DNA from: Symbiodinium sp. CCMP2592
Taxonomy: Eukaryota; Sar; Dinophyceae; Suessiales; Symbiodiniaceae
NCBI GenBank assembly: GCA_905221615.1
Contig: CAJNDT010001299.1
Span: 1-64,000 of the forward strand
Length of the DNA: 64,000 nucleotides
Direction of reading: 5' to 3'
Shown: positions 1-64,000 of the stretch, one piece after another
Numbering within the stretch: the stretch's first letter is position 1
How the letters are laid out: each line of letters opens with the position of its first letter
Position numbers and translations under genes: made by a program
The notes under the pieces: generated by a model
The model's input: the letters and a program-made list of their open reading frames with translations, nothing else
The model's database searches: none
What the model was told of the DNA's origin: nothing

Positions 1-107
1 CCTGGCATGCTCGTGTTTGCTTCTTGTTGTTGCTGCCTGCATGGAGAAAGGATCCGGCGGCTTTGAAATTGGAGCCAGGATCTCAGTAGTGCCTTTTGTT
101 GACTTCG

Positions 108-240
108 CTTAGTCGGTTGGTCGGGATCCTTGAAGTCCTTGCTTGGTCGGTTGGTCGGGATCCTTGAAGTCCTTGCTTGGTCGATTGGTTGGGATCCTTG
201 AAGTCCTTGCTTGGTCGATTGGTCGGGATCCTTCAAAGTC
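108..240. repeat. 34-bp direct repeat, four copies
   Basis: The core GGGATCCTTGAAGTCC recurs at about 123, 157, 191 and 225, each preceded by a TTGGTC(G/A)(G/A)TTGGT stretch. The copies are nearly identical and the last is slightly altered. This is a short minisatellite with no visible coding role. Confidence 0.9.
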
Positions 241-1416
241 ACTTGGATTGCTTGCACTTATGATGAAACATGCGACAGCTTGGGCTCAAGCTGTGTGCGG
301 CACCTCACTGACCAAGTTCATCCACTCAGCCAGGCCTGGGCATGGACGGGCGACTCAAGCTCCTGAAGTGCAATCGTGATGGATCCGTGGGAAGACACTG
401 GTCCGAGGATTGGTCAATGGTTTTCCGTGTAGGGTGGACGCGTGTCCGGGACACGTGGTGGACGATGCTCCCTACGATACTGGAGGATGAGGAATTGGGC
501 GCGCAGTATGACAAGCTTGGGATGAAGCGAGTCCTCGTACCTCTCAGGTGTGCCAAGTACACCACGAAGAAGCAGAGGACAGATGATGAAAAGGTTGGAA
601 GAAAGCGGCCCCATGCGGGAGCCGAAGGAGAGCCATGTAGGATACTGCAGCAAACGGCCCCACTGCAGGGAGCCGAGCGTAAATACGTGGCCGTATAGTG
701 ATCTAATATGTTGCCCGAGAGGAAATTGAAAGATTCCTGCTGGAAGCTTCCGTGTACAGTCTAACAACAAACCTCCAAAAGGGACGGTTGTTTCATGGTA
801 GGCCACTTTCAAAGGGATATGGGGTTTAGTAGGGAGTAGGGTTCGCATAACATCAGGGTCTTTTAAAGTTGGCCTCCCATCATCGTTGGACTCTTTTGCC
901 TTGAACAAAGACTTTCAGTGTGCTACAATAGCAGCTACTCGGTGCGGCTGCGATTCGAAGAAATCAGGCTCGATCCAAAACATCAACTGTTGCGTGCCCT
1001 GCTCTTGGTTAATGTTGCGGCCTTGCGCTGAGATCTTGTTGACGATGCTGTTGGCTGAATGTGCAACTCTGATGGCTGCATGCGCATTGACGTTTCAGCA
1101 CTATGTTGTTATCTGTTGCCAGGTGATCGAAGTCATGAGCCGCAAAAGACGACTGACTGCAGGCCGGCCCGCAAGCCCTTAGCCAGAGCAGTGCAATGCA
1201 GCTGACGAGTTTGTGCAGAAGCTTTGTCGCTTGGTGGCTTGGGGTGCTTTGCTGCTGATGCGCAGCCCCCAGTGCTCAAACGATGCAGGGCTAGATTTGT
1301 TCATGTCCGCATATTGTTGCATCGGATATAGCATGAGGTCATTGCGAGGTGCAGATAAACTGCCGTACGCATCTTCAAGTTATAAGCAGCTGCAACGACG
1401 GTAAATAACAACGCAG
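241..1416. other. no recognisable gene
   Basis: Only short overlapping open frames occur on both strands, none with domain-like composition. I see no repeat, RNA gene or convincing exon here. It may be intergenic or intronic. Confidence 0.5.
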
Positions 1417-2340
1417 ATGGTGCGACCGAAAGAGCGGTGCCTGTCCGATGAGGAAATGGACGAATTGTCGAAGAGTATGAATATGCCATACACAGTGCAG
1501 CTGAGCATTCAACACGGCAAGGTCGCAGATGTCTTTGGGCATTGTACCGGCCGGGCTGTTTCGAAAGAGTATTTGCAGGAATTCCTTTGGTTGCTTGAAC
1601 CGTTGGTGGTATTCCACCCTCTTGCTGCATTTGCCACCGACTCCCTTTGGAATCTCTTGCAGAAGCTTCTGCAAGACAAGAGTCCGGTGCCGGTCCCAGA
1701 AGTCCTCGCCTTCGACCTGCGACACCTCCTCGGATGCTTGAAGAAAGTCAAGCGGCAGCTCCGCAGCGAGTGCAAGCGTACTGGCAAGGATCCGGAGAAT
1801 TGGCATTGCAAGGATAGCCTCGATCCTGCTCTGAAGAAGGTCCTGCAAATCATCGAGATGCCCAGCACGACTTCAGATGAGCTGGATCGTGAAGCTTCGG
1901 ATGATGATGAAATGCCAGAAGAGCCTTTGCTCTTCTTTGCAAACGGGGCCGATCAGGCGGCAAAGCGGGTAAAAACCGAAGCCGAGGATCCCGCGAGTGC
2001 TGCTGGGGCCAAGCAGGTGGAAAAATCGACAAATGCCAAAGCCGAGGATTCCACGAGTGCTGCTGGGTCCAAGCAGGTGGAAAAGTCGATAAATGCCAAA
2101 GCCGAGGATTCCAGGAGTGTTGCTGAAGCCATCTCTGAGAAGAGGCGCGGGCAGCATATGCATGGAAAAGAACATGTCAAGCAAGCCTGGTTTAAACCCC
2201 TGGCATCTTTTGTTACTTTGCTTGCCCAGGAGGAAGATTCTGCAAAACCTCCAAAGCGGCACCATAGAAATCCTGGACGACGATACTCCGCTTGCAGCTT
2301 TCGTGCCTTGTACGCATATAGCGCGCAAGTGTCTGCATAA
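1417..2340 (+). CDS. hypothetical protein with 20-aa tandem repeats, probably one exon of a larger gene
   Basis: A 307-residue open frame. The first 150 residues are a compositionally normal, probably helical region (LLEPLVV, SLWNLLQKLLQ, LGCLKKVKRQLRSECK). An acidic stretch follows (EASDDDEMPEEP), then three near-identical 60-bp repeats at about 1977-2130, each encoding a KAEDS(T/R)S(A/V)A..KQVEKS-type unit. The last 30-40 residues look unnatural, while another frame from about 2255 reads GTIEILDDDTPLAAF. The true exon may therefore end near 2250 and a frame change or intron follow. I do not recognise the family. Repeat-bearing exons like this are common in dinoflagellate multicopy genes. 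Confidence 0.45.
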   Translation: MVRPKERCLSDEEMDELSKSMNMPYTVQLSIQHGKVADVFGHCTGRAVSKEYLQEFLWLLEPLVVFHPLAAFATDSLWNLLQKLLQDKSPVPVPEVLAFDLRHLLGCLKKVKRQLRSECKRTGKDPENWHCKDSLDPALKKVLQIIEMPSTTSDELDREASDDDEMPEEPLLFFANGADQAAKRVKTEAEDPASAAGAKQVEKSTNAKAEDSTSAAGSKQVEKSINAKAEDSRSVAEAISEKRRGQHMHGKEHVKQAWFKPLASFVTLLAQEEDSAKPPKRHHRNPGRRYSACSFRALYAYSAQVSA

Positions 2341-2359
2341 TGGTTGAGGCGTTGAATTC

Positions 2360-3270
2360 ATGGCTAGGATTGCATCGATCCATCTACTAATACATGTCTG
2401 CTTGCATCGTTCACATATGCCACCGGTGCTGCCAATCAAGGTCCCTAATTCCTCAGCTAGAACGGAAGGCTCTGCGGCAAGTTCCAGCGCCCCTTCGAAA
2501 TCCAGCTCCCGCGACCCGGATGTTTCCCGGGAAAAGGTGCCTTTGGCTAGCTTTAAAACCTTGCTTTCCATGTTGTCGAAATACTGTGCTGGTGCTAAGA
2601 TTGTGTTTTCGTGAAAGCATGGGTTCACATTAGCTGCAGGCATACACACCAGAGCCACCGTACGTGGCTGCCGCCTTGCTCAATCATGCCTTGCATGGAT
2701 CTGCTTCCTCTATCCCCGCTGCAGCCCCACCGCCCAAGGACATTGGGAACGATTTGCGTGAACATGCTCCTGCTCATGTCACTCAAGCCGATCAGCAGAA
2801 GCTGGCGGCTCAAAAAAGAGCGGATGCCGCTGCAAAGGGCAAGGCAAAAGCGAAGGACAAAGCGAAGCAGGCGAGATTCATTTGGGGCATCGGTCTTTGA
2901 ACCAGCCTAGCTATGACTTCTCGTCAGGTGTACGCTCTGAAGAAGAACACCCGGCCGGCTAACGACGGTACCAAGAATGTGCAGTGGGCCGTGATGCGGA
3001 GAACGGAGGCCCCTTGGACTTGGCTGGTTCAATCTCTGTCCGTGTTGCATCCGCTGCAGGGTACCACAGAAAAGCAGCTCTTTCAGACAAAGGACAGAAC
3101 TTTGCCGGTTCATGCATCTCACGTGCCAATATGCAAGCTTTGCCTGGAACTCCAGGACATGGATATCTCCACGCAAATCATGCAACAGCTCAACGATAAG
3201 AAAATCACGGAGGAGGAAGCAGTCTCGAAATCACATGCCTGGAAAGTCTCCGGAGCTCTGCCTTGAAATC
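2360..3270 (+). other. possible small exons of the preceding gene
   Basis: Several short plus-strand frames have protein-like composition: 2664-2900 is lysine/alanine-rich near its end (KGKAKAKDKAKQ), and 2913-3266 ends with an acidic helix-like stretch (KKITEEEAVSK). Neighbouring frames overlap them, so I cannot decide the frame or join them. No domain is recognised. Confidence 0.25.
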
Positions 3271-3294
3271 CGATGACTGAGCAAGCGGCCCCTG

Positions 3295-3420
3295 TGCTGG
3301 AGCCGGCCTTCCAGATCGGTATATGAACCGGGCCGACATCGCAATGGTGTTTCGATACGTTACTTCTGAGCTACGGTCAAAATCGTCCTTTGCTTGCTCC
3401 ACTATGTCCGTGCTTACATG
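3295..3420 (+). pseudogene. relic exon of the 44-kb multicopy family
   Basis: The frame containing the bases near 3340-3370 reads SQWCFDTLLLSYG. This matches SQWCFDTFLLSYA in the longer gene at 43979-44765, and the underlying DNA is nearly identical over about 28 bases. The similarity stops abruptly after it, and no flanking exon of that family is intact here. I infer a decayed or partial copy of the same dinoflagellate family. Confidence 0.6.
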
Positions 3421-3906
3421 TGTTCTGCAGCCAGCGTCTGTGCAGGTCGAGATGCCGAACTTGCCTCCGGCTCCCTGGCTGCTGCGCCATCGGCCCCCGA
3501 GTGACCCATTGTTAGTGTGTCGTTTTCAATTCAGTGTTGACAGACGCACACTTCCGCAATGTTCATTATGCTCAATGCAGCTTGTGTGGATATCTGTGCA
3601 TGGACAATGCCGTACGTGCCCAACGTTGGAAGCCTGTCCCGCTTCTTGGAGAAGCTGGATGTGCTGCAGCTTCGAGAGCTGCACGGGTTGCTCCACCTTG
3701 GCATTCCATGGGTCGATCACTTAGCTGCCATCCGTGTGATTCGGATAGATACTTCTGCATTGGAAAGTCGTACTGCCTCAGGTCATCCTTGAAATGACCT
3801 TATACCTACTCATCCTGCAAAACATGGAGAATGGGCTCATTCAGGCTCTCGATGGCTGAGTGTCTGTAGATCTTTCTTTCATGTGTGTGCCGATTGCCTT
3901 CTGCAG

Positions 3907-4630
3907 GACCTCCCCGGTTGCTTGCAGTGTGTGGAATTCTTTGCTGGTGTGGCGTCCATAGCTACGGCCTTCTCTGCCCAGGGATACAACGCCAAGGCAA
4001 TGGACTTCAATCGTTGCCTGTAATTCCAAGACGCATGATCAACTGTGCCACGCAGCTGATCCTCTTGCTGCTGATGTAGTTTGGCCACTCAGGTTCTCAA
4101 ATGCATGATATGCTCCACCCTCCCGGCATCGTTCTCTGCTTTGCTTCCATCCTGGCTCTGGAGCCAGGAGGGTTGGCGCACTTTGCCACAGTCTGCACCA
4201 GCTTTTGCTGGACCAACAGTGGAACGCATCAACGCACTAGTTTCAATCCTTTGGGCGACGAAAGTAAGGAGTATATACGTGAAGGCTCACAACTGGCAGA
4301 GATTACATCTGCTTTGATGCTTTTGGCCTGGTGCAAGGGTTGCTGGGTTACGCTGGAAAATCCAAGATGCAGCAAACTAGAGATCTACCCATCCATCCAA
4401 GCAGTGGTGCAATTCCTGCTTGACCGAGAAGCTGACGGCTTTGAAGGAACAGCCCTTCTCAGGCATCCCATTTGTTTGGGTGATTTCGGGGCTCCGTCCC
4501 AGAAGCCGGTTTGGCTTTATTCTACATACGACCTTATGTCCACCTTCAAGGAGGCGGCTCGAAACGGTTCGCCTCGCAGATCACGCAGTACCGATGACGG
4601 TGTAACGATCCGGTGTCCTGGTTGCAAGTG
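3907..4630 (+). CDS. methyltransferase-fold-like multicopy dinoflagellate gene, at least two exons
   Basis: A CTGCAG acceptor at 3901-3906 opens an exon read as DLPGCLQCVEFFAGVASIAT. It carries an E-F-F-A-G motif like the SAM-binding motif I of cytosine-methyltransferase-fold proteins, followed by a GY..KAMDFNR stretch with the expected acidic residue. A second exon from about 4093 to a stop near 4630 reads TVCTSFCWTNSGTHQRTS, then LGDES and WVTLENPRCS. These correspond to the PCSSW..N.GT and ENP signatures of a family I recall as highly multicopy in Symbiodinium-type genomes. The usual catalytic PC is not conserved (VCTSF), so enzymatic activity is doubtful. About 80 bases between the exons are probably an intron. 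Further exons may lie downstream to 5160, where I see no clear continuation. Confidence 0.55.
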
Positions 4631-4639
4631 ATTTTCTGG

Positions 4640-5255
4640 ATGCGATGAACCATACTTGTTGACCTGCCCCAGAGGTACAAAAACGCGGTTGGACTGGAAA
4701 AGGTCCATGGAGGACCTGGCCTCAAAAAGAGTCAAGAATACCCAAAGAGGCAAGTGCTGCAACTCACCTACCTGATTATGCTTGTTGCTCAGTACTGCAA
4801 CTAACGCCGATTCTGCATCCGCACAGGTTTGGTCAGGTCTTGGCTGGCTGGTGGGTGAGCCATCGTCGTGAAACGAGAAAGCAAGGGACACTCTTCATGT
4901 TAACTCCTGTGGTGTTATATCTGCATTGTGCAGTGAATCCCGAACTGCTCTAGGATGAAGCGGCGAATCCAAGCTTGGAAAGCTAGTGGAGATCTATCTC
5001 CCCAGCAAATGAAGGCACATCCATCCACGCTTCCAGCGACCCTATCCTTTAGATTGCACGTCTGTGTCTGCAGGACCAGATCCTGGCACATGCGACAGAC
5101 ACAGCGCTGGACTTCGGTTTGGGCGGTGCTTTGCAGTGGTGCCGTTCTGGGCTAAGTGATGGCCTGTGACTGCTGTCGCATGGATTCGAAAAAGGTTTGT
5201 GAAAACAACATGGTTCCAGCCGCTCTACTATACGATCACTGCCGCAGCTGCTACC
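4640..5255. other. no firm feature
   Basis: One short plus frame at 4955-5155 could be a terminal exon of the gene upstream, but its composition is not convincing. Otherwise nothing is recognised. Confidence 0.4.
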
Positions 5256-5655
5256 CGTGACTTACCCGTGACTTGAATAACCGCTGGGACTTATATAACT
5301 CTAGCGCTACCGTGACTACCCGTGACTACCCGTGACTTACCCGTGACTTACCCGTGACTTGAATAACCGCTGGGACTTATATAGCTCTAGCGCTACCGTG
5401 ACTACCCGTGACTACCCGTGACTTACCCGTGACTTGAATAACCGCTGGGACTTATATAGCTCTAGCGCTACCGTGACTACCCGTGACTACCCGTGACTTA
5501 CCCGTGACTTGAATAACCGCTGGGACTTATATAACTCTAGCGCTACCGTGACTACCCCGTGACTACCCGTGACTTACCCGTGACTTGAATAACCGCTGGG
5601 ACTTATATATCGCTACCGTGACTACCCGTGACTTACTCGTGACTTGAATAACCGC
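5256..5655. repeat. 75-bp minisatellite built from CCCGTGACTTA and AACCGCTGGGA modules
   Basis: The anchor GAATAACCGCTGGGACTTATA recurs at about 5275, 5361, 5436, 5511, 5587 and 5646, giving periods of 86, 75, 75, 76 and 59. Between anchors, 10-11-bp CCCGTGACT(T)A units repeat three to five times. The AACCGCTGGGA module is the same one that forms the array at 46452-46860. Confidence 0.9.
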
Positions 5656-5693
5656 TGTGACTACTATAACATTACTAGTATTACTACTATACT

Positions 5694-6570
<877 letters not shown>

Positions 6571-7080
6571 TACAGGTTTGCCGATCCTCCGGCCCCTAGC
6601 GCCAGGGGTGCCGTTCCTCCGGCCCTGCTCTTCTACTAGTACTAGCACTACGAAAACCTACGCAGTGTCACAACCATAACCGGACCATAACCACTATACG
6701 TACCGTCCTGGATGCCAGGACTGCATAACCGCTATATTTACCGTCCTGGATGCCAGGACTGCAAAGATCTACTTGCAAAACTGATAAACTATTTATGTGC
6801 TGTGTATGCAGAAGCTGAAGCCCCGAAAGCCCAAGCAGTGTTTGCAGAAGCTGAAGCCCCGACAGCCCAAGCAGTGTTTGCAGAAGCTGAAGCCCCGAAA
6901 ACCCAAGCAGTGTTTGCACAAGCTGAAGCACCGAAAGCCAAGCAGTGTTTGCAGAAGCTGTAGTAGTAGGTGAAGGTTTGGCTGCTTTGCGCCACCCCTC
7001 CGGAGGCAGAGAACGGCCGTTGGCACCTCGCCACGCCACACAAGTTCATTAACACCCTTTTCGTACGGCCAGAAGCTGAA
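6571..7080 (+). repeat. dispersed composite repeat, copy 1
   Basis: From CTACTAGTACTAGCACTACG (about 6632) onward this matches 45729-46290 closely. It contains two copies of TACCGTCCTGGATGCCAGGA about 43 bp apart, then a 33-36-bp tandem unit (core AAGCTGAAGC...CAGTGTTTGC) four or five times, a short TAG tract, and a GC-rich end with CCTCGCCACGCCACACAA. Just upstream (6578-6627) sit two copies of the CCGATCCTCCGGCCCCTA unit that also repeats inside the gene at 9198. It appears non-coding. Confidence 0.85.
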
Positions 7081-7087
7081 GCACCGA

Positions 7088-7468
7088 TTGCAGAAGCTGA
7101 ATCACCGAAAGCCAGGCGGTGTTCGCAATGCTGCAGCCGGTGGTGCTCGAGATTTTGGATCCCTTGCCTCCAACACCATGAAGAAAGGCTTCTTGCTGCC
7201 GAAAAATGATGCGAAGACCGAGAAACCCAAGAAGACGCGGCCACCCGAGAAGACCGAAAAGGATGATGCTCTTCAACAGCCGGCGGTCTCGAGCTCAGCC
7301 GCCGCCGAGGTTCCGAAGATCTATACCCAACCAGAGATCAACCACTTCGTGAAGCAGCTGGAGGTTATGAGACGTTGGGGATCCGACGACTTCACCTATA
7401 TCACGGAATCGGGAGAAATCTTCGGCAAAGGAGATCTGGAAGAGATTGTTCGTCGCTATGGACGATAG
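7088..7468 (+). CDS. hypothetical exon, end of repeat into protein-like sequence
   Basis: A 126-residue open frame. Residues 30-70 are lysine/proline-rich and disordered. The last 50 (KIYTQPEINHFVKQLEVM... EIFGKGDLEEIVRRYGR) look like a folded helical segment. The first residues come from the dispersed repeat unit, so the real start is probably downstream or by splicing; the Met at about 7178 (MKKGFLL) is a candidate. The family is not recognised. It could be the first exon of the gene that continues at 7681. Confidence 0.4.
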   Translation: MQKLNHRKPGGVRNAAAGGARDFGSLASNTMKKGFLLPKNDAKTEKPKKTRPPEKTEKDDALQQPAVSSSAAAEVPKIYTQPEINHFVKQLEVMRRWGSDDFTYITESGEIFGKGDLEEIVRRYGR

Positions 7469-7680
7469 ATCGCTCTGTGCACCCGCGGCGTATGAAAATT
7501 GAATTTCCTGCCTTGGTTGGCTGCCCCAAGTTGCTCAAATGTATTGCTTTAGGTTGCTGCTCGCTTGGATCTTTGCATTCCGCTTTCTGTTGCTGCGTGT
7601 TGGTCAATGTCAGCATGGCAGCATCTTTTGTATTCAAGGTGTTTGGGAAGGGGCTCCCGTAGGCGGCCCTGGAATTCCAG

Positions 7681-9065
7681 GGCATGGCGAACGACCCCAT
7701 GCGAGTGAAGCTGGAGCAGCTTGACGCTCTTTCGGGAGAAGCCGAGAACGACCCGGCGAAGTTCGGGCGGCTTCTGAACACCGCTATGAGGGCGGGGGCT
7801 GCTGCTGGCGGAGTGGCTGGGCAGGGCTTTTCGGACACCTTCCTGCAGGACCATTCGGGCTCAGGGAACTGGAAGAAAAGCAAACAAACATGCTGCCGCC
7901 TATCTAGGACACTCAGCAGACGGAGGCCACGATCGACGCGCAAGAGGAGCAGGACCTGATGAAAGAACTCGAGTCTCAGCTCTACGGCTGCGAGATGGAC
8001 ATCTCCTCCCAGGACTTCAATCCCGCCAAACCCATCCTGTTTCCGATACGCGCCATATCTGTTTCCAGGACGCCCAGCCGACCCAGTACGATCTGCCACC
8101 TGCTGACTTGCAGACAGAAGGACATCCATGACTCGCGTTTTGTTGCAGCTTCAGTGTGCACATGTTCTGGTTTGTTTCGATCACAGGTACAAAGGATGGC
8201 TTTGATGCCACGTTGGAGCATCTCATGCGTGAGGTCGGGCTCGAGGAACGCGAGGATGATGCGATCAGAAAATCTCCAAAGCGAGAGCTTGAAATTGATT
8301 TTGCCAGGGTCGCCAAGGAACTGGAGGATGAAACCATGTTGGCCAAGGAACATGAGGAAGCTGAGAAAGCCAGCAGAATGGCGAAGGAAAGGGAGGAAAC
8401 TGAGAAAGCAAGGTTGGCCAAGGAAAAGGAAGAAGCTGAGAAAGTAAGCAAAATGATCAAGCAAATGGAGGAAGCTGAGAAAGGCAGGTTGGCCAAGGAA
8501 AGGGAGGAAGCCGAGAAAGCCATCAGAATGGCCAAGGAAATGGAGCAAGCCAAGCTGGCCAAGGAAAGGGAGGAAACTGAGAAAGCCAGGATGGCCAAGG
8601 AAATGGAGGAAGCCAAACTGGCCAAGGAAAGGGAGGAAGCTGAGAAAGTCAGGATGGCCAAGGAAATGGAGGAAGCCAAGCTGGCCAAGGAAAGGGAGGA
8701 AGCTGAGAAAGCCAGGATGGAAGGAAAGGGAGGAAGCCGAGAAAGCCATCAGAATGGCGAAGGAAATGGAGGAAGCCAAGCTGGCCAAGGAAAGGGAGGA
8801 AACTGAGAAAGCCAGGATGGCCAAGGAAATGGAGGAAGCCAAGCTGGCCAAGGAAAGGGAGGAAGCTGAGAAAGCCAGGATGGCCAAGGAAAGGGAGGAA
8901 GCTGAGAATGCCAGGTTGGCCAAGGAAAGGGAACAGTTCAGGCTGGCAAGATTGGCCAAGGACAAGGAGGAGGCCGAACATATGAGATCGGCCAAGGACA
9001 AGGCCAAGGAAAAGGAAGACGCTGATAAAGCCAAGGTGGAGGCCGTGCGACTTGTAAGAAACTAA
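7681..9065 (+). CDS. multi-exon hypothetical protein with a long repeated coiled coil
   Basis: Exon-like blocks in order: 7684 to about 7875 (MANDPMRVKLEQLDALSGEA and a glycine/alanine stretch), about 7905-8040 (TEATIDAQEEQDLMKELES), and from about 8188 after a TTTCGATCACAG acceptor (GTKDGFDATLEHLMREVGLE). The last block runs into a near-perfect heptad array of AKEREEAEK-type units from 8330 to 8990. A single-base frame change near 8715-8740 breaks the array; the same repeat resumes in another frame from 8754 and ends at a stop at 9063-9065. Such a break is easily made by slippage within the repeats, or it may be a sequence error. The product would be a highly charged alpha-helical protein of unknown role. 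The family is not recognised. Confidence 0.45.
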
Positions 9066-9185
9066 GAAACCTTAACCCCTAAACCATAAGTATAAACCCC
9101 ATAACCTAGAACCTCAACATTAAACCCGAAGCCTTAACTCCCTAAATTTTATACAACCCTAAACCCCAAAGCCTAAATCCGCCAC
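9066..9185. repeat. degenerate telomere-like CCCTAAA tract
   Basis: About 110 bases are built from AACCCTAAAC, CCTAAACC and CTTAACCCC variants, resembling the complement of TTTAGGG. Every unit is degenerate, so this is an old interstitial tract or an intron of that composition rather than a chromosome end. Confidence 0.6.
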
Positions 9186-9197
9186 TGTCAGGTCGAC

Positions 9198-10958
9198 ATG
9201 GCAACACAGGCGGCAAAAAAATACCAGGCTTTGCCGATGAACGCGACAAAGTTGCAAAAGCTACAGCTCTTGCAGGACATTATGGCTACTGGGGATGAGG
9301 GTTGCAAGCAGTTCTGCAAGGATGAGCTTGCAAAACTGATCAAGCCGAAGGCAGCAACGCCAGCTCCGGCCCCTACCAGTGATGCCGATCCTCCGGCCCC
9401 TACCACCACGGGTGCCGATCCTCCGGCCCCTACCACCAGGGGTGCCGATCCTCCGGCCGCTACCACCAGGGGTGCCGATCCTCCGGCCCCTACCACCAGG
9501 GGTGCCGTTCCTCCGGCCCCTAATCCCCCGACCTTTGATGATGTCAGTGCGAAGATGGGTTGGTCAAGTCCTGCAACCCCACGCATGGTGGAGGCACCTG
9601 GTACGCCATCTCCTGCAACGCCTGGCAGTGCAATCACAACGCCTGGCAGTGCAAAAACAACGCCTGGCAGTGCAAGCGACGGCTTGGTCCAAGGTTCTGC
9701 GCCACTCTACAACCGAAAGAACGCCGCCATGTTCTTGAATCGCCTGAAAGGCAACCCAAAGAGGATGCAAGCCTTGCCTGATGACTTGGCAAAGTTGGTG
9801 CGGGACGAAGATTCAAAGAGCAAAGCCATCGACTTGATCGTCGCTGCAGGAGGAGACGAAAATGAGCTGGTCGGGCAGTGGACTGCATCGTCCATTTCTG
9901 TGGGGACGGACAAGGAAAAGGGAAAGATGAAACCTTTGACGGAACAGGAATTGATCGGCAAGTACGGTGCGGTCAATGCTGCGAAGGTGATGGAGGAAAA
10001 AAGGAAGGCTGGTTTGGAGGTTGATGATCCCAATTGTAAAGGGCTCAAGCTTTACTTGCACAACGAGTGGCAGAGGGAATGGACGAGAGGCACAGAAGAA
10101 CGTTTCTTGCTTGCATTCATACATCGTGCATGCAGTTATGTTCGACTTCAACATTTATGTAGCATTCGTGCATTCATGCGAACGGAATCCGAGGAAGCAG
10201 TTTCACTGCTTCCGGAGAAGTTCGTGCGGGTGACGCTGCCAACGTTGCACAAATTCTCAGTGTGCCCCGGCGGGCGCTGACAGGGCCCGGCCAGGATGAT
10301 GAGGACTGAGGACAATGTGGACATGGAGGAGGACCCAAAGCCACTTCCGAACAAAAAACCAAAGAAAGCCAGGAAAAATGAAGCCAGCGGCAAAGAGAAA
10401 GACGAAGACGGTGAAACTGAGCCGGAAGCACCACGAGTGGAGAAACTTACACCGCTGGACAAGGCGGCAGACTTAAGGGGGCGGGCCCTCTCGAAGGCCA
10501 ACCACGCTGGCTCGATGCGCAAGCAGTTGAAAGGAGTCAGCTATGCGACTGAATGCCTCAAGGAGATGACCAACTTCGAGCAGGAGTTCCAGTGCCTTGG
10601 CTGCATTGATACCTACTAGATTGTTTTATGAGCCTCTGCCCCACAGGGCAGGCTACCCTGGTCTAGCCATATGAACAAGAAGTCTTGACAGACGCTCATG
10701 TGGCCCCAACCCAGTACTATACGGCCAAGGGCGATCTACGACCAGGTGGACAAGCTCATCTCTGAGCTGGTCCACGATGATGGGGTCTATCTTCCCATTG
10801 CTACCAGATATCTCGATATCGCGAAGCGTTATGAGAGGCCCAGCAAGGTAGCAAACAGCTTGATCCGAGCTGCGAAGGCGACTCCGAAGGATCCAACCGC
10901 GCCCAAAGGATCGGCTAAAGCCAAGTCCAAGAAGCGCAAAGCCGCGGAGGGAGCCTAG
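9198..10958 (+). CDS. multi-exon hypothetical protein with proline-rich repeats
   Basis: Exon 1 starts at ATG 9198. It has a helical N-terminus (residues 1-50), five 10-residue repeats of the DPPAPTTRGA type coded by a 30-bp unit (9370-9520), and three TTPGSA(K/S) repeats. A folded-looking region follows (YNRKNAAMFLNRLKGNPKRM, LAKLVRDEDSKSKAI) and ends near 10094 (LHNEWQREWTRG). The following open sequence to 10280 looks intronic. A second exon begins after GGCCAG near 10293 (acidic, then lysine-rich NKKPKKARK, then KAADLRGRALSKANHAGSM) to about 10600. A third begins after TTGACAG near 10691 (AIYDQVDKLISELVHDDG) and stops at 10958 after a basic tail. I recall related multicopy proteins in dinoflagellates but no function. 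Confidence 0.5.
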
Positions 10959-11496
10959 AAAGAATCTTGGCACCCGGGGTCGGTGCTCAGATGGGCATGT
11001 CGTGCTGTTCACGTATATTAGAATATATTAGAATACTCCAAGGTTACTGGTAACAGATCCATCTGGATTTTGCACATCTCATTTTCTTCCAGTGTCCGAC
11101 ACTGATAACGTACAGTTGGTGTAGGGTCCTCGCCCAAGGGCTCGAGGACCCAAGCCAGTGCTCTCGACTTTCACAATCCTTGGGGAATCGATCGTCGCTC
11201 TGGTGCCAAAAATTGCTTGCTGCAGATGCCCTGACGGGGTTTCACGTGATGGGGTGGAAGGAATGAAAAACATTGTTGCCAGGTACGTGCCCTTGACAGA
11301 GTCTGGTCGGCCTGCCTTTACGACACGTCGTCGTGGGATGCTGCTGGGACCGCAATATATGCAATAAGCATAAACACGCCACTGGAGCAAGGACCGCAGA
11401 TGACTTTGACTCCGCTGGTGCAGCTTTACTGGCCCAGCGCATGGGTGCTGGAGACTCTTGACTTGGATGTATCCAAGCACGTCAGCTATATAGTCC
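10959..11496. other. no recognisable gene
   Basis: Short frames only, on both strands. No repeat is noted. Confidence 0.4.
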
Positions 11497-12133
11497 GTGT
11501 GCAACACTCTTGGACCTTGCAGCCAGAACACACATTCTGAGGCGATACCTGTGGCCGAAACAAGCAGAATAGCATCTGCCTTCCGGCGAGATGGGGCATC
11601 TGGATTTGCCCTTTCACAAATGGCAAGCAGCGAACGGGAGAGGGATTTCTTCCGCTGGATGAAGTTACCCATCCAGCCCCTGCTGGTGGATTTGCCTGTG
11701 TGGAGCAACACCAAAGAACGCAAGGACAAACAACTGATATTTGAGAAAACAGCTTTCTGTCTTCCCAGTGATGTTCTCTGCGAGCTTTGCAAAAGATCAC
11801 TGGTGGAAACCTGTCTTATTGGACATTCGCACCTCGGCACGCGCCTGATTGCTTGGTTCATTGTTGGTGCATTTATTGCTCATGGACGCACATTTCCTGC
11901 TTTGATATCTCAGGTCAGTAGATGAATGGTGGAAGCAAGAACGGGACCAGGTTTACATACGGGAGATCTCCCGGAACAATCCCAACTACCAGGACATGCT
12001 TCCATTACGCTTTCATGAGGATGGTGTACCAACAACTAAGAGCGAAACATGCAACTTCTGGTCTTGGACCACGCCTTTGGCTAGCCGCGGAAGCGAGATC
12101 TCTCGCTTCTGTCCCTCGGAAATTTTCGATTAG
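11497..12133 (+). CDS. exons of a multicopy dinoflagellate family of unknown function
   Basis: The first block (11497 to about 11905) includes SSERERDFFRWMKLPIQPL and a long amphipathic stretch. After a TCTCAG acceptor a second block reads WWKQERDQVYIREISRNNP, then LPLRFHEDGVPTTKS and FWSWTTPL, ending at a stop near 12132. The pattern 'LPL.(F/L)H.DGVP......WSW' is one I recall from very abundant dinoflagellate proteins of unknown function. Only these parts are visible and there is no clear start, so it is probably a fragment or pseudogene. Confidence 0.45.
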
Positions 12134-12499
12134 CAATATTCTTTTAGTTGGACAACAGAGCTAGCTGACCATATACATATATATATATGAGCCCGATACC
12201 TTTGGGGTCTATTTAACTAGTTTGCCATATATACAATATAAGATCCCTAGCTAAATCATATATTCCTACATATTATACTACAAGACTTACACTCTGAAAA
12301 GTTTAGCATTACTTAGGTCTATAATATTTTTCGCATTATTGCCGACACTACTGCCACTATGAATCCTGCTTAATATACATTGTCACCTATACAGGCAGGC
12401 GAATTTTAATAATTGGTACCTGTAGCAATATCATTCCGAATCCTATGAAACAGAAAGCAACAACACTCCAACCAAAATAATCATAGTAAGTATTGCTTA
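12134..12499. other. AT-richer intergenic stretch
   Basis: It contains a short (AT)n at about 12171-12188 and no coding signal. Confidence 0.5.
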
Positions 12500-12846
12500 C
12501 ACCTCTGTCGGGAGCGAGTACTTAGTTTCTTGAGCCAAAGTTGCGTTCCCTGCCGATTTCTCGGAACAGAATCTCGTCGAGTTGTCTGTGCAGTCGGGGG
12601 TGGCTCAATCATCAGGTTTACTAGACCACTAGCATGTTGAATGTCACGGCAGCTAGTGAGTAGATACTTCGTTTCAGGCACCAAAGTTGCATTCCGTGCC
12701 GATTTCTCGGGAGAGAAGCTCGTCGAGTTGTCTGTGCAGTAGGGATAACTCAATCCTCAGGTTCGCCAGAGGACTAGCACGTTGGGTAGCACTGCAGCTT
12801 TGTGAGTAGCTACTCAATTTCTTGCGCCAGAGTTAAGTTCTGTGCG
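12500..12846. repeat. 146-bp tandem repeat, about 2.3 copies
   Basis: Units start with GAGTA(G).TACT and contain TGCCGATTTCTCGG (12551 and 12697), then CTCGTCGAGTTGTCTGTGCA. The third copy is truncated near 12846. The spacings are 146 and about 144. Divergence is roughly 15-20%, so the array is old. Confidence 0.8.
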
Positions 12847-13660
12847 GAGTAATAATAATATAGCACTACAACACTGCGGTCAACAAAGTGATCCCGTGTG
12901 TGTAGGCAAGAATACTGAGAAACGGCACAAGACGTGGTCCTGCACCCGGGGCATGTGTGAACTATATAACGCCCGAGCTGCCCGACCTCGTCTGCTTGCT
13001 GTCATCGTGCAGCCTGGAGATCGTCTCTACCATCCTCCGGTAGTAATAGTAGTAACGACGAAGCTAGCCGAGCGACGACGTGCGGAGCAACACAACAACA
13101 GCTAGCATGGACAGCTTCTCTCTTTTTCATGGATGAAGCAAATATCCCAGTTAGCCTGTAGATCGTTTGTAGCTTTCGGCTAACCGATCCCCTGTGTGGG
13201 AAGGGTGGGTACTTCAAGTTTACAGCCTTTTGATGAACTTATCCAAAGTGGCCGCGCGGATGTAAAGCTTCGTAGCTGTATAAGTCAAGTTATCTGGTTC
13301 TTCAGACGTGTCCTGCAGACATGTTGTCCTGTCGAGCGACGATAGCAGGCGAACTTCGTTCTAGCCCAGATACTTGCAATATCTCCAAGTAGCAAGAGGG
13401 ATGGATGGCCTAGCGCACACAGTCGTAGCTCGTACATCGTCACAAGTGTTAAATCTAGTCTCCAGTCTCTAATAATCAGAACAACTTCACACAGATCAGT
13501 CCCAGGTGCCGGGCCTCCTCAGATGAATGCAGCCCATCACCTGGCACAGACATGTATAACAATGTTGGAACACGCATAGCGTTGGGTAGCAGAATCACGG
13601 CAATCTCGTTGGATGCAGCTTCTTTTTGTTCCCAATGCGCGTCGGGAAGATGCACAAAAA
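12847..13660. other. no recognisable gene; possible downstream end of the large element
   Basis: No coding signal. I looked here for an inverted match to 24.6-26 kb as a possible terminal repeat of the large element and did not find one by eye. Confidence 0.4.
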
Positions 13661-13665
13661 AAGCT

Positions 13666-15105
13666 TTAGTCAGAGCCAGACTGTTTCACACCTGCTGTAC
13701 GTAATGTGTGCATGCGTCTGACTGACAAAGGAGTCACACGCCCTCGCCTCTTCTGAGGCTTGGAAGATTTCGCAGCGGGCTTCTTCATAGTCTTCATAGC
13801 CCAGTTCCGCACCAATTTGACTTCGGATTGCCTGGACTTGGCAAGTTGAAGTCGAGCTTTGCTCTGCACTCCATCCGTGTGCTGCTCGCTGCACCACGCA
13901 TCCCATTCGGGTACGCTCCACAGCGACTCATGCAGCGATCTACCTATCAGCATGTTGGCACTAACCACATGCGACATAGGATGCTCTGTCGCGAGGTAGT
14001 GAGTGAGCATCTTGATATACTTGAAATAACGAAGCTTCAAAGCGAGTGTGGACCGGTGCATCACGTTAATGCTCCGCGTCCATGAGTTAACTTCTGCGTG
14101 CAAGGCCTCATTACTGGCAGTGCCGCTCGGAAGGAACCATAAGTATGATGCATGCATAGAGTGCCGCACTCTCACATTGTTCATCAGCCATTCCACCCGA
14201 TCTGGTGCGCACGCAGACCACAAAATGCGATATATTTCTTTGTTAGGCCCAGGAGCCTTCCGGACGACCTCGCCTTTGTATCGTCGGCATAGGGCAGCAA
14301 TCGATTTTATGAAATCAAGTCTGTGGAGGAAAGGTTGATCCTCTTGTACATGATCCAGGATGCTGCTGGCGTCACGCTCTGACATGGAGAAATCCAATAT
14401 CATATCACGATACTTCACCTCCTCCTCGTTCAATGGCCTGGCCATTGCACCGTCGTAGAATGCAAGCCAGTGTCTTGCATCGACCCTTTCGTCGACGGCC
14501 GTGCACTTTCGCAGGATGTGTCGCAGCTTCTTGGAGCCAGGACTCTTCTTATTCCAGAACCCGTACTCATATACAATGGCAAGATGAATGGGGTCCAGCA
14601 TGAGCGCTCGCAAATTCGGGCATACAGACCGTAATTCTGTATACAGCTTTTCCGATGGACTGTCTGTTCCTACATAGTGCACTGAGACGAGTTGAGCTTC
14701 CGAAAAGTTATCCGAGATGGCGCCGACGATGTAGTCCGATGATTCCTTTGGAAGAGGTTCCATGAGAAGGACAGCTCCGGTGCGACCCCGCACGGTCAAG
14801 AGCCGCCGCCATGCCACGTCGTCCCCGAACGGAGCGTCGTTCCGAACTTGCTTGGAAGCTCTGTAAGGAGCCTGTCCCATGATTTTCATGCACAACTTGA
14901 GAGTGGCATCCATGCTGATGTAATGCCACTCATCGTGCTTGGAGAAAGCCGTAAGCATCTGCTCCATCTTGTTCTTGAAAGCTTCGGACGTGGTGATATC
15001 CTCCAACATAGGCGTCCAGTGGGGAACCCTGCTGGGGAGAAGTGTAGAAAGTTTACATCCGGACTTCAGAGCCTCGATGTGACACCGTGTAGCCAGCGTC
15101 CGCAC
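13666..15105 (-). CDS. DDE-type transposase-like protein of a dinoflagellate mobile element
   Basis: A 479-residue open frame. Three acidic motifs are spaced as in a DDE/RNase H-fold transposase: HYISMDATLKLCMK (D66), ALMLDPIHLAIVYE (D171) and SGTASNEALHAEVNSW (E333 or E338). A long basic helical insert lies between the second and third, and the C-terminus is basic (KKPAAKSSKPQKRRGR), as for DNA binding. The GT.SNEALHAE.N motif is one I recall from abundant dinoflagellate proteins. The frame opens at GTG (15105) rather than ATG and follows the C2H2 region of the gene upstream by under 90 bases. It is probably a 3' exon of that gene, although I could not settle an in-frame splice. The catalytic assignment is by motif only. 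Confidence 0.6.
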   Translation of the reverse strand: MRTLATRCHIEALKSGCKLSTLLPSRVPHWTPMLEDITTSEAFKNKMEQMLTAFSKHDEWHYISMDATLKLCMKIMGQAPYRASKQVRNDAPFGDDVAWRRLLTVRGRTGAVLLMEPLPKESSDYIVGAISDNFSEAQLVSVHYVGTDSPSEKLYTELRSVCPNLRALMLDPIHLAIVYEYGFWNKKSPGSKKLRHILRKCTAVDERVDARHWLAFYDGAMARPLNEEEVKYRDMILDFSMSERDASSILDHVQEDQPFLHRLDFIKSIAALCRRYKGEVVRKAPGPNKEIYRILWSACAPDRVEWLMNNVRVRHSMHASYLWFLPSGTASNEALHAEVNSWTRSINVMHRSTLALKLRYFKYIKMLTHYLATEHPMSHVVSANMLIGRSLHESLWSVPEWDAWCSEQHTDGVQSKARLQLAKSRQSEVKLVRNWAMKTMKKPAAKSSKPQKRRGRVTPLSVRRMHTLRTAGVKQSGSD

Positions 15106-15191
15106 CTGATGGAGCGACGGACGATGAGACTACATGTACACTTGTTATGATGATAGGCAGAAAAGACTAAGCCGCTGTTAAGAAATATTAG

Positions 15192-18100
15192 TCACTGCCT
15201 CAACATTATGTTTGTTATCCGCTCAGTTGCCTGCGCGTGACCAAGTACCATCTCTCGTAGCAGCAAATCCGCAAAGGAGTGCGTGTAGTACATGTTCTTC
15301 ACTCTTCTGGCTTTTATTGTTGTACCGATACTTTCCAGATTCACATACCGAGGACCAGTGGCATCCAAGATCAATCGTATTTTTTTGTCGATGGAGTTGC
15401 GGTTAGACTCCAGTGATGGCTGGATGGTGGCTCGCAACAACGATGCACTGGATTGTAGAAGCTCTTCCACTCTGCTTTGTGATGAAGCACCATGGTCGTA
15501 CAGTGACAGGATGACTTTGATCTGCTTCGTACCAGAACAGACGTACTGATTCTTCTCGGTGTGGTGGTTGGTCATGTGTGTCCGTAGTTGTCGCAGTTGA
15601 GCAAATGAACGAAACAAACAAAATGGACAATGTCTCCGACCGCCCTGTCGAAGCGAATTTTCCTTCAACTTGTCCAGAACGTCCTCCACTTCTTGACAGA
15701 GTGACTGAAGAATCCCGTCAGATATGACAGGAGTGTTTTCGTCTTCATCATCGTGTGTTATTTTTCCAAAGCCCTTGTCGATGTCCATGTCTGTCTCCTC
15801 GTCGGATGTGCCAGAGGTAGCACCTGCGACCAAGTCCAACAACAATGTAGACTTGTCATCGAGCTTATCTTTCGCGTCGCGTTTCCAATGTGAAACGACA
15901 GTTGATCGATCCACAGCTGCAGCACAAGCTTCCTGGAAGGCACCTACGGGAATCTTGTATACGACGTTGCCATCGATCAAGGTAGCTGTGTCGCCTTCCA
16001 GCCGGACCGACAGGCAATGTGGCGATCCGTTCCCTTCGTAATGCAACAGAAAGGTTTTCACATGGGGCTGGGGCAGACCAAGACAGCTTACGATGTCGAG
16101 ACCACACATGGTGGCAACCGAACGATAGGTTCTGTACCTGGTTTTCTTGGCCTCTGCATTTTCTGCCTTGTCATCGTCAAGTACTGCAGCGGCCACAGTC
16201 GTTCTGGACAAGGGATCCGAATGCCACAAACTGCATGGAATGCAATTGCCAGCTTCCAGAAGCTTTGCGGGCACGTTCGTCAGGTTGTTCGCAACGTTTC
16301 CACGAGTTTGAATTAGATCTATTAACGATCCATGTGTCTTAACCATGATCTTCACGTCGAAGGAAGTCCTGTCTTTGACGGCGGCTTGGCATTTCCGAAT
16401 GTAGTCCTCCGAGTTCTGAACCTTGTCAGCCGACACCCGGATGCCGTCGAAGTGCAGCGACAAGTGCTTGGGATTGTCCATCAGAACGTGCTCGGACCAA
16501 GCCTGGAGGATACTGTCTTCGACTGCATGCCACATGAGAGACATGATGGTGGCAGAAGGGAAAGACTTCAGCTTGTTGTCGGCCAAGCTCATGTAGTCGT
16601 CGTGAAGAATATTGCACGCCACCCATCGAACATACAATGCAATCTTTTGTAGCTTCTTGATGAGCTGATTGTCTTTCAGCTTTTCAGGTGGAGCACCACC
16701 GTTGAAAACGGTAGTGATAATGTCTTTGCCTTCGGAAATCTGCACATTCAGCTTGGCCACAAAGTCTGCACGTCTGTGGGTGACTTCGTCAAGTACTTCT
16801 GCAAGGTCATCAGCCAAGGGAGGATCAGGACTAAGTTTCTGCAGAAGTTGATGGATCAGCGTCAAGCAGCAGTTGTGGATGTCCAGATCAACGGTGTGAC
16901 CGTCTACAAGATACTTCTGCAAGCGACGGGATGTGCTCTGAGCACTGCCCTTCGGGCCGTACCGACGACCATGGATGCTGTAGTTCTGCTTGTCAGAATA
17001 CTTGTACTCAACCGATGTAGCCGACATGGATGATGACGAAACGGCAGCGTTCCCATCTTCATTCACTGACGTCTTCGCCAAGATGCGTCTCTTTTGCGAC
17101 GATAGCAGAGAAGTCACGTGTTCGGAATGGTCCTCGAGCTTCTGGATGAGTTTCTGGTACTTCGTCGTAAGTTCATCCTGTTCCAGACTTCTTCGTCCTC
17201 GTTTTGAAGCAGGCAACATCGCTGTGTAGTACATCTTCATGTTGTCATCGTTGATGGATCTGCCTCCACATCTGTAAGCGTAGCTTCGAAGCCGGCCTAG
17301 ATCATGTTCTTCCTGGAACTGCATTCTAACCTGGCCCGCTTCAGTTTGAGGACATACTTCGTGAAACTTCTTTTTGAAGATGAACGAAGGAATGATAGCA
17401 CCAGGTCTTTCTTTGCCCGTCTTCGGCTTCGCGATGCCAGTGCGAACCACCTCTTGCTTGGGCATTTCGTCCCACATGGCCTGCTTCGACAGGTTCGGAT
17501 GTTCTCCTGCTTTGCAAGGCATTTTTTTGAACTCATAGAACGTCATGACTTCGAGGTCTTTGTCGAGCATGTGCTGTATCACCGAGCTTCTGAGATTTTT
17601 CCAGCTGATGTCCCGATCTTCCCTTTCTGCATTACTATCAGCATCGCCATCGAGCAAGTTGCCGAGACCTTCTTCCACTTGCTGATGTCTTTGTCGCACA
17701 GGCAAGCCACATGCATTTCGCATGACATCCTCAGTCAAGAAACCGTCTCCACCATTGCAGTAGTTTTCTATCAGCTGATAGCAGTCGTCCTTGCTGTAAT
17801 CCCGTTCAAACGCCCACTGCAACCGCAATCCTGCAATGGAGGCCTGAGATGTGGACAAAAACTTGTTCAGACTGGGGTCTGCTTCGAAGATTCCGTCCTT
17901 CTCATGATCGATGTACTTCGCTAAGAACTTCTTGTGGATGAACCGAGCTTTGGATTTCCACACAAAAGCTCTCCTGAACATCGAATTGAAACCGCTGCTC
18001 TTAACGCCGGCAAACTGCATCATGCGATTCACTTCAAGTCTAGTCCATCCGACCGTGTGGAACATGCGAGTGGTGTAGCCGTACGGCTTTCTTCCCATGA

Positions 18101-20729
18101 TTCCGTCAGCTGATATAGTTTTCTTGTAGAGATCGATATGCAGTTTCTTGCTGGTCTCCGGTGCTTCCTGGCCTGTCATAATGAAACATCGTGCAAACGT
18201 TTCCACCTGCTTGCGAAGCTCTTCGTCGAGGTGCCATATGTTGGGGTCGAAAAAGGTATGGTTTTGCTTATACATCTCGGATAGATGCAACGAATATAAA
18301 CTTTGCCCCACTCCTCCAGGTGATATGCCAATGAAGCATCTGTCCACATTGTATCCGCGCTTGGCGATAGCCGTGGCTGCTTGGAAGCACTTGAAGACAT
18401 CTAGATTGCACCAGAATGTCTGCTGGTAGAACTTCTCGAGACGCTCCAAGTTGTTCTCCATAACTGGATCCAGCAAAGGATGAGGGATGCGAACATAGCA
18501 GTTGTTGGCTGGACTCTTTTTGACCACATCGATCGGACTATCTGATCCTGGCGAATCGTACACGAAGCATACGTCGTCGTAGGTGACAGAAGATGATCTT
18601 TGGTCTTCTGTTTCGCACCATTCGACCAACAGAGAAATCATCCGAGTCTGCATCAGCTCAGTCCTGATGTGCCATGATAGTTTCCATGACTTTTCTGCCG
18701 CGTCTATGGTCCAAGTATTGTCGGACGCTGCTTCGGCTTGCGCTTGGTTCGCCACCTCATCATCAGCTGCATCTAGCCTAGAGGGGTAAGCTGCAGTCGT
18801 GCTACGCCTGTTCACTGCGTCTCTACATGCTTGTAGGAAATCATCTTCGGTCTCGAAGCTTTGTAAATCGGAAACAATGGCACGGGCGACAGAGGCAGCT
18901 CTGCGGCTGTTCTCTGGCTTCATGCGCCGGAGGATGCCTTCCAGGTAGACAAAGAAGTCGTGGACCCGATGGAGCACGGCCTCTGGCGGGATGCCGCCGA
19001 ATGGCTGAAAACAACCATCGCCATCGTATATGTAAAGGAATCCCTTGTGTACCCTCAAGTGCCGATCACCCTCGACCATCCAAAGCAACGCAGCCGAATC
19101 TGCAAGCATGGGCTTGTCGGAGATCTTACCTTCGGTCAAGTGGGCTGCGACTAGCACAAGTCGCCTGATCTGGTCCGAGACGTTTGGGAAATCCATTCTC
19201 AGTTCCTGCAGCGACTTCTTCGTGCTGTGCAGAATAGTGTTTGGTTGAACACTCCTGTCGGCTACTAAAACATCCAGTGTGGTTCTCAGAATGTCATGAG
19301 ACCGCTGAAACGTTGATCTGAATCTGTCGGAGTGTTCTGCTGCACCTGGTAGAAGACGACGCTTCTTTGCCGCCATGCGGGCAGCATCCGCTTCATCTTC
19401 GAACATGTCCTCGAACATCGCTTCCAGATCTTCTTCGACACGATAACCGTTTGACGCTTGAGTGTTCGGCAATATCTGAAATGGTTGCGTGAGACTTGGC
19501 TGACCGGTCTCCGTCTCTGGGACAACAAGCCCTTCTCTTTGTGGTTGCGGCGCAGGCTCCTGAGGTTCAGGTTGTACACAGACAGCTAATTTTTCGTTTC
19601 TTCTACATTGCATCAGAGCTGAAACTTCATCTGCAAGGTCAGGCACATCATCCACGAAACCGTCTGGTAGATACCGTGGATGTATGCATACGACTTTCAT
19701 GCCAGCCACCTTCACGTGGTAGTACTTTTCCAATATCCACTTGTAGATATTAAGTTGGAGTCTGTAATGGTGACCTTGCGAGTCGTTGATTCCTTGTAGG
19801 GGGGCATGCATGGTCTTGCCGTAACTGTTATACTTCTCCTCCAGCTTTTCGCTGCGCTTCCAGTCCAGGAGGTAAAGCACGTCGTTGTTGACGTCTTTAA
19901 GAACCATGTCGATCGAACCTGCAACATCCTCTTCCGGTGCATATATACACCACTCCGTCCTGTAGACTACCGCATTCTCCATTTGACTCACAATTCTCAC
20001 CGCAGCGTTCAGTTCGCCTTGCATCTTGCCGGCCATAATCTGGTAGCCATTGAAGAGGTGTTCTAGCATGGCGTGCATCCATGTGCCTGAGTTGGAGGCG
20101 CAGTTCTTCTTAGTTTCCCAAAGCAAGATGATCTCGTTGTCGTGCAGGACGAATTGTTCAATGACTTTGTCCAAATCCTTCAACTCTGAACGGGATATAC
20201 AGAAAAGTCTACAGATCTCATCGACGTCAGGCTTGTCTTCTTGCAGGAGTGCAACCAGGTCTGCTTGATATCTGAAGTCCAAGCCCTTGAGCATGCCCGC
20301 GATAGAGGAAAAATTCATCTCTGCATCTAAGTATTCAGACCGAGGCCATCGAGTACCGTTCTTCATCTTGGACAATGCGAGCAGCGGGTCAAAGTCCTCC
20401 GAATACTGGTGGATAAGAGTCGTCACCTGAGATATTGAGCGATGGTCACGTGTAATGTGAACTAAACACATAAAGTCAATACACATCGCCTGGTGCTACT
20501 TAGTGACACTGCATCCCACTTTCACACCTTTGTAAAAATAAGTGTGGCCCTCCGCCTCGAACTGCAAATGTGTATCGAGATCGCAGGAGTTGTGACTCGC
20601 CAGCTCGGTGCATGGCCGTAGCACGGCAGTGCTGGCCGTGTCATGGTCGTCAGGCACCTGGAATATGGGAGTTTTCGCATTCTTCTGCCAGGCGAACGTA
20701 CCTTCTTCGGTAATCTCGTCCACATCCAT
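15192..20729 (-). CDS. giant replication-type protein: PD-(D/E)XK nuclease, SF3/D5-like helicase, palm-like domain, C2H2 finger
   Basis: Two exons. Exon 1 is 20729-20508 (74 aa, ending EGHTYFYKGVKVGCS). A GT-AG intron of 81 nt follows (20507-20427, acceptor ATCTCAG), then 1,744 codons from 20426 in frame. In the numbering of the uninterrupted 1,764-residue frame, residues 170-253 form a RecB/Cas4-like nuclease (GSIDMVL D193, LLDWKRS D208 and K210, QLNIYKWILE). Residues 716-845 resemble an SF3/D5-type helicase (ISPGGVGQS P-loop at 721-729, MTGQEAPET, KKTISADGIMGRKPYG, RLEVNRMMQF). Residues 1170-1350 carry a palm-like pair (VDLDIHNCCLTLI, LHFDGIRV). A C2H2 finger lies at 1620-1642 (CPFC...HMTNH). 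The P-loop lysine is replaced by Gln. The gene lies 4 nt after the RING-like ORF and before the transposase-like ORF, all on one strand. The palm assignment is the least certain. Confidence 0.65.
20427..20507 (-). other. predicted 81-nt intron of the giant gene
   Basis: On the minus strand it starts GTCACTAAGT and ends AATATCTCAG. Removing it joins two open frames in phase (74 codons exactly before it) and restores an N-terminal block 'G.TYFYKG......VTTLI..YSEDFD' continuous with the nuclease domain. An in-frame stop (TAG) lies inside it. Confidence 0.65.
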
Positions 20730-20733
20730 ATTG

Positions 20734-23172
20734 TCACTGGCCTAGTTCATTGTTTCTTGTCGCACGAACAAAGACATGATTGTGTGGGAAACAAAAGTAC
20801 ATGCACTGTTGCACCCAAGCGGCCGAACCCCCTAAGAAGTCCACATCGTGCGACGCCGCAGTATCATCAAGATCGGATATCAAGAGTTCACCACCCGTGC
20901 CAGTGCCACGGCTTTCACGGGTTAGATGCCCGACACCTCCACGTCTAGATAGCGCTGGCCGGTTGTTCTCAATCCCGTCTTCTTTGAGTAGTCGCGTCGC
21001 AACCCTGACAGAACGGCGCCACTGCTCCCACTTCCTCTTACTGACTGAAACATCGAAAGGGGACGGCCATAAACTCACGTCGACTGCCTCATGGAACGGG
21101 ATCAGTTGTCTCATAAGTCTTACAAGAGCTCCCAAGTGCTTCACGCCTCGTTCCAGGTGAGTCAGACTTTGATTGGCCTGCGTGTGAATGACGACGTCTG
21201 CCGGAACGTAGGGCACCAACTGCCGACTTGTTCGCGTCGCCATTCCGAGCTGTCGAAGCCATCCTTGATCGTCTGCAGGCAGAGCAAACGGCGATGGATA
21301 CAGATTCCACAGCCCAGGAAAAGACGTTAGCTCATGCAAATGCCGAAGACAGCACATTTCCAGGAGTTCAATCCTTCGAAGAAAGACATATTCCTGAATA
21401 GCTCCAGTCAAGCTCTGCAAATGCTCCACGGGCAGGCCTCCGGTGGCACGGTCTGATCCACCCAAAAAGTCAGAAAGCTGAGAAACGCAATTGGGACATC
21501 TTCGCTCTGGCGTTTCTTCCACATGGGATGCGCAGACCCACGTAGTGCATACTGGACACACACACCAACGTGGCATCATTATGGTGTGCTCTTGACGGCA
21601 GATAGCACACCGGATCGAGGCGTTGAGTTCAATCAGTGAGGGTCTGGCAAGGATTTGTGGCTTTGGAGAACTTCGATGGGCTGGTCCGAACCACACAAAA
21701 GCTCTCCTGAACATCGAATTGAAACTGCTGTTCATAACGCCGGCAAACTGCATCATGCGATTCACTTCAAGTCTGGTCCATCCGACCCTGTGGAACATGC
21801 GAGTGGTGTAGCCGTACGGCTTTCTCTCCATGATTCCGTCAGCTGATATAGTTTTCTTGTAGAGATCGATATGCAGATGTGTGTCGAGATCGCAGGAGTT
21901 GTGACTCGCCAGCTCGGTGCATGGCCGTAGCACGGCAGTGCTGGCCGTGTCGTGGTCGTCCTGCAAATGCTCCACGGGCAGGCCTCCGGTGGCACGGTCT
22001 GATCCACCCAAAAAGTCAGAAAGCTGAGAAACGCAATTGGGACATCTTCGCCCTGGCGTTTCTCCCACATGGGATGCGCAGACCCACGTAGTGCACACTG
22101 GACACACACACCAACGTGGCATCAATATGGTGTGCTCTTGACGGCAAATAGCACACCGGATCGAGGCGTTGAGTTGAATCAGTGAGGGTCTGGCAACGAT
22201 TCGTGGTCTTAGAGAACTTCGATGGGCTGGTCCGAACCCCCAAACGAAAACTTGAGATAATGCAGGAGCCAGGCCTTCGTCAGACTCTGTTACCCGAGCA
22301 CGCAGCACTCCTTCATTGTTGAGCGCAATGGCAAAGAAAGTTTTGTTCCACCGGATCTGAAACCGGTTGCTTTGGTCTGGGAGCGGCGCAAACCGGCTTG
22401 CCCGACCATACGGAGTGGGTGAATTGTCGTTTAGACCCAAAGACCAGGTAATGGATCTGTGGAAGACATTATCGATTCTGCAGTAGAATCTCACGTTGCC
22501 CCGCCATTCTCTCACGCCGATCATGAGTCCCTTCAGTTCTGCAGGCAGCACTATGTCGAAGTCTGCCACACCCAGAAGTGGTTTTCTGGAGCGGAAATCG
22601 AACATGAGGAACGGATGCTGCGGAGGCCGCGGAATTGAAACCGGTGTCCAGTTCAGTCTGCAACTTGCTGGAATGATGAGAAGCATACTCAGCTGCTCAA
22701 TGTTGACACAGACCCATCTGGCCAAGCTCAGCAGATCCATCATGCTCCGGAGGCGAGCTGGGAGTTGAAGATCTGGTTGGTCAATGTCAACGACCAAACC
22801 TTGCCAGTTCTTCTTATCTCGAACCATGTTCAGCGTCCAAGAAGAGACTGTAGCAAGTGCATGGAGGTATGCATGGTCGAAGTAAAAGGACGGTAAGTGT
22901 CTCATCACTTCCACAGGCAGAAAAACAGATATCGCGCTGGCTCTAGTCTCACTCCCACAAGTATCATCTTCGATGCCCTCACTGGACCCACCACAGCGAT
23001 CCATGTCAGCTACGATATACGAGGCGTCTGCACATACGACATCTGACTGCCATGTAAGATTCTCTGCAAGCTGATCATGGAATGCGGGGTCCCAAGACCT
23101 AGAACTTTCGGAACCATCGGTATCAGAGTCGTTGTCGCACAATACTTCATCTCCAGAAGAGAAGCCATCCAA
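20734..23172 (-). CDS. RING-like zinc protein with duplicated RING block and captured helicase fragment
   Basis: An 812-residue open frame. Residues 1-75 are acidic (DSDTDGSESS). Residues 80-310 look like a folded, SPRY-like or otherwise unknown beta-rich domain. Residues 340-380 have a RING-like cysteine pattern (CAIC, CVCPVC, CASH, CPNC), repeated at 522-562. Between the two copies, residues 405-494 are not native: 405-433 copy exon 1 of the downstream giant gene and 434-494 copy its helicase segment, in the same frame. The C-terminal 220 residues are of unknown fold. A short paralogous block (DGSESS.(S/F)WDP.FH.QL) also occurs in the ORF upstream. It ends 4 nt before the giant gene's ATG. 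Its function in the element is unknown; a ubiquitin-ligase role is only a suggestion from the cysteine pattern. Confidence 0.5.
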   Translation of the reverse strand: MDGFSSGDEVLCDNDSDTDGSESSRSWDPAFHDQLAENLTWQSDVVCADASYIVADMDRCGGSSEGIEDDTCGSETRASAISVFLPVEVMRHLPSFYFDHAYLHALATVSSWTLNMVRDKKNWQGLVVDIDQPDLQLPARLRSMMDLLSLARWVCVNIEQLSMLLIIPASCRLNWTPVSIPRPPQHPFLMFDFRSRKPLLGVADFDIVLPAELKGLMIGVREWRGNVRFYCRIDNVFHRSITWSLGLNDNSPTPYGRASRFAPLPDQSNRFQIRWNKTFFAIALNNEGVLRARVTESDEGLAPALSQVFVWGFGPAHRSSLRPRIVARPSLIQLNASIRCAICRQEHTILMPRWCVCPVCTTWVCASHVGETPGRRCPNCVSQLSDFLGGSDRATGGLPVEHLQDDHDTASTAVLRPCTELASHNSCDLDTHLHIDLYKKTISADGIMERKPYGYTTRMFHRVGWTRLEVNRMMQFAGVMNSSFNSMFRRAFVWFGPAHRSSPKPQILARPSLIELNASIRCAICRQEHTIMMPRWCVCPVCTTWVCASHVEETPERRCPNCVSQLSDFLGGSDRATGGLPVEHLQSLTGAIQEYVFLRRIELLEMCCLRHLHELTSFPGLWNLYPSPFALPADDQGWLRQLGMATRTSRQLVPYVPADVVIHTQANQSLTHLERGVKHLGALVRLMRQLIPFHEAVDVSLWPSPFDVSVSKRKWEQWRRSVRVATRLLKEDGIENNRPALSRRGGVGHLTRESRGTGTGGELLISDLDDTAASHDVDFLGGSAAWVQQCMYFCFPHNHVFVRATRNNELGQ
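21416..21692 (-). repeat. RING block, downstream copy of a 278-bp duplication
   Basis: Matches 21960-22237 with roughly a dozen differences. The shared segment starts CTGCAAATGCTCCACGGGCA on the plus strand and ends GGGCTGGTCCGAAC. The spacing is about 544 bp in direct orientation. Confidence 0.9.
21693..21959 (-). repeat. captured chimaeric filler from the neighbouring helicase gene
   Basis: 21693-21880 copies 17959-18146 (helicase region) with about eight differences. 21881-21960 copies about 20570-20649 (exon 1 of the giant gene) with two or three differences. In the source gene these pieces are over 2.4 kb apart and here they abut. Junctions fall at short matches (TGCA between the pieces, GTNTGG at the distal end), as expected of template switching. 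Confidence 0.85.
21960..22237 (-). repeat. RING block, upstream copy of the 278-bp duplication
   Basis: The partner of 21416-21692. This copy keeps the native upstream junction (FVWGFGPAHRSS), whereas the other copy begins at the captured helicase piece (FVWFGPAHRSS). Confidence 0.9.
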
Positions 23173-23450
23173 ACAGCAATTGTCAATGACGAGCCGATCG
23201 CCTCAGGGTCTTCACATGCACAGGGAGATATCACTAGACATAATCTAATGTCTGAGCAACATCACAAGATACGGTGTTGCGAAAAGGAACAATATAATAT
23301 AGATTCATCCCAGGGGCATGTAAGACTCTCTGTAAGCTGACCATGGAATGGAGGGTCCCAAAACCCAGAGCTTTCGGAACCATCAGTATAATCAGATTCG
23401 CTGTCCGATGATACTTCAATCTCAGCAAAGAAGCCATCATCGTCTGACTC
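23043..23450 (-). repeat. diverged tandem duplication within the RING-gene 5' region
   Basis: About 23050-23170 and 23325-23450 share GTAAGA(T/C)TCTCTG(C/T)AAGCTGA, ATGGAATG(C/G).GGGTCCCAA and CTTTCGGAACCATC, with further matches. A separate 70-bp piece at about 23168-23238 recurs at 24541-24608 (CAGCAATTGT...GCGATCGCCTCA). The duplicated ends lie where exon boundaries are expected. Confidence 0.75.
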
Positions 23451-24093
23451 TCCGGCAGTGATCCCTGCAAGCTGTAAGCGGCGCTGAGTTGCCATCAAGG
23501 TCCGAAGTGGTTGGGGCTCACGTAGGAAGTGATTGTCTTCTGGCTGCTGGAACTGTAGCGAAGTCCATGAGTCCAGAATGTCAACGGCTGCGCTGTCGAT
23601 GGTTTTGCCGCCCACACAATCGAGATGAAACGAGGTAGATGAGCACGTATCTGCAAAGCCGTAACCAAACGGCGTAAGTTTGAAGACTGCCTTGAAATGA
23701 AAATCCAGCAATGATTGCAGGCTCGTCATCATATTGTCTGCTGTGCGATGGGTCCTGGTTAGTGTCATAGTTCCATCTGAGTAAATGCGCAAGCCCTGGA
23801 AGTGTCCGTCACTATAGAGGATGTAGCGGCCCGGCAACGTAAAGTCAGGATTGATGTCACGTGCGATGGTATACCTTACGAACCACACAGACGCATCAAC
23901 AGTCGTGGCATGACGCTAAACTCGCATGGTCTATCGATCCCAGCCACTCGAAGGGTTTCAGCATAGCAGACCCGTCGCGGATAGCCCAGAAAGGACCGCT
24001 GGTTGTATATGGGATCTTGATGCCCAGAGCACGACACGCATCTACTAGGCAGGTATCCACGAACCGAGCATCGCCTGCAGCTTCAGACAACAT
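23262..24093 (-). CDS. N-terminal exon(s) of the RING-like gene
   Basis: Two open blocks. 24093-23896 encodes MLSEAAGDARFVDTCLVDAC and continues to GSIDHASL. From about 23915 a different frame reads ATTVDASVWFVRYTIARD and runs to 23262 (PGRYILYSDGHFQGLRI, later acidic SDSESDYTDGSESS). The frame change near 23905-23935 has no room for a normal intron, so it is an indel or a sequence error. The acidic C-terminal block is a paralogue of the first residues of the 20734-23172 frame. The second frame has no ATG start (GTG at 23888), which supports exon status. Function is unknown. Confidence 0.4.
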
Positions 24094-24609
24094 GAAAATC
24101 TTTCTTAAGTACAGAGAAGAATCTGTCTATGAGACATACTACATTTCTTCCTGCAGTCGCAAACTGGCATATAACATATATTTCTGGACGCCGTGGCCTG
24201 TGTCCTTCTGGAGAGGTCGCGAGCTTGCCGTCTTGGCAGATCTGTACCTCTGGAGAATGCAAGGGGCAGGCCCAAGGACTTCGTCGGTGGCGCTTGTCCG
24301 CAGCCTCTTTGGCAGGTGCTTGCCAGCATGAACAAATGGAGACCCTAACATAGATGTCTGGCCTGTTCATTCTCGCTGAGGCAGGCCACTTGATGCGGGG
24401 TGGTCCTCTCGTCCTCTGACAAATGATTGAAACGCTTCCCCTATGAGCGTTATGCTTCAAACGATAATGTCTGACGACACATGCTAAATTGTCCTTCTCC
24501 CACGAGGCGCAGCCAGCACTGTCTTGCTGGTGCTGGGGAAACAGCAATTGTTGATGACAATGCGATCGCCTCACATTCTTCACACGCAAAGGAAGACATC
24601 ATATAGTGT

Positions 24610-26000
24610 GTGGCATCAGGATTTAAGTGCTGCTTGCATACGAGTAACACCAAGAGGCGCTGTCGCGCGTTCTCTGCCCGATGTGGGCGAAACTCGACCC
24701 TGAGTGTCCATGCAGTGTGGCTTGCAAAAACACAAACCCTCGACTTGCACATCTATAGCCGGGCGGCATCCAGCGTCGGCTCTGCATTCGGCCAGCTCAG
24801 CTTGACTGTACGCTTCATGTCTTGCCTGGGACGCCAGTCGAGCACACAGTCCATTGGATGTGCGAGTACAATATGGATAAGATACGTATATGTGCAAACT
24901 ATTTGCGGCGGAGTGACTCTCTCGTGGATTCGTTGAATGAGGTCCGACCCTGCAGTGCTTCGTTTTCATTCCAAGGTGCGTGCATCATCACACGACATTG
25001 TGTTGCTAAAAGAGAACCGATTAGCGATAGATTAAGTCCAGGTGCACCAGCCCGGCGCATGGTCGCAGCCCCGCAGGTGAACGTCATCACCCGGTTCGAA
25101 TGCGACCGAGAGGATTCCAACCTGTTTAAACATGACTCCTGCGGCGTCGTCCGAAGAAGAATCAAACACAGGCGAGTGGTGTGCCTTGGCGGCAATCGAC
25201 TGGACGGGAGACCGGTTTCGCTGGCAATATGCAGTCCCACGGCCTTTGCTGAACCTGAGATAAAGAACTCTAACTATACAGCCCTCGCATGTCTCTTTGT
25301 GTATGAACACATATATTTCAGTCGCTAACATGCACCCAAGTGACGTGAACTTGGCAGCTGTAATGATTACGGACCGTCCGAATGCCAGCAGTGCTGGGCT
25401 CATATCGGAGAAGCCTTCCGGGAAAACAAGCAGACGATCATTGCGTTTTACAGCTTCGAAGCAATAATCACCGAGGCAGGCCTGCTGGATCAAAAGCCAT
25501 AGTGAATATGGCTGAGGTTCCAGGTGTGAATGGGATACACGGAAAGCTAAGAAAGCTGATGCTCAAGCAGAAAGCTACGGCATCATGCACATGCACGTGT
25601 ATGTATACGTGTGTGCATTCGTATGACAGCTGCGCCGGCATGTATAGAAGTTGCAGCAAAGCTCAAATGACAGCTTCTCTTCGCAATCGTGTTGAATGAT
25701 AAGTCGGCCTGGACAATGGTCACCATTGGCCCCCATGGCAAGCAAGCCTGAAAACAGAATGCAATTAATTCTGTTCTACGCCAGCATACTTCGTATAAGT
25801 AAATACGGCAAGCGCACACGGAACATAATTCAGTCCAGCCGGTTGCATTATAAGTGTTAGAGACCAGCGCTCGCGAATAGTTACAGGACGACCGCCGAAA
25901 TGAATGTATCAGCTGCCAAAGCGATGTGTGTGATGTATACAAGACTTTGCCAACGGCATCCGCTACCAATGCCACACCACGCCAGTTCTGTTCAGTCTTG
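24610..26000. other. no recognisable gene
   Basis: Overlapping short frames on both strands without domain-like composition. It may hold the 5' flank of the large minus-strand element. No promoter can be named. Confidence 0.4.
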
Positions 26001-26004
26001 AACC

Positions 26005-26155
26005 AATACCATTGACATCAAAGCATTCCTACATGTATGACAGCCACTGCCACGAATGCGGAGCATTCATACGTGAATGTTGGCCAATGCCATTGACATC
26101 GGAGCATTCATACGTGCATGTTGGCCAATGCCATCGACATCAGTGCATTAGTAAA
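26005..26155. repeat. short tandem repeat around GGAGCATTCATACGTG
   Basis: Three copies of an approximately 48-55-bp unit containing GCCA(T)TGACATC and GCATTC.TAC(A/G)TG (about 26010, 26075 and 26095-26150). It is degenerate. Confidence 0.65.
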
Positions 26156-26396
26156 TATATGCATCTCGCTTGGTAGGTTATAGCTTCGTAGTAGATGGAT
26201 GCCGTTACGACGACTGTCCTTCCACAAGCACCTGTCTTCCACACCGCCCCCCGCCTCCAGCGCATCTTCCATCTTCGTGATCAGGTCTGCCCTGTCACGT
26301 GCGGTTTACTTCTTATCGCTGCTGCTTGTAACTAGATGCACACAACAAGCTCTCTGTGCGCTTCACTTGTTTTTTTGGGTGCATGCGACTTCGCCG

Positions 26397-26767
26397 TCAT
26401 GCATTCTTTTTGGCCCTAGGGGCCCACTCGCAAAAGCCGCGCTTGGGTTTGTGCGCCTTGGTGGCACTCTTAAACCCGCGACGCAGCTGTTCGCATGCGT
26501 CGCAGTACCGCGGGTCACTTTGCAAAAAACCTGGGTAAAGCTCGCCTTGGGCGTTCGGCTTACCCTGGTGCAGTGGAGCAAACTCTCCGGGAGGGACAAA
26601 CGGGCGGTCGTCACCGGTCTTCCGAGTTCTGGTTCTCTTCTGTCCTCCCTGCTGCTCTGGCTTGTCCTCCTTCTCCTTCACCTCTTCCGCCTTCCGCTTC
26701 CCCTTGCCCGGAAGTGCCTTTGGCAGTGCCGGGGTGGGGGGCGGCGGTGGCTCCTTCTTCGGGGAAA
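26397..26767 (-). pseudogene. 3' part of a minus-strand gene split by the LTR retrotransposon
   Basis: The C-terminal half of an interrupted protein: from the insertion site it reads SPKKEPPPPPTPALPK, a lysine/glutamate-rich disordered stretch, then DPRYCDACEQLRRGF and HKPKRGFCEWAPRAKK before a stop at 26397. C-x2-C followed by a later C suggests a small metal-binding module. The other half is at 37724-38011. Ignoring the 10.96-kb insert and one copy of the GGAAA duplication, the two halves are in the same frame. The apparent Met-Phe-Asn-Ile start at 26777 comes from LTR bases and is not native. The family is not recognised. Confidence 0.7.
26763..26767. repeat. target-site duplication (left), GGAAA
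   Basis: Five bases directly before the 5' LTR, identical to 37724-37728 directly after the 3' LTR. Five bp is the usual length for Ty1/copia integrases. Confidence 0.95.
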
Positions 26768-26945
26768 TGTTAAACATTCTGCCAGGAACAGTAACACAGC
26801 TAGTGCAGTACAGTTAATGTACAGGAACAGCCGTCACGCACACGCGACGTGCAGGCTCGAGACCCCAGGACACACCGTGCCCAGGAACAAAAGTGTCCGA
26901 CAGTCTTTGTGGGTAGGAACCCTTAGTGAAGCCCGTTCTTTAACA
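26768..26945 (+). repeat. 5' LTR (178 bp)
   Basis: Begins TGTTAAACATTCTGCC and ends CCCGTTCTTTAACA. Read against 37546-37723 I find no difference. It contains four AGGAAC hexamers. I see no clear TATA box or polyadenylation signal, as is usual in dinoflagellates. Confidence 0.97.
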
Positions 26946-29900
26946 TGGTAGCGGAGCTGCCTCCAGGAACCTCCTTGGCAGCGATGATGCTACTCGTAGC
27001 CATAGGAACCATGATGCTCGGCGCCATGGCAGTTTGCCTCGTTGCCGGATGGAAGCAGATGCGCGCAAATGAGCAGATCACCAAGAAGACAGAGACAGTG
27101 CTCAACATGCCCACGCTCAGGATCGCAGTCCGTTCAGGAACAAAGTACCACCGCAGAGGTTGTGGACACCTTCGCAACCACAACGTGACAGCAGGAAACG
27201 CGCGAGACTTTGACGCTTGCAGCGATTGCTACCCCGACCGAGTGTTGGTGGAAGAGAGAGAGAAAAGGAACATGAAGTGCTACGGTTTGGCAGCATGTAT
27301 GGTGCTGCTGGTTGGTTTCGCACTGGGAAGCCTCGCAACTTTGTGCGGGATGATCTTGGTCCCAGGAGCAGGAAGTATAGCGGTGAGACCGTGGCAGGCC
27401 CTTGGCAACAACGTGGAGACCAAGGAAGAACTTGCCCTTGGAGACGCCTTACCCTCCAAGGATGTGAGCCGTGGGAGAAAGGAACTCACTTACGTGGAGA
27501 GCGACGAGAGCGAGCTCATGGCAGTGTGGTCGAGCAGAAGGAAGCCCAATACGCACCGGAACCGCTACAGGAACTACGACGTGTACGGCGAGTACTACCA
27601 GCAAGGCTACAACGAGTGCAGCGTGAACCCCGACGGCACCAACGTGAACACGATCAGGAACACGAACGCGTACACGATTAAGGACTATGTGGAGATAGGA
27701 AAAGTCATGGTACCGTACGCTTTGTTGTGCATGAACCAAGTGATGAACGAGCTCTACAGCGTCGTTAGCGTGACCGGCGAGTACTACACGGAAGAGAACA
27801 GGAACGGCAACCAGAACACCGAGAACCAGGAGAGTGAGAGCCTTGAGTCAGGCTACGCCCCTAGGTACCTAGTAAAACAACAGCGAGAAGTACTGAGGAA
27901 AGTTGTACAGGAACATGTTCACAGTTTCGTAGAAAAGCTAGCAACCGTAGGAAAGAAGTTTCACGACGTCGTGCATGTGATAGTTCAGGAAGTCATTTCC
28001 AACAGAGTTGTATTTCAAGGAATTCGCATAGCAGTGTTCTTAGGAACCCCAATGGGACTGATTACTTGGATCACCCTGTCGTACTATTCTAGTGTGTTTT
28101 TCGCAAGAGCAAGCAACCGCTCAAAGCACCAAAGGAAGACAAGAGGAGAAAGGAGAGCACAAGCAGTGTGCAGGAAACAGTGCAAGTCGCTACTTTTAGC
28201 AGCACTAGTGTACAGCAACCTTGAAACAGCAAAAGGAATGGAGGATGCATTGAAGGCACTTGCCGAGATCAATGCACAGACTTTGCAAGGAATACAAACA
28301 CTAGCAGAGGAGATCAGGAACTCAGCAGCTTCAGGAAGTCAGAGAGAAGCAGGACTTACACAAGCATTCCAGGAAACCCTGACAGCAGTTCAGGAACAGC
28401 AGAAGACAGCGCAAACAGCGTTGGCAGACGCTCACACGAACGCAGCAACGACACTTGAGGAGATAGGAGCATCCCTGGAGAAAGCAGTAAAGGAACAAAG
28501 AAAGCCTGGAGAAGTGGAGTTGCACAAGCTGATTAAAAGCCCCGAAGCATTTTCCCCAGGAACATGGCAAGAAGAGAAGAGTGGATGGACAGAGTTCAGG
28601 AACAGGATGCGGATCTGGCTTGGAGCAGTGGATTCCAACATGGTGAAGATCATGGACATCGCAGAAAGGAACCTAAAAGATGATAAGCAAGTGAAGATGG
28701 CCGAGATGTCTACAGAAGCAAAGGAAACAAGCAGACGCCTGTACAGTGTTCTTTGTTCGTACACTAAAGGAAGGCCGTACCGAGTTGTAAAGCATGTAGC
28801 TGAGGAGAACGGTATGGAAGCTTACCGTATGCTACTCAAGGAATATCAGCCAACGAATCGTGCGAGATCGTTGGAGTTGTTTCACAACATTCTCAACTAC
28901 AAATTCGCTCACAACAAAGGAATTGCTGAGAATATCCTCGAATATGAGGAACACATCGAGAAGTACGAGAAGGCTACTGGAGAAAAGGTACAGGAGAATT
29001 TGAAAGTATCTACTCTTATTCAAGGTATGAAACCTGACGTGAAAAGGCACTTGTTGCTCAACATGGATGAGAAGACACAGTACAATACTCTTCGTCAGTA
29101 CCTTGTGAACTATGAGTCAACCGAGCGTTGGACTAACTCTTTAGCAGCCCAGCAAGGAACACCTCACCGAACCACAACAGACTTGATCGACAAAGGTGAT
29201 GACCATGGTGGTCTTGCAGCAATGGATATCAACCAAGCATGGTACAAAGGAAAGAAAGGCTATGGCAAAGGTTATGTTCACCATAAAGGCAAAGGTAAAG
29301 GAAAAGGCAAGAAAGGTGGAAAGGACTTCGGAAAAGGTTTCGGCTTTGACAGCAAAGGCAAAGGTAAAGGTAAAGGTTTCGGAGGTTTTGGCAAAGGCAG
29401 AGGTCGAGGCAACTGGAAAGGCCGAGGTAGAGGTTTCAGAGGTTACAAAGGAAAAGGCAAAGGTCGAGGAAGAGGTTTCTTCAGACACAAAGGAAAAGGT
29501 AAAGGCAAAGCCCAAGCAGCTACAGGAGTTTGTCACTACTGTCACAAGTATGGACATTTCGAAGCACAGTGTAGACAGAAAATGCGTGACATGGGTTACC
29601 AGGCCAGGAACGTTGACCTTGAAAACCAGAGCGAGCAAGCGAGCACTACAGGTACTTCTACTCAGGCCCCTTCGTCAGCCAACAAGACCTCAACAAGCCA
29701 AGCAAGCCAAGGAACCCAAAGACCAGTGATTAGGATGGTCTCCATGTATCACATGGGAGACGAGCCCACAAGCTTTCCGGAGGAATTCGCACTGAGTGAG
29801 AACTCTGAAGAGATAGAGATTGAGTACTTCGGAAGAGTTTTGCGGGTTGTTGGTGAAGAAGTTCAGGAAGAGAGGAGTGAGACAGAAGAGTTTTGGATTG

Positions 29901-32900
29901 GTGATGAAGATGATGAGTTTCAGGACTGTGATGAGGTGAGTGATGATGCATGGTGGCAATGGCATCTAGCAGGAACTCCGATAGGAACTCAGGATCGTGG
30001 ATACTACTTTGAGTGTCCCAATGGATGTCATGAAACACCGTGGCACCCAAACATGCAGGAATGTGAGAACGGATGTCACCATCCTCCTAGAAGGAACAGA
30101 GTGGAGAGAACAGCACCCTCAAGGACCATCACCAGGTTTGCACGTGCAGCAAGGAACGCAAGAACTCGAGAAATCGAGGTTGTGCTGGATTCAGGAGCCG
30201 ACATTTCGTTGGCACCGATGTGGATGAAGAAGTATGGAAGAAAGGCACCCAACACTACCAAGGTAGTTTTGCGAGATGCACAAGGATCTCGGATTAAGGT
30301 TTCAGACCAAAGGATCATTGAGGTTGAGTTTCGGGATGTTCAAGGAAACATTGTGAAGGTTGAAGAAGTGTTCTTGATTTCATCGGTTGTGCACCCTCTT
30401 TTGGCAGTAGGTAAACTGTTGAAGAAAGGCTGGGAGTTCAGAGATGGAACAGCAACAGGCACTTTCCTAACAGAAGGAACAACCAAGATCGCAGTGAACT
30501 ACAACAACAACTCACTTACAACAAAAGCCTTTGTGAGAGCAGTCAACTGGGAAGCAGAAGCAAAACCTATCCCTATGTACTTGTGCGAGAACTTAAAGGA
30601 ACTCATTGAAGAACAGCGTGTTGGTTGGACCAACTGGCGAGACCCTTACCAAGTCCACTTCAGCCTAGGAACCTCAGAACACGTTGATACTTACTTGATG
30701 TTTCCACCAGGAAAGTTCGCATATCGAGCAGTGCTTATTGAGGATGATGATCAGTGGTATCTGTTGCATCACAGCATCATGTTTGAGGAACTTGAGGAAC
30801 CGTTTGGAACAATCTTCGATGGCAGCAAAGAGTACCGCACACTTACGCTAGTATCGCTCAAGGAATTTCCACTGAACCTCATAGGCACCCCCAAGGAAGA
30901 TGAGGATCGAAAGATGTTTGAAGAGTACACTGAGGATGCATGGTCAATCAGCATGGATGGCACTACACTCACGAGGTACCACAACTCGTTGAGGAAGACT
31001 TTGTTCAATCCTCGAGATACCAATGACATTCCAGTAGACATTGGAAACCTCAAACCAGACAGGTACACGTATGGAGAAGAACCTATCAATAAGGATTTCT
31101 TTGAGGATGACAAGTTCTGGACTTTGGATGAGCCTCACAGAGACCCAGAACCACTAGGAGGTTTATCCTGGACAGGACGCAGTGTATTCGAACTCATTGA
31201 ACCAGTGAACCCCAAGGCCAGAAGACCAAAACAGAAGGTTCACCAACTGGACACAATTCCAGAACAGGAAGAAGAACAGGAAGAGACCTCAGAGGCCCAA
31301 GCACCAGCACACAGGCATGAACTTGCAGGAGAGTTGTCTTTTACATTCAACGGTCATGAGTACAATCAGCAGAACAGCCTCAAGGCCCTGAGAGAGTTGT
31401 GCAAGGAACTAGGAGTCTCAAAAGCTGGCTCTAAGCAAGAGATTCTTAGAAGGCTCAGTAGATCCATCATGGAAGCAGAAAGGCACATGGAACTTGTTTC
31501 AGGCCAGAAGAAGTACAAAGAGTTTCTAGAAGCTGAACCTCTGAAGGTACCCAAACAGCCAAAGCCGGAGGAAGTCGCAGTGCATAATCTCACACACTTA
31601 CCTTATGCATCGTGGTGTCCGACGTGTGTAGCATGCAAAGGAAAAGAGTCTCCACACCTTCGTGAGAACCCAGAGAAGGAAAGATCTTCAAGACCAACTT
31701 TCTGTATGGATTTCTGTTTTACAGGAACAAGTCATGATGAGGCACCAGCGGCAGTTAGTCTTGTGTGTGTTGATTCTTGGAGTAGGAACATGGTCTGTAT
31801 CCCGACAGCATCTAAAGGAAAAGATCTTGTAGAGCACCTTTGCGAAGGAGTGACCTACTTGAGTACTCAGCTTGGATATGGAACCATCAACTTGAAGGCA
31901 GACAATGAAGGAACAATGATGAAGCTGAAACAGGTCATCCAGAAGCAGCGAGCAGCTTTAGGTCTAGGAACAGTCTTGCAGGACGCAGTCAGTGGCCAGA
32001 AGGAAACCAACGGCATGGCAGAGAGAGCAATTCAAACCATTAGGAGACAAGGAACAACCCTGATTAGGCACCTTGAACACAGAACAGGAACATATATTGC
32101 TCATACTCATCCAATCTTCAGTTGGGCTTTCAGGCACTCGGCATGGACCTTGAACAGGTACCACCGCCATTCCTCCACAGGAATGACTCCGTATGAGTTT
32201 ATGGCAGGAAGGCCTTACGAGGGCCAACTCGCCGAATTTGGCGAATCACTTTTGGTTTTGACCAATCGTTCAGGAACACGTGCCAATAGGAAAGGTGACC
32301 CTATTTGGTTGAGAGGAGTGTTTTTAGGAAAAACAGACAACAACCTCTTCATTACGTGGCACATGGACGGCATCAAGACAAGCCGTAGCGCAAAACGTTG
32401 CGTGGAACACTTCGACGTGAAAGGAATAAGTAGCGTAGGAATTCACACTTGGGAAGTGAAGCACACTACACTGGCAACAAGGAACATTCCCAGGAAGAAT
32501 ATCCCAGGACCAATTGCAGAGGCGCCACCTGTCATGGATGGAGCAACTCAGGAACAGTCGGTCGAGGACTCGGCACCTTCCGCACCTTCAGGACCGATCG
32601 CAGGACCGATTGTCATCCAAGGCGGGGACTCTGCAGGGAAGTCAGGACCTACTAGGACAACCTACCTAGAGAGCAAAGCGAAGCAGGCACAGAGCAAGAG
32701 AAAAGCAGAAGAAGAACTTGAGCAGGAATACGACCAAAACAAACACGACGAAGCAGCTTCAGACCCAACGTCTTCTAGTAGCAGCAGTAAGGAAATGGAC
32801 GCAGCCTCAGAAGAAGAACTCATCCCAGACAGCGCAATGGCAAGTGAGCTTCTTTCAGCTAGAGGACCAGCACCTCTTAGGAAAATGGAATTTGATGATG

Positions 32901-33850
32901 TAGGAACAGGTTCCAAGATCCCGAAGATTGATTCTCCGAAGAAGAAGTACCCTCCGTTCAACGTAGGAAGAGTATTTGAGCACAATGATGAAGAACTACC
33001 TGAAGCAGAACCAGGTACAGAGGACATTTTCTGGGAAGATTCATATTCGGACATTGGCGATTCCGATGAGGAACAAGACATCTTCAAGAGCGAAGATTCT
33101 GGACCTCCAGAAGTTGCAGAAGCCCAGTTGCAGGAACTGGATCGTGAGGCAATGCTCACAGAGATCAACAGACTCACCGAGATGAAGGCACTGGCAAGGA
33201 AACCCTTGCAAGAACTCGAGAGAGAAGAGGAGAGAGAGACAGAAGAAGAAGAGAGCAACCAAGGAACAAAGTGGTTGACGACGAAATTCGTCTTCGATTG
33301 GCGATTCAGGAACGGCCGATGGATGCGGAGAGCTAGGTTAGTAGCGAGAGAGTTCAAAGGAGCAGAAGTAAGGAACGACACGTTCAGCCCAGCGACGAGC
33401 GCATCGTTGGTGAGACTTATCCCGATCTTAGGATTACAACAGGAACATTCCCTGTACTCCATTGATGTCAAGGACGCATTCTTGCAGGTCCCACAAAGGA
33501 CGCGATGTGCATGTCAATTCCCGAAGGAATATGTGGATCTGTTTGGCGACCAGGACCCTAGTTGTAGGAACGAAGGTTTGTTACTGCTTAGAGTACTTCC
33601 AGGACAGCGAGATGCAGCACTACTATGGAGTGATCATTTTGCAGGAACCCTCAAAGAGCAGAACTTTGATAGGAGCAAAGCTTGCCCTACTTTGTTTCGT
33701 GACGACAGGAACAGCATACTTGTTGTGCATGTAGATGACATTCAGGCAGCAGGGAAAACAAGGCACCTAGAGCCCAAGCTAGGAAAGCTAGGAGAAACCT
33801 ACGAACTAAAGGTTGAAGGCCCCTTCTTGACAGAGCAGGAACTTGAGTAG
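26945..33850 (+). CDS. gag-pol: copia Gag-Pol with N-terminal membrane domain, interrupted in RT
   Basis: A single 2,301-codon frame. Residues 9-35, 111-141 and about 359-388 are hydrophobic segments. Residues 57-98 resemble an Ada-type metal-binding motif (KYHRRGCGHL, ACSDCYPD). A coiled coil follows (about 430-530), then a gag region (GWTEFRNRMRIWL), a KGKGKG/RG-rich RNA-binding tract (about 775-860) and a C-x2-C-x4-H-x4-C knuckle at 863-876. The protease motif is LDSGAD at about 1081-1086. The integrase has an H/C zinc motif (HNLTHLPYASWCPTC), D1589 in CMDF, D1653 in KADNEG and E1693 in NGMAER. The RT has SIDVKDAFLQ and VVHVDDI (about 2262-2268). The frame stops at 33848-33850 before the end of RT; homology continues one frame over. 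The first ATG overlaps the LTR/primer-site junction, so a later Met or other mechanism may be used. Confidence 0.9.
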   Translation: MVAELPPGTSLAAMMLLVAIGTMMLGAMAVCLVAGWKQMRANEQITKKTETVLNMPTLRIAVRSGTKYHRRGCGHLRNHNVTAGNARDFDACSDCYPDRVLVEEREKRNMKCYGLAACMVLLVGFALGSLATLCGMILVPGAGSIAVRPWQALGNNVETKEELALGDALPSKDVSRGRKELTYVESDESELMAVWSSRRKPNTHRNRYRNYDVYGEYYQQGYNECSVNPDGTNVNTIRNTNAYTIKDYVEIGKVMVPYALLCMNQVMNELYSVVSVTGEYYTEENRNGNQNTENQESESLESGYAPRYLVKQQREVLRKVVQEHVHSFVEKLATVGKKFHDVVHVIVQEVISNRVVFQGIRIAVFLGTPMGLITWITLSYYSSVFFARASNRSKHQRKTRGERRAQAVCRKQCKSLLLAALVYSNLETAKGMEDALKALAEINAQTLQGIQTLAEEIRNSAASGSQREAGLTQAFQETLTAVQEQQKTAQTALADAHTNAATTLEEIGASLEKAVKEQRKPGEVELHKLIKSPEAFSPGTWQEEKSGWTEFRNRMRIWLGAVDSNMVKIMDIAERNLKDDKQVKMAEMSTEAKETSRRLYSVLCSYTKGRPYRVVKHVAEENGMEAYRMLLKEYQPTNRARSLELFHNILNYKFAHNKGIAENILEYEEHIEKYEKATGEKVQENLKVSTLIQGMKPDVKRHLLLNMDEKTQYNTLRQYLVNYESTERWTNSLAAQQGTPHRTTTDLIDKGDDHGGLAAMDINQAWYKGKKGYGKGYVHHKGKGKGKGKKGGKDFGKGFGFDSKGKGKGKGFGGFGKGRGRGNWKGRGRGFRGYKGKGKGRGRGFFRHKGKGKGKAQAATGVCHYCHKYGHFEAQCRQKMRDMGYQARNVDLENQSEQASTTGTSTQAPSSANKTSTSQASQGTQRPVIRMVSMYHMGDEPTSFPEEFALSENSEEIEIEYFGRVLRVVGEEVQEERSETEEFWIGDEDDEFQDCDEVSDDAWWQWHLAGTPIGTQDRGYYFECPNGCHETPWHPNMQECENGCHHPPRRNRVERTAPSRTITRFARAARNARTREIEVVLDSGADISLAPMWMKKYGRKAPNTTKVVLRDAQGSRIKVSDQRIIEVEFRDVQGNIVKVEEVFLISSVVHPLLAVGKLLKKGWEFRDGTATGTFLTEGTTKIAVNYNNNSLTTKAFVRAVNWEAEAKPIPMYLCENLKELIEEQRVGWTNWRDPYQVHFSLGTSEHVDTYLMFPPGKFAYRAVLIEDDDQWYLLHHSIMFEELEEPFGTIFDGSKEYRTLTLVSLKEFPLNLIGTPKEDEDRKMFEEYTEDAWSISMDGTTLTRYHNSLRKTLFNPRDTNDIPVDIGNLKPDRYTYGEEPINKDFFEDDKFWTLDEPHRDPEPLGGLSWTGRSVFELIEPVNPKARRPKQKVHQLDTIPEQEEEQEETSEAQAPAHRHELAGELSFTFNGHEYNQQNSLKALRELCKELGVSKAGSKQEILRRLSRSIMEAERHMELVSGQKKYKEFLEAEPLKVPKQPKPEEVAVHNLTHLPYASWCPTCVACKGKESPHLRENPEKERSSRPTFCMDFCFTGTSHDEAPAAVSLVCVDSWSRNMVCIPTASKGKDLVEHLCEGVTYLSTQLGYGTINLKADNEGTMMKLKQVIQKQRAALGLGTVLQDAVSGQKETNGMAERAIQTIRRQGTTLIRHLEHRTGTYIAHTHPIFSWAFRHSAWTLNRYHRHSSTGMTPYEFMAGRPYEGQLAEFGESLLVLTNRSGTRANRKGDPIWLRGVFLGKTDNNLFITWHMDGIKTSRSAKRCVEHFDVKGISSVGIHTWEVKHTTLATRNIPRKNIPGPIAEAPPVMDGATQEQSVEDSAPSAPSGPIAGPIVIQGGDSAGKSGPTRTTYLESKAKQAQSKRKAEEELEQEYDQNKHDEAASDPTSSSSSSKEMDAASEEELIPDSAMASELLSARGPAPLRKMEFDDVGTGSKIPKIDSPKKKYPPFNVGRVFEHNDEELPEAEPGTEDIFWEDSYSDIGDSDEEQDIFKSEDSGPPEVAEAQLQELDREAMLTEINRLTEMKALARKPLQELEREEERETEEEESNQGTKWLTTKFVFDWRFRNGRWMRRARLVAREFKGAEVRNDTFSPATSASLVRLIPILGLQQEHSLYSIDVKDAFLQVPQRTRCACQFPKEYVDLFGDQDPSCRNEGLLLLRVLPGQRDAALLWSDHFAGTLKEQNFDRSKACPTLFRDDRNSILVVHVDDIQAAGKTRHLEPKLGKLGETYELKVEGPFLTEQELE
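26946..26960 (+). promoter_or_regulatory. putative tRNA primer-binding site
   Basis: TGGTAGCGGAGCTGC immediately follows the LTR. TGG pairs with the CCA end, and TGGTAGC.GAG resembles the complement of an initiator-methionine tRNA 3' end, the usual copia primer. The first in-frame ATG uses the last LTR base plus the first two bases of this site. Confidence 0.7.
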
Positions 33851-33939
33851 GAGAGTCACACCAGACAATCCGATTCCTTAAAAGGAAATTCAGCTACCAC
33901 AATCACGAGCTCCACATCACGAGTGACCCGAAGTATCTT
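33851..33939 (+). pseudogene. frame break inside pol
   Basis: After the TAG at 33848-33850, recognisable RT-connection sequence continues in the frame that also contains the next long ORF (LKRKFSYHNHEL, SDPKYLVKL). A one-base shift right at the stop would connect them. No classical slippery heptamer or Ty1-type CTTAGGC is visible at the junction. An indel or a sequencing error is the simplest reading, given LTR identity. Confidence 0.8.
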
Positions 33940-36900
33940 GTGAAGCTTAAGGAAGAACTGAAGCTTACCAGCAAAGCCTCGAAGCCAACTCCGTGCACCC
34001 AAGAGTCGCAGGAACAGGACAACACTCAGACCTTGAACCAGGAACAAGCAGCATCGTTCAGGAAAAGCGTTGGCATACTCTTGTATGTCAGTCAGGACCG
34101 CCCTGACGTGCAGTTTGCCGTGAGAGGTTTGGCCTCCAAGATGTCGGAACCAACACATGGTTCTTGGAAACACTTAGTCCACCTAGTGCAGTACATGTCG
34201 AGAACTGAAGGATACCATTTAGTGTACAGGAAAACGCCTAGAGGACTCAGTAATCTCCATGAATCCATCAGGAATGGTAACTACGACTTTACAGGAATAA
34301 GGCCCAAGGAACACCACCTTTTGGAAGTCTTCAGCGATTCAGATTGGGCAGGAAAGAAGGACACAAGGCGCTCAACATCTTCAGGAATTGTTTGCCTAGA
34401 CGGTCAGTGCATTTACTCCTTTTCTAGGAACCAGAAGTCGGTTAGCTTGAGCAGTGGTGAAGCAGAGTACTACGCAGGAGCGTCAGCAGCGTCAGATTCT
34501 ATATTGTTGAAGGAAGCAGTAGAATTCTTGACCAGGAAACAATGCAAGGTACACTTGTACATGGATTCTTCTGCAGCTAGAGGAATTATTACAAGGCAAG
34601 GTGTAGGAAGAGTCAAGCATTTGCAGATCAGGACCCTTTTTCTTCAAGACCTCCACAAAGAAGGAACAATTAGTGTTCACCCAGTAGGAACCAAGGAAAA
34701 CACAGCCGACATAGGTACCAAGCCCCTTTCAGCGAAAAGGATCAGACTGTTGTTGCACTGGTTAGGTTTTCAAACCAGCGAGAACGAACCAGTAGGCAGA
34801 GAAGAGCTCAAGGAACACAAGGCCCAAACACAAGCTAAAGCAGTTGTAAGGATGATCAAGAGCCCAGGAACTTTGTCTTTTGCAGCTTTGTTGTTTGCAG
34901 GAATTTCAGGTATTTCAGACAGTCTTCAGATTCAGAGTTTCAAGGAACAGTGTTTTGAGAGTTGTTTTCAGGAAGAAGAGTTTCAGTCAGACTTTCAGGA
35001 ACATGTTTTCTGTTGTGCAAGTGCATGTGAGCAGGACGGCATGTGCAGTGACACGAGTGCATGTGAGCTAGGAACGTCTGCAGGAACAGCTCATGGAACA
35101 ACATGTTGTGAGATGCTTTCGCAGCTCAAGGAACTCTGCGGAACACTCGCGGAACGCTCAGGTATCCAGGAACTAGTTCGCCCGGTAGCAGAAGGTCAAG
35201 AAAACCTTCCAGGAACCTTAGCAGCCATGGAAGCAAGCGCGAGTTCGAGCAAAAGCACAGAAGAAGTGTTCAAGGAACTTTCTACCTTGAGAGAGGCGGC
35301 AACCGCCTTAAGGAACGCTTCAGAAGAAAGGAACTTGATCGCGGAGTCGATCAGGAAGAACACAGAGGAAGCTGCGCGTTTGCGCAAAAGCCAGGAACAC
35401 GTGGCTGGTTGTGTAGAGTCCTTGACAGGACAAATCTACGACGTCAAGCACCAGGTTCAGGAAATGGCCGAACAGAACGACAGAGACCGGCAACAGGTCA
35501 AGGAACACATGGCCTTCGTCCTAGGCACATGTGACGCCGTAAAGGAACAGCTGAACCAGATGATGCAGGACTTCTACGAGCAGCAAGAGGAACAAGAAGA
35601 AGAGGAAGAAGACGAAGAAGAGCAAAGGAAAAGAGAAGCCAAGGACCGAGAACTAGAAGGTGAACTACGTCGTGAAGGACACGGACAAGGAACAGCACCG
35701 TCGAGAGCTACGTCACCTACGTCCCAGGAAAGAAAGGAATATTCGGACCGAGGCTACTTCGAGGGCATCCAGGAACGAGAGCAGGACAACGAGAACGAGA
35801 ACGAGGCCTACGTCAGCAGCTACGTTGGAGGAGAAGATCCCGGGGAGTACCCCGATGAAGGAACAGCAGCAGCAGCAGAGGAAGAAGAAAGTGAGGAAGC
35901 AAAGGAAGAGAGAAGGAAGAAGAAGATCGCGGAGATCAACGCCAAAAGCAAGCAAAGACTCAAGGAAAAGGAAGAGGAGAAGAAGCTTTTTCCGTACCCC
36001 TACGACTACGCCAGCGAATGGAAGGAATACTCCGAGAACGGCGAGATCTACAGGCAACACAGAGTTACAGGAGAAAAGCAGTGGGTCGACAAGGACTACA
36101 CGTACAAGCACGAGAAGGGAACAAAAGGAAAGAAGGAAGGAAAAGGAAAAGGAAAGCCAAAGGCAAGAGCAGAAAGCACAGGATTTCGACCTCGAGATGA
36201 AGATGATCGCAAATACTGGGCAGAGCAGGACAGGATCTCAAAGGAACAAAGAGAAGCAAAAGCAAAAGCAGAAGAGGAGAAGAAAGCAAAAGAGGAGCAG
36301 ATTGCCAAAGCAAGGTTGATTCTGGAAGCGGCAGCAGACGAGCAGGAGAAGAGAGACAAGGAAGCAGCAAGGCAGGAAGCAGCCGCAGCCGCCGAGAGAA
36401 GGCGAGAGGTAGAAGCAGCAGCCAAAGCCAAAGCAGAGAGAGAAGCAAAGGAAAAGGAGGAGACCGAAGCGGCAGCAGCAAAGGAGGAAGAAGAGAAAGC
36501 AGCAGCCGCAGCAGCCAAAGAGGAAAAGGAAAGAAAGGAGCAGGAGAAGAAAAGAAAGGAGAAGGAAGCCAGGAAGAAAAGAGAGGAAGATCAAAAGGCA
36601 GCGTCAGCGTACATTGCCAAGAAGGAAGCAGAAAAGAAGGCAGCAGCAACAACAGCAACAGGATCAGGTGAAGCAGACAGGATCCAGAAGCTTGAAGAAA
36701 TGATGAAGGAGATGATGAAGGAACGCAAAGAGGATAAAGAAAGGATTGCAAGCCTTACACAGGAGCTTGAGAGCAGAGGATCAGCAGCCGGGTCGCAGGC
36801 ACCCACAGAACCTGACACAACACCAGCAAAGGAAGAGGAAAAGCCAGAAGCAAAAGGAACAGGAAAAGCAACAGGAAAGGAGCCACCGAACGTCACACAG

Positions 36901-37251
36901 CACAAGCAGAAGGAAGAAGACAAGGACGACCCAGAACTGTCCGCCAAAGGACCAGTGAACGAAGCATCGTTCATGAAAGGAAAAGGAAAAGGAGAGTTTG
37001 AAGGAAACTGGTTTGCAGTCTACAGTTTCCAGAACAGGAAATACCAGTGGAAGTGGAACGAAGCCAAGACACAGTGGTACTGGTATTCAGGATCAAAGGA
37101 AACAGGTTGGAAAGCAGCGTCAAAGGACAAGCAAGGAAAGGAAAAGTGCAAAGCGCAAGCAAAGATGAAAGAAGAGTGGCTAAAGGAACAGCTTCAAGAC
37201 CAAGAGGAAGCTAAAGACAGTGAAGAGGAAGGCAAAGTGAACTTCCAGTGA
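33940..37251 (+). CDS. copia pol C-terminus (RNase H) plus long coiled-coil/WW-like extension
   Basis: 1,103 codons; the nominal Met is probably not a true start because homology extends upstream. Residues 1-130 are RT connection (DRPDVQFAVRGLASKM). Residues about 125-275 are RNase H (FSDSDWAGKKDTRRSTSSG, SLSSGEAEYYAG, MDSSAARGI, ENTADIGTKPL). From about 277 to the end is an extra region: a cysteine-rich patch (CCASACEQDGMCSDTSACE), coiled coils, an acidic tract (EEEEEDEEEQ), a WW-like motif (EWKEYSENGEIYRQHRVTG then EKQW), a very long KE/A-rich helix, and an aromatic motif near the C-terminus (NWFAVYSFQNRKYQWKW, then WYWYSG). Extensions after RNase H are known in Sirevirus-type copia elements, but I do not recognise this one. 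Confidence 0.85.
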   Translation: MKLKEELKLTSKASKPTPCTQESQEQDNTQTLNQEQAASFRKSVGILLYVSQDRPDVQFAVRGLASKMSEPTHGSWKHLVHLVQYMSRTEGYHLVYRKTPRGLSNLHESIRNGNYDFTGIRPKEHHLLEVFSDSDWAGKKDTRRSTSSGIVCLDGQCIYSFSRNQKSVSLSSGEAEYYAGASAASDSILLKEAVEFLTRKQCKVHLYMDSSAARGIITRQGVGRVKHLQIRTLFLQDLHKEGTISVHPVGTKENTADIGTKPLSAKRIRLLLHWLGFQTSENEPVGREELKEHKAQTQAKAVVRMIKSPGTLSFAALLFAGISGISDSLQIQSFKEQCFESCFQEEEFQSDFQEHVFCCASACEQDGMCSDTSACELGTSAGTAHGTTCCEMLSQLKELCGTLAERSGIQELVRPVAEGQENLPGTLAAMEASASSSKSTEEVFKELSTLREAATALRNASEERNLIAESIRKNTEEAARLRKSQEHVAGCVESLTGQIYDVKHQVQEMAEQNDRDRQQVKEHMAFVLGTCDAVKEQLNQMMQDFYEQQEEQEEEEEDEEEQRKREAKDRELEGELRREGHGQGTAPSRATSPTSQERKEYSDRGYFEGIQEREQDNENENEAYVSSYVGGEDPGEYPDEGTAAAAEEEESEEAKEERRKKKIAEINAKSKQRLKEKEEEKKLFPYPYDYASEWKEYSENGEIYRQHRVTGEKQWVDKDYTYKHEKGTKGKKEGKGKGKPKARAESTGFRPRDEDDRKYWAEQDRISKEQREAKAKAEEEKKAKEEQIAKARLILEAAADEQEKRDKEAARQEAAAAAERRREVEAAAKAKAEREAKEKEETEAAAAKEEEEKAAAAAAKEEKERKEQEKKRKEKEARKKREEDQKAASAYIAKKEAEKKAAATTATGSGEADRIQKLEEMMKEMMKERKEDKERIASLTQELESRGSAAGSQAPTEPDTTPAKEEEKPEAKGTGKATGKEPPNVTQHKQKEEDKDDPELSAKGPVNEASFMKGKGKGEFEGNWFAVYSFQNRKYQWKWNEAKTQWYWYSGSKETGWKAASKDKQGKEKCKAQAKMKEEWLKEQLQDQEEAKDSEEEGKVNFQ

Positions 37252-37545
37252 AGCAAAGGAACCGCGAGCAGTACTGAGGCCAGAGAGCCGAGGAAAGAAG
37301 CAGCAGGACACAGGAACCGTGGCACAGCCCTTTTTGTTTCTGTGGTGATCTAGGTAAAGTGCAGGAACGTCTTTTGTACAGTCGAGCAACCTTGGAGAGG
37401 ATTGCGAGTGAACGTGCGCATACGTTTGCAATGAGGAACAGTGTTTGTTTTGCAAGTGAAAAGGAACTGCAGCGTGTTTACTGTTTGTTCAGGAAAAGTC
37501 GGAGTCACCTCAGTCGAGGAACTTTCGCTAACTCCGAAGGCGGGG
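37252..37545 (+). other. 3' untranslated region of the retrotransposon with purine tract
   Basis: 294 bases between the stop codon and the 3' LTR. They hold six AGGAAC hexamers. The last ten bases (GAAGGCGGGG) are the expected polypurine tract for plus-strand priming. Confidence 0.85.
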
Positions 37546-37723
37546 TGTTAAACATTCTGCCAGGAACAGTAACACAGCTAGTGCAGTACAGTTAATGTAC
37601 AGGAACAGCCGTCACGCACACGCGACGTGCAGGCTCGAGACCCCAGGACACACCGTGCCCAGGAACAAAAGTGTCCGACAGTCTTTGTGGGTAGGAACCC
37701 TTAGTGAAGCCCGTTCTTTAACA
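37546..37723 (+). repeat. 3' LTR (178 bp)
   Basis: Identical by eye to 26768-26945, ending TTTAACA, followed by GGAAA. Identity over 178 bp implies very recent integration. Confidence 0.97.
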
Positions 37724-37728
37724 GGAAA
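37724..37728. repeat. target-site duplication (right), GGAAA
   Basis: The match to 26763-26767. It lies within a Val-Ser codon pair of the interrupted gene. Confidence 0.95.
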
Positions 37729-38011
37729 CCACCGGTGTTTCCTCCGAAGAAGAGCTGTCCTCGCCGGTAGAGGAGCCGTCCGTACAGCCCTTGGCTACCG
37801 GCGACGGGTTGAACTCCACGGACAACTCTTCGCCATCAGCCTGCCGCGCTTTCTGTGATTCCCGTATCTTGTCTGCCAGGACGTGGAGTTTGTTCACGGA
37901 CTTTTTGAACTGCTGCCGAAGAGCTTCAGTTCTCTTCGAGTGGTCAGCACGCATGCTCCGCTCCGTTCGGCGTCGGAGTTCCTTTGCCTCTTCCTCCGTG
38001 ATAGGCGGCAT
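37724..38011 (-). pseudogene. 5' part of the gene split by the retrotransposon
   Basis: Probable start ATG at 38011 (MPPITEEEAKELRRRTERSM), just after a TTGTCTTCCGCAG acceptor-like sequence. A basic/acidic helix follows (LRQQFKKSVNKLHVLADKIR) and a serine-rich acidic tail (GSSTGEDSSSSEETPVV), at which point the retrotransposon begins. The interrupted frame continues at 26767 downwards. Both halves have matched composition (disordered, charged), and the empty-site junction keeps frame. The element is in the opposite orientation to the gene. Confidence 0.7.
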
Positions 38012-38044
38012 GGCGCTGCGGAAGACAAGGATAGGAGGCTGCAC

Positions 38045-38425
38045 GGATCCGCAAAAGGCTCATAACATGATACTGTTGTGATTCCTGCTTAACTTCATGT
38101 CCTTGCAGATGCAGGCACGCTTTGCATACCGGAACACATGAATCTGCAGCTGACTTATACGACATGTCCGATAAACAAGCCGTCCGCGCCTGTTGACATC
38201 CCAAAGGTAATGCAGATGTTTCGGCGATGACCTTGCAAGTTTGTGGCATGGCACACTAAGTCTATAAGTAGCTGTGTTGACCAATGATTATGCTACATTA
38301 AACTATATTGTATATTATCTTGTACTATAAAGCAAAATAATTCAATACTTGCCTGTTCTCATACAACAACATACTATTTAATCAACCATGAGACAACACA
38401 GGAATATTTTGTGTTGGTGTTACGA
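38045..38425. other. no recognisable gene; upstream region of the split gene
   Basis: Possibly its 5' intron or leader. The last 150 bases are AT-rich. Confidence 0.4.
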
Positions 38426-38429
38426 ATAT

Positions 38430-39440
38430 GAAGAAAGTAAAGTATGACACGAATGACAAAGATGATAAGGATGACAAGGGTGATACACATAAAAAGGATG
38501 ATACACATGATAAGGATGATACAGATGTTAAGGATGCTACAGATGATAAGGATGATACAGATGATAAGGATGATACAGATGATAAGGAAGATGCAGATGA
38601 TAAGGATGATACAGATGATAAGGATGCTACAGATGATAAAGATGATACAGATGATAAGGATGATACAGATGATAAGGATGATACAGATGATAAGGATGGC
38701 ACAGATGATAAGGATGATACAGATGATAAGGATGATACAGATGATAAGGATGATACAGATGATGCGGATGGTACAGATGACAAGGATGATAAGGATGATA
38801 AAGATGATAAGGATGATAAGGATGATAAGGATGATAAGGATGATACAGATGATAAGGATGATACAGATGATAAGGATGATACAGATGGTAAGGATGATAC
38901 AGATGATAAGGATGATACAGATGATAAGGATGCTACAGATGATAAAAATGATACAGATGATAAGCATGATACAGATGATAAGGATGATACAGATGATGCG
39001 GATGGTACAGATGATAAGGATGATACAGATGATAAGGATGATACAGATGATAAGGATGATACAGATGATAAGGATGATACAGACGATGCGGATGGTACAG
39101 ATGACAAGGATGATAAGAATGATAAAGATGATAAGGATGATAAGGATGATACAGATGATAAGGATGATATAGATGATAAGGATGATACAGATGGTAAGGA
39201 TGATACAGATGATAAGGATGATACAGATGATAAGGATGATACAGATGATAAGGATGATACAGATGATGCGGATGGTACAGATGCCAATGATGATAAGGAT
39301 GATAAGGATGATACAGATGATAAGGATGATAAGGATGATACAGATGATAAGGGTGACAAGGATGATACAGATGATAAGGATGAAACAGATGATAAGATAA
39401 GGATAATAAGGATGATAAGTATGATACAGATGATAAGGAT
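38430..39440. repeat. GATGATAAG/GATGATACA satellite
   Basis: About 1 kb of an 18-bp period (GAT GAT ACA GAT GAT AAG type) with larger repeats marked by GATGCGGATGGTACAGATG at about 38761, 38994, 39086 and 39264. The plus frame reads DDTDDK without stops and several frames on both strands stay open. This is a property of the repeat and not evidence of a gene. Confidence 0.9.
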
Positions 39441-39722
39441 GATAAGGATGGAAGGCGGGAAGGCAGAGGGGCGAGTGGTGGCTGGGGGGCTGGAAGCGCG
39501 GGTCAAAGGAAGGTGAGGAGGGTGGTGGAGGGGTGAGGGTGAAGATGTGCTGGGGGCAGGGTGAAAGGGATGGGGATGCAGGGAGAAGGCAGGAAAGAGA
39601 GGGAGGGCAGGGAAGGGCAGGAAACGAGGAGGGAGGAAGGGAGGGAGGAAGGGAGAGGGGGGGTGAGGGGAGGGAGGGAGGGTGAGGGGAGGGAGGCAGG
39701 AGGGGAGGGAGAGGGAGGGATC
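39440..39722. repeat. GA-rich polypurine tract
   Basis: The plus strand is over 85% purine, with GGGAGGGAGGAAGGG-type runs densest at 39590-39720. It is complementary in kind to the pyrimidine run at 40556-40635. Confidence 0.9.
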
Positions 39723-40304
39723 GATAGCACCAAATTTTCGGAAGGGGCTCCTTTCAGAAAATTTGGTGCTATCGAACCGCGCCTTGGAAAACACACCGGT
39801 TCGATAGCACCAAATTTTCTGAAAGGAGCCGCTTCCGCAAATTTGGTGCTATCGAACCGCGCCTTTTGTAAAACACAGCGGTTCGATAGCACCAAATTTT
39901 CGGAAGCGGCTCCTTTCAGACAATTTGGTGCTATCGAACCGCGCCTTGTAAAACACAGCGGTTCGATAGCATCAAATTTTCTCAAAGGAGCCGCTTCCGA
40001 AAATTTGGTGCTATCGAACCGCGCCTTTTGTAGAACACAGCGGTTCGATAGCACCAAATTTTCGGAAGCGGCTCCTTTCAGAAATTTTGGTGCTATCGAA
40101 CCGCGCCTCGTAAAACACAGCGGTTCGATAGCACCAAATTTTCGGAAGCGGCTCCTTTCAGAAAATTTGGTGCTATCGAACAGCGCCTTGGAAAACACAG
40201 CGGTTCGATAGCACCAAATTTTCGGAAGCGGCTCTTTTCAGAAAATTTGGTGCTATCGAACCGCGCCTTGGAAAACACAGCGGTTCGATAGCATCAAATT
40301 TTCG
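39720..40304. repeat. 80-bp hairpin satellite, seven units plus a truncated one
   Basis: Units start at about 39720, 39798, 39880, 39960, 40042, 40122, 40202 and 40282 (truncated). Each is an approximately 60-bp inverted repeat with arms TCGATAGCACCAAATTTT and its complement AAAATTTGGTGCTATCGA, around a 16-19-base core, then a spacer GCGCCTT..(A)AAACACA. The core is GGAAGCGGCTCC in some units and its reverse GGAGCCGCTTCC in others. Open frames on both strands (e.g. GSIAPNFLKGA) are repeat artefacts. Confidence 0.95.
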
Positions 40305-40636
40305 TGGTGGGTGGGGTGGGGGCGTGGTTGGGTGGTGGCACGGGGCAGGGGGCAGGGGGCAGAGGGCAAGGGACAACGGGGCAGGGGGAGGGGAAGGGGT
40401 CCGGGGGTAGGGGGCTGGATTAGGGGTCGTGGTGGGGGGGGCGGGGGCAGGGCAAGGGGGAGGGGAGGCAGGGGGGGTGGTAGGGGGTGGAAGGGTGGAG
40501 GAAGGTGCGGGGGGGATGGGGGTGGGGGAGGGTGGCTCAGGCCCTAAAATGTCAGCTTTGCCCCTTCCTTCCTCCCTTCCTCCCCCCTCCCTCCCTCCCT
40601 CCCCTCCTCCCTCCCTGCCCCCCCCCTTCCCTTGGA
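40305..40636. repeat. G-rich tract followed by CT-rich tract
   Basis: 40305-40545 is about 70% G on the plus strand with many GGGG runs. 40556-40635 is almost pure pyrimidine (CCTCCCTCCC). The switch is abrupt. Both have strong potential for G-quadruplex or triplex structures. Confidence 0.9.
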
Positions 40637-43360
40637 GTGAAAAAAATTTAAATAATTTAAATAAATCAAATAATTTAAATAATTTAAATATTTAAAATAT
40701 TCAAAAAAAAACAAACATTTAAATTATTTAAATTATTTTGTCAAGGAAATAATTTAAATAATTTAAATACGGCTGTCACATTTGGCTAAAAGGTTTCCCC
40801 CCTATTTAAATAATTTAAGTATTTTAAATAATTTCAATAAGCCGTATTTAATTTATTTAAATTATTTAACTTATTTTGTAAAGGAAATAATTTGAATAAT
40901 TTAAATAGTTAAATCATTTAAAATATTTACATTATTTAAATTATTCAAATTATTTAAATTATTGAAATAGTCCTGGAAAGGTTGTTTTAGGATAGCTAAC
41001 TAACTATTTAAATTATTTAAATCATTTGAATTATTTTGTCAAGGAAATATTTTAAATAATTTAAATACGGCTGTCACATTTGGTTAGAAGGTTTCCACCT
41101 TATTTAAATAATTTAAATAAGCTGTATTTAATTTATTTAAATTATTTAAATTATTTTGTACAGGAAATATTTTAAATAATTTAAATAATTTAAATACGGC
41201 TGTCACATTTGGTTAGAAGGTTTCCACCCTATTTAAATAATTTCAATAATTTAAATAATTTAAATATTTTAAATAATTTAAATAAGCTGTATTTAATTTA
41301 TTTAAATTATTTAAATTATTTTGTAAAGGAAATAATTTAAATAATTTAAATATTTAAATCATTTAAAATATTTAAATTATTTGAATTATTTAAATTATTT
41401 AAATTATTTAAATAGTCCTGGAAAGGTTGCTTTAGGATAGCTAACTAACTATTTAAATTATTTAAATTATTTTGTCAAGGAAATATTTTAAATAATTTAA
41501 ATAATTTAAATACGGCTGTCACATTTGGTTAGAAGGTTTCCCCCCTATTTAAATAATTTAAATAATTTAAATATTTTAAATAATTTAAATAATTTAAATA
41601 AGCCGTATTTAATTTATTTAAATTATTTAAATTATTTTGTAAAGGAAATAATTTAAATAATTTAATTATTTAAATCATTTAAAATATTTACATTATTTAG
41701 ATTATTTAAATTATTTAAATTATTTAAATAGTCCTGGAAAGGTTGTTTTAGGAAAGCTAACTAACTATTTTAAATTATTTAAATTATTTAAATTATTTTG
41801 TCAAAGAAATATTTTAAATAATTTAAATACGGCTGTCACATTTGGTTAGAAGGTTTCCAAATAATTTAAATAATTTAAATATTTTAAATAATTTAAATAA
41901 TTTAAATAAGCCGTATTTAATTTATTTAAATTATTTAAATTATTTTGTAAAGGAAATAATTTAAATAATTTAAATATTTAAATCATTTAAAATATTTACA
42001 TTATTTAGATTATTTAAATTATTTAAATTATTTAAATAGTCCTGGAAAGGTGTTTTAGGAAAGCTAACTAACTATTGAAATTATTTAAATTATTTAAATT
42101 ATTTTGTCAAAGAAATATTTTAAATAATTTAAATACGGCTGTCACATTTGGTTAGAAGGTTTCCACCCTATTTAAATAATTTAAATAATTTAAATATTTT
42201 AAATAATTTAAATAATTTAAATAAATAAGCCGTATTTAATTTATTTAAATTATTTAAATTATTTTGTAAAGGAAATAATTTAAATAATTTAAATATTTAA
42301 ATCATTTAAAATATTTACATTATTTAGATTATTTAAATTATTTAAATTATTTAAATAGTCCTGGAAAGGTTGTTTTAGGAAAGCTAACTAACTATTTTAA
42401 TTATTTAAATTATTTAAATTATTTTGTCAAAGAAATATTTTAAATAATTTAAATAATTTAAATACGGCTGTCACATTTGGTTAGAAGGTTTCCCCCCTTA
42501 TTTAAATAATTTAAATAGTTCAAATATTTTAAATAATTTAAATAATTTAAATAAGCCGTATTTAATTTATTTAAATTATTTAAAGGAAATAATTTAAATA
42601 ATTTAAATATTTAAATCATTTAACATATTTAAATTATTTGAATTATTTAAATTATTCAAATTATTTAAATAGTCCTGGAAAGGTTGTTTTAGGAAAGCTA
42701 ACTAACTATTTTAATTATTTAAATTATTTAAATTATTTTGTTAAGGAAATATTTTAAATAATGTAAATAATTTAAATACGGCTGCACATTTGGTTAGAAG
42801 GTTTCCACCCTATTTAAATAATTTAAATAATTTAAATAATTTAAATATTTTAAATAATTTAAATAAGCTGTATTTAATTTATTTAAATTATTTAAATTAT
42901 TTTGTAAAGGAAATAATTTAAATAATTTAAATATCTAAAATATGTAAATTATTTAAATTATTTAAATTATTTACATTATTTAAATTATTTAAATAGTCCT
43001 GGAAAGGTTGTTTTAGGATAGCTAACTAACTATTCAAAGTATTTAAATTATTTAGATTATTTTTTAACGGAAATAATGTAAATAATTTAAATAATTTAAA
43101 TAGGCTGTATTTAATTTATTTAAATTATTTAAATCATTTTTTACAGGAAATAATTTAAATAATTTAAATTATTAAATTATTTGAAAAAATTTCTTTTGAA
43201 ACATATTTTAATTAATTAAAATATTTTAAATAAGCCAAATTTAATTTATTTAAATTATTTAAATTATTTTGTAAAGGAAATAATTTAAACAATATAAATA
43301 TTTAAACTATTTAAAATATTTAAATTATTTAAAATATTTAATTTCATATTCATATATATA
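40637..43360. repeat. AT-rich higher-order satellite, about 315-bp period
   Basis: Built from AATTATTTAAAT/ATTTAAATAATT modules. Each higher-order unit carries non-AT landmarks: TAGTCCTGGAAAGGTTGTTTTAGG and GCTAACTAACTA, then ACGGCTGTCACATTTGGTTAG and GGTTTCC, then AAGC(C/T)GTATTTAATTTATTTAA and TTTTGTAAAGG. TCCTGGAAAGG lies at about 40971, 41416, 41732, 42040, 42359, 42673 and 42997. The first spacing is longer (445) and the rest are 308-324. Confidence 0.95.
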
Positions 43361-43439
43361 ATTAAATGAATGCGTCAAATGGACCCTAAAGGAGCCTCTC
43401 TCATATATATATATATGTATATGATGGACAACAACAATT

Positions 43440-43905
43440 AAAGGCATTGTTGGTGTCACGAACAGTCGTGTCGCGCCCGAAACGAGACACTGCATCGCTG
43501 ACATCATCGCTTGGGATCTTCGAGCACTGGAACGTGGCGTTTTTCCATCCTGCGACCACAACGACGTTCCGTGGCCAGCTGGCTCAGCGCGAGCCCAAAA
43601 GATTGGCCAAAACATTGGGATCCGAGCATGCTTCTCATATTGGGCTGGAGATATGGAAGCTCATGCAAAATCACACAATCTTCAGAGGCACTATAACAAG
43701 CCTTCGATATGCGATTGGTGTTGGGCATCGAGCCGGGACAAACAGCTGACTTTCACAGACTTTTCTTCGTCAGCTCTGTGGCGCTCTACATGCAGCTACC
43801 ATGAGCCGCTGCCACACCAAGAAGAACGATCTGTTTGGTGCTCAGTCAAGGGCTTCACCAAGCGCCGCCGCCTGTTTGACAGCCTCTAGGTCGCATTAAC
43901 AGCAT
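43440..43905 (+). pseudogene. degenerate upstream exons of the 44-kb family gene
   Basis: Pieces with protein-like composition in different frames: HWNVAFFHPATTTTFRGQLA, then FDMRLVLGIEPGQTADFHRL and FFVSSVALYMQLP followed by a stop. They precede the 43979 exon on the same strand. Frame changes and stops between them suggest introns or decay. Confidence 0.35.
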
Positions 43906-43978
43906 TCCTGGATGGCTTTTTTATGGCTTTTGGTTATGTAGTGCTCGAATACTGTAAGATGCACTGCTCAACCAAGTT

Positions 43979-44765
43979 ATGCACCTCGCCCATCTGGGTT
44001 ACATCCGGGACCTTGTGGCTTCCATTCTGGTTGAGACCGTGAGATCGGGCGAGATGGCAGCTTTCTTGCAAGTCGATGGCAGCCCAGATCAGCTTCTTCA
44101 CAGGTGGACTGCGGAAGCCCAAAGTTTCTGCAAGGATCGTGGCCTGGATTGCTCGATGAAGCCGCTGACGTGGGAAACTTTACATGCCAACAAGAAGGCT
44201 ATCTACCCTGAGCTCACAAGCCGTATAAAAGCAAGTCGGACCAGAAACTTGCTGGCGTTTACCGCTTATTACTGCTGTCAACTGGAAATACTGGTGTCTG
44301 GTGACGCACCCTCAGACACGGTGCATTGGTCGAGGTGCAGGGCAACGATGGTATGGTGCTTGGATGCAGCATTGAGTGTTGGGGGAACTGGCAGTAAACC
44401 CTTTCTCAAGCCAGAGGAGATTATCGAATCACAATGGTGTTTCGATACGTTCCTTCTGAGTTATGCTCACGCTGCTGCACGATTCCATCGAAAAGGCCTC
44501 TGCTTGTACAAACTTCGGCCGAAGATGCATTACACGCAGCATTTGGTGGATGAGCTGCCCTGCCACAAGCTCAACTTTTACCATGCTGCGAATTTTTTGG
44601 ATGAGGATCATATGAAGTTCCTCAAGATTGTTTCGGCCGGCTGCCACGTGACTTCTCAGCCTCGCACCTGGGCAAGACGTTACCTGACGAAACAAGTGTT
44701 TCTCTGGCAACGCTTGCCCGGGGCGACGGCGAAGAAGAAGCGCCGCGTCGCCGAAAAAAAAGAGG
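43979..44765 (+). CDS. multicopy dinoflagellate hypothetical protein (terminal exon)
   Basis: About 260 residues of good protein-like sequence from MHLAHLGYIRDLVASIL through FCKDRGLDCSMKPLTW, NLLAFTAYYCCQLEIL, IESQWCFDTFLLSYAHAAAR and LRPKMHYTQHLVDEL, ending in a basic KKKRRVAEKK. The following frame (44765-44929) is telomere-like DNA and is probably not coding. The sequence LYKLRPKMHY.QHLVDE is typical of a family I recall as abundant in dinoflagellates, function unknown. It may be open upstream through a splice at about 43970. A fragment of the same family is at 3295-3420. Confidence 0.55.
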
Positions 44766-44774
44766 ACGCCGCAG

Positions 44775-44860
44775 GTCTCTTAAGGGTTTTAGGGTTTAGG
44801 GTTTCCAAAGTTGGGGCTTCAGGTTTGGGGGTTGAGGGTTTAGATTTCGGCTTAAGGAAG
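44775..44860. repeat. interstitial TTTAGGG-like tract
   Basis: GGGTTTTAGGGTTTAGGGTTT followed by degenerate GGTTTGGGGGTTGAGGGTTTAG. TTTAGGG is the plant-type telomere repeat, also reported for dinoflagellates. Confidence 0.75.
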
Positions 44861-45209
44861 AACTTGCCACAATGCAACCAAACAACATTCCATAGTCCCG
44901 AAGCTTGCAAGTTTAGGTTCCAAGTTTGAAACCGCAAGGGCCAAGGCCTCCCCAAAAAAAGGGAGGATGCATTCACATATACACCCCTTAATACCGATAT
45001 TCCCGAAACCTCTCTTGTTCCCAATCTAGTGCATGCATGGCCTCGGGTGGAGTTGCTCCCCCTTGGCCATCGGGTGGAGGTGCTCCCCCTCGCAACATCC
45101 GCTTTGATCCTAAACCCTGGCCAAAGCTTGCACAAACTCCAAATCAAAAGCCTGCAAACAAAAACCGGGTTCCACGCCTGAACTGTTCAAACCCATAACA
45201 AAGAATCCT
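44861..45209. other. no recognisable gene
   Basis: Includes two copies of CATCGGGTGGAG(T/G)TGCTCCCCCT-like sequence (about 45040-45090). Nothing else is recognised. Confidence 0.4.
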
Positions 45210-46091
45210 GCATAATGCTGTCAAAAGCACCGAAAGCCAAACCGTGTTTGCAGAGGCTGAAGCCCCGAAAGCCAAGCAGTGTTTGCAGAAGCTGAAGCCC
45301 CGAAAGCCAAGCAGTGTTTGCAGAAACTGAAGCACCGAAAGCCAAGCTGTGTTTGCAGTCGCAGTGGCAGTTGTAGAATCTCGAGGAACGCTGGTTGTGC
45401 TTGGGACTGATTGCTTGAAGGCTTGCACCTGTTGGTCGGTTGTGTGCTTGGCTCTGAAGGCTTGCACCTGTTGGTCGGTTGTGTGCCTGGCTTGATGCAT
45501 GTGTTGGATGGTGGTTGTGTGCCTGGCTTGATGCATGTGTTGGATGGTGGTTGTGTCCCTGGCTTGATGCATGTGCTGGAGTGTTGGTCGGTCGGTTGGT
45601 TGGTTGCGACTGATTGCTTGAAGTGCCGCCCACCGTGAGTTGTAATGGCTGTTGGCGCCTCGCCACGCCGTACGTGTATATGTTTGATTGTGACAGCTAG
45701 TCAACAAAGACTCCTGCATAATATGCTTTCTACTAGTACTAGTACTACGAAAACCTACGCAGTGTAACAACCATAACCGGACCATAACCACTATACGTAC
45801 CGTCCTGGATGCCAGGACTGCATAACCGCTATATTTACCGTCCTGGATGCCAGGACTGCAAAGATCTACTTGCAAAACTGATAAACTATTTATGTGCTGT
45901 GTATGCAGAAGCTGAAGCCCCGAAAGCCAAGCAGTGTTTGCAGAAGCTGAAGCACCGAAAGCCCAAGCAGTGTTTGCAGAAGCAGAAGCCCCGAAAGCCC
46001 AAGCAGTGTTTGCAGAAGCTGAAGCCCCGAAAGCCCAAGCAGTGTTTGCAGAAGCTGAAGCACCGAAAGCCAAGCAGTGTTTGCAGAAGCT

Positions 46092-46166
<75 letters not shown>

Positions 46167-46450
46167 AGTAGTAGTAGTAGTAGTAGTGAAGGTTTGGCTG
46201 CTTTGCGCCACCCGTCCGGAGGCAGAGAACGGCCTTTGGCACCTCGCCACGCCACACAAATTCATTAACACCATGTTCGTACGGCCGTTGGCACCTCGCC
46301 ACGCCACACAAATTCATTAACACCATGTTCGTACGGCCGTTGGCACCTCGCCACGCCACACAAATTCATTAACACCATGTTCGTACAGCCGTTGGCACCT
46401 CGCCACGCCACACAAATTCATTAACACCATGTTCGTACGGCCGTTGGCAC
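45210..46450 (+). repeat. dispersed composite repeat, copy 2, with (TAG)n and 52-bp tandem tail
   Basis: 45228-45360 has four units of the AAGC.GAAGC..CGAAAGCCAAGC 33-36-bp minisatellite. 45400-45600 is a GTTGGTCGGTTGTGTG / TTGATGCATGTG(T/C)TGGA repeat. 45729-46090 matches 6632-6960 (TACCGTCCTGGATGCCAGGA twice, then five minisatellite units). 46092-46187 is (TAG)n. 46210-46450 carries a 52-bp unit (CGTTGGCACCTCGCCACGCC) about four times, which appears once in copy 1. Confidence 0.9.
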
Positions 46451-46451
46451 C

Positions 46452-46860
46452 TTCACTAACCGCTGGGATCCCGAACCTTTGGATATATAACCGCTAGGAT
46501 GTGAATTAACCGCTGGGATTAACCGCTGGGACAATTAACCGCTGGGATTAACCGCTGGGACAATTAACCGCTGGGATTAACCGCTGGGACTAACCGCTGG
46601 GACGATTAACCGCTGGAATTAACCGCTGGGATTAACCGCTGGGACAATTAACCGCTGGGATTAACCGCTGGGACAATTAACCGCTGGGATTAACCGCTGG
46701 GACGATTAACCGCTGGAATTAACCGCTGGGATTAACCGCTGGGACAATTAACCGCTGGGATCATCAAACAACCGCTGGGATGTTGAAATAACCGCTGGGA
46801 TGTTGAATTAACCGCTGGGATATCAAATAACCGCTGGGATGTTCGATTAACCGCTGGGAG
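46452..46860. repeat. ATTAACCGCTGGGA minisatellite
   Basis: About 28 copies of AACCGCTGG(G/A)A spaced 13-19 bases, mostly (ATT)AACCGCTGGGA(CA). The same 11-mer anchors the 5256-5655 array. Confidence 0.95.
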
Positions 46861-46914
46861 CCCGGGATGGCCTACATCGGTTTGTGTTTAGGTCACGTCG
46901 GTTATTAACCGATG

Positions 46915-47075
46915 GGGGGCTGTCCAGGTTTAGGGAATTTAGGGAAATAGGGAATTCCCCAAATCCAACACATGGGGTAGGGAATTAGGGAATTTAGGGA
47001 ATTTAGGGAAATACCTAAATCCAATGGGTAGGGAATTAAGGAATTTAGGGAATTCAGGGTTGGTCTTGGGGGGGG
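46915..47075. repeat. TTTAGGGAA repeats
   Basis: Runs of GGGAATTTAGGGAATTTAGG in two blocks separated by AAATCCAA(CAC)ATGGGGTAGGG. Telomere-like but with a 9-base period. Confidence 0.8.
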
Positions 47076-47079
47076 GGCT

Positions 47080-47192
47080 AGCATATATATATATATATAT
47101 ACGTCTGTCTATAGGTCTGCATCTAACTAATCTAGCGACGTACTGATCTGCCTATCTATCGATAAGCTAGCTAGCTAGCTAGCTAGCTAGCT
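47080..47192. repeat. short (TA)n and (GCTA)n microsatellites
   Basis: (TA)7 at about 47086-47101 and (CTAG)7 at about 47165-47192, with a G9 run just before. Confidence 0.9.
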
Positions 47193-47199
47193 TGTGTGT

Positions 47200-48030
47200 C
47201 TATTTGTCTATTTCTCTATCAAACCTATTTATAGTCTATGTAGCCTCCCGAGGCCCTAGTCCATCTAACCTGTCAAACCTATCTATCTACATATCATCAG
47301 ACAGCGAAACATTACAGTGAGTGTATGCGGCATACTGAGGAGCGAACTGGAGGGGCTGCACAGCGCCTCCTCAGCGTGACTTGCGATGCCTTCGTGAGGC
47401 GTGGGATTTGGTTCCTCGTGGGCTTCCTGAAAACCAAGCACTCCCAGGGTCAGGGTGAGTGGCACCAGTCCACGGTTCACGGCATAGGTGTGAAAAGGTG
47501 AGTGCTGAAATGTTGGCCCGGGGTTTTGACTGTTGAGCATCCAATCAGTGTGCGGGGCTTGGATGGCTGTGGGATTCGCCGTGGACGAGAGAACACGGCA
47601 ACCTTGAATGTCGTATTGTAAGGGCCTTCATAATGAGAGTAGGGTTTTGGGTTGCATTAAAGAAGACTCTTGGCAAGGAGCCGAAACTCCATCCTTCGCA
47701 CCGATGCTGACAGTAGAATCCGAGTTGAAGCTCTGAGCCCCAGAGGCTCGCTGGCCAGTTTCCAAAAAAGCAAAATCAATCACTGCAGGCACAAGCGCTG
47801 AAAGACATTGGGGGTGGAGCACAGGATAGTGCAGGCATGGGCAACAGTGCGCTGTGGAGCCGCTTCGTTGCTTGGGCGGAGGGATGGGGTGGGGAAACCA
47901 TGGCTCGGGCGGGAATATCGCTTACGGGCGCTGGGAGGCGGGGGAGGAGGGGGAACCTTCACAGATGTTGGACATCGTGGCTTTTGGCCAGAGGTTTCAG
48001 GTGCTACCGATACACATGGGATGTAATAAT
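47200..48030. other. no recognisable gene
   Basis: Only short overlapping frames. No repeat or motif is noted. Confidence 0.4.
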
Positions 48031-48034
48031 GAAC

Positions 48035-48460
48035 TTAATGTAAGCACAGGCTGGCGCCTGATCTTTCGATTTTCGAGCCTTCCCGGAGCTTGTCCGATCT
48101 GCTGATGTGCGACTCCACTGATTTTGGGGGTTTGTAATTTCGGTGGTTGGAGTTAAAGTTTTCGGCTGGGTTGTGGTTCAGGAAGGTAATGTGCGAAATA
48201 TGTAGATCCACTCCAGCGACGACATCAGCCAACTTTAGATCGAGCATCCTCAGACCATCCTTGCTCAAAGCATCAACGATTGTCCCCGTTTTGACAAGTC
48301 GAAACCCTGACCCACATGCTGGAATGCAGCTGTCGGTTTCGAGACTGCCTTCTTGATGATCTGGAGCGGAAATCGGGTTTAAGTTTGGGGTGATGTACCA
48401 CATCCTTGTGTTAACGGATGACTGTGTTCTGCTGCACAGATCCACAGGTCCGAGGACCAC
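48035..48460 (-). CDS. weak exon candidate
   Basis: A 141-residue minus frame. Its middle (GFRLVKTGTIVDALSKDGLR, DLKLADVVAGVDLHISHI) has good protein-like composition, but the ends do not. No homologue is recognised and there is no splice evidence. It could be chance. Confidence 0.2.
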   Translation of the reverse strand: MVLGPVDLCSRTQSSVNTRMWYITPNLNPISAPDHQEGSLETDSCIPACGSGFRLVKTGTIVDALSKDGLRMLDLKLADVVAGVDLHISHITFLNHNPAENFNSNHRNYKPPKSVESHISRSDKLREGSKIERSGASLCLH

Positions 48461-49525
48461 ACAGGCTCCAATCGGAAAATTAAGTCCGCGCCAGGAATCT
48501 GTCTCACAAACGCTTCGGGTTTTGCGCGCCTTCCTCCAAAAGACCCCTTGCAGGCCTTAAGCCTTGGAGACCACATCAGATGGTTACAAGCTTTATGAGG
48601 CGGATGTGGTTGTCCCCAAATTTTGGCATCATGCTGAACTAATGTGAGGCTAGGAAGCTTCGACTTAGATTTGTGGACTCCGAGGCGGATTCGGCTCAAG
48701 CATAGCTGCGAATCTTGGCAGGGAAAGCTGCGTGTGCTCAGAAGGTTTGAGGAGAAGAAGGGTATAATTAGTCACGTTCGACGCCACATCTCCCAGCATG
48801 ACCCAGGATAACCTCTGCTTGATTTGTTGCAATTTGTCAGGTTTTGTTTTTCGCAAAAAGAGCTCCTAATTCATCTAATCGGTGGTGAACGATCTGGGAT
48901 CTGAACTTCTCCAAGTGGCGGTACTGGCTTTGGTATCGGGTAGCAGAAGGAGCACAGAACAGAGGACAGCGAAGTGAGCAGGAGTCCAGTAGTAGTGGTG
49001 ATCGCGGAGTCGAGCAGCATTGACTGCAGCATCTCGTGCTTGTTTGCATGGCTGTTGCAGGAGTTGCAGTTCACCGCTGCAAGCACGTACTAAAGAATTA
49101 ACCCAGTGGCTTCTGGGTCTTCCACTTCCCCACTCTAGAGCTTTGTCCCGTGTCTTAGTGAAGCAGGGCCAGCCTCACCACAGGAACCCCTTGGATGGCG
49201 TCCCGATCATGCGGTACATCAACGAAGCGGACGCTGGGTGGGATCGTGCGAAGGTGTTCTCTGATTGCTTCGCGTTTGGCTGCGGCCCCGAAGAATGTTT
49301 CATTTTCCGATTCGCAGGACCATCAGCGATTCATGGACTTTATCAAGGAATCGTCCAACGAAACGACGCTTGCCATGCAGATGACTTGTTCCCCAAGTTT
49401 CAATTGAACACTGTTGGTCCGAACTTACATCCATTCGGCCTTCATGGTGCAAGTTGCTATGTTTCTAGCGCCTCGGGACATGCATGTCGGGGCAACGAGA
49501 GGCAAGGACACACGCATACATACTC
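48461..49525. other. no recognisable gene
   Basis: A plus frame (about 49020-49490) includes SDCFAFGCGPEECFIFRFAG but runs into a CA/CT microsatellite and is not supported further. Confidence 0.35.
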
Positions 49526-49576
49526 ACACACACACACACACTCACACAAGCAACCACACTCGCTCTCTCTCTCTCT

Positions 49577-49648
<72 letters not shown>

Positions 49649-49650
49649 CC
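49526..49650. repeat. (CA)n then (CT)n microsatellite
   Basis: CACACACACACTCACACA at about 49526-49545, followed by about 90 bases of (CT)n with occasional CG and TG. Confidence 0.95.
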
Positions 49651-49828
49651 TGCACTCTCTCAAAACCGATTGCAAGACTCGGCCCAAGAATTTTGAGCCC
49701 AGCACAGGAGCAACATCCTAAGTTTCACAAGCCTTAGTCAGTTGACTGCGGTGCATCAAACCACATGCATGTTGTCTGTACCGCCTGATCCCTTTCTGAT
49801 CGATAACGTCGTGGATTGCTTCTGTGCT

Positions 49829-50182
49829 TTAGACTCTAGGCTTTAAAACTGATGGTAATCGCAGGCTTGAGTGCTTGTCACTTTGAAAGAAAGTCCTGGC
49901 TCCTTTACCAGGAACCCTGCCAGATCTTTGCATGTCGGGATGAAGGACACCGTGCTTTCTGTTGCCTCGTCGGGCAGCCGCCGAAGCCTCTGGAAGCAGA
50001 TTGACACGACTTCCGGGAAGGACTCTGGGGGTGTCGTCTTCAATGTCGAGCTCTTCCACGTTGCGGTTCCTGGTCTCAGGACAGAAATAGCCAGACAAAT
50101 CGAGCCTGAGGCGAGCATACTGGAGTGATCGCACCTCGAAACTCGGCAGGACTGAGGAACACGAGCACTTGATCGGAATCAC
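49829..50182 (-). CDS. weak exon candidate
   Basis: Two minus frames overlap here. The one ending near 49843 reads SFPEVVSICFQRLRRLPDEA and TVSFIPTCKDLAGFLVKEPG, which looks protein-like. No family is recognised and no start is visible. Confidence 0.2.
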   Translation of the reverse strand: MIPIKCSCSSVLPSFEVRSLQYARLRLDLSGYFCPETRNRNVEELDIEDDTPRVLPGSRVNLLPEASAAARRGNRKHGVLHPDMQRSGRVPGKGARTFFQSDKHSSLRLPSVLKPRV

Positions 50183-51890
50183 GCAGGAGCACGGCGGTGT
50201 TCATTGTAAGCAGCTGCAGAGTTGTGCGACTGCTGCTTCTGTGTGCAGGAGTCATGCACAGACAGGCTTGAGCGCTGCGAGGCAACAGATGCCTAACAAT
50301 GTGCTTTGAGAACATGCAGTTACAACAGCACCAATTTCTGACCGCGCCGAGGCGTTGATGCATGTCGGTGCATGCTACGGAAAGCAGAAGCAAAGCCTCC
50401 GTGTCGGCTTGAACAGGCCTCCGAATTCGACCGTGGCCTGGAGAGGCTGGATACGACATCCATTCCCTTGCAGGCCGGGTACAGCACAGCAGGAGGGCAG
50501 AACAAAGCAGAAAAGCAGTGGAGATGAAGCCGCCGTTCCCTCAGAGCCTCACATGTGGGCAACCAGGCATCAGATCCCAGAAGAGTCAAGATTGTGAATG
50601 CGAATGCCGAAAACACAAGAAGTTTGACGAATCACATAATAAGCGCTTTGGGCAACTCCGCCCCCCGCCCCGACAGGCTGGTCTTGACGATATGCGACAC
50701 ATCCTTGGGTGCCCCGCAGCAAATGAAAGGCAGGGTTATGTGTTTGGAAAATATTGGGATGTCGGAGTTCAGATTCTTTTCGAGATTTTTTATTGGCAGC
50801 TTCTTCCTGCCATCAGCACTTGGGAGACTCCCTCAAGCCAGAAAAGAATCACCAAATCCATGCGATGCGCACAGTCTGAGGTACAAACTCCAGCACGGAT
50901 GCGGGAGCGTTCCAAGCAGACATTCGAGGTCTTCGGGAAGCCACAGCACTGGTCGTCACTTTGCCTGGCAATTGACTCTTTGCCCGTCTTCTGCGACGTC
51001 CCCACAGGAAGATAGTACGAGTAGTAGAGATAGGTCTATAGCTAGGAGAACTGGGACTGTTGGTAATGGGAATGTTTAGCATGCGAATACCACCTGACCG
51101 GATACCACCTGACCTGCAAAGAGACTAGAAAACCTGTATCGTTATTTATTTATTTGTCCAGTAATCAAGACTGACGTCATATAATCGGGAACAGAAATTC
51201 GATGGTACAGATAGCATGTGGGCGACATTCAGATGCATGTCATACCACTGGGCTCAAGAGATGTGTGTAGCTTGAATGGGGTCCTTGTGGCCCCAAACAT
51301 CCGTGCTCCTTATTCTGCTCCGTAAGCTACTCCCAGCAGGTCCCCTTCCTTTCTAAGGTTTTAAGTTGGGAGGCTCTCTTCTGAACCTTTGCTGCATAAG
51401 CTGCTGCAGATCATGGTCTTGTCAACATTTGCTTGGCCTGGAGTCCCACTTCATCTGGCCCACCTACAGGAGCAGGCTAAACACCCAGTGCGAACGACTT
51501 TCCAGATCGACGCAGATGGAAAAGGGACGTCAACAAAAAAACATCCGTGAACCACAAAACCTGCCTTGCCTGTGTCCTGATACAGGCACAGACAATCTGA
51601 CGCGACTGCGAAACCTGGAGAAAGTCAGCATTGTCGTTGATGTGCAGAGACTTGGTCCTAGTGAAGTGTTGCGGGGAAGCCTGCAGGACGGGGAGTCAAG
51701 TGGGTTCGGCTAGGCGCATCGTCGTGAGTGTTGCAGCAACATTATGTGTGCAGTGTTTGGTTGCACCGCAGTGCGGGGAGAGGGCAGGAAGTTGAGATGG
51801 AAGAAGTGTAGTTGTTCTTGTTGGTGGTAGCACTCGTTGTCGTCCTCTTGGTATAGTAGCAGTAGTGACACGAGCAGCTGACTAGGACTG
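50183..51890. other. no recognisable gene
   Basis: Several 60-170-residue frames overlap on both strands. None has a recognisable motif. Confidence 0.35.
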
Positions 51891-52010
51891 GTACTGCCAA
51901 TAGTAGCAGTAGTAGCCGCAGCAGCAGCAGCAGCAGCAGTAGCACTAGCAAAATTTGCAGTAGCAGCAGTTGCAGTAGTCGTTGTCGTTGTCGCGGCGGT
52001 GGTGGCATGG
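51830..52010. repeat. degenerate GTAGCAGCA trinucleotide tract
   Basis: GTAGCAGTAGTAGC, (CAG)n of about seven, and GTTGTCGTTGTCGC stretches. Trinucleotide-derived low complexity on the plus strand. Confidence 0.85.
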
Positions 52011-53060
52011 TGGAATAGTACTCGTTGGGGTCGGCAAGCATCAGCAAGCGTTGCCACTTGAGTTCCACACGATTTGAGAAACTGCGTGCACAAGCTGCGA
52101 TGTTGCTCTGCTGCTTGCGCAGGTTCGAAAGACGGCGTCACACAACTTAAGCATACGTGTATGCTTGTAACAACCTGTATACTGTCTATGTTTACCCAGT
52201 ATGTACTATCCTGATCATTACACATTTGGCTTTCGGTAGTCATGGTCATACACAGTCGCAGGGGTCTTGCTGCTTTCGGCGCTGAAATGATTGCTGAGGA
52301 GAATTTAGAGCGATGCAAGGGAAACCAGTGTCAGCAGTACTAGATAACTTGTTCAGGTAATCATCCTGTCTGCATTGTGTTTTCTTAATCTAGCTGCTGG
52401 CAGGATGATGATAGACATCAGAAATCGCTGTTCCGATCGTTTTCTTTACAACTACCGATGCCGTTTCAACTCAGCGAACTCAGGACTTTGACCGAAGACT
52501 TCCTAATTCGTTCGATGAAGATGACTCCTGGCAGCACGGATTTCTCAGGCTTGAGCTCATAATTCAACGCTCAGAAGCAACATGTGCCGTGGATGCATCC
52601 TCAACATGCTCCCCGATTCACCAGCCCAGATGCTCAGGACTTTTGCAAAACCCCATCCGCAAGCAACGGGTGTGCCGAATCTGCTGGAGTGGATCAAGCC
52701 ATCTTACAGGCAGGGCACCGAAACCTGCTGTGTTCAGACGGCTCTCACTTGCTAGCAGCTCCGGTGACACAAAAGCGCAGATGCAAATCTTTATAGTCAA
52801 GTAGGTTATCTATACTGAGAAACAGAAGCTTGTCGGTTTCTTCTAAGTTATATAAGTTGGAGGAGAGGTTGATTTTTTTGGCTCGAAAAGCTTCGCCCCG
52901 GCGCGAGGTCCAATATCTTCAACTACATTCAGGACCATGCCAATGCCGTTTACGGCGGGCGCGAATGCGCAGAGACATGTCTGACCGGCCTATACCGGCC
53001 TATCGAGCTCGCAGTTTTGGGGTAAACTTATTATTGCTCGCAGTAATAGTCGTCGTATGG
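52011..53060. other. no firm gene; one hydrophobic mini-frame
   Basis: At about 52960-53110 a plus frame reads DMSDRPIPAYRARSFGVNLL followed by LLAVIVVVWRFFRSLI, a possible single membrane segment. It ends quickly and no partner exon is clear. Confidence 0.25.
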
Positions 53061-53067
53061 CGGTTTT

Positions 53068-53655
53068 TCAGAAGCCTGATCGTTGGTGATGCCTGCGGAG
53101 TGCCAAATGGCTGAAAACGCTCTGGTACAAAAGGGGTGCAGCTAAACTGGAAGCTACGGATGCGGTGAGTAACATTTGGTTTTCCTTGCCTTGGTAGTTT
53201 TCTGTCAGTTGTTTTTTCGAAGTTGCACCCGCCCTCTTCCTTCTTGCTGATTTGCTCATCTCCGTTCCGTCACTCTCCCATGAGCTCGTGCTGCTAACTT
53301 CATCGTAATCGTAATGTGGGCGATGGAGTGGTTGCAGCACCCAGTGTTCATTGGACATGATTTCGCCACGGCAACGGGACACCGTGCACTTGGACGGACC
53401 CATGGCAAGTACCTATACCAAGGAGCGACCACTTCGGGGAATCAAGATGTATTCGCCGATGGCCTCTGCCAAGACTCTTCTAGCTGCTTGCTGCATGCTT
53501 GAGCCTGAAACCCGAAATCGCAACTCCATTATGGTGTTCGGCATCAGCAGCTCAACTTGATGCAGCGGCTGTAGAAGCCTTTGCAACAGCGACCCCCAAA
53601 GCCGAAGTCTAGAACGAACTTTGTAAGCTGCGGCCGGTAAAGGCCCGACACACAA
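53068..53655 (-). CDS. possible minus-strand exon pair, unknown protein
   Basis: Two minus frames in the same phase: 53655-53413 (LLQRLLQPLHQVELLMPNTI, VSGSSMQQAARRVLAEAIGE) and 53403-53068 (HWVLQPLHRPHYDYDEVSST, then basic KSARRKRAG). They are separated by a TAG and six bases. Composition is protein-like but the stop argues for decay or a short spliced segment. The family is not recognised. Confidence 0.3.
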
Positions 53656-54619
53656 ACCTCAGGCAAACGATTCCCGGTGTATCATAGTCTCTTCCATCCT
53701 AACAGGGTTTCTGAGCGTTGCAAGGCTAAACTTGCTCTTTTGCTGCCAAGCATAGGGCCTGCGCTTGCGCCGCTGATAGCAAAAACACGAACACTCAACC
53801 CAAAGCCCGCAGCTCCAAGCTCTAATCATGCTAATCTACAGTCCTTATCACAAAGCTTTTTGAGGTGGGTGAGGTGCGGATGGAAAGCTTCCTGGAAGCC
53901 CGGCAGTCAGTTGCTGCTTTAGCATTGTCGTAGTAGCAACAACGAGAGTAGCCACTAGCATTAGCAAAATGAGAGCGCATTACTTATCCATGATGCTGCT
54001 GCTGCTGCTGCTTCTACGACGACGACGACGACGGCCACTACGACGACTCCGACTACTACGACTGCTACTACTACTGCTCATCGTGCTACTTCTGCTGCGC
54101 GAATCTCAGCTGCTGCTATTACAGCTGCTAGGCCAAGCTGGCAGGGCAGCAAAAAACCCCTGCATGCAAAAGTCTTGCGAAGAAAGCGGCCTTTCGGGGC
54201 GTTGCACTGCGTGGCAATGCGTTTTTGCTTGGGGTGCCGTGCACTTCATTGAGCAGATGACAAGATGGGTATGTATGTGTGTCTGGCCCAACTGCTGCTG
54301 GTGCGAAATCTATGTGAGCGTTCAGGGCCACCGTCTGTGTGCTGCTACGGCTGTGTGCCTCTCACGTTGTGTAGTCATATCGTAGAGCCGCTTCAGGCTA
54401 GGTGTGTATCTGTTGATTAGTTAAATATCTGGACATGTATATACACTAGAAGCGCAGAACGTAGATTGGCCGTGGCCGTCATAACCGTCTATATTTCCCC
54501 TGCAAAGGCCGCATTTGAGAGCGCTACCTGTCGACCCCACGTACCACTGAAGCCACGTCTTGTCCCTCATATGTGGTATTTCCATGTCCCAAGCTCTGCA
54601 GCCTGCGGTTTCTAGTATC
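53656..54619. other. low-complexity intergenic region
   Basis: Contains (CTG)n and (CGA)n trinucleotide runs at about 53994-54060. No gene is recognised. Confidence 0.4.
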
Positions 54620-54826
54620 TCAGGAGTCCAGCGACCAGCTACAGTCTCCTAAAGAAGACATGGATGACGCGTCCAGCTCTTCATCAGCGATGCCGCTTGT
54701 ATCGGCAAGTAGCTGCAGCAGAAAGTCACGGCGGGGACGAGGGGTTGTTAAACCCGACACAGCGATGCGTTCCGAGTTCCCTTGTGCGGAAGCGGAAGGC
54801 AGATCTTCTGAAGCAGAACGCTTCAC
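54620..54826 (-). CDS. possible N-terminal exon, unknown protein
   Basis: A 68-residue minus frame starting MKRSASEDLPSASAQGNSER and continuing with PRPRRDFLLQLLADTSG and acidic/serine-rich residues. The composition resembles a real disordered N-terminus. The next exon would lie below 54.6 kb but is not identified. Confidence 0.3.
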   Translation of the reverse strand: MKRSASEDLPSASAQGNSERIAVSGLTTPRPRRDFLLQLLADTSGIADEELDASSMSSLGDCSWSLDS

Positions 54827-57800
54827 AATTGACTGAAGCTTAGGTACATGGAGTTGGAGCTGACCAATCTATTTGCGCACTGAGCATGTACAGCTCCTAT
54901 ACAGTACTGAAAGCTTCCTGTGATATCGCGTTTCTGAGCCCGGTGAGAGGTTTAATTTAAAGGCCGAGGAAACGCCACCGGCAAACACATGCAGCCACCG
55001 TCATGCCAGAAGGCTCGCTGCACCTTTCAACAGTCCAAGAGAAAATCCCCCTCTTCCGTCTCTTCATTGAAAAACAACACAAATCTTTTGGTGACGTGTC
55101 CTCCCGCTGGAGATCTTGGCTGATAGACATTCGTCTTCCAGCAAGCTGTCTGGAATGGCCTGTGTTGGATCATGCGGATGCGCGAATGCGGAGCAGACTG
55201 TGCGATGATATTCAGATATCCATCAGGCACGACGCAACAGCGTTGCAGGTGGTGATGGGTAGATCGCACCCATTTATGCCAAGACTGCTTTGGCCACCGC
55301 GATGCCTCACCGAGATGTCAGAACATGCAGTCTGACTAGGCCATGTCTTGCCTAGAGGCATTGTGAAGTAGGCCAGTGTCAAGGCACTCTTTCATTACTT
55401 TAATTAAGGCGCTGCATAAAGCAGCTTATGTGTATGCAGGTGCTGGACGGCGTTCTTCATGCTGTGCGCTCTTAATTACACCATCTCCCCAGCAGGTAGC
55501 AAAGACTGCAAGCACCTGCATGCACATGCTTCTGTTTACATGTCTAGTAAATAAGACGCTGACCAGGGAGCTGTGCGTCAGTGTTGCTTGGAGTGCAGAT
55601 GTAAGTTTAAAGAAGCGAGGAGTTTTCTTTCTCCCCTGACTCGGACGCCTTGAAAATCAAGCGAGCAACTGCTGCCTCAGTTGTTCTGGATGTTCTCATT
55701 GTGTTTAGTTCTTCGGTTGCTTAACTGGAGCCTGCATGACTGCCGCTGTTTCGGGCGGCTATGCTTGTGGTATGTTCTTCAATATTGGCGCTTGGTATTC
55801 ACAGCCTTGGGGTCGTACCGAACCAGAACTAGACCTTCACTCCTACTGTAGCCCAGGAATAAAGTTCGATTCTGTATGCAAAAAACGTTTCGAACGCGAC
55901 TCGGGCTAGGAGGGCGAGCAATGATGATGGCTTGACTTCGGCTTGAAGATATTGCAACTCGCAACTCAGTATGACAAGGATACTGGGACATGAATGTTCA
56001 ACATGAGTTCAAAGTGCGTAGTCGATGGTGACTAGTGGCACATGTCTGCGCATAAAGTACTTCTCTCGATCGCACGGTTGTCATGCATGCGCGCTGTGCA
56101 GAGGCAGGTCTATTTTCGGTGGCCACTGTTCGCAACAAACGCCCTGAGTACCACATCCTGCGCTCTCAGTCTGATCGGACATCCCGAAAGAGCGCACCCA
56201 ACACGAACAAGTTGTGCCTAATCTCCGGCGGCTGTTTTTTTCCTGTGAAAGAACAACTACAGACGCCTCAGAGTGGCTCGATGCGACTCAGCAGTTACGG
56301 TTCCCGTCCCTCGCATTTTTTCTTACGTCTGCGACTACGCGGACAATATTTCGCCGTCAGGTCTTAGCATATCATTCTCCACCCCCGGCCCGCACCTGAG
56401 CTGGTGTAACGAGCTCAGGGTTCAGATTTCCGAGATCCGGATGATTCAAGAGGCACCGGCACATTGGATCGATTCTAAATTCATGGGTTCAGGGATGGCA
56501 TGTCCGGGATGCCCGGTGGTTGCCTTCCAGCAGGCCCGAAACCCAAATCCCGACCCGGAGGAAACATGGGGATCGTAAAGACCAGAGCCCGAGCATGACC
56601 AGAGAGTCTTAACAGATGGGGATTTGGCACGAGAGCTTGCGCAAGCGACCCGCAACCGTCACTCCCCCTGCCCCTGCCCCCTCCCCCTGCCACTGTGCTA
56701 CTGCTGCTACCTGCTACATCTCGCTACAGGAAGACTTCGAGTAGCAATATTTAAAATGCCGTGATACGAAATTCAGATGCATCCAAGTCTTCACAGTGCC
56801 TGGCGCCAAGTGTGCACCAAGTAATACCACATGTAACATAGTAACACCTCGCACTTTGTCGGAAGGACCCCTACGCCCTACGCCTTGAATACCGCCAACA
56901 CAGGTTCCTGTCATGCTCGGTAGCTACAAGCTCTTTGCCACTGCGATTTGGGCCCGCCACTCAGCACATGACATGAGCGAACAAAAATTCTGCAGACTAC
57001 GTGAGATGTTTTTGGGTTTGCATAGGAAGCTTGTGCCAAAATGTGTAACTGCCGGGGCATAGCACATTTGGAAGAAAATCATCTTCGGTTCACGACTCCG
57101 CCTTCATCTGGGCACCAGTCTTCTCCGTGACAGGGGCCCGTGCCAAGGCTGCTGTAGGCTGCTCTGTCCATCCATATGCCGAACTCTGTGCGCACAGAGA
57201 GCATACCTTGACAATTAAGTACACACCGTACATACATATGTCTCAAAGTCAAAAACAACATAGTTTAGTGCAATAATACAAAGACAGACAGATAGAAAGA
57301 TTGATAGATGACCGAATTCTCTCACATTGGTGGAACAACAGGTTCCGCCTCTCTTCGCTTTCGCCGGCTTCCTCATTAGCAGCCTCTACTGGGTGTCCTC
57401 GCCTCAGGTCTGGCTTTGCGGTACCTATACTCTCTTCTGGGGCTCCTTAGTATAATTATGGTATAATGTACCCCCGAAGCTTATTCTAGTTATTCAGGCC
57501 CCCTATAGTAGGGTTTTGAGGTTGTTCGGGCTTCGATTCTGGGCTATAGGCTTGTAGATCGGCTGGTAGGATTTAGGATTTCGGGTCAGGGGCCCAAAAA
57601 GGTTTTTGGAAAATGGGTCCAACAGGTCTTCGGATTTTGGGTTTCGCGTTGGGTATGCTCAGCAGTCTCCACGTACGGGGTTTTGGACCGAGCTGTGCAA
57701 CTCAGACCAAACTAGACTACTAGAGGAGCCGGGAGTGGCTTCCAGAACCGTCTTGGCGCCAAGGGGATCCAAAACAAGATCTCAGATCGTCGCAGCAGTT

Positions 57801-58880
57801 GTAGCTGCGTCGTAGCCTTTCAATATGTTTACGCTATGCGCCCTTACCTTGCAGGTTTGACAATCTGCTGGCTGTGAAGGCAGAGGATCGGTCACCGTGA
57901 AGTCCTGAGCGAAATTGATGCAACTTTTTGCAGAATCTCTTTGTTGGAGATCAGATTTCGGGATGGTGAGGATGAGGTACTTGGCAGCTTGAGGTTGTCA
58001 ACGAAAGTGGTTCGGGAGGAGAAGAGCTGGTGCCGGTTACTATTTGGGGATCAATGTGGATGCAACTCCAGGCCCAAAGCACGGCTTGAGCTGAACAGGT
58101 CGTTGGTGCAAACTCTGGCTGCTGTTGCATGCTTTGTCAGGGCCTCTGTGGCTGGCCAGAGTCGAGAGACCTGAACAGATTCTTTTCAAGCTAGTTTTGC
58201 CCCAAGCAGCAGGCTTGCTTGATGCTGGAAATGTGCTACTTTGTGTGTGTTGATCCTTTTGTTTTCTCTTCGGGTCTTCCGAGACCGCCAACTATTGGGC
58301 CAGTGGCTTCATGTCATCAAGCGGGCTGGGAACAGGCAGGGCGCTGTCAGAGACTGTGCTAGTTCATCTTGCAGCACTCCATCGGGGACCGCTGCCCCAA
58401 GACTTACAGACTGAGCTTCAGTTGTGATTGCTTTTTCCTGGGCTCATGGGCAGAACCCCCTTAGAGGTAAAAGCATTTAAACACAAATTATGTCTGTCTT
58501 CACCCCCTTAGAGGTCTGATCTCCTTCGTGCTGGCCCTGTGGGCTGTTGCCGCCTGGCGAGCCTTCGACGTGCCTCGGCAAGTGGTCTCACTTTCCGAAT
58601 GCCACGACAAATCAGCTAAAAAACCTTGCTTGACCTGCAGTGCTTTTGAGAAAGTCGCGTAGCCGTACACGTACACAAAAGGTTGAAGTGCCCATCATCC
58701 CACGTCCTTCTGCAAAGGGCACGACCACCGGTCTCGTGGTCGCCGTCTGTGGCTGAGTGGCGGCTAAGATGCTAAAGTCTGCAGCATCGAGCCTTGTCCA
58801 CGGATGGATCGGCCTGCGACTGGAAAATTCGTGGTTTGGAGCTCGCGATCTGCTGGCTGCTAGGAGCAATTAAGCGGCAG
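54827..58880. other. no recognisable gene
   Basis: About 4 kb with only short overlapping frames on both strands. The 55003-55335 plus frame (PEGSLHLSTVQEKIPLFRLF) is the least bad exon candidate. No repeats of note. Confidence 0.35.
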
Positions 58881-58885
58881 CCGAG

Positions 58886-59656
58886 GTGATGACCGCTGTT
58901 GGCGGAACTCTCATTGAGGCTTTCCCTGAATTTTCGGTGCTTGGACCAGGGTCGGTGTTCACTCAGAGAAGTTTGAGTAGGGCCAGCTTTGCAGGTTTCG
59001 AAGATGTGGTGCTCATGCTGCGCCTGCCACTCTGGCTCAAGCTCTCTCAAAACTCAAGTGTTGGAGTGCCAAGCTTGGGTCTGCCCACGGTTCGTCGTGG
59101 ATTGTACAAGATTCCACTGCCTCACCATGTCCCTGCGGCCTGCAAAGCAAGCTGCCTGTTGGCCGAGGCATGGAAGTTTTGGACCGCATGCATGTTTTTT
59201 CGAAGTGTGGCAGGGGACAACCTTCCTCCCGCGATGCTTTTCAACTTGGCCAACATCAGAGGACATCCGGCAGGTTGCTTCACAGGAGGCCATGCACCGC
59301 AGTTCGACGCAGTTCGACGGCATCCGCCGACTTCCTTCGGCTCATTGGCAATGAGCCGAAGGAACTCGGCGAAGGGACCAGAGGCAAAATGCATATTAGG
59401 GCAGTGGCTTAGATCAAACGCGTCACTGCCGTACACGCTGAGCACCCTTGCGGCCGCTGCAGTTTGCACAGGCGGGGAGCCTCTGCTCGTGAAGTTGGGC
59501 GGAATGCCGCGACACTTCTCATGGATTGCTGACTGGTGCTCAGCTGCTGCTCTTTGCAGAAACCAGGCAGATCAAGAAGAGGAGCCTCCTCAGAGGCGCC
59601 TTCTCTTCTGGATCTGCCTGGGACCTTGGCGACTGCCAGCACCAGCCCCAAGCTGA
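58886..59656 (+). CDS. weak ORF containing two palindromes
   Basis: A 256-residue frame without recognisable domains. It spans two strong inverted repeats (59325-59371 and 59563-59621), so part of its sequence is symmetric DNA. It may be a chance frame. Confidence 0.2.
   Translation: MMTAVGGTLIEAFPEFSVLGPGSVFTQRSLSRASFAGFEDVVLMLRLPLWLKLSQNSSVGVPSLGLPTVRRGLYKIPLPHHVPAACKASCLLAEAWKFWTACMFFRSVAGDNLPPAMLFNLANIRGHPAGCFTGGHAPQFDAVRRHPPTSFGSLAMSRRNSAKGPEAKCILGQWLRSNASLPYTLSTLAAAAVCTGGEPLLVKLGGMPRHFSWIADWCSAAALCRNQADQEEEPPQRRLLFWICLGPWRLPAPAPS
59325..59371. repeat. 47-bp near-perfect palindrome
   Basis: The inner arms TTCCTTCGGCTCATTG and CAATGAGCCGAAGGAA are exact complements with a one-base centre. 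After one C/C mismatch, CGCCGA and TCGGCG extend them. It would form a very stable hairpin or cruciform. Confidence 0.95.
59563..59621. repeat. 59-bp imperfect palindrome
   Basis: Outer arms CCAGGCAGATC and GATCTGCCTGG are exact complements. Inside, AGAAGAG pairs with CTCTTCT and further bases pair with a few mismatches around CTCAGAG. Confidence 0.9.
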
Positions 59657-60945
59657 AATCGAAATTGCGGTGGTGAGAAAGCCGCACGTTGCTTTCACCG
59701 TTGCGCTCCTATCTTCCGGATTCATGTCGGCCTATTCTCATGTTAGGTGGCCGGCTTGAAAGGAAGACTAAGCCTTTTCTGGAGTTGTCCGAGTTGCGCG
59801 AGTGAGAAACTTGATCCCGATCAGAAGCCTTGTGCTAGTTTTACAGTTTACGCGAGAGGCACGCTCCCTGTTGCATGGAGGTTTGTCTCATCAATGCGCC
59901 CTGGTGGGACCTCTACGCTTACTCGAAGGCCTGAGGGGAGGGCTGCAACGCTGGCCCTCGGCTACTTGAGCAACGCGTCTGGTCAGGCCGATCTCTGGGG
60001 AGTGGACAGCTGGCCGCTGGCTTGCAAGTAGCTTTGTGCAGCCTTCCATTTGCATCAGTGCAAGGGCCTCAGGACAGAGACCCAGACACCTGCACTGCTT
60101 GGCACTGTAAGCCCGAAGTGTGGCAGGATGACGGCCTCTGCAGAACTTCTGCAGCCTTGAGACGGGTCTTGTGCAAGGTCCCTTGAGCCATAGCCAAGGA
60201 TTCCCTGGGTGTACTTCTGCGGCGCTCCGGCCGTGGGCAGCCTTTCCAGACTCATCCGCAATCGCGTGGCGCCGTAGCCTGGCATGCGCTGTCGGCTCCG
60301 ACTCCGAAGAGCGAGCAAAATACGGCCAAACGAGTTTGTCGCAGTAGAGCAGTCTGAGACCGCAAGACACAAACACGAACCTGCTGCCTGAGTACCTGAT
60401 TGGAGTGCCTGGAGCCAACCTTCAGCATTTTCCGTCTCGAAGCCCGGAGCAGCGTTGAGAGTGACAGAGGTTGACTTTGAAGAGTAGCCAACCCCGAGAC
60501 GCAACAGCAAAGGGATAGCTCGCAATGATAGGATCTGCCTCCACAAGCCAGAGTAAAACAGGCTCGGGCCCGTCATGGCATGTAGCCCCCACTAGGGCAT
60601 GACATGTAGAGGGATCCAGCAACATGGAAGTCATGTCACCGCTGGGTCAGGGTCCGGTGAAGCCTGAGATGGACAGATGATGGCGAGGCTCTGGCGAGAA
60701 GGAGCAGGACCGTGGCCACATGGTCTTTTTTCTGTAGCCGAGCACGTCGGCTTCACAAGCAAACCTAATTCGAAACGAGCTTTGCTTCAAGTGACCCTTG
60801 GCTCAAGATCCGGACCACGCTCGCACAGCGTTTGCCTGAGCCATGTCTCACGGGGAGCAGGGGACCGTGACTGTGCACGAGGGACTCGAGGCGCATGGCC
60901 GGCATGTAGAGGGCCTGCCACCATCAGTTGCCACACCTGCAGTCA
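59657..60945. other. no recognisable gene
   Basis: Overlapping frames on both strands. No motif or repeat is seen. Confidence 0.35.
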
Positions 60946-60947
60946 CT

Positions 60948-60981
60948 TAGGAGTAGTAGTAGTAGTAGCAGTAGTTTAGTC

Positions 60982-61048
<67 letters not shown>

Positions 61049-61102
61049 TGGTAGTGGTAGTGGTAGTAGTAGTAGTAGTAGTAGTAGTAGCAGTAGTAGT
61101 AG
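60948..61102. repeat. (TAG)n microsatellite
   Basis: About 50 TAG/GTA units with TGG, CAG and CGT interruptions. The same trinucleotide (or its complement) occurs at 46092-46187 and 5694-6570. Confidence 0.95.
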
Positions 61103-61129
61103 GCCCCCCTCTTACATACACTTCTCGCA

Positions 61130-61500
61130 CACATCCATTTTTCGGTATTTACAGCACTTTCGTCATGTAGGAACATCTTAATTATGAAGCTTCCAAAGTC
61201 ACTTGCGAGTGTGCAAACTCGGGCTTCCGTTTCTGGACTTGCATTTTGGAAGGAGGGGTGGGGGGAGGGGGGGAACACGACGACATCGTTACGCAGACAC
61301 CCCGAACAATAAATATCTCCAGAATAGCAGTTTTCCTCGTTATTTACAGTACTTTCGTGATGTCGGACCATCTTTATAGTCACCTAGGGTACCTCTGGAC
61401 TTTGCGAACTCGACATTGGGCTTTGCGAGGGCTTTCGGCTAAAAATCGAAGTTGTTTGGGGGAAGCTTGTGTTTTACACGGTATTTAAAGTACTTTGGTT
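61130..61500. repeat. diverged approximately 185-bp tandem repeat
   Basis: TATTTACAG(C/T)ACTTTCGT(C/G)ATGT recurs at about 61147 and 61341, and TATTTAAAGTACTTTGG at about 61481. Flanking matches include GG(A/C)ACATCTT or GGACCATCTT and GC(A/G)AACTCG. Confidence 0.7.
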
Positions 61501-61729
61501 TCGGGAGGGTTGGGGCGGGGGGGGGGCATGATGACGCACAGGCAGGTTCTCGAACATCGCAAACCACTTCAAAAGCAAACCCTCCTATGCCGAGGTCTGG
61601 GCTTTAAGGGTGTTGGCGAGCCCCCTCCGAGCTACAGCTGGCATCTTTGTTTTTGATGTTTAGAATATGTTGCACTTCGGGCAGTTTCTTCCTTGTCGAG
61701 TTTGCAACTGCAGTTGCCGACGCAGTTTT

Positions 61730-61930
61730 GGGGCCTGAGCCTCTGAAACTTCACCGGCTGTGACAGTTAAAGCAAGTCAGCCTCGGCAACTTCTGCAGCT
61801 GTCAAAGATATAGATAGGGAGCCTGAGCCCCTGCATCTGTGACAGTCAAGGCAAGTGAGCCTCGGCAACTTCTGCAACTGGCACAGATAGTGGGCCTCAG
61901 CTCCTGCATCTTCTGCAACTGTCATTTTCG
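61730..61930. repeat. diverged tandem repeat, AGCCTCGGCAACTTCTGCA
   Basis: AGCCTCGGCAACTTCTGCA occurs at about 61778 and 61859. Each copy is preceded by GTGACAGT(T/C)AA(A/G)GCAAGT and followed by a CTG(T/G)CA.A(G)ATA stretch. The period is about 80-90 bp. Confidence 0.7.
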
Positions 61931-62362
61931 TTGATGATGATGATGATGACGATGGGTTAAGGCTCCAGGTGGTTGGTGGGCAGGGGGGGTGTGGCTAGTA
62001 GTCGTAGTGGTGGTAGTAGTAGTAGTAGTAGTCGTCGTCGTCGTGCAGTAGCCTATGGGGATCTCGGAGCTGTAGCACGGGTCTGATCTGCTGGGCTGGC
62101 CGAAGTGTCGAGGGAGCAGTGCCTGGAACTGCAATCTGCGAGCTGGGAGGTGTAGGACTCTTTTCATATTCTCTCAGGTAGCCTGGCCCGAAGAGCTCTT
62201 CGGCCTCGAATATTTCAATTGTCACCCCTATTTCGACTCAATACCCGGGGCATCAAATACATAGAAAAACTCACAAGTACGACTCCTCTTGCGAGTAATG
62301 TTTGGCCCGCGGTAACAACCCTTGCGATTTTGTGAGATCGAGTTTCTACAGGTCAGAGTTAG
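61931..62362. other. intergenic or intronic; short GAT and TAG/TCG runs
   Basis: (GAT)n at about 61933-61953 and (TAG)/(TCG)n at about 62005-62045. It ends before the open frame of the GTPase-like gene. Confidence 0.5.
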
Positions 62363-64000
62363 TTTCTTCAAGACAAGTCCCACCTAAAACCGACTTGCCA
62401 TTTCTTCGGTTGCCCCCCGCCTGGCCCGGAGGTCATATGGGATCTGACAGCTCAAAGTGTGCAAGGAGTGCCGAGAGGCTGCTACGTGCACGCCGACTCT
62501 ACTAACAGTTGGTACACCGCCAACTTCTGCAGCTTCATATATCTCTACCCTCTCGGCGGCCAAGGGGGCTCGGAGGACCAGGCCAGTGTTATGCTCGCTC
62601 CTAGAAAAAACGGTACGTTTCTGCAGGTCGGCATGGGCGCTACAATCCAGGACTTGGATGTCACTCACACATCTGGTTTTCATACCTTGCATTTCCCGCG
62701 GCCGAGCCTGTCCTCGGCATGGAGGATCACCGTGAGTGTATTCCCCAGCCGCGCCACTGCCGAACGATTTCGGCAACTCCTGCGAGAGCTGACAGAGGCC
62801 CGGGATCTGGAGCTCGCAGCAGCCAGGGCAGCCAGGGAGGAGACTGCACAACTCCGAGCTCTGATGGACACAGCGGCCGACGCAGCTGACGGCGCGGCCC
62901 ATCGTTTGGCCGTGGCTGCTAGGAAGATCCAGGCCTCCTTTCGGAAGTCTGCCTTCCGCCGGCGCTTGAAGTCGGCACTGGCCGCGATGGCGAGGCATCA
63001 GCGACACGTGAAGCTTACAGCTGCCGTGTGCTGTGTCCAGGCCCTCTGGCGAGCCAGGCAATTGCGCAGAGAACGCCGTCGGCAGGAGGACATCCGCCGG
63101 GCTTCGGCCACTCACTACGATGCGATCCTGGCTTTCGACTCCTTGTCCGAATTCCTCTCCACACGAGAGGTCCGCTTCTTGAGGAATGTCGAATCCAGCT
63201 TGGACGTCGTCCATCAGGGGAACTTTCGCATCGTGGCAGTTGTAGGTCTCTTTGACAAAGGGAAGACATGGCTCTTGAACAGGCTCTTCGGCGTGAGCTT
63301 GCCTTCTGGAAAGCTTCACACCACCACAGGCTTGAGCTTCCTTTGGGTAGAAGAGCGCCGGATGCTGATCATTGACTCCGCCGGGGTGCAGTCCCCGGTC
63401 TCCTACCGTGCACAGGCCGTCGACGCGATTTGGGATGCACGCAACACCGAGACACTGGTCCTTGAGATGATCTCTCGCATTGCTCATCACATGATCTTTG
63501 TGGTAAGTGACACGACGTGGTTTGAGCAGCAGAAAGCCGCCGAACTGCACCAGAAGTACGTGCAGCGCCGGCAGCACAGGGAGCTGATTGTCGTCCACAA
63601 CTTGAGCACTACCTCCCGAGTGGAAGATGCACATGCCCTTTTTGAGCGGCAGGTCACACGATGCTACGATGGTGTTCCGTCGCACCTGGGCGACCTCATC
63701 TTCACGGCGGATGCTGGCGAAGGGGCACCTCCGGTACACCATATTGGGCTGTGCCAGGAGTATTCAACAGCCGGTGACAAGTTCAATGCCAAGAATAGGG
63801 AGTACCTCTTGCAGAGCCTGGAGCATGGAAGCATCCTGGGTTCGCATCTGGCCCTTGCAGAGACCTTCAGCACAGAGTTGTCCAAGCTGATGCCGAAGTT
63901 CGCCAGCATCGAAGCAGGCGTGCCGGAAGTGGCCGCCAACACATCCGGTACTTCGACGCAGGCGATCTCTGTGAGGTTCTGCCCGAAGGAAGAGAGGGAA
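62363..64000 (+). CDS. IQ-motif GTPase-like protein, 3' end beyond window
   Basis: An open plus frame from a stop at 62360-62362 to the window end (at least 545 codons), probably entered by splicing; the first ATG is at 62591. The N-terminal part (62400-62760) looks beta-rich (GTFLQVGMGATIQDLDV, TLHFPRPSLSSAWRITVSVF). A coiled coil follows (FRQLLRELTEARDLELAAAR), then two IQ-type calmodulin-binding motifs (RKIQASFRKSAFRRRL at about 62910-62960 and CCVQALWRARQLRRERRRQ). A G domain comes next: G1 GLFDKGKT at 63245-63268, a threonine run TTTG for switch I, G3 DSAG at 63373-63384, and a G4-like IVVHNLS near 63590 in place of NKxD. This resembles large dynamin/GBP-type protist GTPases. It is the best candidate for a true host gene here. 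Confidence 0.7.

Follow-up and report, generated by a model that had tools for sequence, protein, structure and literature searches.

Family-specific arrays of short message-strand words in copia retrotransposons of a dinoflagellate genome: possible dialects of RNA recognition

It is still poorly understood how LTR retrotransposons tell their own RNA from the RNAs of the host. In the yeast elements Ty1 and Ty3, which like the elements treated here are LTR retrotransposons, Gag selects the RNA of its own element; the packaging information of Ty1 is contained in roughly the first 580 nt from the 5' end, with much internal sequence dispensable, and the single CCHC knuckle and the basic region of Gag matter for packaging in Ty3 (accessible sections of PMC4974528). 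For small RNA viruses, short degenerate RNA words have been proposed by which a coat protein chooses its own RNA, and in a plant satellite virus, satellite tobacco necrosis virus, such dispersed packaging signals were not supported in vivo (accessible sections of PMC6475782). The DNA uptake sequences of Neisseriaceae are 10-mers distributed over whole bacterial chromosomes, differ as dialects between related lineages and are read by ComP on double-stranded DNA during transformation (accessible sections of PMC3630211). Copia-type elements, the class studied here, are the most abundant retrotransposons in Symbiodinium, and motif arrays go unmentioned in the accessible sections of that account (PMC5890265). 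Literature searches among open-access papers turned up no description of word arrays such as those reported below; a subscription paper could exist.

Our window, a stretch of 64,000 nucleotides at the start of contig CAJNDT010001299.1 of Symbiodinium sp. CCMP2592, contains a Ty1/copia element (Table 1). Its assignment rests on identical 178-bp LTRs with TG...CA ends, on GGAAA at both sides and on a match of ORF1 to PF07727 above the curated cut-off, i.e. an RVT_2-type reverse transcriptase. ORF1 reads as a hydrophobic N-terminal part, Gag, a SAP-like stretch and the reverse transcriptase; an integrase match was absent from the Pfam search of ORF1, and an integrase-like stretch upstream of the reverse transcriptase was seen by eye only. 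Gag carries, by eye, a GK-rich basic stretch and a CCHC-like knuckle, at which the Pfam zinc-finger match is non-significant (E 0.95). CCHC knuckles are also present in the Gag regions of all four other families that were walked. The Pfam search of ORF2 returned zero matches; its start resembles RNase H by eye and is followed by a long charged 3' extension. The two frames are separated by a frame break in the window copy and form a single long open frame in other copies. The string TGGTAGCGGAGC behind the 5' LTR presumably pairs with a tRNA, and a near-identical string follows the 5' LTR in all four other walked families. A purine-rich run (37536-37545) closes the 3' untranslated stretch.

Table 1. 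Features of the copia element, in positions of the window.
Feature	Position	Strand	Basis
Target-site duplication GGAAA	26763-26767 (5' copy) and 37724-37728 (3' copy)	.	Sequence reading
5' LTR, 178 bp, TG...CA; AGGAAC x4, GTTCCT x0	26768..26945	+	Identical repeat, counts
Primer-binding-site-like TGGTAGCGGAGC, adjoining the 3' side of the LTR	26946..26957	+	Sequence reading
ORF1, 2301 aa; AGGAAC x50	26945..33847	+	Translation, Pfam search, counts
CCHC-like knuckle in Gag, candidate reader (place approximate)	29531..29581	+	By eye in translation
Reverse transcriptase, Pfam RVT_2 (residues 2108-2272)	33266..33760	+	E 4.5e-09
ORF2, 1103 aa; AGGAAC x29	33940..37248	+	Translation, counts
3' untranslated stretch; AGGAAC x6 (20.4 per kb)	37252..37545	+	Counts
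3' LTR, identical to 5' LTR; AGGAAC x4	37546..37723	+	Repeat comparison, counts
AGGAAC array, 93 on +, 0 on -	26784..37698 (first 26784, last starts 37693)	+	Site listing

An earlier note on this DNA had described a strand-specific array of the hexamer AGGAAC that ends at the element borders, and the complete site listing bears this out: 93 AGGAAC and not one GTTCCT lie within 26768-37723, against 13 and 10 in the rest of the window, and the nearest outside sites are at 23285 and 45384. Its by-eye counts (20 in 26768-28800, 35 in 33900-37545, four in each LTR, six in the 294-nt untranslated stretch) proved exact. The word occurs in all codon phases, as had also been claimed (phases 0/1/2: 16/14/20 in ORF1, 3/17/9 in ORF2). 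Shuffles that reproduce the count, or a hexamer equally common in unrelated genes of the genome, had been named as fatal to the argument. Dinucleotide shuffles of the element (200) gave 7.5+-2.7 AGGAAC (maximum 17), and synonymous-codon shuffles (500) gave 15.3+-3.0 in ORF1 (maximum 24, observed 50) and 12.8+-2.7 in ORF2 (maximum 21, observed 29). Twenty 10-kb stretches were sampled from the genome, and in 19 of them the background is 0.3 AGGAAC per kb per strand; the twentieth (L028) holds another copy of the same element. Neither codon usage nor dinucleotide content nor background frequency, then, accounts for the array. The excess over synonymous shuffles, the use of every phase and the sites in LTRs and untranslated sequence together uphold the claim that protein coding cannot explain the array. 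Where the protein allows the word it is mostly present (79 of 114 places), and 14 of the 16 AGGAA in the LTRs and untranslated stretch continue as AGGAAC, the strongest of a set of enriched overlapping purine words (AAGGAA, CAGGAA, AGGAAA).

The AGGAAC array is absent from the other copia families sampled in the same genome. Four of these nine families carry a message-strand word of their own, namely ACTTC, ACTTT, ATTG or AGGGT (sense/antisense counts over the fetched pieces 181/3, 147/5, 242/23 and 70/1); four lack an array and one is borderline. Not every copia element in the genome therefore needs one. Each array family is enriched solely in its own word, which rules out a single host-wide word. 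Words are 4-6 nt long, recur on average once per 35-125 nt and run through coding sequence in all three phases, LTRs and untranslated regions, with a frame-independent excess over synonymous shuffles of z 8.8-22.6 across the array families. Protein-allowed sites are used in 160 of 198 cases for ACTTC, 125 of 165 for ACTTT and 221 of 322 for ATTG, i.e. up to 81% compared with 7-8% for the median pentamer; the AGGGT family is weaker (38%, with one site in its 388-bp LTR). Word density is higher where protein does not constrain the sequence, as in C331 (57 per kb in the 3' UTR, 39 in the LTR, 16 in pol). ACTTC, ACTTT, ATTG and AGGAA are spaced more evenly than subsets of allowed sites; for AGGAAC itself, CATTG and AGGGT, spacing is no more even than chance. 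The resemblance of the GGAAA duplication to the motif, to which the earlier note had pointed, is probably due to chance, because such duplications are host sequence copied at insertion and those of three other families (TTGTC, GTTTG, GACGG, by eye) are unlike their words. Strong one-strand words were also seen at a TTCTT-rich background locus (L020), where there was neither a copia match nor a comparable long frame.

Between copies of the window family, AGGAAC is altered less often than the remaining sequence (1 of 1116 positions against 214 of 19400 elsewhere, and 14 of 1256 in AGGAA without the following C), although a larger test of conservation gave five further hexamers with less change still; in a second pair of families, GATTG varied more than the sequence around it. 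In all 32 relatives of at least 60% identity, residues encoded by AGGAAC exceed the mean of shuffled versions of the same relative. Imprints of the words are likewise found in database relatives, some of them named Symbiodinium, in which the ACTTC type and the ACTTT type remain separate and both imprints persist while single sites turn over. A search of viral contigs, genome contigs and plasmids returned no relatives. The arrays distort the encoded proteins: in one 3' ORF, residue pairs spelled by ACTTC number 33, where 7.0 are expected. Ancestral positions held in common do not explain the arrays. Shared word columns in pol number 4 for C331/C4445 (of 46 and 35; 0.6 expected), 8 for C331/C1306 (of 46 and 74; 1.6 expected) and 1 for C4445/C1306 (1.0 expected), and the arrays were therefore built mostly, not wholly, apart.

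The reading we favour, and hold with about as much belief as doubt, is that the words form a dispersed, family-specific mark by which the element RNA is recognised: an RNA-binding protein that the element itself encodes would read the mark, and particles would thereby take up RNA of their own kind. The near sense-only occurrence favours single-stranded RNA (or cDNA) as the substrate, since a direction-blind binder of duplex DNA would ignore strand. Different words in different families speak for readers linked to the family, and against both a splicing mark of general use and a single host reader common to all; that each family is rich solely in its own word is what a family-encoded reader would lead one to expect. 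Further support comes from the frame-independent excess, the heavy use of protein-allowed sites, the higher density in unconstrained sequence, the even spacing of ACTTC, ACTTT, ATTG and AGGAA, the low rate of change at AGGAAC, the imprints in relatives and the CCHC knuckles of the other walked families. A distributed signal on the RNA for which the reader is an RNA-binding protein, as the earlier note had proposed, stays the best reading, while its focus on AGGAAC itself has to be given up, as other families use other words. Nothing in these results speaks specifically for the splicing mark that the note had also offered. The reader would most likely be the basic region and CCHC knuckle of Gag, with the product of the extra 3' ORF as the other candidate. 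By binding the words all along the transcript, it might pick out the RNA of its own family from those of the host and of rivals, for assembly into particles and for reverse transcription. Copies richer in words would be copied more often, and the array would grow by drive until protein coding halts it; a shift in reader specificity would change the word.

DNA uptake words sit on both DNA strands and are read in the duplex, whereas the words described here lie almost solely on the message strand. The two systems share a short word far over chance in coding and non-coding sequence and dialects by lineage, and the accessible text on uptake sequences likewise proposes that they accumulate because DNA carrying the word is processed preferentially, within limits set by coding; here, however, 4-6 nt words replace 10-mers, the carriers are retrotransposons and the reader is a candidate only (PMC3630211). 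As in dispersed packaging signals, short words are repeated on the packaged strand. Those viral signals are few and structured in the accessible account (PMC6475782), whereas dozens to hundreds of linear words occur here and recurrent RNA structure (hairpin loops) presenting them was not found: in four of the five families the predicted accessibility of word sites is the same as when the sequence around them is shuffled, and it is slightly raised in C331 (0.210 against 0.167-0.185; four shuffles each). Ty1 has its signals near the 5' end, unlike the whole-element arrays, and no word array is described for Ty1 or Ty3 in the accessible text (PMC4974528). The 5'-end signals of Ty1 and the unsupported signals of the satellite virus count against a dispersed packaging mark. 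So do the generally unraised accessibility of the sites, the chance-like spacing of AGGAAC, CATTG and AGGGT, the weaker AGGGT family, the families that lack an array, and the conservation results for the five other hexamers and for GATTG.

Alternatively, host factors could read the RNA words, in export, in protection from silencing or in blocking splicing or premature polyadenylation, with families exploiting different factors. Such a role would suit RNA-strand arrays that pass through every element part, with long gaps absent in three families; we consider it unlikely, as a shared host need predicts a shared word while the families differ and some have none, and as neither strand of the host background and window flanks carries array words at more than about 1-2 per kb. 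Quite unlikely is a mark at the DNA level, read in the integrated copy or cDNA by an element protein such as integrase or by a directional DNA-tracking enzyme, e.g. for avoiding self-insertion or protecting cDNA. Array borders coincide with element borders, the LTRs carry words too and family-specific readers would fit equally, yet a protein that binds double strands would not be expected to leave so near-total a strand asymmetry, unless it acted directionally, and the reverse complement is avoided only mildly (four families have z -1.6 to -2.0, the fifth 0.1). The same sequence evidence would serve words that help the reverse transcriptase, for instance by pausing, or that promote strand transfer at shared short words when packaged RNAs recombine. 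They could act on RNA or on minus-strand cDNA, since the latter and sense RNA are indistinguishable here; we give this very little weight. That the arrays are an artefact of mutation or composition, through codon usage, richness in purines, base editing or biased errors of reverse transcription, is scarcely credible: the window element does show some purine bias (33% A; GGG 30 against 228 expected, AGGGA 3 against 35), but shuffles of both kinds fail to reproduce the counts, elements of ordinary composition carry differing words, the ACTTC and ACTTT imprints outlast individual sites, and AGGAAC is kept between copies while AGGAA with another base is not. An antisense guide RNA encoded by the element is unlikely because the complement is missing from the window element. 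Nor do m6A sites, whose consensus is DRACH, fit all the words: AGGAAC conforms, but ATTG and AGGGT lack AC, and purines are not favoured at the base before ACTTC (C 61, A 55, G 46, T 19).

In a wider view, which we put forward tentatively and with somewhat more doubt than belief, array-bearing LTR retrotransposon families within one dinoflagellate genome would speak dialects, each RNA packed with its own 4-6 nt word for its own protein reader, in arrays grown by drive until the proteins of the family were reshaped. If so, a change of dialect would isolate selfish elements from one another, much as the dialects of uptake sequences do with species of bacteria. The candidate words for recognition are directly legible in the sequence, are specific to the family and come with candidate readers in each, so that specificity is testable by swapping readers and words. 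The arrays suggest a signal at the RNA level that is powerful enough to dictate a large part of the sequence of a protein, which bears on how codon use and protein evolution in mobile elements are read, and sorting by word offers a new means of classifying retroelement families.

The copia element at 26768-37723 carries 93 AGGAAC in sense and none in antisense, so the strand-specific array of the earlier note stands and its counts were exact; the remaining 53 kb of the window hold 13 and 10. Identical LTRs of 178 bp and a GGAAA target duplication border the element. Dinucleotide shuffles, proposed earlier as a check, gave a mean of 7.5 and a maximum of 17 (200 shuffles), and AGGAAC shows the largest excess of all hexamers against them. 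Synonymous-codon shuffles also leave the array unexplained (ORF1 50 real vs. 15.3, ORF2 29 vs. 12.8), with an excess in every phase, that of ORF2 phase 0 being just 3 vs. 1.4. AGGAAC is denser in the LTRs and 3' UTR (20-23 per kb) than in the ORFs (7-9 per kb), and 14 of 16 AGGAA in the LTRs and UTR belong to AGGAAC.

The hexamer is rare in background stretches sampled elsewhere in the genome (1.098 Gb, 5383 contigs). Twenty 10-kb stretches were taken at a fixed position on other contigs; in 19 of them AGGAAC comes to some 0.3 per kb on each strand, and in the twentieth (L028) a copy of the window element lies next to a diverged copia remnant. A 10-kb background stretch, L020, is rich in TTCTT/CTTTC with strong one-strand words and may be simple-sequence DNA; a search there for a copia match found none. 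The window LTR has at least 40 matches, and all 40 scored (of 578 candidates) are 100% identical. The 150 reverse transcriptase copies scored (of 3132 candidates) are all 98-100% identical, which marks the family as young. A single open frame of ~3440 aa is present in many copies; in the window copy it is split into two.

A Pfam RVT_2 profile search of the genome (150 scored of 5766 candidates) provided 12 loci of ~3 kb, picked for high scores, diversity and an open frame rather than at random. Grouped by reverse-transcriptase identity, these loci make up nine families: three 99% pairs (L029/L031, L030/L034, L036/L039) and the single loci L032, L033, L035, L037, L038 and L040, with L038 and L040 (90% alike) counted separately. 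The AGGAAC array, which the earlier note wished to see sought in related families, held for the window family (26 in the matching stretch) but not for these 12 loci (0-4 per 3 kb). Four of the nine families have a sense-strand word of their own: ACTTT (L029/L031), ACTTC (L033), ATTG, mainly as CATTG or GATTG (L030/L034), and AGGGT (L032). These words were picked post hoc; the top pentamers of 11 sequences were therefore checked against those of five shuffled versions each. Real top z values were 12.2 (ACTTC), 10.5 (AGGAA), 10.5 (ACTTT), 7.0 (AGGGT) and 6.7 (CATTG), against at most 5.3 among 55 shuffled tops. L036 and L039 both reach a borderline 5.5, though their tops differ (GCTTG and AAGAA); GCTTG occurs there at 7.5 sense vs. 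0.3 antisense and 6.5 vs. 1.0 per kb, respectively, possibly a weak array, borderline against shuffles. This test found no array in L035, L037, L038 and L040 (z 3.3-4.7), some of which have rare hexamers (counts 3-5) reaching z 5-6.

A cross-table of words and families shows each array family to be rich in its own word alone. The window reverse transcriptase is 26-30% identical to those of the sampled families that aligned, and no match was found to L035, L038 or L040. The ACTTC, ACTTT and ATTG families share 47-57% identity, and L036/L039 come closest to the AGGGT family (56%). This distribution places arrays in at least three distant lineages.

The four families were extended by fetching adjoining pieces: C331 (ACTTC), C4445 (ACTTT), C1306 (ATTG) and C3979 (AGGGT). 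Sense/antisense totals in the fetched pieces are 181/3, 147/5, 242/23 and 70/1, respectively. The identical C331 LTRs (~179 bp) hold ACTTC 7/0, with 0/0 in 852 bp upstream and 3/4 in 2090 bp downstream; the identical C4445 LTRs (~185 bp) hold ACTTT 5/0, with 0/1 upstream (733 bp) and 2/0 downstream (1694 bp). The C3979 LTRs (388 bp, 99% identical) hold one AGGGT. The C1306 LTR matched over 64 bp only and ATTG-rich sequence continues beyond, so its 3' border is uncertain. In coding pieces all five words exceed synonymous shuffles, in every phase: AGGAA 189 vs. 94.3 (z 12.6), ACTTC 161 vs. 55.7 (z 22.6), ACTTT 125 vs. 44.3 (z 18.2), CATTG 88 vs. 35.8 (z 11.1) and AGGGT 63 vs. 27.0 (z 8.8). Reverse complements are slightly depleted for four words (z -1.6 to -2.0); that of ACTTT equals expectation. 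Density peaks outside conserved coding sequence in C331 (per kb: 3' UTR 57.1, 3' ORF 40.1, LTR 39.1, pol 16.4) and C4445 (37.7, 29.4, 27.0 and 12.3).

Use of protein-allowed sites is high: ACTTC 160/198, ACTTT 125/165, AGGAAC 79/114, ATTG 221/322, CATTG 87/151, AGGAA 189/331 and AGGGT 63/166, against 7-8% for the median pentamer (three families tallied). No other pentamer comes near ACTTC or ACTTT; in the window family pentamers overlapping AGGAAC approach AGGAA (AAGGA 54%, GGAAC 54%, CAGGA 53%). Spacing was compared with 1000 random subsets of allowed sites. None was as even as the real sites for ACTTC (CV 0.56 vs. 0.79), ACTTT (0.65 vs. 0.87), ATTG (0.58 vs. 0.87) and AGGAA (0.76 vs. 0.99); AGGAAC, CATTG and AGGGT are spaced no more evenly than such subsets.

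Between nine copies and the window copy, 1/1116 AGGAAC positions changed, 14/1256 in AGGAA without the following C and 214/19400 elsewhere; these changes are non-independent, since the copies share history. Adding two more diverged copies and masking words of either copy gave 8/1458 vs. 407/26438 (ratio 0.36, 5 distinct sites), 1.39 for AGGAA[AGT] and a median of 1.35 over 75 other hexamers, five of which (CCAGGA, CAGGAC, CAAGCA, CAAAAG, AAGGAA) changed less than AGGAAC. Conservation in other family pairs is weaker or absent (ACTTT 3/210 vs. 102/2841; ATTG 4/337 vs. 45/2716, yet GATTG 4/116 vs. 45/2937).

The words also mark the encoded proteins. ACTTC encodes TS or [NDHY]F (two phases), ACTTT T[FL] or [NDHY]F. 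Against shuffled protein, the residue sets number 33 vs. 7.0 (C331 3' ORF), 27 vs. 8.3 (C4445 3' ORF) and 10 vs. 4.7 (ATTG set, C1306). Among database relatives, themselves akin and non-independent, 14/14 of C331 show a tendency towards TS (z 1.8-8.0) but none towards TF/TL (z -2.5 to -0.6; P0093 excepted, 1.5), and 10/10 of C4445 lean to TF/TL (z 2.5-5.2), none to TS (z -1.7 to 0.8). The few organism-named relatives (P0089, P0093, P0103) are all Symbiodinium. P0082, 53% identical to C331, retains 16 of 33 imprint sites with a total of 29; individual places thus turn over while density persists. The 79 proteins related to the window reverse transcriptase were all tallied for AGGAAC-coded residues; observed vs. 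expected counts are 175 vs. 57.1 at ≥75% identity (27 proteins), 33 vs. 9.8 at 60-75% (5), 32 vs. 21.8 at 50-60% (9), 33 vs. 29.1 at 40-50% (16) and 71 vs. 55.5 below 40% (22). The AGGAAC dialect is thus strong to ~60% identity and fades below.

The LTRs of these families hold the 3' end of the dinoflagellate spliced leader, GGCTCAAG (window LTR version GGCTCGAG), whose background is 16 over both strands of 190 kb. A trans-spliced leader may possibly form the RNA 5' end, the LTR copy then serving first strand transfer.

Spliced-leader sites and neighbouring features in the window and in fetched stretches (L)
Sequence	Position	Strand	Feature
Window	26854		spliced-leader 3' end in LTR
Window	37632		spliced-leader 3' end in LTR
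L041	932		spliced-leader 3' end in LTR
L051	338		spliced-leader 3' end in LTR
L044	784	reverse	spliced-leader 3' end in LTR
L052	947	reverse	spliced-leader 3' end in LTR
Window	26945-28200		several hydrophobic stretches at ORF1 start, ahead of Gag part (by eye); unusual for copia
Window	38453-39450		9/18-bp tandem unit array (ATGATAAGG...), several frames open; adjoins element
Window	39721-40304		~80/162-bp tandem units with internal inverted pieces (AAATTTTCGG.../...GAAAATTTGGTGC)
Window	40641-43341		12-20% GC island (genome 50%); TATTTAAAT units, higher-order repeats ~316 bp
L028	1-1642		decayed, diverged copia stretch without AGGAAC; adjoins copy of window family

No report of such word arrays was found in the literature searched, and we rate the pattern as of a kind not previously described, with a mechanism that is only proposed. 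The nearest analogues are uptake-sequence dialects (PMC3630211) and disputed dispersed packaging signals (PMC6475782). The arrays are sense-only, run at high density from LTR to LTR, ignore frame, are denser where protein is unconstrained and use family-specific words, which suggests that each element's RNA is recognised as its own by some factor that varies from family to family. Predicted accessibility of the word sites gave no general support for recognition. A CCHC knuckle in the Gag part has a Pfam match in all four other walked families, one slightly under the cut-off; for window ORF1 a CCHC-like knuckle was judged by eye, its Pfam match being non-significant. Packaging of Ty3 RNA depends critically on the knuckle (PMC4974528). 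An extra 3' ORF occurs in the ACTTC, ACTTT and ATTG families, the kinship of the three being judged by eye; a Pfam search of the C331 and C1306 pieces found no match, and the window element's 3' extension is unlike this ORF. The simplest candidate reader would be an RNA-binding protein encoded by the element. We infer this reader, the reading of RNA rather than DNA, and packaging as the step served.
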